Assembly (NCBI GenBank): GCA_011773465.1
Contig: WVXO01000066.1
Coordinates: 1 to 60,557, forward strand
DNA: 60,557 bases
Origin: Candidatus Aminicenantota bacterium
Lineage (GTDB): Bacteria; Acidobacteriota; Aminicenantia; Aminicenantales; Aminicenantaceae
Reading direction: 5' to 3'
Shown: in pieces, positions 1 to 60,557 of the stretch
Position numbering within the stretch: position 1 is the stretch's first letter
How the letters are laid out: every line of letters starts with the position of its first letter
Notes under the pieces: generated by a model
What the model was told of the DNA's origin: nothing
Database searches by the model: none
The model's input: only the letters and a program-made list of their open reading frames with translations
Translations under genes and position numbers: made by a program

Positions 1-638
1 TTTTTCCTTTTTCACCTCCTTTTCGTATTTTTTAGTATTCAAAGCAAACAATATTTATTTATGTTGCATGAGTGACGTTTTTAAAGTCGGGTTTTTTGCA
101 ATTGAATTAGAAGGTAAAAAAAACATTTTTCTTTTTATTTAAAAATGATTTTGAATCATATTTTAAATCATAAAGTATAATAAATAAAGCATAATATATA
201 ATATATAAATTATAATTTTCAATGCAAAAAATATGCCAGAAAATTTACTTATTTAATTCGTTTGTTTTTAACAGGATAGATTGCAGAAATAGTTTTTTCC
301 TCAAAAAACAATTCAAATAATTGGATGTCAATTCAAATAGTTGAACAACTTGATCAGAATTGCAAAAACTTAAGTAATAGGGATAATTGAATAATTGGGC
401 AGACCTTTCAAGCCTTTCAACTTTTATAACTTTGAATTTTACTTAATAAGTAGGGAGTTATGCATTTAAAAACTTGAGAATTTAGTGAGCAAGGCTGGGC
501 AACTTAGACATAAGACTTTTAATATTTGGGAATAGTCAAAATTAGAGCTTTAAAACTTGATAGTTTAGCAGCCAAGACTGGAAGAACGAGTAAATTTAGC
601 AACACGTAAAAAAGGTGGTGAGGCCAAGAATCGACCTC
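1..638. other. AT-rich intergenic region at the left edge
   Basis: No convincing gene is visible here. Positions 120-260 are extremely AT-rich. A degenerate copy of the GGGGTCAGACC-type repeat lies at 394-429. Two related stretches of about 30 bp, around 469-499 and 552-582 (both begin AAAACTTGA and contain a GCAAGGCTGG or CCAAGACTGG core), look like a diverged direct repeat. On the minus strand, positions 12-21 read AAGGAGGTGA, a near-perfect ribosome-binding sequence. It could belong to a minus-strand gene that starts beyond the left edge, but no start codon at proper spacing is inside the window. Confidence 0.5.
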
Positions 639-1550
639 CTATTTTTTCAGCTGTTCTTTTGCCCACATGGCGGCTCCGATAAGACCAGCTTTGTTTCCTA
701 GGCTTGCTTTTTCGATCCTGCAGCACCTAAAAGAGGCATTGTATGACCTTTTCAGGGCCTCTTCGAGAGCAGGAGAAAGCAGAAAATCACCTGCTTCCAT
801 AACAGCTCCGCCCAGGAGAATCTTTTCAGGGTTTAAAAAATTTATGGCTATGGAAAGCCCCACACCCAGATAAAAGCCAGCCCGAGAAAAAGCCTGGAGT
901 GCAGCCTTGTCCCCTTTTTTAGCTCTGTGAAAAACCTGTTCGGCTGTAATCTCCTCTCTTTTTTTTCTCAAGGTGTTGTAGTTTTTGACGATTTTAGGAG
1001 CGGAGACTTCTGTTTCAAGACAGCCCTGGCTTCCGCAATTGCATCTTTCTCCCATTGGATTGACAGTGGCATGACCGAGTTCTCCAGCAAATCCGCATTT
1101 GCCCAGCCAGAGTTTTCCATCAAGTATGATTCCTGACCCGACGCCTGTTCCGATGGTCAGGAAGACCATGCTTTGCACTCCCTGTCCTGCTCCGCACTTA
1201 AACTCACCGAAGGCAGCCATGTTGGCATCATTGTTCACCCAGAATGGAACTTCAATAAATTGGGAGAGAGCGGGAGTGAGTGCGAAGTTATCAAGCTCAG
1301 GATAATTGGGGGATTGAAAAATTTTTTGTTCCTCGAGGTTGAAGATTCCAGGGAATCCGAAACCCACAGCTCTGATGTTTTGTTTTTCTCTTTTTTTTAG
1401 ATCTTGCCAGATTCTTTTCAAAAGATGGATTAATTCCTCAATTTTTGCAGGACTCTCTGCTCTGGTACTAAAAGCAACCCCTCCTCCATCGTCGATCAAA
1501 CCATATTTAAGTTGGGTTCCGCCTAAGTCAAATCCGGCATAGAGAGGCAT
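639..1550 (-). CDS. ROK-family sugar kinase (glucokinase-like)
   Basis: This is probably a cytoplasmic ATP-dependent hexose kinase that phosphorylates glucose or a related sugar. The N-terminus carries the phosphate-binding motif DLGGTQLKYG (residues 8-17). The likely catalytic base is D108 in NNDAN. The ROK zinc signature is complete: H160 in ELGH followed by C170, C172 and C177 in the CNCGSQGCLE block. At 303 residues the length is normal for the family. The gene is the last of a minus-strand group that includes tatA. Substrate identity (glucose, N-acetylglucosamine, mannose) cannot be read from sequence alone, and a transcription-repressor ROK is excluded because there is no N-terminal HTH. 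Confidence 0.88.
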   Translation of the reverse strand: MPLYAGFDLGGTQLKYGLIDDGGGVAFSTRAESPAKIEELIHLLKRIWQDLKKREKQNIRAVGFGFPGIFNLEEQKIFQSPNYPELDNFALTPALSQFIEVPFWVNNDANMAAFGEFKCGAGQGVQSMVFLTIGTGVGSGIILDGKLWLGKCGFAGELGHATVNPMGERCNCGSQGCLETEVSAPKIVKNYNTLRKKREEITAEQVFHRAKKGDKAALQAFSRAGFYLGVGLSIAINFLNPEKILLGGAVMEAGDFLLSPALEEALKRSYNASFRCCRIEKASLGNKAGLIGAAMWAKEQLKK

Positions 1551-1739
1551 TTCAGGTATTTTTGCTGACGGCTGGATGATTTAAAGCATTGTTCCAGAGT
1601 GCCCTGGAATTTAGCGAGGGTAGGTAGAGGATGCAGATAAGAAAGTTATATGGAGTTGACCTTATAAAATTTAGGAAAGAAAGGAAATAATTCTCTTTTT
1701 TTTCTTTTCGTTCTTGATCTATGTTTTCAACGGCGAGAC

Positions 1740-1943
1740 TCATTCTTCCTTAGCAGGAGGCTGAGGCTTTTCTGGAGGGGATTTTTTTTCTTTCTCTTTT
1801 GAGGTTATGGATTTTCGAAAATTCTTTATGCCTTCCCCTAAGGATTTCCCTAACTCTGGAAGCCTTCGAGCGCCAAAGATGAAGACAATGATCAAAACGA
1901 TGAGGAGAAGTTCTGTTGGTCCGACCGGTCCGAATAAAAACAT
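1740..1943 (-). CDS. Twin-arginine translocase subunit TatA/TatE
   Basis: This small protein (67 aa) is a pore-forming subunit of the Tat system, which exports folded proteins across the inner membrane. One hydrophobic helix (about residues 9-24) is followed by the diagnostic hinge FGARRLPELGKSLGEGIKNF, the amphipathic helix of the family, and then a charged Lys/Glu/Pro-rich tail. The start is supported by a strong AAGGAGG about 7 nt upstream. No tatC or tatB is visible, so the partner genes must lie elsewhere. TatA and TatE cannot be told apart by sequence. Confidence 0.9.
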   Translation of the reverse strand: MFLFGPVGPTELLLIVLIIVFIFGARRLPELGKSLGEGIKNFRKSITSKEKEKKSPPEKPQPPAKEE

Positions 1944-2079
1944 CTATACCTCCTTAGAGGGCTTTGTGTCCATCTTATTTCAATACTTTACTTCATAACA
2001 AAATTACTTTAGTCCTGGCTAAAAGTCAAGCCTCATTCAGCCGGGATTGATCCTGATGCTTCTTTGAGGAAAGATAGGC

Positions 2080-3852
2080 TTATTTTATTGATTCTAATAT
2101 TTCTTTTACTTTTGCTTCCTCTTTTCCGCCAAGATAAAGATATCTTTCAAAATGATATACAGCTTTTTTGGTGTTTTTTTGATCTAAATAGATTTTTCCT
2201 ATCTCGTAATAAAGGTCGGGCTTTCCAGGCTCTATTTCAACAGCCTTTTCGAAATGTTCCAGAGCTTTTTCACTCTGGTTTCGCTGGAGATAGAGCCTTC
2301 CTAAGCCGTCATGAGCCTTGGCTGAAACAGAAGCCTTAAACACCGTTACAGTTCTGGTTAGCTCGTCTTCTGAGGCCTTTTCTTCTTTCCTAACCTTTCT
2401 TACTTTTTCTCCGCTTATGGCATTCTTCCAACTCTCCTCGGCATTATCTAAATCTCCCATTGCAGAATAGACACATCCCAAATTGTAGTGGCTCAACGCA
2501 TCTTTGGGACCAATATCCATGACTTTTTTGTAAGCTATGATGGAATTTTCATAATCCTGCAATCTGAAGAATATGTTTCCGATCAGGTCGTAGGCATCCC
2601 TGAAGTCCTCCTTGAGTTCTGCGGCTCTCCAGGCGTATTTTATAGCTTTTCCCAGATCATTGTTCATACGATAGAAATTAGCAAGGTTGTAATTCAGGTC
2701 AGGAGAGAGGTCGTGAATTTCTAGAAAAATGCGAATCAATCCTATTGCCTTGCCCAAATGTCCTGACCTTAGAAGAGAAAAGGCAGATTCATTCATTACG
2801 CTTATGATGTGGTTTATATCTGACCTAAAATCATATTTGTATTCTAAATCAACCCTATCCACTATATTTTTTGTTATCGTTGGTTTATCTTCTTTTTTTT
2901 GTATTGATTTTTCATTCGAAGACCGGTCCAACAAAAACATAGCTTCATAGTCGAAAGGGATTATATTTAGGACTCTTTTAAACAAAGGAGTGGCTTTTTT
3001 GAATTCGTTCTGGTTGAAATATATCTTGCCTAAATTTTTTGCTGCCTCAACTTCATACGGTCTAAGCTTGAACGCATTTTCAAAGCAATAGACAGCCCTC
3101 TCTATCTCTCCAAGATGATAATAGGCATATCCCATTAAAAAATAAAAATCGGATTTAGAATCCTCTATCTGTAACGCAATCCGTGACTTCGCCAATCCTT
3201 CTTGCCAGTTTTCTCTTATAAGTTCTATATCTATCAATTGGGCTTTACAATCAACAGAGCTGTAGCCTTTTTTTATAGCTTCGTTAAAGTTTTCTTCTGC
3301 TTTGTCAAAATTTCCGCGTTTTTTGTGAAGAAACCCGAGAACAAAGTAGGGCAGGCCTAAGTTGGGATTTTTTTTGCGAACTTTATCAAAGAAATATTCG
3401 TAATTTTCCTTGAATTCGTACATGCCTTTTTTGCTCTTTAAATCCAGTTTTTTCTTCTTTGCTTCTTCTCTGAGAGCTTTTTCAAGGAGTTCGTCAAATT
3501 CCTGGCATAGTTTTGCAGCCTCTTCGTATTTCTCCTGATGAAAATAGATGTATCCTAAAAGGATGGATGCATTAAGGTTATCAGGGAAAAGAGTGAGCTC
3601 TTCCTTTAAGACTCTTATCGCATCTTCATATTTTCCCAGCCTGAAATAGGCAAATCCCTGATGTGCTCTCACATCTTTTTGGTTCGGATTGGCTGAGAGG
3701 GCTTGGTCGAAATAGCCGATAGCTCGCTCATATTCAGTAAAATCCATGCTCTGGTGTGCTTTTTTAATTAAATTTTCTTTTGGATAGACGACAGTGCAGA
3801 CACTCACCAGGAGAAAAATTAAGGAAAGGATTATTGGTATCCTTCTATTCAT
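2080..3852 (-). CDS. Large secreted or membrane-anchored TPR protein, paralogue of the 30.5 kb gene
   Basis: The 590-residue product begins with a signal peptide or anchor (about residues 5-23, rich in I/L/V/F). Tetratricopeptide-like repeats follow across most of the protein (for example blocks ending in ALSANPNQ, LTLFPDN, AFKLRPYE and AVEIEPGKPD). It is probably a periplasmic scaffold; no enzymatic domain is visible. The gene at 30502-32259 encodes a protein of the same size and order of repeats, with shared stretches such as KEELxLFPDN, LIGNIxFxxxDYExS and LGxIYFxQxxFExA, so the two are paralogues. It stands alone, divergent from the RAYT unit immediately to its right. The biological role is unknown. 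Confidence 0.8.
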   Translation of the reverse strand: MNRRIPIILSLIFLLVSVCTVVYPKENLIKKAHQSMDFTEYERAIGYFDQALSANPNQKDVRAHQGFAYFRLGKYEDAIRVLKEELTLFPDNLNASILLGYIYFHQEKYEEAAKLCQEFDELLEKALREEAKKKKLDLKSKKGMYEFKENYEYFFDKVRKKNPNLGLPYFVLGFLHKKRGNFDKAEENFNEAIKKGYSSVDCKAQLIDIELIRENWQEGLAKSRIALQIEDSKSDFYFLMGYAYYHLGEIERAVYCFENAFKLRPYEVEAAKNLGKIYFNQNEFKKATPLFKRVLNIIPFDYEAMFLLDRSSNEKSIQKKEDKPTITKNIVDRVDLEYKYDFRSDINHIISVMNESAFSLLRSGHLGKAIGLIRIFLEIHDLSPDLNYNLANFYRMNNDLGKAIKYAWRAAELKEDFRDAYDLIGNIFFRLQDYENSIIAYKKVMDIGPKDALSHYNLGCVYSAMGDLDNAEESWKNAISGEKVRKVRKEEKASEDELTRTVTVFKASVSAKAHDGLGRLYLQRNQSEKALEHFEKAVEIEPGKPDLYYEIGKIYLDQKNTKKAVYHFERYLYLGGKEEAKVKEILESIK

Positions 3853-3897
3853 TTATGTATGTTCCAGAAAATATCATTTTATCATAAATTAGGGTAA

Positions 3898-4988
3898 ATT
3901 GGGGTCAGACCTTTCAAACTTTTATAATTTGGCTAATTTTTTTGTTTTTGCAATTATTCTCTGATTAAAACGTCTTATAATTAGAACAATGGCTCGCAAA
4001 ACTAGGATTGAGTTTCCTGGGACCTTTTATCACGTCCTGGCAAGAGGAAATAATAAACAAGTGATTTTTAAAGATGATCAGGATTATAATGTTTATATTA
4101 TACGCCTTAAACGATATCACGAGCGATATAAATTCATTCTGTATGCATATATCTTGATGCCTAATCACATTCATCTTCTCATTGAAACAGGCGTTGCCCC
4201 TCTTTCAAAAATCATGCAAGGCATTCAACAAAGCTATACATACTATTATCATAAAAAGTATGAATCCGTGGGTCATCTTTTTCAGGGTCGATATAAAGCT
4301 ATTATATGTCAGCGAGATACCTATCTTTTAGAGCTGGTGAGATACATCCATCTTAATCCTGTGAGAGCAGCTATAGTGGCAAGCCCGGAGGATTATCTAT
4401 GGAGTAGTCATCAAGTCTATCTTGGATATTCAAGACAGCCTTTTGTAAAGAAGGATTTGATCTTTAAAATGTTCTCTGAAGATGAATCTGTGGCGGAAAA
4501 AAAATATTGGCAGTTTATTATGGATGGAATCGATAAAGGACATCAAAATGCTCTTTATAATGTGATTGATCAACGCTATTTAGGAAATCCAGAGTTTGTG
4601 GAAAGAGTTAAACAAAAGATGAAGAGTCAAGATCAAACAGAGGATCAAAACAGAGAACAAAATATACATGATATGCAATATCTATTGCTTATAAAAAAGA
4701 AAACTTTGCCAGAGATACTGAAAATAGTAACAGAAACAACAGGAGTTTATCCTGAGGGTATTTTGGGCAATAGTAGAGAACAGTTGATATCTAGAGCTCG
4801 CAGTTTGTTTGTGTTAGTGGCAGCAAGGCAGGCAGGAATCAGCAATAAATCTCTTGCTGAGTTTTTAGGAAGAGATACTTCTAGTATATCTAATATGATT
4901 CGCAGAATTGAGGAAAAAATTAATAGAGATCAAGTTCTTGCTAATTATCTGGATAAAGTTATAAAAGTTTTAAAGGTCTGACCCCAAT
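3898..4988. mobile_element. RAYT unit bounded by 30-bp inverted repeats
   Basis: The left end (3898-3927) begins ATTGGGGTCAGACCTTT and the right end (4959-4988) is its reverse complement, with one mismatch over 30 bp. Between them lies a single gene, a Y1-type HUH transposase. This is the organisation expected of a REP-associated tyrosine transposase locus, or of a small single-gene IS200-like unit with palindromic ends. The right end overlaps the transposase stop codon and the first two bases of the lepA start codon. Related solo ends occur at 394-429, 10888-11038 and 54243-54327. Confidence 0.75.
3989..4981 (+). CDS. REP-associated tyrosine transposase (Y1_Tnp / TnpA_REP type) with DnaA-like C-terminus
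   Basis: This is a single-strand DNA nuclease of the HUH class. The HUH metal site is visible as PNHIHLLIE (H60, H62), after the typical opening [16 protein letters not shown]. The catalytic Tyr candidate is within [11 protein letters not shown] (about residues 82-91), followed by the family motif [10 protein letters not shown]. About 130 residues beyond the nuclease core there is a helix-turn-helix resembling the DnaA C-terminal domain ([19 protein letters not shown], about residues 292-310), known from longer RAYTs. The stop codon TGA is part of the right inverted repeat. The protein seems intact, so it may be active. Its natural target is presumably the GGGGTCAG palindrome family. Confidence 0.88.
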
Positions 4989-4989
4989 G
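4972..4989 (+). promoter_or_regulatory. Ribosome-binding site of lepA supplied by the RAYT right end
   Basis: AAAGG at 4972-4976 lies 10 nt before the lepA ATG (4987-4989). It belongs to the right inverted repeat, which also contains the transposase stop TGA (4979-4981). No other purine-rich sequence is available, so lepA initiation appears to depend on the element or on translational coupling to the transposase gene. Confidence 0.5.
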
Positions 4990-6777
4990 AAAAGGATACG
5001 GAATTTTTCAATCATTGCCCATATCGATCATGGCAAATCCACCCTGGCTGACAGGCTCTTAGAGAGCACAGGAGCCCTCTCTCCTCGAGAACTAAAAGAA
5101 CAGGTGCTTGATACGATGGAGCTTGAGCGGGAAAAGGGAATCACAATAAAAGCTCAGACAGCCCGCCTTCGGTATAAAAGCTTATCGGGCGAAGAATACA
5201 TCCTCAACCTGATTGACACTCCGGGACACGTTGATTTTTCTTATGAAGTTTCCCGGAGTCTGACTGCCTGCGAAGGAGCGCTCCTCGTCATCGATGCTTC
5301 CCAGGGGGTTGAGGCTCAGACTTTGGCCAACACCTATCTCGCCCTCCAGAACGACCTTATCCTTATCCCAGTCATCAATAAGATTGACCTGGCTGCGGCC
5401 AATCCAGAGCTGACGCTTGAGCAACTGGAAAATATTATCGGGATAAAGCGTGAAGAAGCCATCCTGGTTAGCGCCAAAAAGGGAACAGCCATTGACCAAG
5501 TCCTGGAGAGCATAATCAGCCGCATCCCTTCTCCCCGGGGCAATCCAGACTCTCCTCTAAAAGCTCTCATCTTCGACTCCTGGTTTGACTCCTACCGCGG
5601 AGTTATAATCCTGGTGAGAGTTTTTGACGGGATACTTCGGACTGGAACTCAGGTAGAGCTTATGGCTTGCGGTGCTTCATACGAAGTGGAGGAAGTGGGT
5701 TTCTTAACTCCCAAGCCTCAAAATGTAGAGCGCTTGGGTGCTGGAGAAGTGGGATACGTGATAGCGGGCATCAAGGAATTGAGTCATGCTAGAATCGGGG
5801 ATACGATCACAGAAAAGAAAAGAAGCGCTGTCAGAGCCTTGCCTGGTTTTAAAGAGGCAAAGCCTATGGTTTTTTGCGGGATGTTTCCCGCCGGAGAGAG
5901 CAGTGTGGATGACTTAAGGAAGGCTCTCCAAAAGCTGAGGCTCAATGATTCTTCCTTCCAGTATGAGCCTGAGAATTCTCCAGCGCTGGGTATGGGATTC
6001 AGGTGCGGTTTTTTAGGTCTCCTCCACAGGGAGATAGTCCAGGAGAGATTGGAAAGAGAATTTGATTTGAACCTTATCACAACTGCCCCGAGTGTAAGCT
6101 TCAGAGTCACCGGCAAGGACGACAAGGTTAGAGAAATCCATAATCCATCACAACTTCCTCCTCCTCATCAGATAAAAAAGATCGAGGAGCCGTTTCTTGA
6201 AGCTTTGATCATAACGCCTGATAAGTATCTGGGGGCTGTGCTCAAGCTTCTGGAAAGTCGGCGAGGAGAACAGAAGAAGCTGGAGTACATCAGTACTCAG
6301 CGCATCTTTTTAACCTATCTTCTCCCTCTGAATGAAGTCGTCATGGATTTCTACAATCAACTTAAATCTGTATCGCAGGGCTATGCTTCTATGGATTACG
6401 AGTTTGCTGGATTTAGAGAATCTCCTCTGGTCAAGCTGGACATCCTGATAAACAGAGAGGCTGTGGATGCTTTTTCTTTAATCGTCCATAAGGATAAAGC
6501 TTTCCCCCGGGGAAAGATGCTTGTGGAAAAGATGAGAAAGCTCATCCCCCGTCAGCAATGGGAAGTTTCTCTGCAGGCTGCCATAGGCAAGAGAGTGATC
6601 GCCCGGGAAACCATAAAGCCCTACCGGAAGGATGTTCTGGCCAAGCTCTATGGAGGAGACTACACAAGAAAGATGAAACTCCTGGAAAAGCAGAAAACAG
6701 GCAAAAAAAGAATGAAAAAGATAGGGCGGGTTGAAGTCCCTCAGGAAGCCTTCCTCGCCCTCCTTGAGATTAAATAA
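4987..6777 (+). CDS. Elongation factor 4 (back-translocating GTPase LepA)
   Basis: LepA binds ribosomes and remodels stalled or mistranslocated complexes; it hydrolyses GTP. All GTPase motifs are present: P-loop AHIDHGKST near the N-terminus, switch motif [16 protein letters not shown] and NKID for guanine specificity. Family-specific features include [25 protein letters not shown] and the Lys/Arg-rich C-terminal domain ending [14 protein letters not shown]. Length (596 aa) is the normal length. The start ATG lies 5 nt after the transposase stop codon, inside the border of the RAYT unit, and [18 protein letters not shown] matches the usual N-terminus, so the coding sequence itself is undamaged by the insertion. 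Confidence 0.97.
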
Positions 6778-6861
6778 AAAACTGGATTGGTCTGGCTAGC
6801 GCTTCATTTTGGGGTAATTTTTAATATTTACTCTTGTCGTTTTATAGCTTATATTTAGTTC

Positions 6862-7446
6862 ATGAAAAAGACGACACTTGAAAAAATAGTCGAGAAAGGA
6901 ATCAGCTTCCTATCTAAAATTTTTCCTATTAAATCCTATCTTCATTTTCCTCTTCTCAGTGCGGCGGTATTCTGGGGAATTAGGAGAGCTACAGAATGGA
7001 AAAAGGAGATTCTCTCCTGGCAGGTTTATCTAGATCCTGAGCGTATCGTGATGAAGCCCTATGCGTTTGTGCTCAATTTTTTTGAGAACCACTCCTCGTT
7101 GAACCAAATTTATCAGACTGAAATAATGAGTAAGGACGAGAAAGCCTTAAGAGAGGCTTTTAACAGTCTCTACCCCATCCTCGGCCTTGAAGATCCCTTT
7201 CTCTCCGCCCTTTTTTATGAAGATCTCAAATCAAGTGATTATAGGAAAATTGCTGAAGAGTTCAAAAGAAAGGTCAGTCTTGCCAAGAAAGATATCGAAG
7301 CTTTCGAGGGTAAATCAAGACTTCTTGAAGTCTTAGAGACCGTTGCCGAAGAGGCGGCTTCTCTCAGCCTTGAACTTATGTCGAATGACGAAGTCCAGGA
7401 TGTTGTAGCAAATACGATTAAAAAGTGGAAGAATCAAGGAAACTAA
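6862..7446 (+). CDS. Conserved-looking protein of unknown function (194 aa)
   Basis: I do not recognise this protein. It starts with a basic amphipathic segment and a weakly hydrophobic stretch (about residues 24-42), then becomes a helical, charged protein with a Glu/Lys-rich C-terminal half (for example KDIEAFEGKSRLLEVLE). No catalytic motif or metal site is visible. The reading frame is free of stops for 194 codons in the same direction as lepA, 85 bp downstream, and codon use resembles its neighbours, so it is probably a real gene. It might be peripherally membrane-associated, but this is a guess from composition. Confidence 0.6.
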   Translation: MKKTTLEKIVEKGISFLSKIFPIKSYLHFPLLSAAVFWGIRRATEWKKEILSWQVYLDPERIVMKPYAFVLNFFENHSSLNQIYQTEIMSKDEKALREAFNSLYPILGLEDPFLSALFYEDLKSSDYRKIAEEFKRKVSLAKKDIEAFEGKSRLLEVLETVAEEAASLSLELMSNDEVQDVVANTIKKWKNQGN

Positions 7447-7473
7447 TATAAACGCAATATATATTTTTACAAT

Positions 7474-7640
7474 GTCATTGCGAGCCCTGAAAGGGTGTGG
7501 CAATCAGCCCTTGCGAGTGAAATGAAGTAATTTCTTAAGAAAGGGTTGAGATCGCCACGTTTCGCTCGCGAGAGAGGATTTCCTAGCCCGTTCCGAGCGA
7601 AGCGAAGGAATCTTCTTCGCTCCTTGCGGTGACTCGGGAA
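7474..7640. repeat. GCGAAGC-type dispersed palindromic repeat, copy 1
   Basis: A block opening TCATTGCGAGCCCTGAAAG is followed by GCAATC, GATCGCCACG, TTTCGCTCGC, GCGAAGCGAAGGAATCTTC and a closing TCGCTCCTTGCGGTGACTCG. It resembles the widespread 'TCATTGCGAG...GCGAAGCGA...GCAATC' intergenic repeat. It sits between the unknown gene and the TPR lipoprotein gene. A related block is at 9703-9850. Confidence 0.7.
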
Positions 7641-7700
7641 TAATTGCGTTTTTATTATTAAAGAAATGAAGAAGCCAGCGAATGAGGAAGTGAAGAGGAA

Positions 7701-8600
7701 ATGCATAAAAGTCTTATATTGAGAGAAAAAATTACCAGTTTTCGGATTATCCCCAAAATATCCTTCATCAGCCTTTTTCTTCTTTTTTGTCTTTTTTCAC
7801 TCCCTGCCTGTGTTTCCCATCTTAAGGATGCTAAGTTTTATTATTCCCAAGGACAGAAGTTCAGCCGCCTTTACCAGACTGAGAAGGCAATTGCTTCTTT
7901 CAAAAGAGCCTTGATCGAGGCTGAGCTGGAGGCTGAGAAGCGCCCTTCAGCTCAGGCTTTCATGTTGAAAGGGATGGCTGAATTGAACTTGGAATTGTGG
8001 GAAGAGGCAAAGGAAAGCTTTCTCAATGCTTTTTCTTACGGATTTGAGAAGGGAGAGGAATGGGCTCGTGAGATTTCCCTTTTAGGATTAGCCTCTTCGT
8101 TGGATGAACTTAAACTTGAAGATTCTGCTCTAAAGATCTACGCCAGTGTTCTTGATAAATCAAAGCTAAAACAGGTATCTGTTTTTGCCGCTCAAAAATA
8201 TACAGATGCGATGCTCAAAAGAGCCCTCCAAAAAGAAGGAAAAGAGAAGCAGAAATTATTGACTGCAGCTCTTAAGACAGCAGAAAAGATGACTAATAAG
8301 GATTTAAGCTGTGGCTTTTACCATTATCTCCTATCTCAGATTTCGAGCCACTTTGAGGACTACAATAAGAGCTTTGAAGAGGCTGTGATGGCCAGAGAAC
8401 TAGGGCTTCCTAAACAAGAAATTCTTCGGGATAATGACCTTCAAATTGTATTTTGCTATCAGAGTCTGAAGGAAAAGCTCCCAGAGCAAGAATGGGAAGA
8501 GTTTCGGTCCAGGTACATGGCCTGGGTGAAAAGATGGAACTGGAGAGGCCCTGAAACTCCTGCTTGGAAAAGCGAGGTTAGGAATGCTGCCGACAATTGA
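7701..8600 (+). CDS. Putative TPR lipoprotein
   Basis: The N-terminus is basic and then hydrophobic, ending in the lipobox-like LPAC with Cys at about residue 37, so the mature protein is probably lipid-anchored in the envelope. The rest is helical with two or three TPR-like units (for example SRLYQTEKAIASFKRALIEAE and LNLELWEEAKESFLNAF, about residues 55-115). No catalytic residues are apparent. The 3' end overlaps the mtnA start by 17 bp, so the two genes are co-transcribed and probably translationally coupled, although no functional link to methionine salvage is obvious. The signal sequence is unusually long (about 36 residues), so a start further in is possible. Confidence 0.7.
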   Translation: MHKSLILREKITSFRIIPKISFISLFLLFCLFSLPACVSHLKDAKFYYSQGQKFSRLYQTEKAIASFKRALIEAELEAEKRPSAQAFMLKGMAELNLELWEEAKESFLNAFSYGFEKGEEWAREISLLGLASSLDELKLEDSALKIYASVLDKSKLKQVSVFAAQKYTDAMLKRALQKEGKEKQKLLTAALKTAEKMTNKDLSCGFYHYLLSQISSHFEDYNKSFEEAVMARELGLPKQEILRDNDLQIVFCYQSLKEKLPEQEWEEFRSRYMAWVKRWNWRGPETPAWKSEVRNAADN

Positions 8601-9603
8601 GTGGAAAAAAGATAGAGTTGTCATGATTGACCAGAGAAAGTTACCCGAGGAGGAAGTTTATGTGGAATTCACGGATTACAATCAGGTGGCTGAGGCAGTG
8701 GAAAAGATGATAATCCGCGGAGCTCCGGCCATCGGGGTAGCTGCCGGGTATGGTGTGGCTCTTGGTCTGTTGAGGATTGAGAAAGAAGAAAATCTGGATG
8801 AAGAATTTGACCGCATTTATCGCCGCCTTGAGAGGACAAGGCCCACTGCTCGCAATTTATTTTGGTCCCTGGAAAGGATGAAAAAAACCTTAGAAGAGAA
8901 TAAGCGGCTGTCATTAGCCCAGCTTAAGCAGAGAATGATCCAGGAAGCGATGGACATCGAGAGAGAAGATATAGAGACAAACAAAAAAATTGGCTTTTGG
9001 GGAAAGGATCTGGTCAAAGATGGCCAGTCTGTCCTGACTCACTGCAATGCTGGGTCGCTAGGCACAGCTGGCTACGGAACAGCCTTGGGAGTCGTTCGGG
9101 CTGCCTTCCAAGAGGGAAAGAAGATTCAAGTTTATGCTGATGAGACAAGACCTTTCCTTCAGGGTGCAAGATTGACATGCTGGGAACTAGATAGAGAAAA
9201 TATCCCGGTCACTTTAATAACAGATAACACGGCAGGGTTCCTGATGCAAAAAGGAATGATTTCTGTGGTGATGACAGGAGCTGACAGGATAGCCAAAAAC
9301 GGCGATATAGCCAACAAAATAGGCACATACACGATAGCTGTTCTAGCAAAAGAAAATAACCTTCCGTTCTATGTCGCTGCTCCTTCAAACACCATAGATT
9401 TTAACGTGGCTGAAGGAAAGGACATTCCTATAGAGGAAAGAGATCCTCAGGAAGTCAGAGAGATCAGAGGGCGATGCCTGACTCTTCCCCGTGTGAGAGT
9501 CAAAAACCCAGCCTTTGACATCACCCCTGCCAAGTACATCTCTGCCATAATCACCGAAAAAGGGATTGTACGTCCTCCTTATGAAAAAAACCTAAAAGGA
9601 TAA
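8584..9603 (+). CDS. S-methyl-5-thioribose-1-phosphate isomerase
   Basis: MtnA converts 5-methylthioribose-1-phosphate to 5-methylthioribulose-1-phosphate in the methionine salvage pathway; it acts in the cytoplasm. The protein (339 aa) has the typical start MLPTIEWKKDRVVMIDQRKL, the motif RGAPAIGVAAGYG, the catalytic Cys region HCNAGSLGTAGYGTALG (about residues 154-170) and the catalytic Asp region TGADRIAKNGDIANKIGTY. These are full-length family features, so the function is nearly certain; the eIF2B-like paralogues lack this motif set. The start overlaps the end of the upstream lipoprotein gene. No other salvage gene (mtnK, mtnB) is near. The stop codon falls at the first base of a tandem repeat. 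Confidence 0.95.
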   Translation: MLPTIEWKKDRVVMIDQRKLPEEEVYVEFTDYNQVAEAVEKMIIRGAPAIGVAAGYGVALGLLRIEKEENLDEEFDRIYRRLERTRPTARNLFWSLERMKKTLEENKRLSLAQLKQRMIQEAMDIEREDIETNKKIGFWGKDLVKDGQSVLTHCNAGSLGTAGYGTALGVVRAAFQEGKKIQVYADETRPFLQGARLTCWELDRENIPVTLITDNTAGFLMQKGMISVVMTGADRIAKNGDIANKIGTYTIAVLAKENNLPFYVAAPSNTIDFNVAEGKDIPIEERDPQEVREIRGRCLTLPRVRVKNPAFDITPAKYISAIITEKGIVRPPYEKNLKG

Positions 9604-9684
9604 AAAGATAGGTTTCGGTCCAAAGAAGATAGGCTAGGATCCAAAAAAGACAGGCTTGGATCCAGAAAAGACAGGCATCGTTCC
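9601..9684. repeat. Tandem repeat, four 21-bp units
   Basis: Four imperfect copies of a 21-bp unit run head to tail at 9601-9621, 9622-9642, 9643-9663 and 9664-9684. Each has an A-rich start, then AGAYAGG, and ends in TCC (for example AAGACAGGCTTGGATCC). The first unit contains the mtnA stop codon. The array is short and ends just before the GCGAAGC-type repeat. Confidence 0.8.
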
Positions 9685-9702
9685 AGAGTTAGGTCATGAG
9701 AG

Positions 9703-9850
9703 GTCATTGCGAGCGACCGAAGGGAAGGAAGCAATCTGCAGTGGCGAGCGAAGCGACGCGGCAATCTCATTTTCTTCTATGAGATTGCTTCGCCCCTGGA
9801 GGGCTCACAATGACAAGCGAAGGAGTCTTCTGCGCTCCTGGCAATGACAA
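9703..9850. repeat. GCGAAGC-type dispersed palindromic repeat, copy 2
   Basis: It opens GTCATTGCGAGCGACCGAAG and closes GGCAATGACAA, giving inverted ends. Inside are AAGCAATCTGC, GGCGAGCGAAGCGACGC, and the inner inverted pair GCAATCTCAT...ATGAGATTGC around a short loop (9771-9788). The whole block can fold into a long interrupted hairpin. It lies between mtnA and tsaD and may separate their transcription. Confidence 0.8.
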
Positions 9851-9886
9851 ATTAATAACAGGATTAGGAAGATAAAAGAATTTAAG

Positions 9887-10921
9887 ATGATGAACGTTTT
9901 AGGGATTGAGACATCGTGTGATGAGACCTCTGCGTCTGTCCTAAACAGCGAGTTTAAAATCCTGAGCAGTGTAGTCCTCTCTCAGGACGAGATACATGCT
10001 CCTTATGGTGGCGTTGTCCCTGAATTAGCTTCACGCCAGCACCTTACTTCCATAGGGTATGTTGTCCAAGAATGCCTGGAGCGTGCCCAGCTTAAGCTTG
10101 AAATGATCAATGCTTATGCTGTAACCCAGGGACCTGGCCTGATCGGTTCTCTACTTGTCGGGCTTTCTTTTGCCAAAGGGCTGGCCTTCTATTTTAAAAA
10201 ACCTTTAATAGGAATAGACCATCTTGAGGCTCATATTGAGGCTGCTTTCCTTGAGACCAGGGAAATTCCGTTCCCTGCGCTGGCTCTTGTCGTCTCAGGA
10301 GGCCACACCTCCACATTTTTTGTGAAGAAGAAGCTTGATTACGAGCTCGTCGGAAGGACAAGAGATGATGCTGCAGGAGAAGCTCTGGATAAGATAGCCA
10401 AATTTCTTGATTTGGGCTACCCTGGGGGGCCGATTATCGATGGGCTGGCAGAGAAAGGAAATCCGCAAAAATTCACGTTTGGTCTACCCCATATGACGGA
10501 TGGAAGTCTTGATTTCAGTTTTAGCGGGCTTAAGACAGCTGCTTTGAGGCTGATTAAAGAAAATAAGCTCTCAAAGGGCCATCCTCTTTTGTTCGATTTT
10601 TTAGCCAGTTTTGAGATGGCTGTTATTCGGGCATTGCTTTCAAACCTGGTTCAGGCCATAAAGCTCTTCAAGCCAGAATCGCTTGTTCTCTGCGGGGGAG
10701 TTGCCAGGAATAAGAAACTAAGGCGCCACTTTACCGAGTTTGGCGGAAAGCAAAGCTTACCATCGTTTATTCCTTCACCTGAGTTCTGCACTGACAACGC
10801 AGCCATGGTAGCATCCCTGGGCTTAGTGAAGCTCAAGAGCGGAAAAAAGTTCTCTTTTTCTTTGGACCTGAATGCCTATCCCCGTATTAAGGGGTCAGAC
10901 TTGCAAAACTTGTATAAATAG
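9887..10921 (+). CDS. tRNA N6-adenosine threonylcarbamoyltransferase TsaD
   Basis: TsaD transfers the threonylcarbamoyl group to A37 of tRNAs that read ANN codons, in a complex with TsaB and TsaE. The ATPase-fold start NVLGIETSCDETS is diagnostic, as are the metal-binding His residues H112 and H116 in DHLEAH, the SGGHTS loop, and the C-terminal FCTDNAAMVA with its conserved Asp. Length is 344 residues. The last nine or ten codons (KGSDLQNLYK) coincide exactly with a GGGGTCAGAC repeat element, so the natural C-terminus has been replaced by repeat-encoded residues. The catalytic core is untouched and the enzyme is likely functional. Two adjacent ATGs (9887, 9890) could serve as start. Confidence 0.95.
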   Translation: MMNVLGIETSCDETSASVLNSEFKILSSVVLSQDEIHAPYGGVVPELASRQHLTSIGYVVQECLERAQLKLEMINAYAVTQGPGLIGSLLVGLSFAKGLAFYFKKPLIGIDHLEAHIEAAFLETREIPFPALALVVSGGHTSTFFVKKKLDYELVGRTRDDAAGEALDKIAKFLDLGYPGGPIIDGLAEKGNPQKFTFGLPHMTDGSLDFSFSGLKTAALRLIKENKLSKGHPLLFDFLASFEMAVIRALLSNLVQAIKLFKPESLVLCGGVARNKKLRRHFTEFGGKQSLPSFIPSPEFCTDNAAMVASLGLVKLKSGKKFSFSLDLNAYPRIKGSDLQNLYK

Positions 10922-11038
10922 GTCACATAAGGGGGTCAGACTTTGAAGACTTGAATTTTTACAGGATAAGTATGTAAGGATTGAATTATTTAGAGCAGAA
11001 GTAATCAAAAATGCAAGTTTCGCAAGTCTGACCCCAAT
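10888..11038. repeat. GGGGTCAGAC-family element at the 3' end of tsaD
   Basis: A left copy (10891-10917, GGGGTCAGACTTGCAAAAC) and an inverted right copy (11011-11035) are near-perfect complements, and a second direct copy sits inside (from 10931). The left arm is translated as the end of TsaD. The unit has the same core as the RAYT ends at 3898 and 4988 but a different inner arm (CTTGC instead of CCTTT). It looks like a non-autonomous (MITE/REPIN-like) element. Confidence 0.75.
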
Positions 11039-11178
11039 TTGCAATTTGTTGCCATTTTTTTGAACCAATCAGGTAAAATATACGTATTATTTGATTGAAA
11101 CAAGATTAAGAAGCTGGATTGAATGAACAACAAAATTTATGATTATTGTTCACATAATTTTTTTCAAGGAGGAGTAAC

Positions 11179-12735
11179 GTGAGGATGAAATCGAGTCTTA
11201 TTCTGGTCCTAATTTTAACCTTATTTTTCAAGCCCTCTTTCTCCCAGGAAGAAAAGGTGCTTTCTTTTTCCTTGGAAGACTGCATTGTCAAGGCCTTGAA
11301 AGACAATCTCACCGTAGCTGTAGAGGTTTATAATCCTGACCTAGCTGATGCTTCCCTGGCTAAAGCCAAAGAATTCTTTTTGCCGCGCTTGGATGTTGAT
11401 TTTGGAAATGAACGGACTGAAAATCCCTCTTATTGGTGGCTTGAACAAGCTGATATTGTTGTGAGAAAGTACATGGATTACTCCGTTTCTTTGGTTCAGC
11501 AAATACCCACTGGAGGAAACTTCTCCCTGGGCTTAACGGGGTATACATCTGATACCACAGCTGGTTTTCAGATCATGAATCCAACCTACGGAAACACTTT
11601 GCATTTCAATTTCACCCAGCCTCTTCTGAAAGGATTTGGATTTAATGTCAGCAGAAGAGAGATCATTGTTGCTCGAAACAACCTGGATATTTCTGTAAAT
11701 CAATTCCAATCTGTTCTGATGGATACAATCTACAGGGTTCAGGAAGCGTACTGGAACCTTGTCTATTCTATTGAAGATTATAAAGTCAAACAGCAATCTT
11801 TACAGCTTGCTCGAGATCTTCTGGCCAAGAACAAAAAGGAAGTTGAAGTGGGAAAATTAGCGCCTATAGAGATATTGAATGCTGAGACAGTCGTGGCTTC
11901 AAGAGAAGCTGACATCCTTCAAGCAGAAGCTCTTATCAAAAGCAATGAAGATGTGCTCAAAGACTTACTCTACATTACTGAAGAAGGGGAGATGAGCATG
12001 AAAAGGATTGTTCCTTCGGATAAACCTACGTTCATTAAAAGAGATATATCATTAGACGTTGCGTTGAAAGAAGCTTTAGAGAAGCGACCTGAGCTAAGGA
12101 TGAAAAAAATAAACATTGAGACAAATAAGCTGAATATGGGTGTGGCCAAGAATCAGATGCTGCCCGGTCTGGATTTACAATTGTCTTACTGGAGTCCTGG
12201 ACTTTCAGGAGATAGGATTCTCTATCAAGACGATAATCCTTTCTTAGGAGTCATAGGAAAAGAAGAAGGAAGCGCTGCTGATTCTCTTCGTGATGCTTTG
12301 AAGCTGCGTTATGATAACTGGACCGTAGCTTTGACTCTTTCTATCCCTCTGAGCAGCTTTACGACGAGAGCTGATTACGTGAGGGCCAAGATGGAAATGG
12401 AGAAGAGCCAGCTTGAACTGGAAAACATCGAAAAGCAGGTCTTTTTAGAAGTTAAGAATACAGTGAGGGATATTGAAACAAATGCCAAGCGAGTCCAGGC
12501 TTACCGGCTTGCCCGGGAATTGGCCGAGCAGAGGTTGGACGCCGAAGTGAAAAAACTGAATGTAGGACTCACGACAAACTACTTTGTTCTCCAATATCAG
12601 GAGGGATTGGCAAGGGAGAGGTCCCTGGAGCTTAAGTCTATGATTGATTACAATCTTGCTTGGGCGAGGCTGGAGAAAGCCGTCGGGACAAGCCTGGAGA
12701 AGAGAAACATAAAAATATCCCAATTCTATCAATAA
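11179..12735 (+). CDS. TolC-family outer-membrane channel protein
   Basis: This is an outer-membrane efflux component: a trimeric beta-barrel with a long periplasmic helical tunnel. A signal peptide (about residues 3-22) ends near FKPSFSQ. Two homologous helical halves follow, visible as QSVLMDTIYRVQEAYWNLVYS with KKEVEVGKLAPIEILNAE in the first half and QRLDAEVKKLNVGLTTNYFVLQYQ in the second; the K-E-x-x-x-G-x-L / L-x-V-G-x-x motifs are typical. Length (518 aa) fits. The start is taken at GTG 11179 because AAGGAGG ends about 6 nt upstream; the ATG at 11185 is an alternative. No inner-membrane pump or membrane-fusion protein is adjacent. Confidence 0.88.
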   Translation: MRMKSSLILVLILTLFFKPSFSQEEKVLSFSLEDCIVKALKDNLTVAVEVYNPDLADASLAKAKEFFLPRLDVDFGNERTENPSYWWLEQADIVVRKYMDYSVSLVQQIPTGGNFSLGLTGYTSDTTAGFQIMNPTYGNTLHFNFTQPLLKGFGFNVSRREIIVARNNLDISVNQFQSVLMDTIYRVQEAYWNLVYSIEDYKVKQQSLQLARDLLAKNKKEVEVGKLAPIEILNAETVVASREADILQAEALIKSNEDVLKDLLYITEEGEMSMKRIVPSDKPTFIKRDISLDVALKEALEKRPELRMKKINIETNKLNMGVAKNQMLPGLDLQLSYWSPGLSGDRILYQDDNPFLGVIGKEEGSAADSLRDALKLRYDNWTVALTLSIPLSSFTTRADYVRAKMEMEKSQLELENIEKQVFLEVKNTVRDIETNAKRVQAYRLARELAEQRLDAEVKKLNVGLTTNYFVLQYQEGLARERSLELKSMIDYNLAWARLEKAVGTSLEKRNIKISQFYQ

Positions 12736-12841
12736 TGATCAATTAACGGTAAGCTCAATAAAGGGGACAAATAAAAGGCAGGTTACTTTTTTGTAGAATA
12801 AAGGGGGTAGGCCACTTTTTTTAGGTGCTCGATTTATGTAG

Positions 12842-12901
12842 GGGTTTGATTCATCAAACCCGCACTTATAATCATTTGTATGGATTTGATTAATCAAATC
12901 C
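12842..12901. repeat. GGGYTTGAT palindrome cluster A (two copies)
   Basis: Copies at 12842-12861 (GGGTTTGATTCATCAAACCC) and 12882-12901 (GGATTTGATTAATCAAATCC) are perfect 9-bp-arm palindromes of the same family with different stem bases. They lie in the 289-bp gap between the tolC-like gene and the aminotransferase gene. Nothing else recognisable is in this gap apart from a GGGGACA-type stretch at about 12763-12830. Confidence 0.85.
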
Positions 12902-13024
12902 TAGCTGGCTCCTCATTTTTCTAAATAATTTTGACTAAATATTATGATTTGTAGTACATATTTTTTAGAAAATTTCAAATGTTTTTATTCTACTTAGCAC
13001 TTTTCAATAATTGGGGAACTCATC

Positions 13025-14413
13025 ATGGATAAAAAAAGTTTGCTCGATGAATTAATTAAAAATTATAGATTGAAACACAAAAAATCAGAAGCACTCTTTG
13101 CCAAAACTTCCCAGTATCAGATTAGGGGTGGTAGCCATAATCTTAGGCTTTTCGATCCTTTTCCTTTCTATGATGTTCAATGCAGCGGTTCTAAGGTCAT
13201 GGATGTAGATGGAAATACTTATGTAGATTTTTGGCAGGGACATTTTGCCAATGTTTTAGGACACAATCCAAAAATAGTTATCGCTGCCCTCCTTGATTAC
13301 TTCCAAAAAAATCAAGGGCTTACAACAGGATTTCCCGGGGATTACCAGAGGGAATTGGCGGAGCTCATACTCAGCCGAATAGAGGCAGATAAGATACGCT
13401 TCACCACGAGCGGCACTCTAGCCACGATGTATGCCATAATGCTGGCCAAGGCCTTTACAAAAAGAGATTTGGTGATGAAAGTGGGAGGAGGCTGGCATGG
13501 GGCTCATCCTTTCGCTCTAAAGGGAATCACAGTCTATGACCAGGGTTTGCATCAATTAGAATCTGCCGGTCTTCCCTCCGGCGCTGATTCAATGATAGTC
13601 ATAACCAGATTTAATGATACGGAAGATCTTGAGGAAAGATTCAGAGAATATGGAGAAAGAATTGCCTGTTTCATCCTGGAGCCTTTTATCGGGGCAGGGG
13701 GATTTATTTTTTCCCGTAAAGATTACCTCCAGAGAGCAAGAGAATTGACCCAGCAATATAATTCCCTGCTTATATTTGATGAGGTGGTTTCTGGATTTCG
13801 CTTTCATGCCGGAGGACTTCAAAGCTTCTACGCTATCAAACCTGATTTAACAGTCCTGGGTAAGGTAATAGGTGGGGGAATGCCAGTCAGTGCAGTGGCA
13901 GGAAGAGATGATGTGCTATCTCTCTGCAGTCCAGAAGCGATAGCTGATCAGAAAGTGAAGTTTGAAGGAGGGACATTTTCTGCCCATCCCGCATCTATGC
14001 TTGCTGGTTTAACTTATGTCAAGTATCTGATGGAGAACGAGTCGGATATTTACCCCAGAATAGGACAATTAGGGGCGAAGGTTAGAAACGGAATTGAGAA
14101 GATTTTCACTGCTCATGGATTCAACGTTAAATGCACTGGTTATGGCGAGCTGGTGCCTGATAACAGCTCCTGTGTTGGAGTGCAATTTCTTCAAGAGAAA
14201 ATTGATCGGATTACTTCTCCAGAGCAGGTATGGAATCCGGAAGTTAGTGATTTAGAGTTAAGAGAGAAAATTTTCAAATTATCCATGCTCGATGAAGGAT
14301 TCAATATTTTCCACGGGTTTGGAGCGGTTTCTGCTGCTCATACAGAAAGTGAAATCCAAGCCTCTTTGGATGCTGTGGAAAGAATCGCCAAGAAATGGAA
14401 AAAGTATAGATAG
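13025..14413 (+). CDS. Class III PLP-dependent aminotransferase (glutamate-1-semialdehyde aminomutase-like)
   Basis: This is a fold-type I PLP enzyme of 462 residues. Features visible are the family start SQYQIRGGSHNLRLFDPFPF, the active-site DEVVSGFRF (Asp contacts the PLP ring nitrogen), and the Schiff-base lysine K280 in LGKVIGGGMPVSAVAG. It resembles glutamate-1-semialdehyde 2,1-aminomutase but is longer and is not next to heme genes, so a different substrate is likely. The downstream gene, 27 bp away, encodes an amino-acid dehydrogenase-like protein, which suggests a joint role in amino-acid or diamino-acid conversion. This role is an inference. Confidence 0.85.
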   Translation: MDKKSLLDELIKNYRLKHKKSEALFAKTSQYQIRGGSHNLRLFDPFPFYDVQCSGSKVMDVDGNTYVDFWQGHFANVLGHNPKIVIAALLDYFQKNQGLTTGFPGDYQRELAELILSRIEADKIRFTTSGTLATMYAIMLAKAFTKRDLVMKVGGGWHGAHPFALKGITVYDQGLHQLESAGLPSGADSMIVITRFNDTEDLEERFREYGERIACFILEPFIGAGGFIFSRKDYLQRARELTQQYNSLLIFDEVVSGFRFHAGGLQSFYAIKPDLTVLGKVIGGGMPVSAVAGRDDVLSLCSPEAIADQKVKFEGGTFSAHPASMLAGLTYVKYLMENESDIYPRIGQLGAKVRNGIEKIFTAHGFNVKCTGYGELVPDNSSCVGVQFLQEKIDRITSPEQVWNPEVSDLELREKIFKLSMLDEGFNIFHGFGAVSAAHTESEIQASLDAVERIAKKWKKYR

Positions 14414-14440
14414 CAAAAGTCGCACAGGAAGGAGGAACTG

Positions 14441-15445
14441 ATGGATAAGATTAATATCATAATTTATGGATGCGGTGTTATGGGCCGCAAGGCAGCCCAA
14501 GCTCTTCTTGATAAAAAAAGCTTCAAGGTAGTTGGAGCAGTAGATATAGATCCTGAGCTTGTGGGAAAGGATTTAGGGGAAATTCTTGACAAGCCAGAAA
14601 AGTTGGGCGTTGTGATCGAAAAGGATGCCGAAACGCTCTTTTCCAGAGTCAATGCCCGCGCTGTCGTGCATACTACAACTTCTCATTTAAAGAGTGTTTT
14701 TTCCCAGGTAGCCCGGTGCCTGAAGGCAGGCTTGAATGTCATATCTACCTGCGAAGAACTATCCTATCCCTGGAAGCGTAATCCAGAACTTGCCCGAGAA
14801 CTTGATAGTCTGGCAAAAGAAAAGGGAGTTACTGTTGTAGGAACAGGCATCAACCCAGGCTATTTGATGGATTCCCTTCCTCTTGTTCTTACAGGTCCGT
14901 GCCTAAAAGTAAATTCAATCAAAGTAAAGCGCATGATGAATTCAGCGAAAAGACGAGTTCCTTTCCAGATGAAAGTCGGTACTGGATTGACTCAACAAGA
15001 ATTTAAGCAAAAAATTGAAGATAAGGTCATAACTGGACACGTGGGGCTTCTGGAATCCATTAATATGATTGCTGATGGACTTGGATGGGAATTGGATGAA
15101 GCTGTAGAACTTCCTCCCCAGCCAGTGATAGATGAGAAAGAAATACAGACTGCGATGGGGACAGTAAAACCCGGGGATGTGATTGGATTAACAAGTATTG
15201 CTTATGGCAAGAGGGAGGGCAAAGAAATCATCACCCTTGAGTTTTGCGCCAACGCTGCTGTGGATGAGGAGTACGATGAGATAATTATCCAAGGGGAACC
15301 AAACATTCACCAAAAGATTATAGGTGGAGTTCACGGGGATATCGGTACCGTTGCTGTGACTATTAATACCATACCCAGGGCAATTGATGCTCCGGCAGGT
15401 CTCAAGGTTATGAAAGATTTGCCTCCTCCTAAAGCTACCCTTTAG
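14441..15445 (+). CDS. 2,4-diaminopentanoate dehydrogenase-like NAD(P)-dependent enzyme
   Basis: The protein (334 aa) has a Rossmann dinucleotide site at the very start (IIYGCGVMGRKAAQAL) and DapB-like N-terminal organisation (VHTTTSHLKSVFSQV, then GLNVISTCEELSYPW). The core GTGINPGYLMDSLPLVL and the ending TVAVTINTIPRAIDAPAGL are typical of the dihydrodipicolinate-reductase-like family that includes 2,4-diaminopentanoate dehydrogenase of ornithine fermentation. The start has AAGGAGG 8 nt upstream. Other ornithine-pathway genes (ornithine mutase, thiolase) are not present, so the real substrate is open; the co-transcribed aminotransferase is its only clue. Confidence 0.78.
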   Translation: MDKINIIIYGCGVMGRKAAQALLDKKSFKVVGAVDIDPELVGKDLGEILDKPEKLGVVIEKDAETLFSRVNARAVVHTTTSHLKSVFSQVARCLKAGLNVISTCEELSYPWKRNPELARELDSLAKEKGVTVVGTGINPGYLMDSLPLVLTGPCLKVNSIKVKRMMNSAKRRVPFQMKVGTGLTQQEFKQKIEDKVITGHVGLLESINMIADGLGWELDEAVELPPQPVIDEKEIQTAMGTVKPGDVIGLTSIAYGKREGKEIITLEFCANAAVDEEYDEIIIQGEPNIHQKIIGGVHGDIGTVAVTINTIPRAIDAPAGLKVMKDLPPPKATL

Positions 15446-15530
15446 GCTTCAACCTTTGGCAAAAATAGAAAAAGATTTTTTTTGTAGTTGTACGAAGCAT
15501 TAAATCCAGCGTTTATTTGAATAAAAATGT

Positions 15531-15598
15531 GGGCTTGATGAATCAAGCCCCTACATAATAAAAGACATTTTTTTGTAGGGATTTGTTTGATCAAACCT
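15531..15598. repeat. GGGCTTGAT palindrome cluster B
   Basis: A perfect copy GGGCTTGATGAATCAAGCCC is at 15531-15550, followed by CTACA. A second, imperfect copy centred on GTTTGATCAAAC lies at about 15577-15598 in the other orientation (preceded by GTAGG). The flank GTAGG/CTAC marks one side of the unit, so each copy has a direction although its core is symmetric. Confidence 0.8.
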
Positions 15599-15617
15599 AT
15601 AGTAGATATGCTGTCGT

Positions 15618-15719
15618 AAAAAAGGGGACAGGCTGCTTTTTCTATGCTAATTGCCGATTGAGGCAGGGATTTGGTGAATCACTCCCCTACATGAAAAAAG
15701 GAGCATGTCCCCTTTTTTG
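15618..15719. repeat. GGGGACA inverted-repeat element with a nested GGGATTTG copy
   Basis: The left arm (15618-15642) starts AAAAAAGGGGACAGGCTGC and the right arm (15693-15719) is its imperfect complement (GGAGCATGTCCCCTTTTTT). Between them, 15665-15692 is a decayed copy of the GGGCTTGAT repeat (GGGATTTGGTGAATCACTCC then CCTAC). One palindromic element therefore seems to have landed within another. The whole lies just upstream of the GT2 gene. Confidence 0.65.
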
Positions 15720-15753
15720 CGCTTTTTTAGCGAACTATGTTAATATTGGGGCA

Positions 15754-16527
15754 ATGGAAATTTCCGCTGTAATCATTACCTTTAATGAAGAAAAGAGGCT
15801 TGAGCCCGCCTTGCAAAGTCTGGCTGGTGTTGCTTCAGAAATCATAGTTGTTGACAGTTTCAGCAGCGATGGAACTGTCAAGCTTGCAAGAAAATACACA
15901 AAAGAAGTTTTCCAGCGACAATGGATAAATTTTGCGGACCAGAAAAATTTTGCCAATAATAAGGCGTCTTTCCCATGGATATTATCCTTGGATGCTGACG
16001 AACGACTTTCTCCCGAGCTTCGTGAAGAGATCCTCCAGATCAAAAACGGAGAGCCAGATTGTTCTGCCTTTTCCATGCCCAGGAAGGTCTTTTATCTAGG
16101 AAAATGGATTCGGCATTCAGGCTGGTACCCAGACCGAAAAATCCGGCTCTTCCGTAAGGACAAAGCCCGATGGGAGGGAGAGTACATCCATGAGAAATTA
16201 ATCGTCGAAGGGAAGATACAGAAGCTTAGGGGCGTGATTCACCACTTCACCTATCGAAATATTTCAGATCATCTGACTCGGGTTGACAAGTTTTCCGATC
16301 TCGGCGCCCAAAAACTCTATACCCAGAAGAAAAAGTGCCGGTTGTATCACCTGGTCTTTCTGCCTATTTTCAGGTTTGCGAAATCATTCTTTTTGAAAGG
16401 CGGTTTCTTGGATGGCTATGCGGGATTCATCATCTCTGTGCTCCACGGCTATGCTATTTTTGTTAGATACGCCAAGTTGAGAGAGATCTGGAAAAAAGGA
16501 GAGAGAATTGAGCCTTTTCCAGATTGA
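15754..16527 (+). CDS. Family 2 glycosyltransferase (LPS-core type)
   Basis: This cytoplasmic or membrane-associated enzyme (257 aa) transfers a sugar from a nucleotide donor during cell-surface polysaccharide or lipopolysaccharide core assembly. The GT-A start MEISAVIITFNEEKRLEPAL is textbook, with SFSSDGT and the metal-binding DXD-type motif SLDADERLS following, then GWYPDRKIRLFRKDKARWEG typical of the WaaE/KdtX-like group. The frame is open further upstream (to 15583), but that part only translates repeat DNA, so the ATG at 15754 is chosen. It overlaps the next gene by 20 bp and heads a three-gene operon. Confidence 0.88.
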   Translation: MEISAVIITFNEEKRLEPALQSLAGVASEIIVVDSFSSDGTVKLARKYTKEVFQRQWINFADQKNFANNKASFPWILSLDADERLSPELREEILQIKNGEPDCSAFSMPRKVFYLGKWIRHSGWYPDRKIRLFRKDKARWEGEYIHEKLIVEGKIQKLRGVIHHFTYRNISDHLTRVDKFSDLGAQKLYTQKKKCRLYHLVFLPIFRFAKSFFLKGGFLDGYAGFIISVLHGYAIFVRYAKLREIWKKGERIEPFPD

Positions 16528-17638
16528 TGCAGGAAAAGAATGGAGAGGTGGTCAGAGACAATCTCTTTTCCTTGCTAAAGAGCTGAAACGCAGAGGATTT
16601 CCTTTCTTTTTTATCGTTCAACCTGAAAGCCCGCTCCATCAAAAAGCTTGTGAGGCAGAAATTCCTGTCCTTCCCTTAAGGATGAGGAATGAATTTGATC
16701 TTCTGGCGATGCTTCGATTGGCTTGGGCAATGAAACGCAAGAAATGTCTTCTTGCTCATTTCCACGACGCCCATTCGGTAGCGGTTGGTTCAGTGGCCGC
16801 TTCTCTGGCCAAAGTTCCCTTCCGGATAATCACCAGACGCGTTGATTTCCCTCTCAAAAAAAATCCTTTTTCCCGGCGCAAATACATGAAGAATGTAGAT
16901 GCGATCATAGCCATTACTGAAGGTGTTAAAAATGTCCTGGTAGAAGGCGGCGTCGGTGCTGAGAGCATTGAAGTCATCCCTTCAGGAATAGATTTCTCTC
17001 CTTTCGAAGGGGATTCCTTAGCATCAACATCTAAAGACTACTTTCGTCGCGAATTCTCTTTTGCGGTTGATGATTACCTGGTAGGGATAGTGGCCCATCT
17101 TGCCGACCATAAAGGCCACCAGTATTTGATCCAGGCAACAAAGATACTCAAGCAGCAATCACCTAAGATAAAGACGATTATTGTCGGTGAAGGCCCTTTA
17201 AGCATGGAGCTGAATAGGCAGGCAAGAGAGCTAGACGTAGAAGATATTGTCTTTTTTTTAGGCTTCAGGAAGGATATACCTAAGATTCTTTCTTCACTGG
17301 ATTTATTCGTCCTTTCCTCTTATCTTGAGGGCATGGGAAGCAGCATTTTAGATGCCATGGCTTGCCGGCTTCCTGTTGTTGCCACTAAAGTAGGAGGTAT
17401 CCCTGAGGTAGTGATTCACGGAGAAACAGGCCTTTTGGTGCCTCCCCGCAATCCTTCGGCATTGGCCCGGGCCATTCTTAAACTGTACAACAATAAAACT
17501 TTGGCTTCTCGTTTAGGACAGAAAGGATATGAGCTTGTCCATCGAAAATTTTCAGCAGAGGCGATGGCAGACAAAGTTGTGCGTTTGTATGAAAGAGTAG
17601 GTTTAAGAAAGTGGATTAAGATCTATGAGAAGGCTTAA
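16508..17638 (+). CDS. Family 4 glycosyltransferase (GT-B fold)
   Basis: This enzyme of 376 residues probably adds a sugar to the same glycan as the preceding GT2. The N-terminal Rossmann domain starts LFQIDAGKEWRGGQRQSLFLAKEL (the GG acceptor-site loop); the C-terminal domain contains VGIVAHLADHKGHQYLIQA, GEGPL, and the donor-binding S-x-x-EGMGSSILDAMACRLPVVAT-type region. The start is a TTG at 16508, placed 8-10 nt after a good AAAGGAG; it lies inside the end of the GT2 gene. The 3' end overlaps the enolase-superfamily gene by 14 bp. The specific sugar cannot be deduced. Confidence 0.88.
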   Translation: MSLFQIDAGKEWRGGQRQSLFLAKELKRRGFPFFFIVQPESPLHQKACEAEIPVLPLRMRNEFDLLAMLRLAWAMKRKKCLLAHFHDAHSVAVGSVAASLAKVPFRIITRRVDFPLKKNPFSRRKYMKNVDAIIAITEGVKNVLVEGGVGAESIEVIPSGIDFSPFEGDSLASTSKDYFRREFSFAVDDYLVGIVAHLADHKGHQYLIQATKILKQQSPKIKTIIVGEGPLSMELNRQARELDVEDIVFFLGFRKDIPKILSSLDLFVLSSYLEGMGSSILDAMACRLPVVATKVGGIPEVVIHGETGLLVPPRNPSALARAILKLYNNKTLASRLGQKGYELVHRKFSAEAMADKVVRLYERVGLRKWIKIYEKA

Positions 17639-18743
17639 AGTTGAGAGAGTGGAGCTTTCGCTCTTAAAGCTTCCTTATGTCCATTTTTTTGAGACGAGTT
17701 TTGGCCGAGAAGAAGAGCGAGAATTCATTCTTGTAAAAGTTTATGGCGAGGGGATTTGCGGGTACGGTGAGGTTGTATCTGATAAGAGTCCTTTCTACAG
17801 CTATGAGACAACTTTTACGGCCTGGCACATATTAAAGGATTTTTTGATTCCACTTGTTTTGGATAAATCCATCTCAGATCCCGACGATTTTTATAGAGAG
17901 ACGAAAAAATACCGAGGGCATCCGATGGCAAAGGCGGGATGCGAACTTGCCCTCTGGGATCTTCAAGGAAAAAAGGAAGGAAAGCCACTCTCCAAACTTT
18001 ATGGAGGGGAAAAGACAGAAATTCCTGCAGGAGTAAGCGTCGGAATCCAGGATTCCTTTTCTGAACTTCAGGAAAGGATTCAATCTTTTCTCGATGAAGG
18101 ATACCAGAGAATAAAGCTTAAGATAAAGCCAGATTGGGATATACGTGCCTGCGAGGAAACACGGAAAAGGTTTCCTGATGTTACTCTCCAAGTAGATGCT
18201 AACGGTGCTTATAGCATCGATGATAAAGAAATCTTGAAAAGACTTGATGAGTTCAACCTCCTCATGGTTGAGCAGCCTTTCCCGCCCTTCGATTTGTGGG
18301 ACCACAGTCGGCTGCAAAAAGAGATGCGGACTCCACTCTGTCTAGACGAGAGCATGCTTTCGGTTGAGACTGCCCGAAAAGCATATGAAATGGGCAGCTG
18401 TCGGATCGTTAACATCAAAGTCGGACGAGTAGGAGGAATTATAGAGGCCAGAAAGATTCATGATTACTGCCAGGAAAAGCAGCTTCCTGTGTGGTGTGGG
18501 GGGATGCTAGAGTCAGGGATAGGGAGAGCACACAATATTCATCTGGCAACTCTCCCCAACTTTAAGTTCCCCAATGATATTTCTGCAAGCAAAAGATACT
18601 ACGCGCAAGATTTGATCGAGCCGCCAGTGGAAGTCTCCAGCAAGGGGACAATAAAAGTTCCAGAGCTTCCCGGAATCGGTGTTTCTCCCCAAGAACAAAG
18701 GATCAAGAAGGCCACATTAAAACATGAAGTTTTTACTCTCTGA
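17625..18743 (+). CDS. Enolase-superfamily enzyme, o-succinylbenzoate synthase / N-succinylamino-acid racemase type
   Basis: The protein (372 aa) has a capping domain followed by a TIM barrel. The general acid/base pair is visible: KLKIKP (KxK motif) in the middle and KVGRVGG at the C-terminal end of the barrel; metal ligands are in LQVDANGAYS, VEQPF and CLDESM. The ending GGMLESGIGRAHNIHLA followed by PNDISASKRYY is the hallmark of the OSBS/NSAR subgroup rather than dipeptide epimerases. It may make o-succinylbenzoate for menaquinone or racemise N-acylamino acids. No other menaquinone genes are present; its operon contains two glycosyltransferases, so an envelope-related amino-acid role is possible. 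Confidence 0.82.
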   Translation: MRRLKVERVELSLLKLPYVHFFETSFGREEEREFILVKVYGEGICGYGEVVSDKSPFYSYETTFTAWHILKDFLIPLVLDKSISDPDDFYRETKKYRGHPMAKAGCELALWDLQGKKEGKPLSKLYGGEKTEIPAGVSVGIQDSFSELQERIQSFLDEGYQRIKLKIKPDWDIRACEETRKRFPDVTLQVDANGAYSIDDKEILKRLDEFNLLMVEQPFPPFDLWDHSRLQKEMRTPLCLDESMLSVETARKAYEMGSCRIVNIKVGRVGGIIEARKIHDYCQEKQLPVWCGGMLESGIGRAHNIHLATLPNFKFPNDISASKRYYAQDLIEPPVEVSSKGTIKVPELPGIGVSPQEQRIKKATLKHEVFTL

Positions 18744-18909
18744 CCTCGATTGACTTGCTTGGTGGAGCGGTTATATAAAACAGGTGTTTCAGGATAAAGG
18801 AAGAATAGGATGCCTCCCATAACCTATAAAAGAGTAAAAGAGCAGGTGTTGATTAGATAAAGCGTATAGCTTTCTAATAATGTTTTTTAGGCTTAGGGGA
18901 AGTCCTCTA

Positions 18910-19980
18910 TCAGATAAGGTCTTTATCCAGGAACTGTCTTTTGGATATCACGTATTTTTTCCATTTAAAAAGATTTGGCCTCAATTCATAATTGAAAAGA
19001 GCTTCGCTCGTCTGAGGGGAAGTTTCACTGAGTTTTTTTCCTATTGACTCTATTTTTTCTCTCCCGATTTCGATCATGGAAACAACACGGATTGAGATTT
19101 CTGTTCCATCAAAACGATTCCGCTCTTGCGGCTCGAACAGAAAATCTAGCATCTTAGAATTAGGGTTGAGAAAAGCAAGGGGCCTTACCTTGGAGCTCCG
19201 GAAGGCCTCTTCCCAGAGATCAAGAGAATAGCCGTAATGAGTGCAGTTTAGACTCACGTATAGGGGAGATTGCGTATCTTTCATTTTATGGAGGGCTTCA
19301 GCCACATAGGCAGAAATCAGCATTTCTGTCTCATCGCTGGCATAGCCTTCTTCGATATAATTGACTAATTCAGGGCAGGCCTGAAGGATTATTCGTTGAG
19401 GAAGAATCCCTTTCTCTTCCAGTTTCTTTTTATGAGTCTCTTCGCTTATTGTTGTGTGAGTCGCGAAAATAATGACTTTAGACTCAGGGGATGTTTCGAG
19501 CTTTTGGGCGATAAGATCCACTCCCGCCTCTACGATTCCGACTACTGGAATGCTTGTTTCTTCAGAAAAGGAGGTATCATCGTAGATTACTGACAGAGTG
19601 TTGCAGCCAATCAGTATCAAGTCTGGATTGTAATTTTGCTCCAGGCTTTTGAGAGCGCTATCGAAGATTTGGATTTTTTCCTTGCGGGTTTTTAGACTGT
19701 TAAAGCCACCCTCTTTTGAAAAGAGGGCATTAAAAAATATAAAATTCACTTTCTGGAAAATTTTAGATTCTCTCATTCTCTCCACAACATCAGCCATGAT
19801 AGAAAGACCGCCCAGTCCAGAATCTGTGATGGCAATAATGACCTCATTTTTGAGAAAGAATTTATCGAGCTTTTCCTCTTGTCTAGACAATTGTATTTTT
19901 ACAGGGAAGGAATAAAAAATTTGGGCGCAGAGTAACATAAACAACAGTAAAAAGAGAACGGATTTTATTCTATTTTTCAT
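18910..19980 (-). CDS. Exported or membrane-anchored glutamate/aspartate racemase-like protein
   Basis: The 356-residue protein has a hydrophobic N-terminus (residues 6-25) and then a domain of the glutamate racemase (MurI) / Asp-Glu racemase family. Key motifs are present: TDSGLGGLS (D53, S54), IGCNTLS with C126, and LNCTHYG with C246; the two Cys are the catalytic acid/base pair. The typical PYG after the first strand is replaced by a KEGGFNSL stretch, and the protein is about 90 residues longer than MurI. The hydrophobic start suggests periplasmic location, which is unusual because MurI is cytoplasmic. A D-amino-acid role outside the membrane is possible. It is transcribed alone. Confidence 0.7.
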   Translation of the reverse strand: MKNRIKSVLFLLLFMLLCAQIFYSFPVKIQLSRQEEKLDKFFLKNEVIIAITDSGLGGLSIMADVVERMRESKIFQKVNFIFFNALFSKEGGFNSLKTRKEKIQIFDSALKSLEQNYNPDLILIGCNTLSVIYDDTSFSEETSIPVVGIVEAGVDLIAQKLETSPESKVIIFATHTTISEETHKKKLEEKGILPQRIILQACPELVNYIEEGYASDETEMLISAYVAEALHKMKDTQSPLYVSLNCTHYGYSLDLWEEAFRSSKVRPLAFLNPNSKMLDFLFEPQERNRFDGTEISIRVVSMIEIGREKIESIGKKLSETSPQTSEALFNYELRPNLFKWKKYVISKRQFLDKDLI

Positions 19981-20278
19981 TCTTTTTTCCTGTTTTCAAA
20001 ATTCTAAAGGCTTAATTCCAGATTTTGGAATATAGCATTGAGAAGTTTTTGAGTCAAACTTTGTCAATCGCTTTTCATGTGCCTGATTGGAATGGCTTTG
20101 TGTCGTTAAATCTAACATCTGTCATCAATTGAGGACAGAGTGAGGGGCAAAAACTTTAATACTCCTCTTATCTTTGTTGGCACGTAGATTGCTTTAGTGT
20201 AAAACGATAAGTAAAATGGGTTTTGCGTTAAATATTTATTACCCCAGGGTTTTTTAATGGATAAGGAATTTACCTGAA

Positions 20279-21019
20279 ATGGATAAAAAAAAAATTGTTG
20301 CTGTTATCAGCAGCTTAGTCTTATTTCTTTCTGCTAACACACTACTCAGAGCCGAAGAGAAAAAATTCAGTATTGGACTCGGTGCTGGATTAGCAGGAAG
20401 CACTTCTGGAATAAACAGATACATTAGAGTTGATAGCTTTAATCCTATCCCTTATATGGCGGATGTATTTGTTTTAGACAGAAAAACGGAATTGAAAGAT
20501 CACTTTAATCTAAATTTTCAGCGAAATTTCAGTTCCCGCTTTTCAGTTCAAGCAGAGATTGGCCATTACAGGGCGAGTTCCGTAGTTATCATGAGGATAA
20601 GGTCACGAGATATAAATTTCCCCGACGTTAATGAACCGCTTGATTTATCTTGGAGTTTTACAAGTTTATTCTTCAACGCAATTTATAGAGCACGAAAGTC
20701 TCAAAAGAAGATAACACCGTTCGGCTTTATTGGCGTGGGTTTTTTTTCTGTTCGAAAAAAAGAAGATCATGGAAGATATTTTATGATAGAATCTCGTAGC
20801 ACCCTTGATATTGGCTTAAAAGGAGGAGCAGGATTGAGTTATTATTTGCCCAAGATTCTTCCCCTTTGTTTTGAGTTGAGAGCCTTTATTCTAATCTTAG
20901 GAAGTATTGGTGGCGGTTACTATTCGCAGTATATTTGGGAAGGTGGGGGATCTGGCCCAGTCGTAGAGGGATATAATTATATATGGGGAATAGATTTGGG
21001 TATTAACTACAGGTTTTAG
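20279..21019 (+). CDS. Outer-membrane beta-barrel protein
   Basis: A signal peptide (about residues 5-25, ending LLRAEEKK) precedes alternating hydrophobic/polar strands such as FSIGLGAGLAGST, HFNLNFQRNFSSRFSVQAEIG and FGFIGVGFFSVRK. The last residues NYRF end in an aromatic, as expected for the assembly signal of outer-membrane barrels. Size (246 aa) suggests an 8- to 10-stranded barrel of the OmpA/OmpW-like kind. The preceding 298 bp (19981-20278) hold no gene. No function beyond envelope structure can be assigned. Confidence 0.7.
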   Translation: MDKKKIVAVISSLVLFLSANTLLRAEEKKFSIGLGAGLAGSTSGINRYIRVDSFNPIPYMADVFVLDRKTELKDHFNLNFQRNFSSRFSVQAEIGHYRASSVVIMRIRSRDINFPDVNEPLDLSWSFTSLFFNAIYRARKSQKKITPFGFIGVGFFSVRKKEDHGRYFMIESRSTLDIGLKGGAGLSYYLPKILPLCFELRAFILILGSIGGGYYSQYIWEGGGSGPVVEGYNYIWGIDLGINYRF

Positions 21020-21273
21020 TCTGGAAGATTTGTTGCCTGGAAGACAAGTAGTATGGAGAGGCAGTAGTTTTGGCAGACTGGCCTGCAAGTTTAGCTGTTC
21101 TGAAATAAATTTTCACGAACCGATAATTTTATTCCTTAGCTATGACTGATATAATATTGAAAGATTGATATAATATTGAAAAAGAAGAGAAATATTTAAA
21201 AGCGAAGGCTTAAGCCTTCTATTAAATTGATCTCTCTTGGGAGATAAATTTGAGAAACAAGCAGGAGGGGGAA

Positions 21274-22089
21274 ATGAAAAGAAATATAGTTTTAGTCTTC
21301 TTTATTTTATCTATCTCTTTTTGCTTTCTTTATGCCTTTCAGAAGCAGCAGGAGCTGCAGGAACCACTAGAACATGAAGTTACAGTCGAGTTGGTTATAG
21401 TCGAGGTTTTTGTAACAGATAAAAAGAGGAATTTTGTCCATAATCTCACCAGGGAGGATTTTGAAATTTATGAAGATGGAAAGAAGGTTGAAATCCAGTA
21501 TTTTGCAGTTGTCAAACCTGAGAAAAAGATTGAGAAAGAAGAAGCCATGGAAGTAATCGAAGAAAGAGAAGAACCTCGACGCCCAGAAGAAATGAAACTG
21601 GTCATTCTCTTTGATAATATAAATACACATAGATGGTATCTCTACAGCCAATGGCCTCAAATTCAAGAGATGTTCCAGACTCTTTCAGGAAATGTGGAAG
21701 AGACGATGATTATGGAACTCAACAGAAGATCCGGAGCAAGAATGATCCAACCCTTCACATCGGATCAGAACCTACTTTCTGATGTATTTTCAAAGTTCAA
21801 GGTTGATATGTGGAAGGACTTTGAAAAGGAGGTTTTAAAAGATCAAAGAGAAGAACTTTTAAAGCAAGCTCATGATTTTTCTCCTGAGTTTGCTCTGTTG
21901 AAAGATGAAGAGGCATCCTTAAATCTGCCAGCAGTGAAGATTGAGTCTTTCTTTGATGGCAAATCAAAGATTCTGAACGAAGTTTATCTCTTAGATTTTC
22001 AAGATATTATTCCAGGAGATTACAAGTTAGAGATAAAACCTTCTGCAGAAAATATAAAGAAAGAGATAGAGCTAAAAATTGTTTCTTAG
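21274..22089 (+). CDS. VWFA-related secreted protein, probably internally shortened
   Basis: This resembles the 'VWFA-related Acidobacterial domain' proteins. After a signal peptide (residues 4-20) come VELVIVEVFVTDKKRNFV and the signature LTREDFEIYEDGKK, then the start of the von Willebrand A region, KLVILFDNINT. In the family the A domain is normally followed by several hundred more residues; here the protein has only 271 residues, loses the remaining A-domain strands and jumps to a Glu/Lys-rich part and a C-terminal beta segment. The start ATG at 21274 has AGGAGGGGG upstream. An internal deletion is suspected; function is unknown, possibly adhesion or complex assembly. Confidence 0.65.
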   Translation: MKRNIVLVFFILSISFCFLYAFQKQQELQEPLEHEVTVELVIVEVFVTDKKRNFVHNLTREDFEIYEDGKKVEIQYFAVVKPEKKIEKEEAMEVIEEREEPRRPEEMKLVILFDNINTHRWYLYSQWPQIQEMFQTLSGNVEETMIMELNRRSGARMIQPFTSDQNLLSDVFSKFKVDMWKDFEKEVLKDQREELLKQAHDFSPEFALLKDEEASLNLPAVKIESFFDGKSKILNEVYLLDFQDIIPGDYKLEIKPSAENIKKEIELKIVS

Positions 22090-22195
22090 ATCTAACCCTT
22101 TCTAATAACGGAAATGGAGTTGCTTACTATGCTGAGAAATATTTTGACATCCGGTTTTCGTTTGCTATAAGCTCTAAACAGGAGAGGGACGGATC

Positions 22196-22759
22196 ATGCC
22201 AGAGAGGAAAGAAGATCGAAAAATGAGTGAAAGAGCGAGTGAAAATATTTACAGAGAACAGCGAGTCGGAGTCTTTGTGGATGTTCAGAATATGTATTAT
22301 TCTGCGAGGAATATATACAAGGCCAAAGTCAATTTTAAAACGATCCTCAAAGAAGCTGTTAGAGGCAGACAGCTTATCCGGGCAATTGCCTATGTCATAA
22401 AGGCAGATGTAAAGGATGAGAGCAATTTTTTTGAGGCGCTTAAGAGCTTGGGTTATGAGGTCAAAGCAAAAGACCTGCAAGTATTTTATGGAGGGGCCAA
22501 AAAGGGAGACTGGGACATCGGAATTGCTATGGACACGATTGAGCTTGCACCAAAGCTTGATGCAGTTGTACTTATCAGTGGAGATGGAGATTTTGTGCCC
22601 TTAGTCCAGCATCTTAAGCGTGCCATGGGCTGTTATATGGAGGTTATGGCTTTCGGCAAATCGAGCTCTCAGAAACTGATTGAGCATGCCGACAATTTCA
22701 TAGATTTGGACCTGAATCCTAAAAGATTTCTGATTAAAAGCGGCAGGGGAGGGTCTTGA
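22196..22759 (+). CDS. NYN-domain (LabA/DUF88-like) putative ribonuclease
   Basis: The 187-residue protein has the PIN-like NYN fold. The acidic metal-site motifs are visible: VFVDVQNMYYSARN (first Asp, about residue 28), KGDWDIGIAMDTIEL and VLISGDGDFVPLVQ. Such proteins are probable metal-dependent RNases. The start ATG has a GGAG sequence about 10 nt upstream. It is convergent with the DUF5916 gene, with a palindrome cluster between the two stop codons. No partner or regulator is adjacent. Confidence 0.85.
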   Translation: MPERKEDRKMSERASENIYREQRVGVFVDVQNMYYSARNIYKAKVNFKTILKEAVRGRQLIRAIAYVIKADVKDESNFFEALKSLGYEVKAKDLQVFYGGAKKGDWDIGIAMDTIELAPKLDAVVLISGDGDFVPLVQHLKRAMGCYMEVMAFGKSSSQKLIEHADNFIDLDLNPKRFLIKSGRGGS

Positions 22760-22764
22760 TTGCT

Positions 22765-22899
22765 GGGATTTGATTCATCAAACCCGCATTTTGACCATAA
22801 CAAAAAATTTGCTTGGCTTGATTGTAAATGTGTTAATGTAGGGGCTTGATTCATCTGTAAAGACTTTATTTATCTGTAGGGGCTTGATTCATCAAGCCC
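22765..22899. repeat. GGGYTTGAT palindrome cluster C
   Basis: Copies are at 22765-22785 (GGGATTTGATTCATCAAACCC, imperfect), a half-copy at 22838-22855 that breaks off after GGGGCTTGATTCATC, and a perfect GGGCTTGATTCATCAAGCCC at 22880-22899. The cluster separates two convergent genes and could act as a bidirectional terminator. Confidence 0.85.
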
Positions 22900-23000
22900 A
22901 CTTTTTAAAAAATCAAATTCTTGTTTGTTTAATCATGCTCTCAGGATAAAAGTAACTTCCGCTCGTTCAGGATTTTTCGATAGAGATACGTCTTTGAAGC

Positions 23001-25190
23001 TTACAGCCTCCACAAGAAAGATGCCTTGAAGAAAAATCCCCTTTTAGTTTCCAGAAACCTATCAGCACTTACGTACTCGCCGCCTTCCCATTTGATTCTC
23101 TCATAAAGAGATCCGTAGCCGACATGGATAACGGTGCCCGGAATATAAGTAAAGGAAGCCAGAAAATCGGTCATCAATTGTTTGTGAAATGAATTATACT
23201 CAACAATGCCCCTGAAAAAGAGGTATTTGTTCATCTGGTAAGTATTCCTGCTCCTGATAATCGTGTAATCGAACTCTTTGGCAGAATCAGAGTCGCGGTA
23301 AAAATCGGAATAGATTAAGCTCAGGTCAAGATGAAACTTTTCCGATGGCAGGTACCTCACAGTTGCTGAGGCATCGCTTCCGCTTCCCTGGTATGGATTA
23401 TCCACATAACGAATCTTTTTTCCGTAATAATAAGACACGTTGAAATAAAATTGTTTGGTTAATTGGCTGCTAGCTATTATCCTGGCAACGCTAGTATTGA
23501 ATTTTTCATCTGAGAAAACCTCGGTAGCATAGCGATAACCCGCAAGGAAAGTTGAATTTCTCAGGAAAAGAAGCCTTAGGTCAATAGAATTAAAGGTTTC
23601 ATAAAGACCGCTGAATTTGTCTCTGGTCTGAGTGCTGTGGATCATCGGATCAATTCTCTGGATAATCTTTGATTTTGGATAAAACATGCGAAGTATTCCT
23701 GATCTAAACATGGTAATTCCAGTTCGGGTGATATATCCTGTTTCTGTCTGAAACTCTTTGGCAATGTCCAGGAGTCCAAGCATGAGAATTATGTTTCTTG
23801 TGTTATAGAAATAATGAAGCTTTACGGCATGCCCATCGTCTCTCGGAGATTCTTCGTCCAGCCTACCTTGAGACTTGAAAGCGTTGTATCCGAAGATGCT
23901 GGATTGGTTTATCCTTAGCTGGCCATCCAATCCAAAAACTCTGTTAAAACCACTCTTACGTTCCCTCGCTGTATAAAATCCGCCGATAAAGCTATCCTTG
24001 GCTAATGACCGTTTGTAGCGAAAGATTCCGAAATGGGCATAATCTTCCACATCAGTATCAAGCAGTTCATCCAGGGCATAGATTAAGGCAACAGTATTCT
24101 TATCTCCGATTCTACCGTTTAGTTTTATCCCTACTAAAGGATCGATAATCGTTCTAGTATGCACAACCTCCCTTAGAGGATCCCCGGAATAATACCCCCC
24201 AAAATTAAGCTTTTCTAAACCTTCGAGAAAGAAGGGCCTTTTCTCCGGAAAAAAGAGAGCATACCGCAGGTTGAAATCAACCTGCCCAGCATCTGCTTCG
24301 ACCTGGCTAAAATCAGGATTGTAGGTTCCATCGAGGATAAGATGCGATGTCAGGCCGTACTTGGCTGTCAAACTAAGATCACCCACATCTCCAGCCGGCG
24401 CTAGTTTTCCTTCGTCTATTGAACTTCTATGGCTGTAGGTTACTGCGGGTAATATCTCGAAAAGAGTATAGTGCTTTATATCCTGAAAAATAAGAGTCCT
24501 CGTTTGTGTTAAAAAATTCGGTCCCTGTGCAGGATCCAATGGCGGATAGGTTCCTGCTTCTGACCGGCGGCTTATCATTCGTTCGAAAATCACACCCATC
24601 TCCACTGGTTCTTTATGTGAAAAACGGATGCTTTTAAACGGGATTTTCAGTTCAACTGTGTATCCTTCTTCATCTATTTTTCCCTCGCTGTACCAGACTA
24701 TATCGACGCTGAAATCCTCTTGCCCGCCTTCAAACCTTGAGTCTCCCTGGACACCCAAGGGATTGCAGTAAAGAGCATAGAGAGACTGGTGGTCATTAAA
24801 GGAATCGAGGTTGATACATATCCAGTCATCGGTATGTATGTTATCTCGGCTGGTCACCGAGGCTTTGATTTTGTCTGGCTGGCTATCAAAACACCTGTAG
24901 GCGAAATAGAGATTCTCCTGGTCATAAGCATAATAAACTACGGAATTTTCGACCATATCCAGGCCATAATCCGGATGATACGTCTTAAAGCCTGTCTCGC
25001 TGGGAGCTTTTTGCCAGACAGGATCATCCAATATTCCATCAATCACTGGAGGAGTATCTGTCTTATGCGGTATGAGCGGCTGAAGCTTCTCCTCAGCGGA
25101 TGCAGATAATCCTATAAAAAAAATTGCAAATATTGATGTGAGCAATTTTACCTTTTTGCTGATTTTTAGTTTTTTATACTTGCCATTCAT
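23001..25190 (-). CDS. DUF5916 outer-membrane protein with N-terminal carbohydrate-binding (CBM9-like) domain
   Basis: A signal peptide (about residues 13-32) is followed by a CBM9-like beta-sandwich with the diagnostic PPVIDGILDDPVWQKA and VVYYAYDQENLYFAYRC. The DUF5916 part begins around GLTSHLILDGTYNPDFSQVEADAGQVDFN and FFPEKRPFFLEG, then continues as many amphipathic strands to the C-terminal FLWRL, consistent with a large outer-membrane barrel. The length (729 aa) is normal. These proteins are common in Bacteroidetes- and Acidobacteria-like genomes; a role in surface glycan or peptide binding is inferred, and no ligand is known. It is transcribed alone. Confidence 0.85.
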   Translation of the reverse strand: MNGKYKKLKISKKVKLLTSIFAIFFIGLSASAEEKLQPLIPHKTDTPPVIDGILDDPVWQKAPSETGFKTYHPDYGLDMVENSVVYYAYDQENLYFAYRCFDSQPDKIKASVTSRDNIHTDDWICINLDSFNDHQSLYALYCNPLGVQGDSRFEGGQEDFSVDIVWYSEGKIDEEGYTVELKIPFKSIRFSHKEPVEMGVIFERMISRRSEAGTYPPLDPAQGPNFLTQTRTLIFQDIKHYTLFEILPAVTYSHRSSIDEGKLAPAGDVGDLSLTAKYGLTSHLILDGTYNPDFSQVEADAGQVDFNLRYALFFPEKRPFFLEGLEKLNFGGYYSGDPLREVVHTRTIIDPLVGIKLNGRIGDKNTVALIYALDELLDTDVEDYAHFGIFRYKRSLAKDSFIGGFYTARERKSGFNRVFGLDGQLRINQSSIFGYNAFKSQGRLDEESPRDDGHAVKLHYFYNTRNIILMLGLLDIAKEFQTETGYITRTGITMFRSGILRMFYPKSKIIQRIDPMIHSTQTRDKFSGLYETFNSIDLRLLFLRNSTFLAGYRYATEVFSDEKFNTSVARIIASSQLTKQFYFNVSYYYGKKIRYVDNPYQGSGSDASATVRYLPSEKFHLDLSLIYSDFYRDSDSAKEFDYTIIRSRNTYQMNKYLFFRGIVEYNSFHKQLMTDFLASFTYIPGTVIHVGYGSLYERIKWEGGEYVSADRFLETKRGFFFKASFLWRL

Positions 25191-25523
25191 CTCTCTTCAC
25201 CGTGCTGCAGAATAAGAGCTTATATCATAATGAAAATCTTAAAGCAATTAAGGGGACGTTCCTCAAAGTCCCATCTTTTCTAAAGTTCATGCAGCGGAAG
25301 TCATTATAAGAAAAGAAAGCATGGTGACTCGCGGAGTGTACCTTACTTGCTTATTTCTTTCTAAGAAGCCACTCTTTTAAATAATTTATGCAAAAAATTA
25401 GAACCACATTTCAACATTCTTCCGGTTGCATTGATGGTCTGAAAATAGATCGTGAGCATATCAAGCCAAGAGCATGCTACTTAAACGGAAAAGTTGAAAG
25501 TCCTCAGCGGATTAATGATAAGG
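25191..25523. other. Intergenic region without a recognisable gene
   Basis: The only signal I see is a GGGGACGTTCCTCAAAGTCCC stretch at about 25251-25275, similar to the GGGGACA repeat type. No frame gives a convincing protein and no tRNA is visible. Confidence 0.4.
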
Positions 25524-26457
25524 CTATTTTATAACAGGACCAAGGTGATCCGTTAAACGTGGATTTTCAGGATTGCTAACATCTATTGACCTAACTCCTG
25601 AATTCCAGTTTGCTATGAAGATGTGATTTCCTCCTAAACAAACGCCTTCCACCCAACCTGGGAAAGCACATTTACCCTTTACTAAAAGAGAGTCAGGCTG
25701 ATTTGCGTCAATAATAAACAGCCCGTTTTCTTCTGATTTTTTTATTCCCGTTTGCCAGATATACAAAGCTATCTTTCACACAGAGCCCTTCTGCAAATCC
25801 ATTTCGGCCGGATTTATATTTGCCTACGACCTTGGGCTGTAACGGGTCTGATATGTCTATAGCTATAAGCCCACGTGTTCCTGCAGCGACGTAGGCTAAT
25901 TTTCCGCATCCCCAAACATCCCAAGCATTTTCTGTTTTACACCGACCAATCAGCTTCGGGGAGTTAGGTAGGGAGATATCAAAAATATAAAGGCCTGCCC
26001 TACCTAATTTGATATCATTTTTATCAACCATACCTTGGGCAAGATAAGCGAGATTGCCTTCGATGTGAATTCCAAAGCCTCGAGTTTTTGTTTCCGCCTC
26101 CTTCCATTTCCAGCTCACAACAGGGATCTCTTTGGATATATCGTAGATGATCAATCCTTGACTTGTATCTGCAATAAAAGCTCTATTACCAGAGATTTTG
26201 AGATTTCTGTAGTAGCCTTCATCATAAACTGTGGTTACAAAACTCAAGTTTACATCTGAGACATTAAAAACGTGCATCCCTTGATAACCTGCCACAGTAA
26301 ATAATCGGTTTTGAATTGGATCATAGGCAACATCGAAGCAATGTCCTATTTTTTTATTTCTATCTTCTTCTTGTGTACCAGCCAAACCAATGATTATTCC
26401 CAAAGCCGTTGCTAAAGAAAAAACATAAATAATTAATCCCTTTCTTCTTATCATCAT
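25524..26457 (-). pseudogene. LVIVD-repeat protein split by a frameshift
   Basis: The frame starting at 26457 encodes a signal peptide and LVIVD-type units, for example RLFTVAGYQGMHVFNVSDV, RAFIADTSQGLIIYDIS and LAYVAAGTRGLIAIDISDP. It ends early after VYLANGNKK. The continuation (ENGLFIIDANQPD, then HIFIANWNSGVRSIDVSNP) is in another frame (25524 to about 25766). The switch falls on a run of seven A on the coding strand (25737-25743); removing one A joins the two frames into about 310 residues. These proteins form secreted beta-propellers. The break may be a true mutation, a slippage site or a sequence error. Confidence 0.75.
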
Positions 26458-26709
26458 CTATGTCCTCATTTTTCCCCTGTTTTTTAATTTATTAGCAACT
26501 ATTGTGCCCAGTCAACAAGTAAAATATATTTTAAAGTTCCATAAATTAGATGATGGCACTATGGCTGGATACCATAGGAAAATGATTTCGGGGATGTTTT
26601 CGCTTCTGTCAGTTTTTTAAATGTTTGAGAGGCCTAGGAATGTTTAGTAGCGTGAAACACTTCAGAATGGTGCTCTCCATTCCTTCCTTGGATAATACTT
26701 TTTCAAAGA

Positions 26710-27567
26710 CTAATTTTTAAGGAACCCAATCGTGTTTTTATCAGGATTTTCTTTCAGAGCTGGAGATTTTTTCTCAGGGGATTTTTTCTGGAGTCCTAAA
26801 TCCACATTAAGATTGCCTTTCGTATAATCCTTGGGAACAGAATAAATACCAGCAGGTGCCGGTTTCTCTGTGACTTCCAGGGCTTGTGATTCAACCTTTA
26901 TTTCAGTACCGAACATATTAACAATAACTTCACTGGCTACATGAAATCCTTCAATTTTGTCCATTTTTTTGATCTCTTTTTTTGAGTTTTCGTCTACGTT
27001 TAATACTCTAAAAACAAATCTCTCATAAAATTCGCTTATTCCTCTTGAATAATCTTTATGATCAAAAGGAATATCTTTAGTTGTCCAAAATTTAGTCTTA
27101 TACTTCGGCATTATATTTAATGCTTGGACCATGATAACCATCTCAAATTCAGTTTCGCGACAATCCCAGTTTGCTACCTTTTTCTTTTGGCCGCCGAGGT
27201 TGACTTTAACATCTGTAATTTTTATCGATGATATAATTTCAGCAACCTTGGGAGGAAGCAGCTCTTGAAGCTTTGCCATATCAATGTTAATCGGAAACTC
27301 GTAATACTTCTTGTGTTTGTTAATGATGAAATATAGCTTTTCTTTTTTATAATCGACAATAATACTTAGGTCTTTGCTAAAATAGGCAAACTTGTCTTTT
27401 GCTAGCCACTGCTCTTTTATTTCTACTTTTTCAGGGATTCTTTTTCCCGGCATTTCAAACGCTTCGGTTCGTTCCACAACCTTAACATAAACATCAGCGC
27501 TCAAAAATAGAGAGAAAAACAAGATCAGAACTAAAACAAAAATCACTATCAAAATTAATTTTTTCAT
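26710..27567 (-). CDS. Secreted protein of unknown function (LolA/DUF4412-like character)
   Basis: The protein (285 aa) starts with a strongly hydrophobic signal peptide (about residues 4-24). The mature part is rich in beta strands, for example KVEIKEQWLAKDKFAYFSK, IIVDYKKEKLYFIINKHKKYYEF and VANWDCRETEFEMVI, as in outer-membrane-lipoprotein-carrier-like or DUF4412 folds. No catalytic motif is visible. It lies about 100 bp downstream of the sigma/anti-sigma pair in the same direction, so it may be in the same regulon or transcription unit. The fold assignment is a guess from strand pattern. Confidence 0.6.
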   Translation of the reverse strand: MKKLILIVIFVLVLILFFSLFLSADVYVKVVERTEAFEMPGKRIPEKVEIKEQWLAKDKFAYFSKDLSIIVDYKKEKLYFIINKHKKYYEFPINIDMAKLQELLPPKVAEIISSIKITDVKVNLGGQKKKVANWDCRETEFEMVIMVQALNIMPKYKTKFWTTKDIPFDHKDYSRGISEFYERFVFRVLNVDENSKKEIKKMDKIEGFHVASEVIVNMFGTEIKVESQALEVTEKPAPAGIYSVPKDYTKGNLNVDLGLQKKSPEKKSPALKENPDKNTIGFLKN

Positions 27568-27668
27568 TATTTTCTCCTTACCATATTTTTCTTTTTATTT
27601 TATGTATGCGTTTAAATGGCTTAGATATGCTTTATCTCTTTTCATTTTTCATCGCAGTTTTTAAAATT

Positions 27669-28388
27669 CTATAAGTTTTTTATATGGTGAGTAAGGGTTA
27701 AGGCAATTTCCACCAGAGGGGAAGTCTGTTCTGAAAGGGAATGGACAAACTCTTGTCTGATCAGAGGATAATCGGGTAAGAGATGAAGAGCATCTATGGC
27801 AGCCAGACGCGAATTTATATCAGCATCGCTGCTTACGAAACGGAGGAGAGCTTCAAGGGTCCCTTCGTCAGACTTTTCCACTCGTGAGGTCATGTCTATT
27901 CCCCTCAGCCGTTCGCTTAGAGACTCCTGCCGAAGCAGAGAGACTTCTGCAATCTGGCGAGCTTGGTGCACCTCTCGGCGAAGCTGGGCAATCTCCCCGC
28001 TCCTCTGTAAGCTTGCATGGAGAAAATACCCAGCTGCTAAACCCACAGCCAGAAGCATGACAGCCAACGAGAATTGAAACGCAGGTCTTCTCGGAGCCCA
28101 GCGCTCGAGCCAACCATCCAGCAGTTTCCCTAGGTTAGGCCGCATCTTTTCCTTTTCTAGATTTTGCTTGTATTTCTCGAGCGCGGCATAAAAGCGCGTG
28201 CGGACGTTGTCGCTGGGCTGTTCTTCCGGGAGTACTCCCAGCTTTGTCCAGATTTCACTCAGGCTTTCCAATTCATCCCTGCACGAACCACAAGCTGTTA
28301 CATGCTCTTCGATTTCTTTCCGCATCGCTTTGTCTATTTCTCCGGTTAAAAAATCGGAAAATCTTTTTTTTATTTGACTACATTTCAT
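27669..28388 (-). CDS. Anti-sigma factor with zinc-finger (zf-HC2) domain
   Basis: The N-terminal zinc-binding motif HVTACGSCRDE (H-x3-C-x2-C, about residues 29-39) is typical of membrane anti-sigma factors. A single transmembrane helix, FSLAVMLLAVGLAAGYFL, lies at about residues 103-120, followed by a helical extracytoplasmic part with heptad-like residues and a HEAT-like tail (SRLAAIDALHLLPDYP). The start overlaps the sigma-factor stop codon by 4 bp (ATGA), so the two are translationally coupled and the anti-sigma factor should keep the sigma factor inactive at the membrane until a signal releases it. The signal is not identifiable. Confidence 0.85.
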   Translation of the reverse strand: MKCSQIKKRFSDFLTGEIDKAMRKEIEEHVTACGSCRDELESLSEIWTKLGVLPEEQPSDNVRTRFYAALEKYKQNLEKEKMRPNLGKLLDGWLERWAPRRPAFQFSLAVMLLAVGLAAGYFLHASLQRSGEIAQLRREVHQARQIAEVSLLRQESLSERLRGIDMTSRVEKSDEGTLEALLRFVSSDADINSRLAAIDALHLLPDYPLIRQEFVHSLSEQTSPLVEIALTLTHHIKNL

Positions 28389-28993
28389 GATGCTATACCT
28401 CCTGAAAGCTCAAAATAGGCTTTCCCTAATTCTTTAGTTGCCCGGTGAATGTTGGCTTTGACTGTTCCTATCTGGCAGTCAAGGAGCTCTGCAATTTCTT
28501 TATACTTTAGATTCTGGAAGCGGCTGAGGATTAAAACCTCACGCTTTTTCAAAGGCAATTTGGCCAGCGCCTGGCTTAGCCGCACGATTTCCTGTGCTTG
28601 CTCCACCTTTTCTGGAGGTGTTGGCTCCTGACTGGGAACTTCATCCCATTGCTCACCGAACGAGACTTCGTCCTTTCTTTTTCTCAGGTAATCAATATGG
28701 GTATTCCTGGCGATTCTATAGAGCCAGATTATGAATTTATTCTGGCCCTTGTAGGAAGAGCGATATTTCAGTATACGAATGAATACATCCTGGACCAGGT
28801 CTTCGCTGATACTTCTGTTGCTGGTCAGGCGTAGGAAAAAGTTATAGAGCATCACATGATACCTTTCAAAAAGGATGGCCATTTTCTCAACATTTCCATC
28901 TTTGACTTGCTGCATCAGATTATTATCTGTGGCTTTATTCACAGGTGCTCTTCCTTGTTTTAACCTCTTCAATATATAAGACCTGATTTTCAT
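28385..28993 (-). CDS. ECF-type RNA polymerase sigma factor
   Basis: This 202-residue sigma-70 relative has region 2 (ISEDLVQDVFIRILKYRSSYKG, then IIWLYRIARNTHIDYLRKRKDE) and region 4 (LKKREVLILSRFQNLKYKEIAELLDC, then GTVKANIHRATKELG). It lacks region 3, as ECF sigma factors do. It is divergent from the aminotransferase gene (55 bp between starts) and followed by its anti-sigma factor. Sigma factors of this kind usually control envelope or stress genes and often their own operon; the downstream secreted protein may be part of that regulon. Confidence 0.92.
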   Translation of the reverse strand: MKIRSYILKRLKQGRAPVNKATDNNLMQQVKDGNVEKMAILFERYHVMLYNFFLRLTSNRSISEDLVQDVFIRILKYRSSYKGQNKFIIWLYRIARNTHIDYLRKRKDEVSFGEQWDEVPSQEPTPPEKVEQAQEIVRLSQALAKLPLKKREVLILSRFQNLKYKEIAELLDCQIGTVKANIHRATKELGKAYFELSGGIAS

Positions 28994-29000
28994 AAAAAGG

Positions 29001-29030
29001 TTACATGAATATAGAAAGTTTTGCTATAGT
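29001..29030 (+). promoter_or_regulatory. Candidate promoter for the class I aminotransferase gene
   Basis: TTACAT (29001-29006) and TATAGT (29025-29030) with an 18-bp spacer lie 19 bp before the start ATG, which has AAGGAGG in between. The match is sensible but short of consensus. The 55-bp intergenic space is shared with the divergent sigma-factor gene. Confidence 0.35.
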
Positions 29031-29048
29031 TAAAAAAAGGAGGATATC

Positions 29049-30215
29049 ATGGAATCCATTGTTGCCCAGCGCATTCCCTATTCACAGATACGTGTGATGT
29101 TTGATAGGGCACAAAAACTGGAAAAACAGGGGAGAAAGATCATCCATCTGGAAATCGGCAGGCCGGATTTTAACACCCCTGAACACATTGTTGAGGCTGC
29201 CATAGAAGCTTTGCAAGCAGGTAAACATCATTATTCTCCCAATGCTGGCATACCCGAGCTGCGCCAGGCAATTTCAGATAAATTCTCATCCGAATACAAC
29301 CTGGAATATGACCCTCAGACCGAGGTCGTAGTGAGCAATGGAGTTGCCGAAGGAGTCTATGTGGCGATTCATGCCCTGCTCAATCCCGGTGACGAGATCT
29401 TGATCCCTGATCCTCGGTGGGTGAATTATGATATTGATGCTATCACGAATTTTGTCAGTCCTGTTGACTACACTCTCCTTGAGGACAGCGGCTTTCAACC
29501 AGATCCTGAAGAAATAGAGGAAAAGATCACAGGAAGAACGAAAATGATTCTTGTTGCCAGCCCATCCAATCCCACGGGAGGTGTCGCTAGAAAAGACGTC
29601 TTAGAGAGAATTGCTGAGTTGGCCATTAAACACGATTTGCTGGTATTGAGCGATGAGATTTATGAAAAGATCATTTATCCTCCTGCCGAACACGCCAGCA
29701 TGGCCACTTTTCAAGATATGAGGGAGAGGACCATTTTACTTAACGGATTCTCCAAGTTTTATTCAATGACAGGATGGAGGCTGGGCTATGTTTTAGGGCC
29801 GAGTAAACTTGTCAGCCCTATACTTCGGTATCATCAGTACATGATAACTTCTACCAATACATTTGCCCAGTGGGGAGCTGTGACCGCTCTGAAAGGCAGT
29901 CAAGAACCTTCACGGGCGATGGTCAGAGAGTTTCAGAAGCGTAGAGATTATATGTATGAAGCAATTAATCAGATTCCAGGATTTCGGTGTCCAAAGCCAG
30001 ACGGTGCATTTTACCTATTTCCTTCCATCAAAGAGACTGGAATGGACGGCTTCAGAATGGCAGAAATGCTACTCGAGAAAGCCGGCGTGGCCACTGTTGC
30101 CGGGGAGTGTTTTGGAAAAAACGGTGCAGGCTATATCCGGATCTCTTATTCTAATTCACTGGAAAATTTAAAAACAGCCGTGAAGAAGATAGAATCTGTA
30201 ATGAATGAGATTTAG
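29049..30215 (+). CDS. Class I/II aminotransferase (aspartate/aromatic type)
   Basis: This PLP enzyme (388 aa) interconverts amino and oxo acids. It has the typical opening LEIGRPDFNTPEHIVEAA, YSPNAGIPELRQAI, the PLP-contact ASPSNPTGG and SDEIYEKI, and the Schiff-base lysine K236 in NGFSKFYSMTGWRLGY. The C-terminal substrate-carboxylate Arg is in GYIRISYSNS. The general class is certain but the amino-acid specificity is not. It is preceded by AAGGAGG and stands as a single gene; the 286 bp downstream (30216-30501) hold no gene that I can recognise. Confidence 0.92.
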   Translation: MESIVAQRIPYSQIRVMFDRAQKLEKQGRKIIHLEIGRPDFNTPEHIVEAAIEALQAGKHHYSPNAGIPELRQAISDKFSSEYNLEYDPQTEVVVSNGVAEGVYVAIHALLNPGDEILIPDPRWVNYDIDAITNFVSPVDYTLLEDSGFQPDPEEIEEKITGRTKMILVASPSNPTGGVARKDVLERIAELAIKHDLLVLSDEIYEKIIYPPAEHASMATFQDMRERTILLNGFSKFYSMTGWRLGYVLGPSKLVSPILRYHQYMITSTNTFAQWGAVTALKGSQEPSRAMVREFQKRRDYMYEAINQIPGFRCPKPDGAFYLFPSIKETGMDGFRMAEMLLEKAGVATVAGECFGKNGAGYIRISYSNSLENLKTAVKKIESVMNEI

Positions 30216-30501
30216 TGTCCCGCTATAGGCTGTAAACAAATTTTACGTTTATAATTCGTTTAAACAGAGAAAAGTTTACAAAAATTAATAAAATAACCTG
30301 ATGATAATTGGCACACTTTTTGCAATTCCGTAAATCAGCAACTAAAGGAAATCAAAAATAATTAACTGATAAGGGATCATTGATAAATTAAAGATATGAA
30401 TCTCTAAGGGAAGATAGAAAAGGGAGAGAAGAACGATAACTAATAAAGATGATAGAATCATCATAAAAATTCTTGGTTAGTGGGAAATAAAAACGCTTAA
30501 A

Positions 30502-32259
30502 ATGGCTAAAAAGATTTTGCTGGTTCTTTTAGTAATTTTTTTCTATGGGAGTTATATCTTATATTCTCAATCAGCTGAAGATGCAATTAAAACTGCAGAC
30601 CGTTTAATGTATTTACTGAATTATACGGACGCTGTTCGTTATTATAATCAGGCGCTTGAAAATAATCTCAATATAAGGGGAGCAAGGGTAAACCTGGGAT
30701 ACGCATATTTGCGGCTAAAGAAGCAAGATGAAGCAATAAGAATATTAAAAGAAGAACTAGCACTTTTTCCGGATAACCATGAGGCTTACATACTTTTGGG
30801 ATATATTTACTTTAAGCAAGATAAATTCGAGGAGGCAAAAGAAGTCTGTGAGGCTTATGACAAGGAGTTTAAGACATATCTTCGGGAGAAAGCTTATAGG
30901 ATGGGATTCACAGTTCCATTGCAGGTAATAGATATAAGGCTCCCCCACATTTTGGCAGAAATAAAAAAAGAAAATCCCAATATTGGATTGCCCAATTTCG
31001 TTCTAGGTCTTTATCATAAAAACAAATTGAGTTTTTCAAAAGCAGAAAACCATTTCAAACTGGCCCATAAATGGGGTCACAATCCCATCGAGTGCTATCT
31101 TCAATTGATAAATATTGAATTAATTCAAAAAAAATGGAAAGACGCATTAAATAAGACACAAGAAGCATTGAGAATGAAAGGTCCTGAACCTGAGTTTTAT
31201 TTCATCATGGGGTATATCTATTGCCAACTCGAAGAAACTGAAAATGCCATTTCGTGTTATGAACAAGCCCTTGAGATGAAACCTTATTTGATTGAGACGA
31301 TGAGAAATTTATCCATCCTTTACTACGATCATCAAGAACTTGAGAAGGCATCCCTTTTATTTGAAAAATATCTCAGGATCAAAAGTTATGAACTTTATGA
31401 AAAGTATGATCTTAAATACTCATTATCGGACTTAGAATTGAGTAAAGATTTAATAGATCAGATGGACGTAGAATATATATTTCCGTTAAAGAACGGTGGT
31501 GAGGATAGCTCTAAGATAATCAATTATAGAGCTTTATCTCTGGTTAGGAGTGGACGATTAAAGGAAGCCGTACAACTCCTTTGGGATTATCTTAAGATTG
31601 ATGACAGATCTGCGAAGCTAAATTATAACCTTGGACAGCTCTATAATATCTTTAATAAATTAGATAAAGCTCTAAAGTACGCCTTGAGAGCAGTTGAACT
31701 TGACCTAAATTTTAAGGATGCTTATGACTTAATCGGCAATATCTATTTTAAGATGAGAGATTACGAAAGATCCGTTGTAGCATATAAAGAGGTTATCATG
31801 ATTCGCCCCAAAGATGCCATGGGATACTATAATTTGGGATGCGTTTATCATGCTGCAGAAAATTTTGATGAGGCTGAGAATTGCTGGAGGAACGCGATCA
31901 AATATGAAAAAGGAATAAAAAAAATCAAAGATAGAGATAAAATCTCAGAAGATGAACTTTCTGTGTCTTTGGTTGTTCTTAAAAAGCCTGTTTCTTTTCG
32001 AGCGCATAAGTCCTTAGGGAGGTTGTATCTTGAGAGAAATCGTCCTGATAAGGCCCTGGATGATTTTCAAAGAGCAATCGAGTTGGAGCCTAGTGATCCA
32101 GAACTATATTATGAATTAGGAAAGATTTATCAAGCTAAATCAGAGCATGATAAAAAATATATCGAGAAAGCGATTTATTATTACGAGAAATACATTTATT
32201 TTGGGAAAGATAAAGAGCAAGAAGTTAAAGAATTATTAAAGAAGTTAAAAAAGAAATAA
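30502..32259 (+). CDS. Large TPR protein, paralogue of the 2-4 kb gene
   Basis: After a hydrophobic signal or anchor (about residues 4-22), TPR-like units run through the whole 585 residues (LGYAYLRLKKQDEAIRILKEE, LNYNLGQLYNIFNKLDKAL, LYLERNRPDKALDDFQRAIEL and others). No catalytic domain is visible. Sequence and repeat order match the protein encoded at 2080-3852, so they are ancient duplicates in one chromosome segment. The gene precedes the M1-type peptidase gene (186 bp), which itself ends in TPR-like repeats, so these may work together in the periplasm. Function is unknown. Confidence 0.8.
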   Translation: MAKKILLVLLVIFFYGSYILYSQSAEDAIKTADRLMYLLNYTDAVRYYNQALENNLNIRGARVNLGYAYLRLKKQDEAIRILKEELALFPDNHEAYILLGYIYFKQDKFEEAKEVCEAYDKEFKTYLREKAYRMGFTVPLQVIDIRLPHILAEIKKENPNIGLPNFVLGLYHKNKLSFSKAENHFKLAHKWGHNPIECYLQLINIELIQKKWKDALNKTQEALRMKGPEPEFYFIMGYIYCQLEETENAISCYEQALEMKPYLIETMRNLSILYYDHQELEKASLLFEKYLRIKSYELYEKYDLKYSLSDLELSKDLIDQMDVEYIFPLKNGGEDSSKIINYRALSLVRSGRLKEAVQLLWDYLKIDDRSAKLNYNLGQLYNIFNKLDKALKYALRAVELDLNFKDAYDLIGNIYFKMRDYERSVVAYKEVIMIRPKDAMGYYNLGCVYHAAENFDEAENCWRNAIKYEKGIKKIKDRDKISEDELSVSLVVLKKPVSFRAHKSLGRLYLERNRPDKALDDFQRAIELEPSDPELYYELGKIYQAKSEHDKKYIEKAIYYYEKYIYFGKDKEQEVKELLKKLKKK

Positions 32260-32445
32260 AATTGATTATGGTTTTCTTGGAGAATTCCTTCTAATCTGAA
32301 TGAACTATCGCAATAATGATTCCTTTCTTTATCGTTCATCATTTTCCCCATAAGGCATGCGATGGTTTTTTCCTTACGGCAATTAGCAATATCTATATAA
32401 ATGAAAAAGGCTTAAAGAAGAAAGTTAAGCTTTAAGAAACGTGCG

Positions 32446-34464
32446 ATGAGCTATGCGAAGGGACTAAGGGTGCTGTTCCTTGCGCTCTTATTTCTTGGGG
32501 GTTGGTCATTAAGAGCATTTTCTCAAAGTGACTATGATTACGTACCAGGCATGGAGAAGTTTCCAGATATTGACATCACAAACTACGACCTTCGGGCAGA
32601 ATTTTGGTCAAATTCAATCACGGTTAAAGCAAAGGCTGTTGTAGAGTTTGAAATAAAAGAGGCGAAGACTGATCTTGTGATTTTCGAAATGGACCGGAGG
32701 CTCAAAATTTTGGAAGTATTCGACGGGAATAGAAATCCGCTCAAGTTTAAACAGCCAAAAGATTCTGACTACGTTGTTATTCATCTTGCCAATTCTCTCC
32801 ATAAAAAACAACGAGGCAAGATTGAGCTGGATTATGATTGTCATTTTCCTCCGCTTAAAGAGGTAAGTTCTGATACAAAATCTGTTTCTGATACCGGCCA
32901 AAAAATCTATTTCTTTTTGCGCAAGTGGTATCCGGTAAACGATTATTTCTGTGATCAGGCTCCCGCAGATTTCACCTTCATCCTGCCCGATGATTATGAA
33001 ATTGTGACCAGTGGCCATGAGGTATCGTCTGAAATTAAAGGCAATCGAAAGATATCCCGATGGAGAAGTTTTGATTCATCAAACTTCTACTTTTTGTTTG
33101 CAGGGCCGTTTATTCGGTACGCTTTTGAGAAGCAATCGCCCAAGATAATCATATACATGGACGGAGAAGACTATAAGGTTGCTCAAGCTGCAAGGGACAA
33201 AGCCATAAAAATCCTGATGTATTATGAAAATCTTCTCTGCCCTTATCCATACCCTGTGCTTTATCTAGTGACCGCTGACTCCAAAATCAACCCTGTTGGC
33301 CTTAATGGTCTGACTTATATTGACTTTGGACAATTCTCGCGTCGATACAGATACTTTGAATGGACGTGGAGCCATGAGTTGGCTCATCACTGGTTTGGAG
33401 GTGTTGTCAGCCCGAAAACCCCTGAAGATTATTGTTTTTTAGCAGAAGCTCCAGCTGAATATTTGTCCAGACTCTATATCCAGTCCATCAAAGGAGAAGA
33501 GCAGTTTAGAACGGATCTTGAGGTGCAAAGAATGATTGCCCTCAGAGGCCGTGAGGTTGTCCCTTTAACAAAATACTATACTCTGAAAAAAGGCGGTGAT
33601 TTTCTTTATGCTAAAGGATTTTATGTGTTACACATGCTTCGAAACATCATGGGAGAGGAGAAGTTCTTTAGTATGATGAAAAATCTTGTTGAGAAATTTT
33701 ACATGAAGCCTGCAGGAATCCGAGATCTGCAGAATTTGGCTGAATATATTTACGGTCAATCACTTGATTGGTTCTTTGATCAGTGGGTGTCTTCCACCGG
33801 AATTCCGGAATATGATTTTTCGTATCAGACCGATTTGGAGGAGAACGGAAAATATAGAATTTCTGGAATCATCAGACAGCGATTTGCAAATTTTAGGATG
33901 CCTGTAGAAATCATGGCTATAAGTGGTGATAATAAGGATTCATTCAAAGTCCTGGTGGGACATAAAGAGAATCTCTTTCAGTTTGATGTTTCTTTTAAAC
34001 CTGATATGGTTGCGTTGGACCCTGAATTTAAAATCCTTCGTTGGAATAGAGGCATAAGAGTCTGGATATACACCTCGCAGGCGAGAAAACTAAAGCGGGA
34101 AAAAAAATATAATGAGGCAAGACAATTATTGGAAAGAGCACTTGCCATTAATCCTAGATGTTCTTGGGCAGCCTTTGTGCGTGCTGATATGGCTTTTGAT
34201 CTTGAGCAGTATGAATTCGCTGTCCAATGTCTTATTCGTGCGTTAGATGGAGATATGGATTTCCATATGATTCCCTGGTCTGAACCACTCATGAAGCAGG
34301 TGATATACTTTTTGCAGGGTTTGTCATATGATTTATTGGGCCAACGTCAGGATGCTATTGCCTGCTATAAAGAGGTTATCGCCATGGGGCGTGATCTTCA
34401 GTATTCAATATACTACGACGACGCCAAGAAGTATAAAGAAAAGCCTTATTCTAAAAAGAAATGA
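32446..34464 (+). CDS. M1-family (gluzincin) metallopeptidase with C-terminal TPR-like helices
   Basis: The zinc site is HELAHHW (H310, E311, H314) with the third ligand E334 in LAEAPAEYLS; here the gap between H314 and Glu is one residue longer than the usual 18. The catalytic Tyr is probably within LYAKGFYVLHML. The GAMEN-like motif is replaced by NPVGLNGLTYI, so aminopeptidase specificity is uncertain. A signal peptide (about residues 8-26) points to export. The last 120 residues form two or three TPR-like units (LKREKKYNEARQLLERALAI). Start is at a GTGCGATG context without a strong ribosome-binding site. The propeller regulator begins only 19 bp downstream. Confidence 0.8.
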   Translation: MSYAKGLRVLFLALLFLGGWSLRAFSQSDYDYVPGMEKFPDIDITNYDLRAEFWSNSITVKAKAVVEFEIKEAKTDLVIFEMDRRLKILEVFDGNRNPLKFKQPKDSDYVVIHLANSLHKKQRGKIELDYDCHFPPLKEVSSDTKSVSDTGQKIYFFLRKWYPVNDYFCDQAPADFTFILPDDYEIVTSGHEVSSEIKGNRKISRWRSFDSSNFYFLFAGPFIRYAFEKQSPKIIIYMDGEDYKVAQAARDKAIKILMYYENLLCPYPYPVLYLVTADSKINPVGLNGLTYIDFGQFSRRYRYFEWTWSHELAHHWFGGVVSPKTPEDYCFLAEAPAEYLSRLYIQSIKGEEQFRTDLEVQRMIALRGREVVPLTKYYTLKKGGDFLYAKGFYVLHMLRNIMGEEKFFSMMKNLVEKFYMKPAGIRDLQNLAEYIYGQSLDWFFDQWVSSTGIPEYDFSYQTDLEENGKYRISGIIRQRFANFRMPVEIMAISGDNKDSFKVLVGHKENLFQFDVSFKPDMVALDPEFKILRWNRGIRVWIYTSQARKLKREKKYNEARQLLERALAINPRCSWAAFVRADMAFDLEQYEFAVQCLIRALDGDMDFHMIPWSEPLMKQVIYFLQGLSYDLLGQRQDAIACYKEVIAMGRDLQYSIYYDDAKKYKEKPYSKKK

Positions 34465-34483
34465 TTCCTCGATTGAGCAATTC

Positions 34484-37228
34484 ATGCCTTTGAAAAAAAA
34501 TAAATCGCGCCGGGCCTGCCTATTTTTTCCACTCTTCTTTTTTTCCTTCATTCTGGTGTCAAACTCCCTTTTCTCTTTGGACCCCAAAAAAGAGCTTAAG
34601 GAATACTTCCTCAGGAATTGGACGGTTCAATCGGGATTGACACTTAATACCGTAACCGCGCTCGTCCAAACACAGGACGGCTATATCTGGGTTGGCACTG
34701 GCGCTGGACTGTCCAGGTTTGATGGTGTCCGATTTAAATCTTTTACAAAACAAAATTCACCTCTGTCGAATGATAGTATCACTACCCTGTACGAGGATGC
34801 CAACGACGTGCTTTGGATAGGTACAGACGGTGGCGGTCTTTATTCCTACGAGAAAGGGCTATGGAAAAATTTTACCATGAAAGATGGATTATCCAATGCG
34901 CACGTGCGGACGATAATCGGTGATTGGAAGGGCGATCTTTGGGTTGGAACTGACTACGGACTGAATCTTATCAGTCAAAATAGCTTTCATGTCTATACCG
35001 AAGAAGACGGGCTGTATGACAGCATCATTACTGACCTCTGCATTGACAGTTGGGGAACGCTATGGATAGGCACGATGCGAGGAGGCCTGGCCAGGTTCAA
35101 TGAAGGAATAATTGCCGTTTATGGTTACGAGGAAGGACTCTTGAACTCATCGGTCCAATCACTGACTGCTGATCGTGCGGGCAACATATGGATAGGTACT
35201 CTGGAAGGCCTGTATCTTTTAAGAAGCGGAGATGGGATCATCCGTTCCGTATTTGGCACGCGCTATACGCCCCTTACATCTCTGCTTGAGGATAACCAGG
35301 GAAACCTTTGGATGGCGACCATGGCTGATGGCCTGAAGCGAATGATCGGAGGTATACTGACAGGATTGTCAACAGATGAAGGTCTGCCCGACGACTTCAT
35401 CCGTTGCCTTTTGGTCGATCGGGATGAAAACATTTGGATTGGGACGGATATTGGAGGCCTCGTCCAGCTCAGAGATCCTGCAGTGACGAATATCACTAGA
35501 GAAAACGGAATTCCCGAGAGAGCTGTTTCAGCAGTGATGGAAGACCGCCAGGGATTTCTCTGGGTCGGGACAAGAAACAGCGGTCTCTGCAAGATGAAAA
35601 ATGGCAGAGTCGTCGAAACCTTCGATGCCAAAACAGGGCTTTCCTCCAAAAGAGTCAGGGCTCTCTTAGAGGACAGTAGCGGAAATATCTGGGTCGGAAC
35701 AGAGGACGGCGGGCTCACAATCCTGCAAAACGGACGGTGGAATAAGCTAAACTCAGACAGAGGATTGAGTTCGAATAATGTGACGTGTTTTCTTCAGGAC
35801 AGAAAGGGCATCATCTGGATCGGGACGGATAAAGGATTGGACAGATTCCGTGACGGAAAGATTGAGCCTGCCGGAGGCCTTGCAGGCCTGGCAGGATACC
35901 ATGTGCGAGTTTTGCTGGAGACTTGTTATGGTTTGCTTTTGGTCGGGACGAATCAAGGGCTGTTTAAAATATCCGAAATGGAGGTTGAAAAAATAGAATT
36001 CACCCGGGCTGATTCCGAGCCGGAGATTGTCTCCCTGTATGAGGATGCTGAGGGAATACTCTGGATAGGGACCAAAGGGGAGGGCCTGTTGCGCCGGGAT
36101 GAAGCAGAAACGATGGCCTTTACTACAGGCGAGGGATTAACGGACAATTATATCTATTCTTTAACAGAAGATGGGCACGGAAACCTGTGGATGAGCACCA
36201 ACAGGGGAGTCATGCGAATAAGCCTGAAGGTAATGAATGATTATATCCAGGGAAAAATTCGTTATCTGGCACCAGCTCTTTTTGATGAAGCCGGGGGCAT
36301 TGCCGGTTCTCAGTGCAGTGGAGAAGGCCAACCTTTAGTCTGGAAGAATGGTGATGGCAGGCTTTATTATCCGACCGCGAAAGGAATAGTTGTATTCGAT
36401 ACGGCAAAAATTGGAGTCAAGACGGTCCCTCCCCTGACGCTAATCGAAGCCGTGCTGTGCGACGGGAACCCGGCTGAGACCTACGGCGCCCCTTGTTTTC
36501 CCTACAGGTCCGGATCTTTAGAATTTCATTTTACAGCTCTCGACTTTCGAGCTCCTGAAAAAATTCGCTTCAAGTACAGATTGGAAGGCCATGACGAAGA
36601 ATTCGTGTATCTTCCCCTCACCGCAGAACGTGTCGCCAGGTATGTGAACCTGGCTCCGGGAGAATACCGCTTTACGGTAAAAGCCGCAAGCAACGACGGA
36701 ATCTGGGATGAAAACGGCGCTTTTTTTGTGTTCGAGATTCTTCCCTCTTTTTTTCAGAAGCCAGTGTTTTATGTCCTTGTTGTCCTGGCTCTCCTTTCCG
36801 TTGCTGGAAGCGTGCTCCTCGTCAGTCATCAGAGGAGGCAAAGGAGGCGCCGCGACAAATACAAAACAATCCCGATTGATCCGAAAAGAATAGAGGATGT
36901 CATTACAAAGCTTCTTCATCTTATGGATGAAGAAAAGCTTTTTCTCGATCCTGACCTGACACTCAACAAACTCTCTCTCAAGTTGAGGGTCCATTACAAC
37001 CACCTGTCCCGTATCATCAACGAGCGTTTCGGACTGAGCTACAGTGATTTCGTCAATAAATACCGGATCGAAGAGGCCAGGAAGAAACTGACATCTTCCG
37101 AGGAGAAAGAAAGCACGATGCTGGATATTGCGTACAGCACAGGATTCTACTCCAAATCCGTGTTCAATGCGGCCTTTAAAAAATTCCTGGGCATGACTCC
37201 GACGGAATACCGCAAGAAACACCTCTAG
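34484..37228 (+). CDS. Membrane one-component regulator: periplasmic WIGT propeller fused to AraC-type DNA-binding domain
   Basis: After a signal peptide (about residues 10-30) there are 13 visible propeller repeats of the W-x-G-T type (WVGTGAGLSRF, WIGTDGGGLYSY, WIGTKGEGLLRR and others, about residues 40-590), then a Y_Y_Y domain (FRAPEKIRFKYRLEGHDEEF), one transmembrane helix (VFYVLVVLALLSVAGSVLLV, about residues 760-780) and a cytoplasmic AraC HTH pair (LSLKLRVHYNHLSRIINE and IAYSTGFYSKSVFNAAFKKF). There is no histidine kinase or receiver, unlike hybrid two-component systems with the same sensor. The chosen start is the ATG 19 bp after the peptidase gene; further upstream the frame only overlaps that gene. 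It may sense a glycan or peptide and directly bind DNA. Confidence 0.88.
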   Translation: MPLKKNKSRRACLFFPLFFFSFILVSNSLFSLDPKKELKEYFLRNWTVQSGLTLNTVTALVQTQDGYIWVGTGAGLSRFDGVRFKSFTKQNSPLSNDSITTLYEDANDVLWIGTDGGGLYSYEKGLWKNFTMKDGLSNAHVRTIIGDWKGDLWVGTDYGLNLISQNSFHVYTEEDGLYDSIITDLCIDSWGTLWIGTMRGGLARFNEGIIAVYGYEEGLLNSSVQSLTADRAGNIWIGTLEGLYLLRSGDGIIRSVFGTRYTPLTSLLEDNQGNLWMATMADGLKRMIGGILTGLSTDEGLPDDFIRCLLVDRDENIWIGTDIGGLVQLRDPAVTNITRENGIPERAVSAVMEDRQGFLWVGTRNSGLCKMKNGRVVETFDAKTGLSSKRVRALLEDSSGNIWVGTEDGGLTILQNGRWNKLNSDRGLSSNNVTCFLQDRKGIIWIGTDKGLDRFRDGKIEPAGGLAGLAGYHVRVLLETCYGLLLVGTNQGLFKISEMEVEKIEFTRADSEPEIVSLYEDAEGILWIGTKGEGLLRRDEAETMAFTTGEGLTDNYIYSLTEDGHGNLWMSTNRGVMRISLKVMNDYIQGKIRYLAPALFDEAGGIAGSQCSGEGQPLVWKNGDGRLYYPTAKGIVVFDTAKIGVKTVPPLTLIEAVLCDGNPAETYGAPCFPYRSGSLEFHFTALDFRAPEKIRFKYRLEGHDEEFVYLPLTAERVARYVNLAPGEYRFTVKAASNDGIWDENGAFFVFEILPSFFQKPVFYVLVVLALLSVAGSVLLVSHQRRQRRRRDKYKTIPIDPKRIEDVITKLLHLMDEEKLFLDPDLTLNKLSLKLRVHYNHLSRIINERFGLSYSDFVNKYRIEEARKKLTSSEEKESTMLDIAYSTGFYSKSVFNAAFKKFLGMTPTEYRKKHL

Positions 37229-37440
37229 ACAAGAAAAATCTATAAGGGGCAAAGTTCCTTTTAAACATTACATACCGTTTCCTTTTTTCGGAGACCCATG
37301 GTCTCAGCAGCCTTCATCCCTTTTTCGGATTGAGCGTACGGAATCTCAATTTCGGACGACAGCTTCGGTTGAATAGAGTAGATTAGGACCTAGATGTTCA
37401 AAATAAACCTTAATAATCACTAAAGGAGGAAGAAAGAAAA

Positions 37441-38352
37441 ATGAAAAGGACCAAAATCATAATTTTGCTGTTTATTTTTATGAGTTTTATGGTTTCAGCC
37501 GCTCTCCTGGCTGCGCCGGAGGAAAAAGTCGAAAAGACGTTCAGCAAGAAAGATGAAATCCGCTTCAAGCTCGTCCTGGGTGATTGCCAGCTGAAAAAGA
37601 GCGCTGACAGCCGCATTCATGTTCATCTTGTCTATTCATACGAGCCCGATATGTCGTATGAGCCCAGGATCAAAGAGAGAGGCGACACGCTCTATCTGGA
37701 AGAAAAGATGCGGGGGAATAATCCCAAAGGTTACTCTACATGGACGGTTGAAGTCCCCGACGACATCGAAATAGATTTTAAGTCCGCCACAGGCAACTTG
37801 GCTGTCGAAGGTGTGAAGATCGAAGTCGACGGAAATACCGGTACCGGTGATATCCAGTTCAACAAGGTTAAAGGGGAATACGACGTCAGCACTGGAACTG
37901 GAAATATTGAAGTTTATGAATCCCAAGGCGAGTTTGATGTCAGCTCTGGCACCGGAAGAGTAAAGATTAAGAATAGCAAAGGCAATTTCGATGCCAGCAG
38001 CGGCACCGGATCGGTGAAGGCAGAAGGACTCACAATCGATGTTGATGGAGATTTCAGCTCGGGCACGGGTGATGCGGAGGTATCTTTTCCGGACGGAACG
38101 GATTTTGAACTCACGGTGAGCTCAGGAACCAACGATGCAATCCTCAACATGAACGGTAAACAGTTTAAAGGCTATTTTGAATTTACCTGTCATGCACGTA
38201 GAGGGCGTATCGTCTGTCCGGTCAAGTTTGATAAAGAAGAAGAATTTGAAGGGAATGGCCAGACATACTTCCGGAAATCCTTCACCAAAGGGAAAGATGT
38301 TCCCAAGATCTACATCAAGACCGGAACTGGCAAAGCCAGACTGAACAAATAG
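37441..38352 (+). CDS. DUF4097-type beta-helix protein, exported
   Basis: A signal peptide (about residues 4-25, ending ALLAAPEE) precedes a right-handed beta-helix or repeating beta-strand region with a clear internal repeat: TGTGNIEVYESQGEFDVS, SGTGRVKIKNSKGNFDAS and SGTGSVKAEGLTIDVDG (about residues 140-205). DUF4097 proteins are surface or periplasmic; their exact role is unknown. The start is preceded by AAAGGAGG 8 nt upstream. The gene lies 212 bp after the regulator and might be its target. Length (303 aa) is normal for the family. Confidence 0.85.
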   Translation: MKRTKIIILLFIFMSFMVSAALLAAPEEKVEKTFSKKDEIRFKLVLGDCQLKKSADSRIHVHLVYSYEPDMSYEPRIKERGDTLYLEEKMRGNNPKGYSTWTVEVPDDIEIDFKSATGNLAVEGVKIEVDGNTGTGDIQFNKVKGEYDVSTGTGNIEVYESQGEFDVSSGTGRVKIKNSKGNFDASSGTGSVKAEGLTIDVDGDFSSGTGDAEVSFPDGTDFELTVSSGTNDAILNMNGKQFKGYFEFTCHARRGRIVCPVKFDKEEEFEGNGQTYFRKSFTKGKDVPKIYIKTGTGKARLNK

Positions 38353-38621
38353 AAAAGTTCAAGCACCACTGACTCGCACAATTCATCGGCAGGTTAGAAG
38401 CGCCTTTTCTTTATCAGGATCCATTTGGTCTTTGTGTATTACGCAAACTAGTATATCTGAAAGGCTAGGGTTGAAATTTAATACTTAGATTAAATCCTTA
38501 GCCGTATAAGTACGTAAATATTAACAGACTTTTAACAAACTTTTAACAACTCTCTGACAACTTTCCTTCTGGTAAATCTTAGATTATTACCAAAAAGATA
38601 TACCAGCAAGGAAAGCTTGAG

Positions 38622-39164
38622 ATGAATGGGGCCCAAAAAAATAAGACAAAAGTACTGGTCACAGGCGTTGGTGGTTTTATAGGCAGCCATCTGGCCGAAT
38701 CCTTAATAAAGAGAGGATATGAAATCGTAGGTTTATTAGCTCCAGAAGAAGATAGTCCTTGGATTAGGAATCTTGATGCAACCTTTATTTATGGTGACAT
38801 TACGGATAAAGACTCGCTCAACAAAACGGTAGAAGGTATCACATATATATATCACCTGGCAGCATTGTTGGGAGGATCTCATTGCGAAAAGATTTACCAA
38901 ACCAATTTTGAAGGAACAAAAAACTTGGTTAATGTCTGCCTGGAGCTAGGGATAAAACTCAAAAGATTTTTATTTGTTTCCAGTGTGGCAGCTATGGGTC
39001 CTGCTCGAAAAAAAGAGATATTTGACGAAGGCGTACTACGTAAGCCTATAAGTGATTATGGCAGGAGTAAATTACTAGCCGAGCAATTCCTCAGCTCTAT
39101 AAAGACACGATTGCCAATTACTATTGTTCGACTACCACTGGTTTATGGCCCAAGAACCTTCTAG
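38622..39164 (+). pseudogene. Truncated NAD-dependent epimerase/dehydratase (SDR)
   Basis: The N-terminal nucleotide-binding motif VTGVGGFIGSHLAESLIKRG and the active-site residues SSVAAMGP and SDYGRSKLLAEQFL (Tyr-x-x-x-Lys) are present. Members of this family have about 310-340 residues, but this frame stops after PLVYGPRTF at residue 180. The DNA that follows belongs to an IS110-type transposase tail, so the substrate-binding half of the enzyme has been lost. The remaining part could fold but would be inactive. The usual role is nucleotide-sugar conversion for surface polysaccharide. Confidence 0.8.
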
Positions 39165-39304
39165 GGCTTATTATGAGCGCAAAATAAAGCGGGGGAAAAC
39201 ACCATTGGCAGGCCATGAATGCTTTGTCCCGACAGCTTATAAAGATCATTTGCTACGTGCTGAAGAACAAAACACCTTATCAGAGAAATCTATCAGTGAA
39301 TTAA
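39160..39304 (+). mobile_element. IS110-type transposase C-terminal remnant
   Basis: Starting exactly where the epimerase frame ends, the frame encodes SRAYYERKIKRGKTPL; after a one-base shift at the GG of TTGGCAGG it continues QAMNALSRQLIKIICYVLKN and NKTPYQ before a stop at 39302-39304. The pattern AYYERK..GKTPL.AM..L.R.LI.IIY matches the end of IS110-family transposases. Only the tail is left, with a frameshift, so it is dead. It is directly followed by a tRNA-like scar. Confidence 0.6.
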
Positions 39305-39345
39305 TTATAGACATAGGATATTCGAACACAGGGATAAATATAGTT

Positions 39346-39414
39346 GCTTGATAGAGCGTCTGACTACGAATAAGGAGGTCGGGATTTCAAATCCCTCTGG
39401 GCGTACTGCCTTAC
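39346..39414 (+). pseudogene. tRNA-Arg(ACG)-like scar
   Basis: The sequence TAGAGCGTCTGACTACGAAT carries a D-arm end and an anticodon arm with loop CTACGAA (anticodon ACG, Arg), and then AGGAGGTCGGGATTTCAAAT and CCCTCTGGGCG, a T-arm and acceptor end. The 5' acceptor strand is missing and the anticodon and T stems have mismatches, so it is not a functional gene. It resembles the end of a tRNA left behind by an integrated element. The remaining DNA to 39792 holds no gene; about 39590-39700 resembles weakly the repeats at 44653 and 46170. Confidence 0.55.
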
Positions 39415-39792
39415 TTAGGGCTTTTGTATCTCCATCAGCAACCTTTAAGCCTTTTTGTTATAGTTAATTAAGTTAGATTATATCATTTTTATCATTTTAG
39501 TGACATTTTACTGACCGAATTACTGACTGGAAATATAAAGGAGACAAGTTTGCTTCAATATGGATATTATTGAGCAAGTTTGCACAATTAAGTTGCTGGC
39601 TGCTAGCGGCAAAACCGGAAATAGCAGGCAATCATAATGGTAGGGACTCTCGCCAACCACTCAGAGAGAACTATAATTATTATACCACATTTTGACTTAA
39701 AATTTTTCCTGTGCAATAATTTTTTGCTGTTGAGAAGAGATATTTACTTTTGTATAGTGTCTATCCATCAATAAGAGGGAGAGCCGGAAAAA

Positions 39793-41046
39793 TTGCAAAT
39801 TAATAGATGTAAATTCCTATTAATCAAGATAAGTACTGCCGCTGGGAGAGCGCTTTTTTCATTTTTAATACCTAGCGGACTTATTCTTTTTATAGCGTTT
39901 CTTTTGACTCGAGAGCCGATTGTTGAAGCATTGCCCGGATTATCTCGTATCTACCCTTTAATTGTATTGTTTGCGGGGTTATTCTTCGGATGGCGCTTTA
40001 ACCGAAGCCAACTAGTGTTTGTCATTCTTGTCTTGGCCCTCGTTGATTGGTCATTGCTGCATTTTGCTGCAGAGAAAGCAGTCTCAGTGAGTGTAGGTCG
40101 TACCTTATACAACGCTATTTCCTTTTTGCTCCCTTTGAATCTTGTTTATTTCTCCATGATGAAGGAACGGGGAATAGTGACCAGGGATGGTTTAAGGCGT
40201 TTGAGCCTAACTGCGGCGCAGGTATTCGGAGCTGCCATTATTTGCAGTTACCCGAAGTTGGGCTTTGCCGTTTACCTAGAGCACTCATTTCTTGACTGGC
40301 CTTTGCTCAGCAAATTCCCCATGGCCCAGCCAGCCCTTTTTGCCTTCGGGATAGCGTTTCTTCTCCTTCTGATTCGCTACTTTCAGCATCGTGGGGTGAT
40401 CGATTGTGGCTTTTTCTGGGCTCTGGTTTCTAGCTTTTTCGCCTTGGTTACAGATAGGATCGGACCTATATCGACAATTTATTTCTCAACAGCAGGGCTT
40501 GTGCTCATCATTTCAGTGATTGAAACTTCCTATGGCAGGGCATTTCGTGATGAACTGACCGGGCTGCCAGCGCGGCGAGCGTTGAACGAAATCCTCTCTA
40601 AACTTGGACGCCGCTATACGGTGGCGATGGTCGACATCGACTTTTTTAAGAAGTTAAACGACCAATACGGTCACCATGTGGGAGACCAAGTGCTGCGCAT
40701 GATCGCCTCAAAACTTGAGAATGCAACTAACGGAGGTAAGGCCTACCGGTACGGCGGCGAAGAATTCATAGTAATTTTTCCTGGTAAATCTATGGATGAG
40801 GTCATTCCCCATCTAGAAGGATTGAGGAAGGCTATCAAAAGCTCGGATTTCATCGTACGTGAGGAAGAACGTCGCCTCAAAAAGCCGAAAACGACCAAGA
40901 GGTCTCGGAGTAAAACCACTGTCACCATTAGCATTGGAGTGGCAGAGCGGGACGAGCGAAACTCTACTCCCCAACAGGTCGTCAAGGCAGCGGATAAAGC
41001 CCTTTACCGTGCTAAGAAGAAAGGGCGCAACCGAATCAGTAAGTGA
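39793..41046 (+). CDS. Membrane-bound diguanylate cyclase (GGDEF)
   Basis: The first 240 residues form about seven hydrophobic segments (for example FSFLIPSGLILFIAFLL, LIVLFAGLFFGW and ALFAFGIAFLLLLI), so the protein sits in the inner membrane. The C-terminal 180 residues are a GGDEF domain: FRDELTGLPARRALNE, VDIDFFKKLNDQYGHHVGDQVL and the active site YRYGGEEFIVIFPG. It should make the second messenger c-di-GMP. The product-inhibition RxxD site is not seen upstream of GGEEF (NATN there). The start is a TTG at 39793 preceded by GAGGGAGAG. The extra charged loop EEERRLKKPKTTKRSR is unusual. Confidence 0.88.
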   Translation: MQINRCKFLLIKISTAAGRALFSFLIPSGLILFIAFLLTREPIVEALPGLSRIYPLIVLFAGLFFGWRFNRSQLVFVILVLALVDWSLLHFAAEKAVSVSVGRTLYNAISFLLPLNLVYFSMMKERGIVTRDGLRRLSLTAAQVFGAAIICSYPKLGFAVYLEHSFLDWPLLSKFPMAQPALFAFGIAFLLLLIRYFQHRGVIDCGFFWALVSSFFALVTDRIGPISTIYFSTAGLVLIISVIETSYGRAFRDELTGLPARRALNEILSKLGRRYTVAMVDIDFFKKLNDQYGHHVGDQVLRMIASKLENATNGGKAYRYGGEEFIVIFPGKSMDEVIPHLEGLRKAIKSSDFIVREEERRLKKPKTTKRSRSKTTVTISIGVAERDERNSTPQQVVKAADKALYRAKKKGRNRISK

Positions 41047-41138
41047 TCTCTCGCTGCCCAACCTCATTTTTTTTCCCATTTTTTTGATTAAAGAAAAAGA
41101 CAAGTAGAAAAGGTTTATAACTTGTTGTATAGAAATCT

Positions 41139-41173
41139 GCAAGTTGTAGATTCGAGTCCTGCCTTGGACGCCA
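41139..41173 (+). pseudogene. tRNA 3'-end scar
   Basis: The segment GTAGATTCGAGTCCTGCC followed by TTGGACGCCA has the layout of a tRNA T-arm, acceptor 3' strand and CCA end. The T-stem has mismatches and no 5' part is found upstream, so this is a fragment only. It lies between the diguanylate cyclase gene and a decayed PadR gene. Confidence 0.4.
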
Positions 41174-41321
41174 GCTTATTTCCTTGTTTTTAGCAGCTAA
41201 CCTCGTTTTGAGTTTTCAATCCTAATACAATAAATTTTATTTTTCTTGCTATCCTGAGAAAATATATCTTAACAAATAGATTTATTTTCTCTATTATCCA
41301 GAGATAATAGCTAAAACAAAA

Positions 41322-41432
41322 TTGAAATTCCTCTCCAGACCTGAAGAATTGGCCCTGCTTGTCGTCTGGAGGCTAAAAGAAAATGCCTACTGCGTCCCGA
41401 TCAAAAAACAGCTTGTCCAACCCAAAAATTGA
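41322..41432 (+). pseudogene. Remnant of a PadR-type regulator gene
   Basis: A frame from a TTG at 41322 encodes LKFLSRPEELALLVVWRL, then KENAYCVPIKKQLV, and hits a stop at 41430-41432. This aligns with the start of the intact PadR protein encoded at 41575 (LLSRTEELLLNCILRLQENAY). A one-base change near 41430 (AAAAATTGACAGC) would open the frame. It is a decayed second copy of the regulator that normally precedes a permease gene. Confidence 0.6.
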
Positions 41433-41574
41433 CAGCCAGCCGCTGGGCAGGTTCCCTTCTGATTCACCATTTTCTCAAAATTCTGGTACAGGCTGCAAAA
41501 ATAAATTATTTATCCTCTTGACTTTTTTTCTTCCATTTCCTACAATGTAGGAAACGAATTAAAATGAGCGCATC

Positions 41575-41901
41575 ATGAAATTATTATCACGGACAGAAGA
41601 ACTACTGCTCAACTGCATCTTGAGATTACAGGAAAATGCCTATGCCTTCATGATCAGGGAAAAATTAAAGGAAATCACCGATAAAACCTGGGCGTTCGGT
41701 GCTATTTTCATATCCCTTGATCGTCTTGAAAAAAAAGGATACGTTGAGTCTTTTTTGGGCAATGAAACTCCTGAGCGAGGCGGCAGAAGAAAACGGTTTT
41801 ATAAAGTTACATCCTATGGCTTAAAAAACCTTGCTGAAATACGGAAGATCGATCAAGCTATGTGGAAAGACCTTCCTGTTTATATATTAGACAAGGAGTG
41901 A
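41575..41901 (+). CDS. PadR-family transcriptional regulator
   Basis: The 108-residue winged-helix protein starts MKLLSRTEELLLNCILRLQ, with the wing and dimerisation parts in FGAIFISLDRLEKKGYVES and RGGRRKRFYKVTSYGLKNL. In Acidobacteria-type genomes such genes precede large FtsX/MacB-like permease genes and probably control them. Here the permease gene starts 3 bp after the stop codon, with AAGGAG before its ATG, so both are in one operon. The regulator is intact while the permease gene has a frameshift. Confidence 0.88.
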   Translation: MKLLSRTEELLLNCILRLQENAYAFMIREKLKEITDKTWAFGAIFISLDRLEKKGYVESFLGNETPERGGRRKRFYKVTSYGLKNLAEIRKIDQAMWKDLPVYILDKE

Positions 41902-41904
41902 TCC

Positions 41905-44537
41905 ATGGACAAAAAAACTCCTCAACCGCCAGGATTTGCGGTCTGGCTTTTAAAGCGGTTTTTCCCTGATGAAACCGGTCTCTACACTCAATTGGGAGAT
42001 ATTGATGAGGCTTTCAACACCATTGCTAAGGAAAAAGGCAATTTTGCCGCACAGGCTTGGTATTGGATAACGACCGTAAGGTCAATCCCCTATTCAATCT
42101 TGCGTACTCTAGGCTGGAATTTAACCATGATTAGAAATTATCTGAAGATTGCTTTGAGAAACATGAGAAAATATAAAACCGGATCATTTATAAACGTTGC
42201 AGGTCTTTCATTGGGGCTGGCATTTTGTATTTTGATCTATCTCTTCATCAGCGATGAATTGTCCTTCGACAGGTTTCATGAAAAGGCCGATTCGATATAT
42301 TCGATCGTGATCAATGACCATTTTTACGAGTATTCTCGCCGGCGTGGGCCGGTTCCCATAGCGCCGGTTTTGAAGGATCATTTCCCTGAAATCGAAAGTT
42401 TTGCTCGGCTTGCCCGGGAAATAAATGTACCGGTTAAGTACAATGACAACATTTTTAACGAAAGAATATGCATGGCAGACCCGGAATTTTTAGAAATATT
42501 TTCTTTCCGGCCTAAAAAAGGCAATCCCGGTTCGGCATTATATTCCGATAACTCCGTTGTTTTAACTCAAAACACGGCGAATAAATATTTTGGAAATGAG
42601 GACCCGATAGGAAAGGTTCTCTTATTTACATTCGGAGAAAAGCAAAAGTCCTTCGTGGTCGATGGAATAATGGAAAATGTACCTTCAAACTCCTCGATAC
42701 ATTTCTCCATTTTAATAAATATTGATAATTTGAATTTTATTTATTCATCAAATTCTCTTGATGACCGGACGCGCCGTTCAGCTCAATCCTATTTGTTGTT
42801 GAAAAAACAAGCAGACCCCGCACATATTAAAAATAGGATACTTGGCATAGTGAAACCATACATGTCTGTTTTTTATGAAACAAGGCAGAGGTATGGGTCG
42901 TTAGTGAAAAACGGAGAAACAATAACTTATTCTCTGCAAAATCTTAAGGATATTCATCTGAATTCATCGAATATCGTTCATTTGCCCAGAAGTGATATCA
43001 GAAAATCCTATATCCTCGGCGGAATAGCATTATTGATACTTTTAATCGCTGTGATCAACTTCATCAACATGTCGATAGGAAGGACCTCCTTAAGAGCTCG
43101 TGAAATCAGTGTCAGGAAGATGCTTGGGGCCGGGAGGAAACAGCTTATCCACCAATTCTGGATTGAATCTGTCTGTACAGCTTTGATTTCGATTGTCCTC
43201 GGTTTATTTATCGCAGTACTCATGCTGCCCGTTTTTAATACTCTTTCCATCAAGAATCTAACCGTTAACTCGCTCTTTCATTTGAACAGCATTGTTGTCT
43301 TCCTGCTGTTAATAGTATCGGTGGGCATTTTAGCCGGGAGCTTCCCCGCTCTGGTCATGGCCAGTTTTAATCTCACGGATGTTCTGAGGGGAAAATTCAA
43401 ATTGAGAAGAAAAAACCTTTTCACAAAAATACTTATAATCCTGCAATTTTCAATTTCGATATTATTATTGGTCGCTTCGATAATCATGTCGAGGCAAATA
43501 CGATTTTTAAAGAATTACGACCTAGGTTTTGACAAAGACGGAATATTGATCGTTGACCTCCAGGAAACGCATAATACAGAAAGCCAGGAATTATTTAAAT
43601 TATTCAAAAAAAGCATACAATCTCACACAGCTGTCAAAAGCATATCGGGCTGTATGAGTTCTCCCAACAGAACCGATGTATACGGGATGATTGACAACCA
43701 AGGGAAGAGAATCTACGTGTATTACAATAGAGTTCACGATGATTATTTGAAAACGATGAAGATAAATTTGATCGAGGGGAGGGATTTCTCGAGCGCATTT
43801 TCAAGTGACAGATACTCGGTTATCGTCAATCAAAAACTCGTGGATGAACTGGGACTGGAACAGCCGATAGGAAAAACAATAAAAATAAATATAGGACCGA
43901 GGCCTCCGCTGACAATTATCGGCGTAGTCAAGGATTTCCATTATGAATCGCTAAGACAAGAAGTCCAGCCTGCGGCTTTGAACATGGACCCGACATCTGG
44001 ATTATTCTATGCCGTGGTCAGGATATCGGCCGCGAATATTGGGGAGACGATCACATATCTCAGGGAGAGATGGGAAGAAATTCAACCCGTTAGACCGTTC
44101 GAATATTCATTCCTGGATGATGATATTCAATTATTTTATGCCGATGAAAACAGGTGGAATGCTATCGTGGGTAATTCCTCTTTCTTCACCATTCTCATCG
44201 CCTGCATGGGCGTTTTCGGTCTAACTCTGATAACCGTCAATAACAGGGTGAAAGAGATCGGCATAGGAAAATACTTGGCGCTTCCATATTGAGCATTTTG
44301 AAACTCGTGACAAGTGAGTTCGTTATATTGGTCTTGATAGCCAATATTATTGTCTGGCCGCTGGCTTGGGCTGTGATGAATAAATGGCTTCAAAATTTTG
44401 CCTTCAGAGTTGATTTCGGAGTATGGCCCTTGCTGATACCCGGGATAATCACTGCCCTTATCGCCCTCCTCACGTCCTGCGGCTATTCCCTTAAAGCTGC
44501 CTTCAGCAATCCGGTGGATTCCCTGCGGTATGAATAA
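41905..44537 (+). pseudogene. MacB/FtsX-type ABC permease with a frameshift near its end
   Basis: The first frame (795 codons) has the N-terminal cytoplasmic segment typical of acidobacterial permeases, a first TM (FINVAGLSLGLAFCILIYLFI, with a MacB-like periplasmic domain after it), then FtsX blocks (ALLILLIAVINFINMSIGRT, REISVRKMLGAGRKQLIHQF). It ends after GKYLALPY at 44290. The last two TM helices are encoded in the next frame (44289-44537: FVILVLIANIIVWPLAWAVM and PVDSLRYE). Insertion of one G in the GG at 44277-44278 restores the family sequence LGAS-x-LSILKL. The protein would act as a transporter or mechanotransmission permease; no ATPase gene is adjacent. Confidence 0.82.
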
Positions 44538-44652
44538 GTATTTATAGCTGAAACTTGAAACTCCAATCAGGATTTAAGATTGTAACCCGAATCCCCTAAA
44601 GCTTCTGACTTCTCGATATTGAAAAAGACAGCTGAGCGAGCTAAGATAAAAT

Positions 44653-44722
44653 GCTGGCTGTTTAGGTGAATAAGTGAAAAGGGAGGTGGGTTAAATGCCC
44701 AATGATCGGAACTTGTCCAGCT
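44653..44722. repeat. Dispersed 70-bp repeat, copy 1
   Basis: The segment starts GCTGGCTGTTTAGGTGAATA and contains GGGTTAAATGCCCAATGATC and ends TGTCCAGC. The second copy at 46170-46239 shares this order with about three quarters of the bases the same by eye. Both lie in the decayed accessory region and contain no gene. Confidence 0.55.
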
Positions 44723-44745
44723 TCAACTATTGCGCTAAAAAGAAA

Positions 44746-44772
44746 AAAGGGGGTTGTCCCCTTTTAAAAATT
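44746..44772. repeat. GGGGACA-type small hairpin
   Basis: AAAAAAGGGGG then TTGTCCCCTTTT forms a small interrupted hairpin (44746-44767) with the same GGGGACA core as the element at 15618-15719. It is placed at the 3' end of the minus-strand gene that ends at 44772 and could act as its terminator. Confidence 0.45.
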
Positions 44773-45248
44773 TAAGGACCAACCCTTGTGATTTTAAGAT
44801 AAAAACTGCCCCATGGAGTTTTTGCTTTGGTAGCATGGACATAGAAGATTTGTCCGTTGTGGATGGCATCGATAAGATATTTGAGGTCGCGACCGCCAGC
44901 ATTACCCTCATACTTTTCTACTTGAATATTTCCTCTTTTAATTTTCAAGGCAGTTATTTTATTATTCTTGCTCTTATACTGTAAAAGAAGCTGTTCATCG
45001 GTACTGAGCGGGCGGTCGAGCCATGCACATTGACCAGGCCCTGGCTGTCGTTGGTTAGCGGCATAAGGCGACCTTTCGAAAGTGATATTTAAAACAGTTC
45101 CTCCGCTGCCGCGCGCATAATTAGCGATCATATTCCCGCCGCCCCTTAAAACCATGGGATAACTTTTCTGGTCAGCTAACGCAGTGGGCCATAGTAAGCT
45201 CAGACAGACAACGGCGAGTGTTAAAAGTAAAATGTGCTTTTTCTTCAT
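44772..45248 (-). CDS. Small secreted protein of unknown function
   Basis: From the ATG at 45248 (AAGGAGG about 6 nt upstream) the product has 158 residues: a clear signal peptide (residues 4-22, HILLLTLAVVCLSLLWPTA, with processing near ALAD) and a compact beta-rich mature part. A possible signature is GPGQCAWLDRPL in the middle; only one Cys is seen there. I do not recognise the family. Two upstream ATGs (45254, 45296) are in frame but fit the ribosome-binding site less well. It stands alone, convergent with the permease operon. Confidence 0.65.
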   Translation of the reverse strand: MKKKHILLLTLAVVCLSLLWPTALADQKSYPMVLRGGGNMIANYARGSGGTVLNITFERSPYAANQRQPGPGQCAWLDRPLSTDEQLLLQYKSKNNKITALKIKRGNIQVEKYEGNAGGRDLKYLIDAIHNGQIFYVHATKAKTPWGSFYLKITRVGP

Positions 45249-45474
45249 TTTCATCCTCCTTATGATGTGGAATTGATAGTAAAAAATTTTTAACATTGGC
45301 CTTATCTTAGAAGAAATATTCTAATATTTCAATAAGTTAAGCAAGGAGATCAGGAAGAAAAAATAAAAGAAAAATGAGAGAAAAAACGAGAAAAATAAAA
45401 AAAGGAGGGAAAAAGGCGAAAGAAAGGGGACAGTCCCCATTTTTATAGATAGGTTCTCGCCCCAATGTAGTGTT

Positions 45475-45800
45475 TTATAAAATACCTGTTAAAGAGAGAT
45501 TCTGTACGTACGGGCTTTTGTCTCCCCGCGCATGAATAAACTTATTCTTACCTATACAGATCCCAACGTGAGAAACTTTTCTTCCTTTAGATGTAGCAAA
45601 GAATCTCCAACGCCTCTTCCGCTCCTTTAGCCGCTTGATTACTGTGTTTGTTTTTGCTGTTTGAGTGTCCTTTTGACTCTTTTTAGCTTCTTATCAAGGC
45701 TAACTACAGGCTGTTCTTTCTTTGCTGCTGGGGGAGGGATATTAAATTTTTCACCTGATATATCTTTAGAAAAGACAGTTGTCGTGCAGAACCTCAGAAA
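45475..45800 (-). pseudogene. Remnant of an NlpC/P60 cell-wall hydrolase gene
   Basis: On the minus strand one frame reads FFATSKGRKVSHVGICIG then KNKFIHARGDKSPYVQ and stops at 45475-45477. This is the typical centre of NlpC/P60 gamma-D-glutamyl peptidases (VSHVGIYxGxNKFIHA) with the catalytic His. Further upstream, in a shifted frame, PPPAAKKEQPVVSLDKKLKR and VKRTLKQQKQTQ followed by a stop looks like the Pro/Lys-rich linker of such proteins. The catalytic-Cys part is missing. The 5' boundary is approximate. A GGGGACAGTCCCC stretch (45426-45438) follows the stop. Confidence 0.6.
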
Positions 45801-46047
45801 TATCATTGTTTCGATTGATTATATTGGTTTCGCTGATGCGGTCGATGCCCCAGACAACAATCAATTCGAGATTCTTGATGTTCTACAGTTGCCAATTCAA
45901 CTTAGCTGTGGAGATTCGATTCAATTCCGCGTTAAATGGAATTCCCCTTCGCCTCCACTAGGTGCAGTTGACGCTGTGGGAATTTCGGCATCTTCAGGGA
46001 CTTGGAGAGTTTTGATTTATCTGAAAGGTCACCCGCCCGCTGGATGA
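45661..46047 (+). CDS. Doubtful open frame, possibly a gene fragment
   Basis: A frame of 128 codons starts at a TTG and has no ATG. Its first third overlaps antisense to the NlpC/P60 remnant and is probably not coding. The second part (VDAPDNNQFEILDVLQLPIQ, then GAVDAVGISASSGTWRVLIY) looks protein-like and beta-rich, as in a domain fragment. No ribosome-binding site and no recognisable family. It may be the 3' remnant of a larger gene. Confidence 0.2.
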   Translation: MSVLLTLFSFLSRLTTGCSFFAAGGGILNFSPDISLEKTVVVQNLRNIIVSIDYIGFADAVDAPDNNQFEILDVLQLPIQLSCGDSIQFRVKWNSPSPPLGAVDAVGISASSGTWRVLIYLKGHPPAG

Positions 46048-46169
46048 GTGGACGATTTGGTAACCGCACAGAAATAGCTTAAAGCACTTTATCTAGCGCC
46101 ACGCCACCAAACGACTCATTAGAAATGACGCTGTGCGTTTACCACAAAGGATTTTCTTGCTAAGAAGAC

Positions 46170-46239
46170 GCTGGCTGTTTGGGGAAATAAGCAAAAGGGA
46201 ATTGGGTAAAGTGCCCAATGATGGGATCTTGCCCAGCCA
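46170..46239. repeat. Dispersed 70-bp repeat, copy 2
   Basis: The segment begins GCTGGCTGTTTGGGGAAATA and includes TAAAGTGCCCAATGATGGGA; see the copy at 44653-44722. After it (46246-46270) the DNA runs GTTACAGTTATTATAATATA, similar to about 39673-39690. Confidence 0.55.
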
Positions 46240-46300
46240 GCTAAACAAGGTTACAGTTATTATAATATATTCCAATTTATAAATCTCCTACCCAGGTCAC

Positions 46301-46355
46301 GACAAAAAGCGACATAAGGCGACAAAAAGCGACATAAGGCGACAAAAAGCGACAT
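46301..46355. repeat. Tandem repeat, 20-bp unit, 2.75 copies
   Basis: The unit GACAAAAAGCGACATAAGGC is repeated exactly at 46301-46320 and 46321-46340, and a third copy breaks off after GACAAAAAGCGACAT. Within the unit GACAWAARGC is itself half-repeated, giving a 10-bp sub-period. The perfect match shows recent expansion. The gap from 46048 to 47108 holds otherwise only the features listed separately. Confidence 0.9.
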
Positions 46356-46629
46356 TATTATATATTTGATTGTGTTTTAACTAAGAATAAACTAAAAAAG
46401 AAGCAAAATTAATGGCAATTGTCCCTTTAAGACAAGGTAATATAATGATAGTCGGCTGTAGTAAAAGATTAATTTCGTCTTCGCCCCATGCATTTCTATT
46501 CTCCTTTTTAAAAATAGTGGGCGTCAGTAAGAGTGGCGATTTAACATCATCCCCTCTTTCCTCCTTTTCCTCGCGAGAAAGGTGGCGCCCACAACCTTGC
46601 TCTGCTTTAAAGGGATAATTATTAAAATT

Positions 46630-46649
46630 ATTGCTGTATGTACAGCAAT
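46630..46649. promoter_or_regulatory. 20-bp perfect palindrome, possible operator
   Basis: ATTGCTGTATGTACAGCAAT has perfect 9-bp arms around a 2-bp centre. The CTGT...ACAG halves recall repressor operators, but the spacing is not that of the E. coli LexA box. A tiny frame with a good ribosome-binding site begins 75 bp downstream. Confidence 0.35.
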
Positions 46650-46724
46650 AGCGAGGGGATTACGTAGACAAGAGCAATACTTCTGTAATATTGATTAAGT
46701 ATATTCAGCAAAATGGAGGAATAA

Positions 46725-46811
46725 ATGGACTGGGCATTTATAGTTGAAATTCCATTTTATGCGCTTTTTGGAACTCATGACTCTCTCCTTGCTTGGCTTT
46801 ATTATACGTAA
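46725..46811 (+). CDS. Possible 28-residue hydrophobic peptide
   Basis: An ATG preceded by TGGAGGAATAA starts a frame of 28 codons: an opening MDWAFIVEIPFYALFG, then a hydrophobic end LLAWLYYT and a TAA. The ribosome-binding site is good and the peptide could span a membrane, but the length is too short to be confident; it might also be the start of a truncated gene. Confidence 0.2.
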   Translation: MDWAFIVEIPFYALFGTHDSLLAWLYYT

Positions 46812-46863
46812 ACCATAGCTTAGGAAACATCACAAGTTGACCAAATTTAGCTGAAACGAAACA

Positions 46864-46891
46864 CTCAGTTGGGAGAGCGCAGCGTTCGCAA
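46864..46891 (+). pseudogene. tRNA-Ala fragment (28 bp, identical to the intact gene)
   Basis: Positions 46864-46891 are identical to 50453-50480 inside tRNA-Ala: from CTCAGTTGGGAGAGCGCAGC of the D-arm through the anticodon loop. The acceptor and T-arm are absent. The copies are in direct orientation 3.6 kb apart and flank the kinase and DinB genes, as expected for an attachment-site duplication or a recombination scar. Confidence 0.8.
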
Positions 46892-47108
46892 AAAGATGAC
46901 CTGCCGGATGCCTAATGCCTTGATTTTAAGAGAAATACCAATATTATCAGCGACTTACCTTTGATCCTTCTTTTAGTCCCAGTATCATATTTTTAGCGGA
47001 TTTTAGTCATTCTTGTCACGTACGTGGCACATGGGCTGAAGTCTTCTTTCCATAAAAATTGACACTTCTTTCATAAATTGATATTCTTTTGCCACATAAT
47101 TGGGAAAA

Positions 47109-49502
47109 ATGGGAACGAAGTGTCCTAAATGCCATACTGATAATCCTTCCGATTCAAAGTACTGCAAAGAGTGTGCTACTCCACTTCCTCTTTCTGGGGA
47201 AGTTTCTGTCACTAAAACCCTTGAAACACCTGTCGAAGGGCTAAAAAGGGGAACTACATTTGCAGAGAGATATGAAATCATCGAAGCACTTGGAACAGGG
47301 GGTATGGGAAAGGTCTACAGGGTAAAGGATGAGAAGTTAGATGAAGAAATAGCCTTAAAGGTATTAAGACCCGAAATAGCTGCTGATAAAGGTATGATAG
47401 AACGTTTCAAGAATGAACTGAAGTTAGCCCGTAAGATCGCTCATAGGAACGTTTGCAAGATGTATGACCTCAATGAGGAGGAGGGGACACATTTTATTAC
47501 GATGGAGTATGTTAAAGGTGAGGATCTAAAGAGCTACATCCGAAAAAAGGGAAAAATATTGGAAAAGGACGCCATCTCTTTAGCCAAGCAAGTGTGTGAA
47601 GGACTATCAGAGGCGCATGAGTTAGGAGTCGTGCACCGGGATTTAAAGCCCCAGAACATCATGATAGACAAGAAAGGCCGTGCAAAGATCATGGATTTTG
47701 GGATAGCGCGCTCGAAAGAAGCCCCTGGAGTCACTACCACAGGGATGATGATTGGAACACCGGATTACATCTCCCCTGAGCAGGCAGAGGGGGAGGAAGC
47801 AGACAAAAGATCAGACATCTATTCATTAGGAGTTTTACTTTATGAGATGGTGACAGGGAGAGTTCCTTTTAAAGGAGATACTGCACTCAGTGTGGCTATT
47901 AAACACAAAACCCAAATACCTTCGGATCCAAGGAAGCTCAATCCTAAGGTTTCAGAAGATTTGAGCCGATTGATACTGATTTGCATGGAGAAGAAGAGAG
48001 AGAGGAGGTATCAATCAGCAGAGGAGCTCCTTTCTGATTTGATCAAGATAGAGAAAGGTATTCCTACCGCAGTGAGAGCGATTCCTGCAAAAGAGTCTGA
48101 ACGTGAAATGATAGGCGAGATGAAATGGCGGAATTCTATTGCTGTACTTCCCTTTGTAGACTTAAGCGCTCAAAGAGACCAGGAGTATTTTTGTGATGGG
48201 ATGGTTGAAGAGCTCATCAATTCGCTATCCAGGATCAAGGATCTACGTGTTGTGGCCCGGACTTCCGCCTTTTCCTTCAAGGGAAAAGATGTGGACATTC
48301 GCGAAATTGGAAAGAGACTGAATGTTAAGACAATTCTTGAGGGCAGTGTGCGCAAAGCCGGAGACAGGCTACGCATCACAGCGCAGCTGGTGAATGTGGA
48401 AGAAGACTTTCCTATCTGGTCTGATCGTTATGACCGAGAGCTCGAGGATGTGTTTGCCATCCAGGATGACATAGCACAGAGCATTGTCAACACCCTAAAA
48501 ATAGAGGTTTTGGGTGAGAAGGAAGCACCTCTCGTTAAAGCCCACACCGAAAACCCCGAGGCTTACGAGGCTTATCTCAAGGGCCTCTTTCACTATTGGA
48601 AGCTTTCTCCTGAGCACGTCGCGCTTGCTCTGGACTATTACCAGCTTGCCCTGGAGAAAGATCCGAATTACGCGCTAGCCTATACAGGTATCGCCGGCGT
48701 TTGGGGCACCCGCGGGATCTTTGGAATCGAACCATCCCGTGAGGCGTTTCCCAAAGTGAAAGAGGCCGCGCTTAAAGCCCTTGAGCTGGATGACACGCTC
48801 GCAGAAGCTCATTACCAATTGGCTAATATCAGATTTTACTTCGAATGGGATTGGACTGGTGCTGAGAAAGAGTTCCAACGGGCGATCGAGCTCAACCCTA
48901 ACTATGCGAATATTTACTTAATTTACTCTTCTTTCTTAGACATGATGGGACGTCCAGAGGAAGCAAGAGCGGAGATTGAGCGAGCCCTGGAATTGGACCC
49001 GCTCAATTTCTTCGCTCACGGAGTTTTTGGTCTACATTTGTTTAACTCGCGTCGGTATGATGACGCCATCGCGCAGTTCCGCAAAACCCTGAGAACTGAA
49101 CCTAACTTCCCGCTGGCGCATGAAGGCCTCTGGGTTTCCCTCTACCAAAAGCGAATGTATGAGGAGGCTCTGGCAGAAGCGAAGAAATATTTTGAGGTGC
49201 AGGGCGATCCTGAAGTTGCGGATTCCCTTCAGCGCGGCTACGCGGAGGCTGGCTACCCAGGAGCGATGAGCCTCGTAGCGGAGAAACTGGCGGAGCGTTC
49301 AAAGCAGGCCTATGTTCAGCCCACGCAAATTGCGCGACTGTACGATCACGCAGGAGAGAAAGACCGAGCTCTTGAGTGGCTGGAGAAAGCCTACAAGGAG
49401 CGTGAGCCCTCCTTGGTCACTTTAAACGTGTGGCCAGAGGGTACCTTGCGTTATGACCCGCGTTTCCAGGCCCTGTCGCGGCGGCTAAACTTCCCTAAAT
49501 AG
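47109..49502 (+). CDS. Ser/Thr protein kinase with zinc ribbon, TolB/FlgO-like domain and TPRs
   Basis: The protein (about 797 aa) opens with a zinc ribbon (CPKC..12..CKEC), then a Hanks-type kinase domain: YEIIEALGTGGMGKVYRVKD (P-loop), the catalytic loop HRDLKPQNIMID, DFGIA and GTPDYISPEQAEG. Next comes a TolB/FlgO-like domain typical of adenylate-cyclase-associated proteins (IAVLPFVDLSAQRDQEYF, LEGSVRKAGDRLRITAQLV), and then about five TPR units to the C-terminus. No transmembrane helix is seen. The ATG at 47109 is preferred over the TTG at 47100; neither has a clear ribosome-binding site. The 3' half is more GC-rich than the 5' half. It probably senses and relays signals; substrates are unknown. 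Confidence 0.9.
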   Translation: MGTKCPKCHTDNPSDSKYCKECATPLPLSGEVSVTKTLETPVEGLKRGTTFAERYEIIEALGTGGMGKVYRVKDEKLDEEIALKVLRPEIAADKGMIERFKNELKLARKIAHRNVCKMYDLNEEEGTHFITMEYVKGEDLKSYIRKKGKILEKDAISLAKQVCEGLSEAHELGVVHRDLKPQNIMIDKKGRAKIMDFGIARSKEAPGVTTTGMMIGTPDYISPEQAEGEEADKRSDIYSLGVLLYEMVTGRVPFKGDTALSVAIKHKTQIPSDPRKLNPKVSEDLSRLILICMEKKRERRYQSAEELLSDLIKIEKGIPTAVRAIPAKESEREMIGEMKWRNSIAVLPFVDLSAQRDQEYFCDGMVEELINSLSRIKDLRVVARTSAFSFKGKDVDIREIGKRLNVKTILEGSVRKAGDRLRITAQLVNVEEDFPIWSDRYDRELEDVFAIQDDIAQSIVNTLKIEVLGEKEAPLVKAHTENPEAYEAYLKGLFHYWKLSPEHVALALDYYQLALEKDPNYALAYTGIAGVWGTRGIFGIEPSREAFPKVKEAALKALELDDTLAEAHYQLANIRFYFEWDWTGAEKEFQRAIELNPNYANIYLIYSSFLDMMGRPEEARAEIERALELDPLNFFAHGVFGLHLFNSRRYDDAIAQFRKTLRTEPNFPLAHEGLWVSLYQKRMYEEALAEAKKYFEVQGDPEVADSLQRGYAEAGYPGAMSLVAEKLAERSKQAYVQPTQIARLYDHAGEKDRALEWLEKAYKEREPSLVTLNVWPEGTLRYDPRFQALSRRLNFPK

Positions 49503-49577
49503 ATTTTCTTAAAATGAGAATCGCACATAAAAAATATCGACGGCCCTAACTCTATGGAGCGCTTTACCTAGTTCAAC

Positions 49578-50105
49578 CTAGAATTCTTGCCAACCTTTGC
49601 CTTGGAGCAGACCACGAATGTAGCACACCTGGCCAGCATGTTGATGCACTTCAGCCAACGCAACTAACAAACGTGACCCAACGGTAGGAAAATATTGTGT
49701 CCAAGGATCGTCAATCTCCCTACTAAGGTCAGAGCTTGAAAGGTCGTCTATGCTCTGCTTTGACCTTTCAAGCACGGCCTGAAGGTAATTCAGCAGAGTC
49801 TTAACATCCGGGGATTTGAACTCTGCCACTTGCTCGGGACTACGGCCTGTTCCACTGTCGCTTGGATCGGGTGAGCGGTTGAACTTATCATGCCATCTGT
49901 CCTTAGTCCAAAGCTGTTCCTCCTCCGTGATAGAACTGATGAGGCCATCCAGTTCTCGTGTTAGATGCCAGGTTGTCCAGCCAATACTATTGCTATCGGG
50001 ACGTGGTTGCCAATTCAAATCTTTCTGAGTGAACCCGTCAAGTGCTCTCTCAACAGCGTTAAACGCTTCACCATAACCTTCAATTAGCAGGTCTTTCCAC
50101 TCCAT
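49578..50105 (-). CDS. DinB/DUF664-family protein
   Basis: The 175-residue four-helix-bundle protein contains the family pattern WTTWHLTRELDGLIS (metal His, about residues 44-58) and the C-terminal LVALAEVHQHAGQVCYIRG with two more His ligands. DinB-like proteins are metal-binding thiol-dependent transferases or nucleases; the substrate is unknown. The start has AAAGGAGG about 7 nt upstream. It is convergent with the kinase gene and sits between the tRNA-Ala fragment and the intact tRNA. The gap 50106-50442 shows no gene. Confidence 0.8.
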   Translation of the reverse strand: MEWKDLLIEGYGEAFNAVERALDGFTQKDLNWQPRPDSNSIGWTTWHLTRELDGLISSITEEEQLWTKDRWHDKFNRSPDPSDSGTGRSPEQVAEFKSPDVKTLLNYLQAVLERSKQSIDDLSSSDLSREIDDPWTQYFPTVGSRLLVALAEVHQHAGQVCYIRGLLQGKGWQEF

Positions 50106-50442
50106 TGATACCTCCTTTTAAGCTGATTCCCATGTTGGGATTTGAGTGTAATCGTGTTTTGGGGCTTTGTTAATATCCCCAGCCAAAATACACTAACTTA
50201 GAACTTTCTTACTGTATTGCATCCCTAAATTAATTATTTCAAGTGTATGTTATTATCTCTTCCTTCAAGCCATTACGCAATTTAGTAAAGGGAGCTAATT
50301 ATTTATTCAAAATCGGGGACGGTTTTGTTTTCTCTGCTCATCTTCCAATTTTTGCCCCTCTAGCCTACCCCCCCTTCCAAAAAGTAGAAAAAATATGCAA
50401 AAAATGATAAATTCTTTAGGTTGATCTGACAGCTTTTTGTGT

Positions 50443-50515
50443 GGGCGGTTAGCTCAGTTGGGAGAGCGCAGCGTTCGCAACGCTGAGGTCGGGGGTTCAA
50501 ATCCCCTACCGTCCA
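50443..50515 (+). tRNA. tRNA-Ala(CGC)
   Basis: A 73-nt cloverleaf fits throughout: acceptor GGGCGGT/ACCGTCC, D-arm GCTC...GAGC, anticodon stem CAGCG/CGCTG with loop TTCGCAA (anticodon CGC, reads GCG), variable AGGTC, T-arm GGGGG-TTCAAAT-CCCCT and discriminator A. The third acceptor pair is G3-U70, the identity element of alanine tRNA. CCA is not encoded. A 28-bp piece of it recurs at 46864-46891. Confidence 0.97.
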
Positions 50516-50534
50516 CTATTATGGACTGTAAGAA

Positions 50535-51251
50535 ATGATAAGCGGCGAGATACTAGTATTAATAGGGACGGCAGCAACTCTTGGTCTCGTCCATACTGTA
50601 CTTGGGCCTGACCATTACCTTCCCTTTATCGTAATAAGCCGAGCCAGAAAATGGTCTCTGCACAAAACTCTCCTTATTTCTTTTTTCTGCGGGCTGGGGC
50701 ATTTGCTGAGCTCTGTAGTGCTGGGCTTTGTCGGGATTGCTCTGGGGCTAGCTGTTTCTCGTTTGACGTCAGTTGAATCTTTTCGAGGCGGAGCAGCAGC
50801 TTGGCTTCTCATCGGCTTTGGATTTGCCTATTTTATTTGGGGAATGCACAGAGCGATAAAAAACAGGCCCCATAAGCATATTCATGTCCATGCTGACGGA
50901 GAGGAGCATGAACATATTCATACGCACGAGGTAGAGCATTCCCACGTGCATGAGGAGAAGAAGGGTGCCAGCCTGACTCCCTGGATACTTTTTATTATAT
51001 TTGTGTTTGGACCTTGCGAGCCATTAATCCCTCTAGTCATGTATCCTGCGATGAAGCAAAATATCTCTGGGCTCATTTTGGTCACAACTGCCTTCGGTTT
51101 AACGACAATTCTAACAATGCTTGTTATTATCGCAGTCTCTTCCTGGGGAATAAAATTTCTTCGATTGGGTCGCTTAGAGAGATATGCTCATGCCTTAGCT
51201 GGGGCTATGATTCTTATCTCAGGGCTGAGCGTCCAATTTCTCGGCCTATAA
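50535..51251 (+). CDS. Polytopic metal-transporter-like protein with His-rich loop (NiCoT/TauE-SafE character)
   Basis: The protein (238 aa) has about six hydrophobic segments. The first carries GLVHTVLGPDHYLPF, like the H-x4-D-H motif of nickel/cobalt transporters and UreH-like proteins. The central cytoplasmic loop is very rich in His (KHIHVHADGEEHEHIHTHEV then EHSHVHEE), consistent with metal binding. The C-terminal half contains FIIFVFGPCEPLIPLVMYPA with a conserved GPCEP. It may export or import a divalent metal or another small ion; direction is not known. The ATG lies 19 bp after the tRNA-Ala gene. Confidence 0.7.
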   Translation: MISGEILVLIGTAATLGLVHTVLGPDHYLPFIVISRARKWSLHKTLLISFFCGLGHLLSSVVLGFVGIALGLAVSRLTSVESFRGGAAAWLLIGFGFAYFIWGMHRAIKNRPHKHIHVHADGEEHEHIHTHEVEHSHVHEEKKGASLTPWILFIIFVFGPCEPLIPLVMYPAMKQNISGLILVTTAFGLTTILTMLVIIAVSSWGIKFLRLGRLERYAHALAGAMILISGLSVQFLGL

Positions 51252-51309
51252 AAATCAGTTCCTTTTCAAATTCCTTTATTTAAAAGATTTTTCTACGAAA
51301 TAAAAAGGT

Positions 51310-51470
51310 GGGCTTGATAAATCAAGCCCCTACAAATAATCCGGGCTCCTACAAAATAAGGCGTTGGGCTTGATAAATTAAGCTCCTACAAAATAAGGCA
51401 GTGGGCTTGATAAATCAAGCCCCTACAGACAAATCCAGCCCCTACAAATAAATCAGGCCCTTACAAAAAA
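51310..51470. repeat. GGGCTTGAT palindrome cluster D
   Basis: Copies at 51310-51329 (perfect GGGCTTGATAAATCAAGCCC), 51366-51385 (GGGCTTGATAAATTAAGCTC) and 51403-51422 (perfect), each followed by CCTACA, and at least two half copies (TCCAGCCCCTACA, TCAGGCCCTTACA) to 51470. The orientation is opposite to clusters A and C. Confidence 0.9.
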
Positions 51471-51524
51471 TCTCAGTTGAAATGTTTCCTTTTATTCTCT
51501 ATTATCCTGAATAGACCTTCTATC

Positions 51525-52040
51525 ATGAAATTTATCGTTGACTGCATGCTGGGGAAGTTAGCCAAGTGGCTTAAAATTCTCGGATTTGATACCCTCTACT
51601 TTAGTAAAATAGAAGATTCTGCTCTCCTGGACCTGGCTCAACAAGAAGGAAGAGTGCTTCTCAGCAGAGATAACGGATTGATTGAAAAATCGCGAGATAT
51701 TAATACCCTTTTCATAGAAAGCGAAGATTGGAACCCTCAGTTAGAGCAGGTTTTGGATGAGTTTGACCTCTGGCCAGATATCAGACCCTATTCTCGCTGC
51801 ATTGAATGCAACATTGAGCTCAAGGATTTGCTCAAGAAGCGAGCCAAGAATTTAGTGGCTCCTTTTGTTTATGAACGGGCTACTTCCTTTGCTATTTGCC
51901 CTCGATGCGGGCGCGTTTTCTGGAAAGGGACTCATCACCAAGATATGGAATTCAAGATCGAAGAAATACTAAAAAAGAGAGAGAAACGAAAAAAGAAACA
52001 AGCTAAAAAACCTCAGAAAGACGGCGAAGCAAAGAAATAG
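51525..52040 (+). CDS. Mut7-C (DUF82) ribonuclease-like protein
   Basis: The 171-residue protein has an N-terminal PIN-like domain (MKFIVDCMLGKLAKWLKILG with the first Asp, then LLSRDNGLIEKS) and a C-terminal zinc ribbon with two Cys pairs (CIECN and CPRCGRVFWKG). This is the Mut7-C architecture; related to exonuclease Mut7 and probably an RNase. The start ATG at 51525 is chosen because it gives the normal family N-terminus; the frame is open further upstream but from a TTG in repeat DNA. The C-terminus ends in a Lys-rich tail. Confidence 0.85.
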   Translation: MKFIVDCMLGKLAKWLKILGFDTLYFSKIEDSALLDLAQQEGRVLLSRDNGLIEKSRDINTLFIESEDWNPQLEQVLDEFDLWPDIRPYSRCIECNIELKDLLKKRAKNLVAPFVYERATSFAICPRCGRVFWKGTHHQDMEFKIEEILKKREKRKKKQAKKPQKDGEAKK

Positions 52041-52165
52041 TAATCTGCTCCATTATACCATCCCAAGATTTATTCAAAGATTTTCAAGAATTCATTGATT
52101 TCTTTTATGGGGATAATTAAAATGGAACCTAACTTGATATTCCTTCCATAAAAAGAGGTGTTAAG

Positions 52166-52840
52166 ATGAGCATCATAAGCAAATTATTCGGAAAATCCCC
52201 GTTTGAACCTCTCTACCAGCATATGCTGAAAGTTAAAGCGTGCGTTGATTTAGTCAGGCCTCTTATGGATGCTTTCCTTAAAGGAGAAGAGGAGAAAATT
52301 AAAGATGTTGCCAAGAAAATCTTCAAGGCAGAGCATGATGCCGATATAGTGAAAAAAGATATTAGGAGTACTCTGCCAAAGAGCATATTTTTGCCTGTCG
52401 CAAGAGGAGACATCTTGAGATTTCTAAAAGAGCAGGACAACATCGCTGATTCTGCAGAAGATTTGGCAGCCTTACTCATACTCAGGAAAACCATGGTGCC
52501 AGATGAGCTAAAAGAGGAATTAAAAGATTTTGTCGACAAAGTTCTTGAGACATATGAGGCGGCAATGACTGTTTCGAGTGAAATTAAGCTGCTTGCCGAG
52601 ACTTCTTTCGGAGGTGAGGAGGCTCATAAAGTCATGGATCTGATCGAGCAGCTTAAATTAAAGGAGTGGGAGGCAGACAAAGCCCAAATGATAGCAGCCA
52701 AAAAAATGTTTTCCATCGAGAAGAAGTTAGATCCTGTTTCTGTGATGATGTGGATGCATATTTTTGGTGAGCTTGGAACTTTAGCAAATCACGCCGAGAA
52801 TGCCGGAGATCAGATGCGGCTGATGCTCCACAATACCTGA
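52166..52840 (+). CDS. DUF47/PhoU-like phosphate transport accessory protein
   Basis: The 224-residue protein is all-helical with the family pattern (SIISKLFGKSPFEPLYQHM, EHDADIVKKDIRSTLPKSIF, LKEQDNIADSAEDLAALLI, HAENAGDQMRLML). PhoU-like proteins bind metal clusters on Glu/Asp-rich helices and regulate transport. The gene is followed 93 bp later by a PiT phosphate permease gene, the standard pairing, so it probably regulates or assists that transporter. AAAAAGAGGTG precedes the start. Confidence 0.9.
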   Translation: MSIISKLFGKSPFEPLYQHMLKVKACVDLVRPLMDAFLKGEEEKIKDVAKKIFKAEHDADIVKKDIRSTLPKSIFLPVARGDILRFLKEQDNIADSAEDLAALLILRKTMVPDELKEELKDFVDKVLETYEAAMTVSSEIKLLAETSFGGEEAHKVMDLIEQLKLKEWEADKAQMIAAKKMFSIEKKLDPVSVMMWMHIFGELGTLANHAENAGDQMRLMLHNT

Positions 52841-52933
52841 AGCGCAACGGCTTAGAATTTCTTTTTTTGTATTTTCCTGTTAAGTGAGGATTGGTGAAGA
52901 TTGTGGATTTTGAGGAAAGAATGGTGAATTTTT

Positions 52934-54178
52934 ATGGATGCTAACCTTCTCATTATTATTCTTATTGCTGCAGTTTTGATAGGCCTTTATAGCGCAATCA
53001 ACATCGGAGCCAATGATGTGGCTAATGCTATGGCTACTTCTGTTGCTTCAGGGGCCTTGACTATAAAAAGGGCCGTTGTTGTGGCAGGTGTTTGCGATGT
53101 TCTCGGGGCTGTTCTGGTTGGAAGCCATGTAGCCAATACAATCAGAAAAGGGCTCATTGATCCTATGCAGTTTAGCGGCAGACAGACTCTTTTCCTCTTT
53201 GGGATGTTGGCTGCCGTTTTGGGATCAGCACTCTGGGTTAATCTAGCCACTTATTTTAAGCTCCCGGTATCAACCACACATTCCATTATAGGGGGAGTGG
53301 TTGGTTTTGGCCTGGTGAGCGTGGGAATTGCAGGCATAAAGTGGAAAGTGGTCCTTTTTGTGGTTTTGAGCTGGATTATCTCTCCAGTTTTTGGCGGTAT
53401 TATTGCTTTTACAATTTTTTCTATCATAAAGAAATTTATACTTAGCTCCCCAGAACCCATAGCGCAGACCAGAAGGATAGGTCCTTTTTTGACAGGAATC
53501 GTCGCCTTTATACTTTCTCTGGCTGTTATCTATAAAGGATTGAAACACCTCTATCTCGACCTTCCTATAAGAGAGGCTCTTCTTATTTCATTATGTGTAG
53601 GTGCTGGAGGCTTTCTCCTTGGCTTTTTTCTTCTTCGGAGATACAAGGAAAAAGATACAGATCCTTACTATCAAGTGGAAAAGATGGCAAATCCTTTACA
53701 GGTCCTCTCTGCTTGTTTTCAGGCTTTTTCTCATGGAGCGAATGATGTGGCCAATGCCATCGGTCCGGTTGCAGCCATCGTGGCAGTTGTACATACGCAG
53801 AAAGTTGATATGCAGGTTCCCATTCCGCTTTGGCTGCTACTTCTTGGAGGCGTAGGCTTGGCTTTCGGCGTTTATACATGGGGTCACCGTGTTATGGAAA
53901 CAGTGGGGAAAAAAATCACATCCATAACCCCGACGCGGGGCTTTTCTGCTGAATTTGGAACAGCCACTACAGTTCTTCTTTGTTCTCGGCTCGGTATGCC
54001 TGTATCAACCACCCACGTTGCCGTGGGCAATATCATCGGAGTCGGTCTTGCTCGAGGAATTTCAGCCATTAACCTGGATGTGATAAAAAAAATCTTCTCA
54101 GCCTGGATTATTTCACTTCCTGCTGCAGGCCTCTTCACTGCTGCAATTTATTTTATTCTTTCCATTTTATTTGTTTGA
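52934..54178 (+). CDS. PiT-family inorganic phosphate transporter
   Basis: The 414-residue protein has about ten TM helices and both copies of the PiT signature, GANDVANA: once at residue 25 or so (INIGANDVANAMATSV) and once at about residue 270 (SHGANDVANAIGPVAAI). The repeats LPVSTTHSIIGGVVGFG and MPVSTTHVAVGNIIGVG are the paired P-loop-like segments. It should carry phosphate (and adventitiously arsenate) with H+ or Na+. Paired with the DUF47 gene; the arsenic operon starts 2.2 kb further. Confidence 0.95.
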   Translation: MDANLLIIILIAAVLIGLYSAINIGANDVANAMATSVASGALTIKRAVVVAGVCDVLGAVLVGSHVANTIRKGLIDPMQFSGRQTLFLFGMLAAVLGSALWVNLATYFKLPVSTTHSIIGGVVGFGLVSVGIAGIKWKVVLFVVLSWIISPVFGGIIAFTIFSIIKKFILSSPEPIAQTRRIGPFLTGIVAFILSLAVIYKGLKHLYLDLPIREALLISLCVGAGGFLLGFFLLRRYKEKDTDPYYQVEKMANPLQVLSACFQAFSHGANDVANAIGPVAAIVAVVHTQKVDMQVPIPLWLLLLGGVGLAFGVYTWGHRVMETVGKKITSITPTRGFSAEFGTATTVLLCSRLGMPVSTTHVAVGNIIGVGLARGISAINLDVIKKIFSAWIISLPAAGLFTAAIYFILSILFV

Positions 54179-54242
54179 GAACCAATAGTAGAGAAATTTT
54201 CGAATTTTTTTATTTATGAAATTTCCTTAAAATGTTGATCGT

Positions 54243-54327
54243 TATGGGGTCAGGCCTTGTCAATGAGAAGAGAAATTTTTCTGCCCTTGATTATCTAGGC
54301 ATCACCACGATAAGGCCTGACCCCATA
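54243..54327. repeat. GGGGTCAGGCC solo hairpin element
   Basis: A 16-bp perfect inverted repeat (TATGGGGTCAGGCCTT at 54243-54258; complement at 54312-54327) brackets 53 bp without a gene. The first eight bases of the core are the same as the RAYT ends. It lies between the PiT and ybjQ genes. Confidence 0.85.
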
Positions 54328-54429
54328 GTAAATATTTGATTCATACGATGAAAAAAGCGTATACTCTAGACCGGAATCAAGGGAACGAAAAGTTAGTTGT
54401 TTCGTATGAATAAGTTGAAAGGAGGAGCT

Positions 54430-54762
54430 ATGTTAGTACTCACAACACCCACTATCGAAGGCAAGAAGATTGTGAAGTACATGGGATTAGTCTCAGGAGA
54501 GGCTATCCTGGGTGCCAACATCTTCAAGGATATTTTTGCGGGCATCAGGGACATTGTCGGAGGAAGGTCAGCAGCCTATGAAAAAGAGCTTCGTAGAGCG
54601 AAAGAAATAGCTCTCGATGAGATGAAAGAAGAGGCAAGAGCTTTAGGCTGCAATGCTGTTGTTGGGGTTGATCTGGATTATGAAACCATAAGCATCGGTC
54701 AAGCGGGAAGAATGCTCATGGTAAGCGCCAGCGGGACAGCGATCGTTTATGAAGAAGAGTAA
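54430..54762 (+). CDS. YbjQ/UPF0145-type protein
   Basis: The protein (110 aa from the ATG at 54430, with AAAGGAGGAG about 6 nt upstream) has the family ending [16 protein letters not shown], and the start [21 protein letters not shown]. Proteins of this type form small ring complexes and some bind heavy metals; the function is unknown. In-frame ATGs further upstream (54397, 54406) lack a ribosome-binding site. The next gene starts 5 bp after the stop codon. Confidence 0.85.
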
Positions 54763-54767
54763 GAAAA

Positions 54768-55127
54768 ATGGATAAGCATGTTGATATTATTTCTATCTTG
54801 TGGGTTGTTTCGGGATCTTTAGGAATTCTTATAGCCATCTTTATTTTCTGGTTCTTTTGGGCAATTACTTTTATTCCTGATGTGGGGTACGAAGCCACTT
54901 ATGTCTTGAGGTTGATATCTATATGGGGATTCATATTTCTTGCTGTCTTCTCACTTCCTGAAATAATCGGGGGCATAGGCTTGCTTAGAAGGAAAGAGTG
55001 GGGCCGGATCTTGGTTTTGGTTGTTTCCTTTTTTAACCTAATTAATTTTCCTTTAGGGACGGCGTTAGGAGTTTATTCCTTTATCATTTTACTGAAAGAA
55101 GAGACCGTGCAGCTTTTTAATCCTTAA
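54768..55127 (+). CDS. Small membrane protein of unknown function
   Basis: The 119-residue protein has three or four hydrophobic helices (LWVVSGSLGILIAIFIFWFF, WGFIFLAVFSLPEIIGGIGLL, RILVLVVSFFNLINFPLG and YSFIILL). It is probably an inner-membrane protein. No family is recognised. It is co-transcribed with ybjQ (5 bp gap) and with the gene that follows (18 bp gap). Confidence 0.65.
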   Translation: MDKHVDIISILWVVSGSLGILIAIFIFWFFWAITFIPDVGYEATYVLRLISIWGFIFLAVFSLPEIIGGIGLLRRKEWGRILVLVVSFFNLINFPLGTALGVYSFIILLKEETVQLFNP

Positions 55128-55145
55128 CCAGAAAAGGGGAAAAAG

Positions 55146-56288
55146 ATGAAAGGGGCAATTTCTTTTTTGCTTATGTTTATGGTTATTATTGGAGCACTCC
55201 AGTTTTTAAAGGCAGAAAACACTCCACAGGAGAAAACAGACATGAATTCAATAATCTCTGTCCTTGAAAGCCACAAAATCGAGCATTATGTCTTTTCCAA
55301 CAACCAGGACAATCAATTCCTCGTTGTTCCCGAGTTTGGAGCGAGGATTCTTGCTGTCTCTGTGGGCGGAGAAAATTTGTTCTGGACACATCCTGAAATC
55401 CTTCAAGGGCAAGGAGGACAGCGTTCCTGGATTTCTCCGGAAGGTGGAGCCAAAGGTTTTATATTCAGACCCGACTGGAAAAGAAACAGAGATTTTTCGA
55501 TGATGGATCCTGGAAATTTCAAAGTTTCTTTTTTTAAAGAGAATGAACACCTTGTTCTGCAAAATACATTCAAGACAGCCTCCAACGACGGCCAAGAGAC
55601 CTATGATTTGACATTGACCAGGGAACTAAGACACGAAGAGGATCCCCTTAAAGATGATCCTGAATTTAAAGGTTTAAAATATAACTATCTCGGGATTGAT
55701 TTTGTCCATAAGCTCAAGAATAACGGCGAAGCTATTCATGACCGTATTTTAGGACTCTGGTGTTTGATTCAAGTGCCTCCTGAGGGGACGATGATTGTCC
55801 CTGTCCAAGAAGTCAAAAAAGAGGCCTGGAGGGACACCTATTTTGAGCCTATTCCTTCAGAGTATGCTAAGGCCAATGCGGATTCTTTTTCGTTCTATAT
55901 CCATGGGAGCCGGCGTTATAAGGTAGGCATTAGCCCAGAATCTTCCCAAGGTATTATTTGTTATCTATCCAAAGCAAAGAGCGGCGATTTCTTTATGGTT
56001 TTCATGATGTTTCCTGTTAAGCCTGAAGGCCACTATGTGGACAGGCCAAGGCGAGAGCAAGAGACGAATGGAGATGCCATCCAGCTTTACAGCCACCTGG
56101 AGAAAGGTCCCCTTGCTTTTGGAGAACTGGAGTGTCAGTCCTGGGGATTGGATTTGCGGCCTGGCGCTGAACAGGCTTTTCCGATAAAAATTTATATGTA
56201 CAAGGATTCTCTTGGAGTTTTGCAAAAAATAGGAAAAAAACTCCTCTGCGCTCAGTTCGATAAAGCCTATCTTTTCAATATGGACTAG
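55146..56288 (+). CDS. Exported protein with galactose-mutarotase-like character
   Basis: A signal peptide (about residues 4-22) precedes a large beta-rich protein of 380 residues. The pattern VVPEFGARILAVSVGGENLFW, then YNYLGIDFVHKLKNNGE and FSFYIHGSRRYKVGIS, suggests the aldose-epimerase / galactose-mutarotase fold and resembles DUF4380- or DUF6786-type proteins. No catalytic residue can be pointed out. It may bind a sugar in the periplasm. It is the last of three closely spaced genes (ybjQ, small membrane protein, this one). Confidence 0.6.
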   Translation: MKGAISFLLMFMVIIGALQFLKAENTPQEKTDMNSIISVLESHKIEHYVFSNNQDNQFLVVPEFGARILAVSVGGENLFWTHPEILQGQGGQRSWISPEGGAKGFIFRPDWKRNRDFSMMDPGNFKVSFFKENEHLVLQNTFKTASNDGQETYDLTLTRELRHEEDPLKDDPEFKGLKYNYLGIDFVHKLKNNGEAIHDRILGLWCLIQVPPEGTMIVPVQEVKKEAWRDTYFEPIPSEYAKANADSFSFYIHGSRRYKVGISPESSQGIICYLSKAKSGDFFMVFMMFPVKPEGHYVDRPRREQETNGDAIQLYSHLEKGPLAFGELECQSWGLDLRPGAEQAFPIKIYMYKDSLGVLQKIGKKLLCAQFDKAYLFNMD

Positions 56289-56429
56289 AAAGGCAAAGAG
56301 ACGACATTTAAAGGCGTGCTCAAGGAACGTTTTATATAGCCTGTTATTTAGCCTGTTCATGAACTTCAATCCAAAATAATCCCCTCGAATAACATAATTT
56401 GTTTTTAGTTCAGATAATTCCAATTATTA

Positions 56430-56458
56430 TTGAAAAAAAGGTAATTTTCCTTTATAAT
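56430..56458 (+). promoter_or_regulatory. Promoter of the ars operon
   Basis: TTGAAA (56430-56435) and a consensus TATAAT (56453-56458) with a 17-bp spacer, the best promoter in the window. It lies directly before a palindrome that is likely the ArsR site, and 40 bp before the arsR start. Confidence 0.75.
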
Positions 56459-56460
56459 AG

Positions 56461-56476
56461 TTCGTTAATTGGCGAA
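56461..56476. promoter_or_regulatory. Likely ArsR operator
   Basis: TTCGTTAATTGGCGAA is a palindrome with 4-bp arms TTCG/CGAA around AATT, the kind of imperfect dyad bound by ArsR/SmtB repressors. It sits over the presumed transcription start, just after the -10 box, so binding would block initiation; arsenite would relieve it. Confidence 0.6.
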
Positions 56477-56498
56477 ATATAATAATAAGGAAAATGTT

Positions 56499-56840
56499 AT
56501 GAAAAACTATTTAAGAGTATTTAAGGCCTTGAGTGATAAGAGTAGACTGCGAATTATGAAAATGCTAGAAGTCGAGCCTATGTGTGTCTGTGAAATAACA
56601 GATGTCCTGAACCTTGCCCCTTCCACAGTTTCCAAGCATCTTAGTCTTCTTCATGAAGCAGAACTCATCGAGGATAGAAAAGAGGCTAGATGGGTCAATT
56701 ATTCTTTGCCCGGTAAGAGTCTCATCCCTTTTGTTTCAGAGATGTTGAAACTTCTTCGACGTTCCCTTAATGACGACCCTGAGGTTCTGGCCGATATGGA
56801 AAAAGCAAAGAAAGTCGATAGAGTCGAATTATGCAGATGA
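56499..56840 (+). CDS. ArsR-family metal-responsive repressor
   Basis: The winged-helix protein (113 aa from the ATG at 56499, preceded by AAGGA) has FKALSDKSRLRIMKMLE, then CVCEITDVLNLAPSTVSKHL with the metal-sensing CxC (C29, C31) at the start of helix 3, as in As(III)-responsive ArsR proteins. A third Cys sits at the C-terminus (ELCR), a possible third ligand. It is the first gene of the ars operon and probably represses it from the palindrome at 56461-56476. The upstream ATG at 56469 overlaps the operator and has no ribosome-binding site. Confidence 0.92.
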   Translation: MKNYLRVFKALSDKSRLRIMKMLEVEPMCVCEITDVLNLAPSTVSKHLSLLHEAELIEDRKEARWVNYSLPGKSLIPFVSEMLKLLRRSLNDDPEVLADMEKAKKVDRVELCR

Positions 56841-56881
56841 ATCGTTTCATTTACAAGACTAAAAGAAAAGATATTTAAGAC

Positions 56882-58057
56882 ATGAAAGATTGGAAAATAT
56901 TCTTGTTCTTCTTAGGGATTTTTTTAGCTGTGTTCTGGCTTCCTGTGGGAAACATCCGTTTCCAGAATGGCCTGATAGAAGGCTTTGCCTTGCTTAAAGA
57001 ATATGCTCGCGACCATGTTCTGCTCTGTCTTGTGCCCGCGTTTTTTATCGCAGGAGCCCTAGCTGTGTTTATTAGCAAGTCTTCGGTCATAAAATATTTT
57101 GGGGCTCAGGCCAAAAAAATCCTGTCTTACAGCGTTGCCTCGGTTTCAGGAACAATATTGGCTGTCTGTTCCTGCACGGTGCTTCCTCTTTTTGCTGGAA
57201 TCTATACTCGAGGTGCCGGTATAGGACCTGCGACAGCTTTTCTCTATTCTGGACCAGCTATCAATGTTCTGGCCATTATCCTGACCGCAAAAGTTCTGGG
57301 CTATAAGCTTGGCCTGGCAAGAGCCGTTGGAGCTGTGGTTTTTGCTGTAGTCATTGGTTTGCTGATGCATTTTATTTTTCGTAAGGAAGAAGAGAAAGAT
57401 CGCAAAGATAAGGAATTTGTAGCCCTGGAAGAGATAAAAACAGCCAGGCCATTATGGAAAAACGCTCTCTATTTTGCCTCTATGATTGGATTCCTTGTCT
57501 TCATCAATTGGGGGAGATCTGACGAGGCATCTTTTAAACTCTGGCTCGTCATATACAAGGCCAAGTGGTTTATCGGAGGGGGGTTGCTTTTGGTTTTGGC
57601 CTGGATGGTCTGGAACTGGTTCAAAAGGGAGGAGCTCAAAGAGTGGTTGTATTCAACCTGGTTTTTTTCGAAGCAAATATTACCTTTACTCTTTGCAGGA
57701 GTTCTTATTTCAGGTTTCCTGCTCGGAAGGCCCGGTCATGAGGGTGTGATTCCGAGCCGATGGGTTGTAAGCTTTGTTGGCGAGAACTCAATCCTGGCCA
57801 ATCTTTTTGCATCAATTTCTGGAGCTCTAATGTATTTTGCCACCCTCACCGAAGTTCCCATTTTACAGGGTCTGCTCGGCTCTGGGATGGACCAAGGCCC
57901 GGCCCTGGCGCTTCTTCTTGCAGGTCCTGCTCTTTCTTTGCCCAACATGCTTGTCATCCGAAGCATTATTGGTACAAAGAAAACGCTTGTTTACATCGGG
58001 CTTGTCGTAGTGATGGCCACAGTGACAGGCTTTGTGTACGGGAGTGTTTTTGGATAA
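56882..58057 (+). CDS. ArsP-like permease (DUF318)
   Basis: The 391-residue protein has about ten TM helices in two groups with a charged middle loop (FRKEEEKDRKDKE). The group 1 signature ILAVCSCTVLPLFAGIYTRG with a CSC motif and GPATAFLYSGPAINVLAI are typical of the 'permease' family whose members include ArsP, which exports methylated or trivalent organoarsenicals. Context with arsR and acr3 supports an arsenic role, although other permeases of this family are linked to other metals. It is 41 bp downstream of arsR. Confidence 0.8.
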   Translation: MKDWKIFLFFLGIFLAVFWLPVGNIRFQNGLIEGFALLKEYARDHVLLCLVPAFFIAGALAVFISKSSVIKYFGAQAKKILSYSVASVSGTILAVCSCTVLPLFAGIYTRGAGIGPATAFLYSGPAINVLAIILTAKVLGYKLGLARAVGAVVFAVVIGLLMHFIFRKEEEKDRKDKEFVALEEIKTARPLWKNALYFASMIGFLVFINWGRSDEASFKLWLVIYKAKWFIGGGLLLVLAWMVWNWFKREELKEWLYSTWFFSKQILPLLFAGVLISGFLLGRPGHEGVIPSRWVVSFVGENSILANLFASISGALMYFATLTEVPILQGLLGSGMDQGPALALLLAGPALSLPNMLVIRSIIGTKKTLVYIGLVVVMATVTGFVYGSVFG

Positions 58058-58073
58058 TACAAGGAGGAATCAG

Positions 58074-58313
58074 ATGGAAATAAGAATATTGGGACCGGGT
58101 TGTCCCCGCTGCGGTGAAGTCGAAATGAGAACCATTAATTGCTTAGCAGAGTTAAATGTATCAGCCGATGTCCAAAAAATTACAGATATCAAAAAAATTG
58201 CAGAGTATAAAATAATGGGGACCCCGGGACTGGTTATTAATGGAAAAGTGAAATGTTTCGGGCGAATCCCTTCGATGAACGAGATCAAAGGTTGGATCAA
58301 GGAGGAATTATAA
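58074..58313 (+). CDS. Small thioredoxin-fold protein (redox-active disulfide protein)
   Basis: The product has only 79 residues, starting MEIRILGPGCPRCGEVEMR with the active-site CPRC (C10, C13); the fold ends with the cis-Pro region GTPGLVINGKVK. These small thioredoxin-like proteins often accompany ArsP-like permeases. It may reduce a disulfide or transfer metal thiols. The start ATG at 58074 has AAGGAGG upstream; the frame is open a little further upstream but overlaps the permease gene. Confidence 0.88.
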   Translation: MEIRILGPGCPRCGEVEMRTINCLAELNVSADVQKITDIKKIAEYKIMGTPGLVINGKVKCFGRIPSMNEIKGWIKEEL

Positions 58314-58388
58314 GATATCCCAAGAAAATGAAGCAAAGAACAACGCAGATAACTTAACGAGTTTATTTGAAAGATTATTTGGAGCCGC

Positions 58389-58475
58389 ATGAAGATAGAG
58401 TTAAGTGAGATGAGAGATATTGTTATTCATTTGAAAGAGGAGTGCGGTAGTTTTCATGAAGATATAGGGGAATAA
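58389..58475 (+). CDS. Possible 28-residue peptide in the ars operon
   Basis: An ATG at 58389, with GGAG about 5 nt upstream, starts a 28-codon frame (KIELSEMRDIVIHLKEE, then CGSFHEDIGE). It overlaps by ATGA with the stop of another short frame (58318-58392, ending TSLFERLFGAA), which has no normal start codon. The two could be leftovers of one or two lost genes or a coupled pair of short peptides. No family is recognised. Confidence 0.2.
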   Translation: MKIELSEMRDIVIHLKEECGSFHEDIGE

Positions 58476-58491
58476 CAAATAGGGAGGAGGA

Positions 58492-59544
58492 ATGAAAGGG
58501 AAAAAGAAAAAAGAGAAAAAACTCTCAGTATTGGATAGGTTTTTAACTCTATGGATTTTTATAGCAATTGGTATAGGAATATTGATCGGATATTTCACCC
58601 CGTCGATAACTGAATTTATTGCAAATCTGCAAATAGGTACAACCTCGGTTCCTATTGCGATTGGTTTAATATTGATGATGTATCCCCCCTTGGCCAAGGT
58701 TAAATATGAAGAGATAGGAAAGGTCTTTCATAACAAAAGGCTTCTTGCCTTCTCGTTAATTCAGAACTGGATAGTCGGCCCTGTGGTGATGTTTTTATTA
58801 GCGATATTATTTCTCCGCAATTATCCTGAGTATATGATAGGTGTTATTTTAGTAGGCCTTGCTCGCTGCATTGCAATGGTAATTGTTTGGAATGAACTTG
58901 CCGAGGGCGATAGAGAACTTGCCGTAGGATTGGTAGCTTTTAACGCCGTCTTCCAGGTTTTATTCTACGCTGTTTATATCTACATTTTCATAACCATATT
59001 CCTTAATGTGTTTGGGCTGGTGAAGGGATTGAATGTGAGTGTTTCAATCCTGGAAGCAGGCAAAACCGTTTTCATTTATTTGGGTATACCATTCATTGCC
59101 GGAATAACAACACGATTCACGTTGATAAAGCTGAAAGGTAAAGAATGGTATGAAGGGATATTTGAGCCACGAATTAGTCCTATTACACTCATTGCATTAT
59201 TATTTACCATCATCGTTATGTTCTCGTTAAAAGGGGAATACATTATAGAATTACCTTTAGATGTGGTGAGGATAGCAATACCCCTTATCTTTTACTTTCT
59301 CTTTATGTGGTTCATAACTTTTTTTATAGTGAGGAAAATTGGGGGGAACTATCCGCAAACTACAGCAGTGTCTTTTACTGCAGCGAGCAATGATTTTGAG
59401 TTGGCCATAGCTGTAGCGATAGCTATTTTTGGCATTAGTTCCAATCACGCCTTTGCAACTGTAATTGGCCCTCTTATAGAAGTTCCAGTGCTCATATGTC
59501 TTGTAAATGTAGCCTTGAAATTTAGAGGAAGATTCTTTAAATAA
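58492..59544 (+). CDS. ACR3-family arsenite efflux transporter
   Basis: The protein (350 aa) has about ten TM helices and the ACR3 hallmarks: [38 protein letters not shown], the conserved Cys in [17 protein letters not shown], and [18 protein letters not shown]. It expels As(OH)3/arsenite, driven by the membrane potential. It is the last gene of the ars operon (preceded by AGGGAGGAGG). No arsenate reductase (ArsC) is seen, so the cell may meet mostly arsenite, as in anoxic habitats. Confidence 0.94.
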
Positions 59545-59600
59545 AAGCCATATTAGGGAAAGTAGCAAGCGGATATTTTCAATTTCCACATGTTGTGTAG

Positions 59601-59757
59601 GTGTTTGATTTATCAAACACTTGTTATTTATTTGCAGGAGCGAAAGGTGCGCGCTTGATAAATCAAGCCCCTACAAATAAACTAAATCCTTACAGATTAT
59701 CAAGAAGGTGGGCTTGATAAATCAAGTCCCTACAATAAATCAAGCCTCTACAATTTA
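59601..59757. repeat. GGGCTTGAT palindrome cluster E
   Basis: Copies at 59601-59620 (GTGTTTGATTTATCAAACAC), 59651-59670 (GCGCTTGATAAATCAAGCCC) and 59710-59729 (GGGCTTGATAAATCAAGTCC), and a half copy (ATCAAGCCTCTACAA) to about 59753. Orientation follows cluster D for the last three. It separates acr3 from the next gene. Confidence 0.88.
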
Positions 59758-59785
59758 TTTCACAGGATAAAAGAGGAGGTAAAAG

Positions 59786-60557
59786 ATGAAAAAAATGCTG
59801 ATTCTGTTCTTGAGCTTGCATATATTCATATCTCTTCCAGCCTTTTCGGAGGCGAAAGGCTATCTTTTCATCATTGGAGGTGGCACTCGATCCGAAGCCA
59901 TGATGAAAAAATTTGTAAAGCTTGCCGATAAATTTAACAGCGGAAAAATCATTATCTTCCCCATGGCGAGTAGCGTACCAGATGAAGTTGGGCCTGAACA
60001 GGCAGAGCAGCTCAAAAGGTTTGGAGCACGAGAGGTTGAGTATCATATACTGACCAGAGAGCAAGCGCTGAAGGAGGAAAATACTGGAATTCTGGATGAT
60101 GTTGGCGGTGTTTTCTTTTCGGGTGGGGTGCAATCCCGCCTTATGGATATCCTTATCGATACCCCAATTCACAGAAAGCTTCTGGAAATCTATGAGAGGG
60201 GAGCTGCGATCGGGGGAACAAGTGCTGGAGCAGCAGTGATGAGCGAGATCATGATTACCGGCGATGAAAAAAGAGAAGTTAAGGAAGGTCATGAATTCGA
60301 GACTATCCAGGCCAACAATATTGTTACCGTACGAGGTTTTGGGTTTATAAAAACAGCGATCATTGACCAGCATTTTATCAGGAGAAAACGGCATAACCGC
60401 CTCATAAGCCTTGTGGCTGAAAACCCGAAGCTTCTGGGTGTTGGGATTGATGAATCGACTGCTATTATTTATGCACCTGATGAAGTCTTTGAAGTCATTG
60501 GAGAGCGAAATGTTATTGTTTACGACGCTACTCAAGCACAAATTCGAATTTCTCCAT
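59786..60557 (+). CDS. Cyanophycinase-like serine peptidase (partial at right edge)
   Basis: The frame runs from an ATG at 59786 (AGAGGAGG 9 nt upstream) to the end of the window with no stop; 257 residues are visible and little is probably missing. A signal peptide (residues 4-22) is followed by the S51-type fold: LFIIGGGTRSEAMMKKF, VFFSGGVQSRLMDIL and the nucleophile elbow GGTSAGAAVMS with Ser146, then DQHFIRRKRHNRLI. Cyanophycinases cleave the Asp-Arg polymer cyanophycin; exported forms degrade it or related isopeptides outside the cytoplasm. Confidence 0.85.
   Translation, partial: MKKMLILFLSLHIFISLPAFSEAKGYLFIIGGGTRSEAMMKKFVKLADKFNSGKIIIFPMASSVPDEVGPEQAEQLKRFGAREVEYHILTREQALKEENTGILDDVGGVFFSGGVQSRLMDILIDTPIHRKLLEIYERGAAIGGTSAGAAVMSEIMITGDEKREVKEGHEFETIQANNIVTVRGFGFIKTAIIDQHFIRRKRHNRLISLVAENPKLLGVGIDESTAIIYAPDEVFEVIGERNVIVYDATQAQIRISP

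Follow-up and report, generated by a model that had tools for sequence, protein, structure and literature searches.

The window, the whole stretch of 60,557 nucleotides analyzed here, comes from a Candidatus Aminicenantes MAG (81% complete) and carries a gene for a membrane regulator between a peptidase gene and a DUF4097 gene. The features are as follows.

32446 to 34464, + strand: M1-type peptidase with TPR, adjoining the regulator but not conserved with it (Pfam, locus survey)
34484 to 37228, + strand: gene of the propeller-Y_Y_Y-TM-AraC regulator, 914 aa (ORF calls, Pfam, own models, AlphaFold2)
34505 to 34567, + strand: N-terminal hydrophobic helix, signal peptide or anchor, aa 8-28 (hydropathy and helix in the model)
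34592 to 36403, + strand: β-propeller sensor region, ∼aa 37-640 (Reg_prop; Foldseek to 4a2m/4a2l, aligned to the BT4663 double propeller)
36545 to 36739, + strand: Y_Y_Y domain, aa 688-752 (Pfam 1.4e-12)
36761 to 36838, + strand: transmembrane (TM) helix, ∼aa 760-785 (hydropathy and structure model)
36839 to 36979, + strand: juxtamembrane arginine-rich hinge and helix, aa 786-832 (pLDDT <50 at 789-797, helix 800-815)
36980 to 37216, + strand: AraC-type DNA-binding domain (HTH_18), aa 833-911 (Pfam 2e-18; trees)
37229 to 37440, + strand: conserved intergenic region, candidate target promoter (identity to two G032 copies)
37335 to 37366, + strand: 32-bp conserved block, candidate operator (sequence conservation)
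37441 to 38352, + strand: DUF4097 protein with a signal-peptide-like start, candidate target gene (Pfam 6.4e-9; 83% identical G032 orthologue)

The regulator frame is open throughout and ends in a TAG stop codon. Its start at 34484 is backed by DNA homology beginning at 34477 in two orthologous loci, and an alternative longer ORF, from 34328, runs into the peptidase gene. Because orthologues exist and the dN/dS against the nearest of them is 0.22 (0.16 for the HTH part), the gene is not a chance reading frame. As an earlier sequence-only reading had stated, the peptidase gene ends 19 bp upstream (at 34464) and the DUF4097 gene follows downstream.

Pfam detected Reg_prop in the regulator at 2.1e-65 over 11 stretches, and a propeller model seeded on the same protein returned 13 repeats, the number given in the sequence-only reading. 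In the genome as a whole, Reg_prop gave nine matches at E ≤ 0.001, all within this gene, and no second gene with Reg_prop was found at that threshold in the 81% complete MAG. HTH_18 and HTH_AraC (the latter at 6.6e-12) both exceed their curated cut-offs (66.9 versus 33.6 bits and 45.7 versus 26.6 bits), which marks the domain as an AraC/XylS DNA-binding domain. HisKA, HATPase_c, and Response_reg were absent at E ≤ 0.05 (Pfam), and kinase and receiver models of our own, seeded on one hybrid two-component system (HTCS; L053) and iterated over loci, likewise found nothing. The AlphaFold2 model (alignment of 22 proteins; mean pLDDT 86.7) places the TM helix at 760-791 and the AraC helices from 800 onward, joined by a hinge of low confidence at 789-797, so that no further domain fits between them. 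No hidden or degenerate kinase was found by Pfam, the own models, or the AlphaFold2 model, and the claim that the sensor is joined straight to an AraC domain was confirmed by the same domain search. The protein thus combines in one chain a DNA-binding domain and at least one TM helix, lacks HisKA, HATPase_c, and a receiver, and in these respects is one-component; it has the periplasmic Reg_prop propeller and Y_Y_Y sensor of HTCS but not their histidine kinase core and receiver. The best PDB matches of the sensor in Foldseek are BT4663 and BT3049, with TM-scores by target of 0.76-0.80; both solved relatives are periplasmic parts, and BT4663 functions in heparin sensing. BT4673, the next match, fits poorly over its whole length (TM-score by target 0.47).

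To place this architecture in its lineage, 142 genomes of its class were searched with a Y_Y_Y-TM-AraC profile built from 11 kinase-less relatives; up to 16 candidates were scored per genome, and the counts are lower bounds among the matches listed. Some match at 1e-20 is present in at least 86 of the 142 genomes. Contiguous matches, defined as starting no later than profile column 12 and reaching at least column 290, number at least 76 in at least 33 genomes, the own genome and a broken copy in G007 included, with up to 10 in a single genome (G113) among those listed. At least 69 of the 76 are each contained in one frame of 880-1000 aa, and these come from at least 31 genomes; one stop falls within the matched stretch in 11 of the 69, and the window regulator shows one as well, its end codon. 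Eight further genomes were reached through loci, and contiguous matches occur in at least two, both Bacteroidota (Puteibacter, G142, and Bacteroides cellulosilyticus, G145, among the matches listed). Ten kinase-less relatives (eight from the Aminicenantes group, two from Bacteroidota) were scanned individually: Reg_prop, Y_Y_Y, and HTH_18 are present in every one, and kinase and receiver domains are absent from all of them at E ≤ 0.001. Other propeller proteins of the group bear kinase outputs, and among ten without kinase or AraC by our own models, six end in GGDEF (L008, L014, L021, L022, L023, and L026), three in LuxR-type GerE and one, L015, gave no output domain. The propeller-AraC design, presented earlier as special, is therefore ordinary within its lineage. 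A split frame in relatives, named in the sequence-only reading as a refuting result, gives a mixed picture: the G007 copy (L152) has stops and lacks ∼110 residues, and L032, which seems to be the copy of G003, stops at residue 408 near a contig end, but the 69 matches above lie in single frames.

The proposed partnership with the DUF4097 gene receives moderate support, in that the gene, the intergenic region, and the 32-bp block are all kept in the one intact close orthologue, G032. The intergenic region is identical to the two G032 copies at 169/199 (84.9%) and 152/185 (82.2%) positions, above the identity at fourfold sites of the regulator (239/343, 69.7%). With three mismatches or fewer allowed, a search of seven genomes gave one copy of the block in G000, two in G032, and none in the other five. 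Among 60 genomes, the 83% DUF4097 orthologue is found, the own genome aside, only in G032, where an aspartyl protease gene lies between regulator and DUF4097 gene; weak matches (27-29% identity) occur in three further genomes of the 60. Neither G003 nor G007, which both have a broken regulator, yielded the orthologue, and neither did G034, where a contig end cuts the regulator; the link is one of two genomes versus two, all MAGs. Scans of 37180-37480 for sigma-70-like promoters and for terminators were both empty, those of L151 4450-6200 gave two promoter-like sites and a single terminator-like one, a yield not above that of shuffled sequences, and neither of the two orthologous regions showed the direct repeats of the intergenic region at 37229-37440. 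We infer the target of the window regulator from conservation alone; the likeliest in this genome would be the promoter of the downstream DUF4097 gene.

At the G032 locus, the promoter region together with the signal-peptide start is duplicated (L151:4501-4787 and 5936-6219, 86.8% over 288 columns). One copy precedes an aspartyl protease with PDZ and the other the DUF4097 protein, two proteins that are not related.

The surroundings of other propeller-AraC genes bear on what might be sensed. With one locus scanned per Bacteroidota genome, that of B. cellulosilyticus (L163) lies near a TonB-dependent receptor, SusD, GH127, and an alginate-lyase-family gene, and that of Puteibacter (L164) near GH31, fucosidase, and NPCBM genes. 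Within the class, selected neighbors were scanned at 18 loci (L145-L162): a TonB_C gene stands directly beside the propeller-AraC gene in three (L154, L155, and L160), and an outer-membrane barrel gene (OMP_b-brl_4) is adjacent in three (L145, L148, and L153). As the genomes of L154, L155, and L160 contain few TonB_C matches (4, 6, and 10), the three adjacencies look unlikely by chance, for a pattern that was noticed after the fact and in which L154 and L155 come from one family; barrel genes are more frequent than TonB_C genes. The scanned neighbors of L146, L147, L156, L158, and L159 show no uptake theme, and class neighbors off this theme comprise metallo-β-lactamase, aldo/keto reductase, transglutaminase, PDDEXK transposase, and AAA-ATPase. 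Neither a glycan enzyme nor a TonB-type gene lies beside the window regulator. Taken together, the Bacteroidota glycan neighbors and the TonB_C and barrel adjacencies favor the sensing of imported oligomers and the control of local envelope genes.

Alongside the observed domain order, recurrence, purifying selection, and conserved downstream region, we consider it likely that the protein is a one-component transmembrane transcription regulator, with a periplasmic sensor and a tethered AraC domain acting on a local promoter. The periplasmic double β-propeller and HTCS-type Y_Y_Y domain would bind a ligand, most likely an oligosaccharide or other polymer fragment taken up through the envelope. 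The signal would pass through the Y_Y_Y domain and the single TM helix to the membrane-tethered AraC domain, which starts ∼20-50 residues in from the membrane on the cytoplasmic side, depending on where its edge is drawn. Presumably as a dimer, the AraC domain would then bind DNA and switch a local promoter, in this genome most probably the promoter of the DUF4097 gene. A variant in which the signal sets off proteolytic release of the AraC domain, in the manner of regulated intramembrane proteolysis, could make use of the arginine-rich hinge predicted with low confidence at 789-797, between the TM helix and the DNA-binding domain. We judge it unlikely: the TM-to-HTH distance is held at 20-32 aa across 22 Aminicenantes-group proteins (fragment L051 and broken copy L152 included), as a tether predicts, versus 426 aa or more in HTCS, and no shared membrane protease stood out, on casual view, among the neighbors.

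The ancestry of the DNA-binding domain was examined in two trees, whose rows were collected partly by similarity to the window regulator and so carry a sampling bias. In the first, of 72 rows, one group gathers the 17 HTCS domains (97/92) and another joins the kinase-less propeller proteins to multi-TM membrane AraC proteins (97/95). The second has 96 rows and 103 columns, with poorly supported deep forks (52/83); in it, a branch 1.33 long (100/100) sets apart the 17 HTCS rows together with L180 and L186. Outside that branch lie 22/22 propeller rows of the Aminicenantes group (counting L051, from an Acidobacteria MAG) and 10/11 from Bacteroidota. Several labels in the 96-row tree were set by hand: L051 (fragment), L152 (broken copy), and the pair L177 and L185, in which no more than 2 and 3 repeats were detected, as propeller proteins, L027 and L087 as multi-TM proteins; L186, L187, and L188, without repeats by our propeller model, were labeled "other", and L040|256 in the trees is a multi-TM fragment. 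On this phylogeny, the DNA-binding domain of the regulator appears to fall outside the HTCS clade, among one-component membrane AraC proteins. Because its HTH falls there, a fusion of sensor and effector seems a better description of the regulator than an HTCS that lost its kinase. A constrained tree joining the 19 HTCS-branch rows to five rows of the regulator's subclade was not rejected by an AU test (p 0.536) and in fact scored 1.98 log units better; the trees thus speak to the domain's place outside the HTCS clade, not to the nearest kin of that clade. A juxtamembrane KYxxSxL-like motif was rejected as a marker, the counts not being clean (14/22, 20/38, and 5/11 versus 4/17 in HTCS).

A protein of B. 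cellulosilyticus (L180:1064-3991) is a kinase-less propeller-AraC protein whose HTH is nested among HTCS HTHs, and it is likely a real kinase loss.

That the window regulator is itself an HTCS from which kinase and receiver were deleted, left as a working remnant or in decay, is in our view very unlikely. Such an origin would fit its HTCS-like sensor and the broken look of two close relatives (L032/G003 and G007), a loss of this kind seems to occur, as in L180, and the HTCS branch as sister is compatible with the AU test (p 0.536). However, the regulator HTH lies outside the HTCS clade, dN/dS is low over the whole gene and lower still in the HTH part, and the same design is widely expanded; the trees lend kinase loss no support.

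The peptidase gene was followed across loci and genomes. An M1-like gene (phmmer E ≤ 1e-6) is present at none of the 21 other surveyed loci (L145-L164 and L032), where flank lengths vary and several contigs end nearby. In a set of 41 genomes that does not include G032, an M1 peptidase at E ≤ 1e-40 occurs in two, the own genome and, as a 174-residue stretch, G016; four same-genus genomes searched have none. At L032, from a same-genus relative, the regulator comes directly after an aminotransferase gene with a gap of ∼120 bp, where the window has a 4.3-kb TPR-M1 block; homology between the two resumes 7 bp upstream of the regulator start codon, and an upstream region common to L032 and G032 (118/152 bases) is absent from the window. 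A sensor-peptidase unit responding to peptides, as the sequence-only reading had proposed, is compatible with a one-component regulator and has in its favor the same-strand M1 gene at a 19-bp gap, the class relative L153, where an M14 carboxypeptidase gene lies at two genes' distance beyond the barrel gene, and the aspartyl protease gene behind a copied promoter at the G032 locus, but we regard it as most improbable and find it unsupported by the locus survey, the genome search, and the 4.3-kb block, the M1 gene not being conserved beside the regulator.

The canonical M1 exopeptidase motif is GxMEN. The corresponding region of the window peptidase (32446-34464) seems to read VGLNGLTYID, and the enzyme may not be a classical aminopeptidase. 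A stretch paralogous to it (59%) lies on G000:C32, and the window encodes two related TPR proteins, at 2080-3852 and 30502-32259 (phmmer 2e-150).

Membrane one-component regulators are an accepted class, with 50,302 members reported in 9,673 genomes, and Y_Y_Y is given for 7.7% of transmembrane transcription regulators, or TTRs (PMC10269533). Like the window regulator, TTRs unite a DNA-binding domain and TM helix in one protein with no two-component core; a protein of this kind would act on DNA from the membrane. The main text of the same article makes no mention of propeller, Reg_prop, or AraC (PMC10269533). A 2008 study reported that Saccharophagus degradans has membrane-bound AraC regulators in the vicinity of cellulose-degradation genes (PMC2386152); the likeness to our regulator is by description, membrane-bound AraC being the authors' own account. 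AraC domains held side by side are described in another study as activating transcription (PMC11253607). The multi-TM membrane AraC proteins of ∼380 aa (L068, L070, and L088) belong to the same AraC subgroup and have TM near the HTH, but sense through several TM helices, whereas the regulator senses through a propeller. SusR of B. thetaiotaomicron resembles it, again by description, in having a membrane location, a periplasmic sensor, and a cytoplasmic DNA-binding part, and its DNA-binding domain is stated to have no significant similarity to other known transcription factors (PMC3878776). GdpX2 and GdpX3 of Xanthomonas oryzae are reported to carry the same Reg_prop-Y_Y_Y head on a non-kinase output, which is GGDEF, unlike the AraC of the regulator (PMC6637768); the same swap is seen in the window regulator's group. 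Titles and abstract starts, with few subscription journals covered, yielded no paper on a kinase-less propeller-AraC regulator. The regulator joins the known membrane one-component class as a new member that bears an HTCS-type sensor.

A wider reading, possible but tentative, is that the Aminicenantes propeller-Y_Y_Y unit is a general head placed on AraC, LuxR, GGDEF, or kinase outputs, that the kinase is dispensable because coupling can be direct and mechanical, that a kinase-free counterpart of HTCS has expanded here, and that the promoter-leader cassette of G032 may be a portable module recruiting exported targets. The Bacteroides HTCS (BT4663, BT3049, and BT4673) share with the regulator a double-propeller and Y_Y_Y sensor, a TM helix, and an AraC-type output, BT4663 reaching a TM-score by target of up to 0.80 against its sensor; in contrast to them, the regulator has no detectable histidine kinase or receiver, and its DNA-binding domain lies outside their clade. 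Large propeller sensors known as HTCS heads thus also sit directly on DNA-binding domains, and this direct joining spans Aminicenantes and Bacteroidota, a Bacteroides among them, making the kinase-less propeller-AraC proteins a natural control for what the phosphorelay adds in HTCS.
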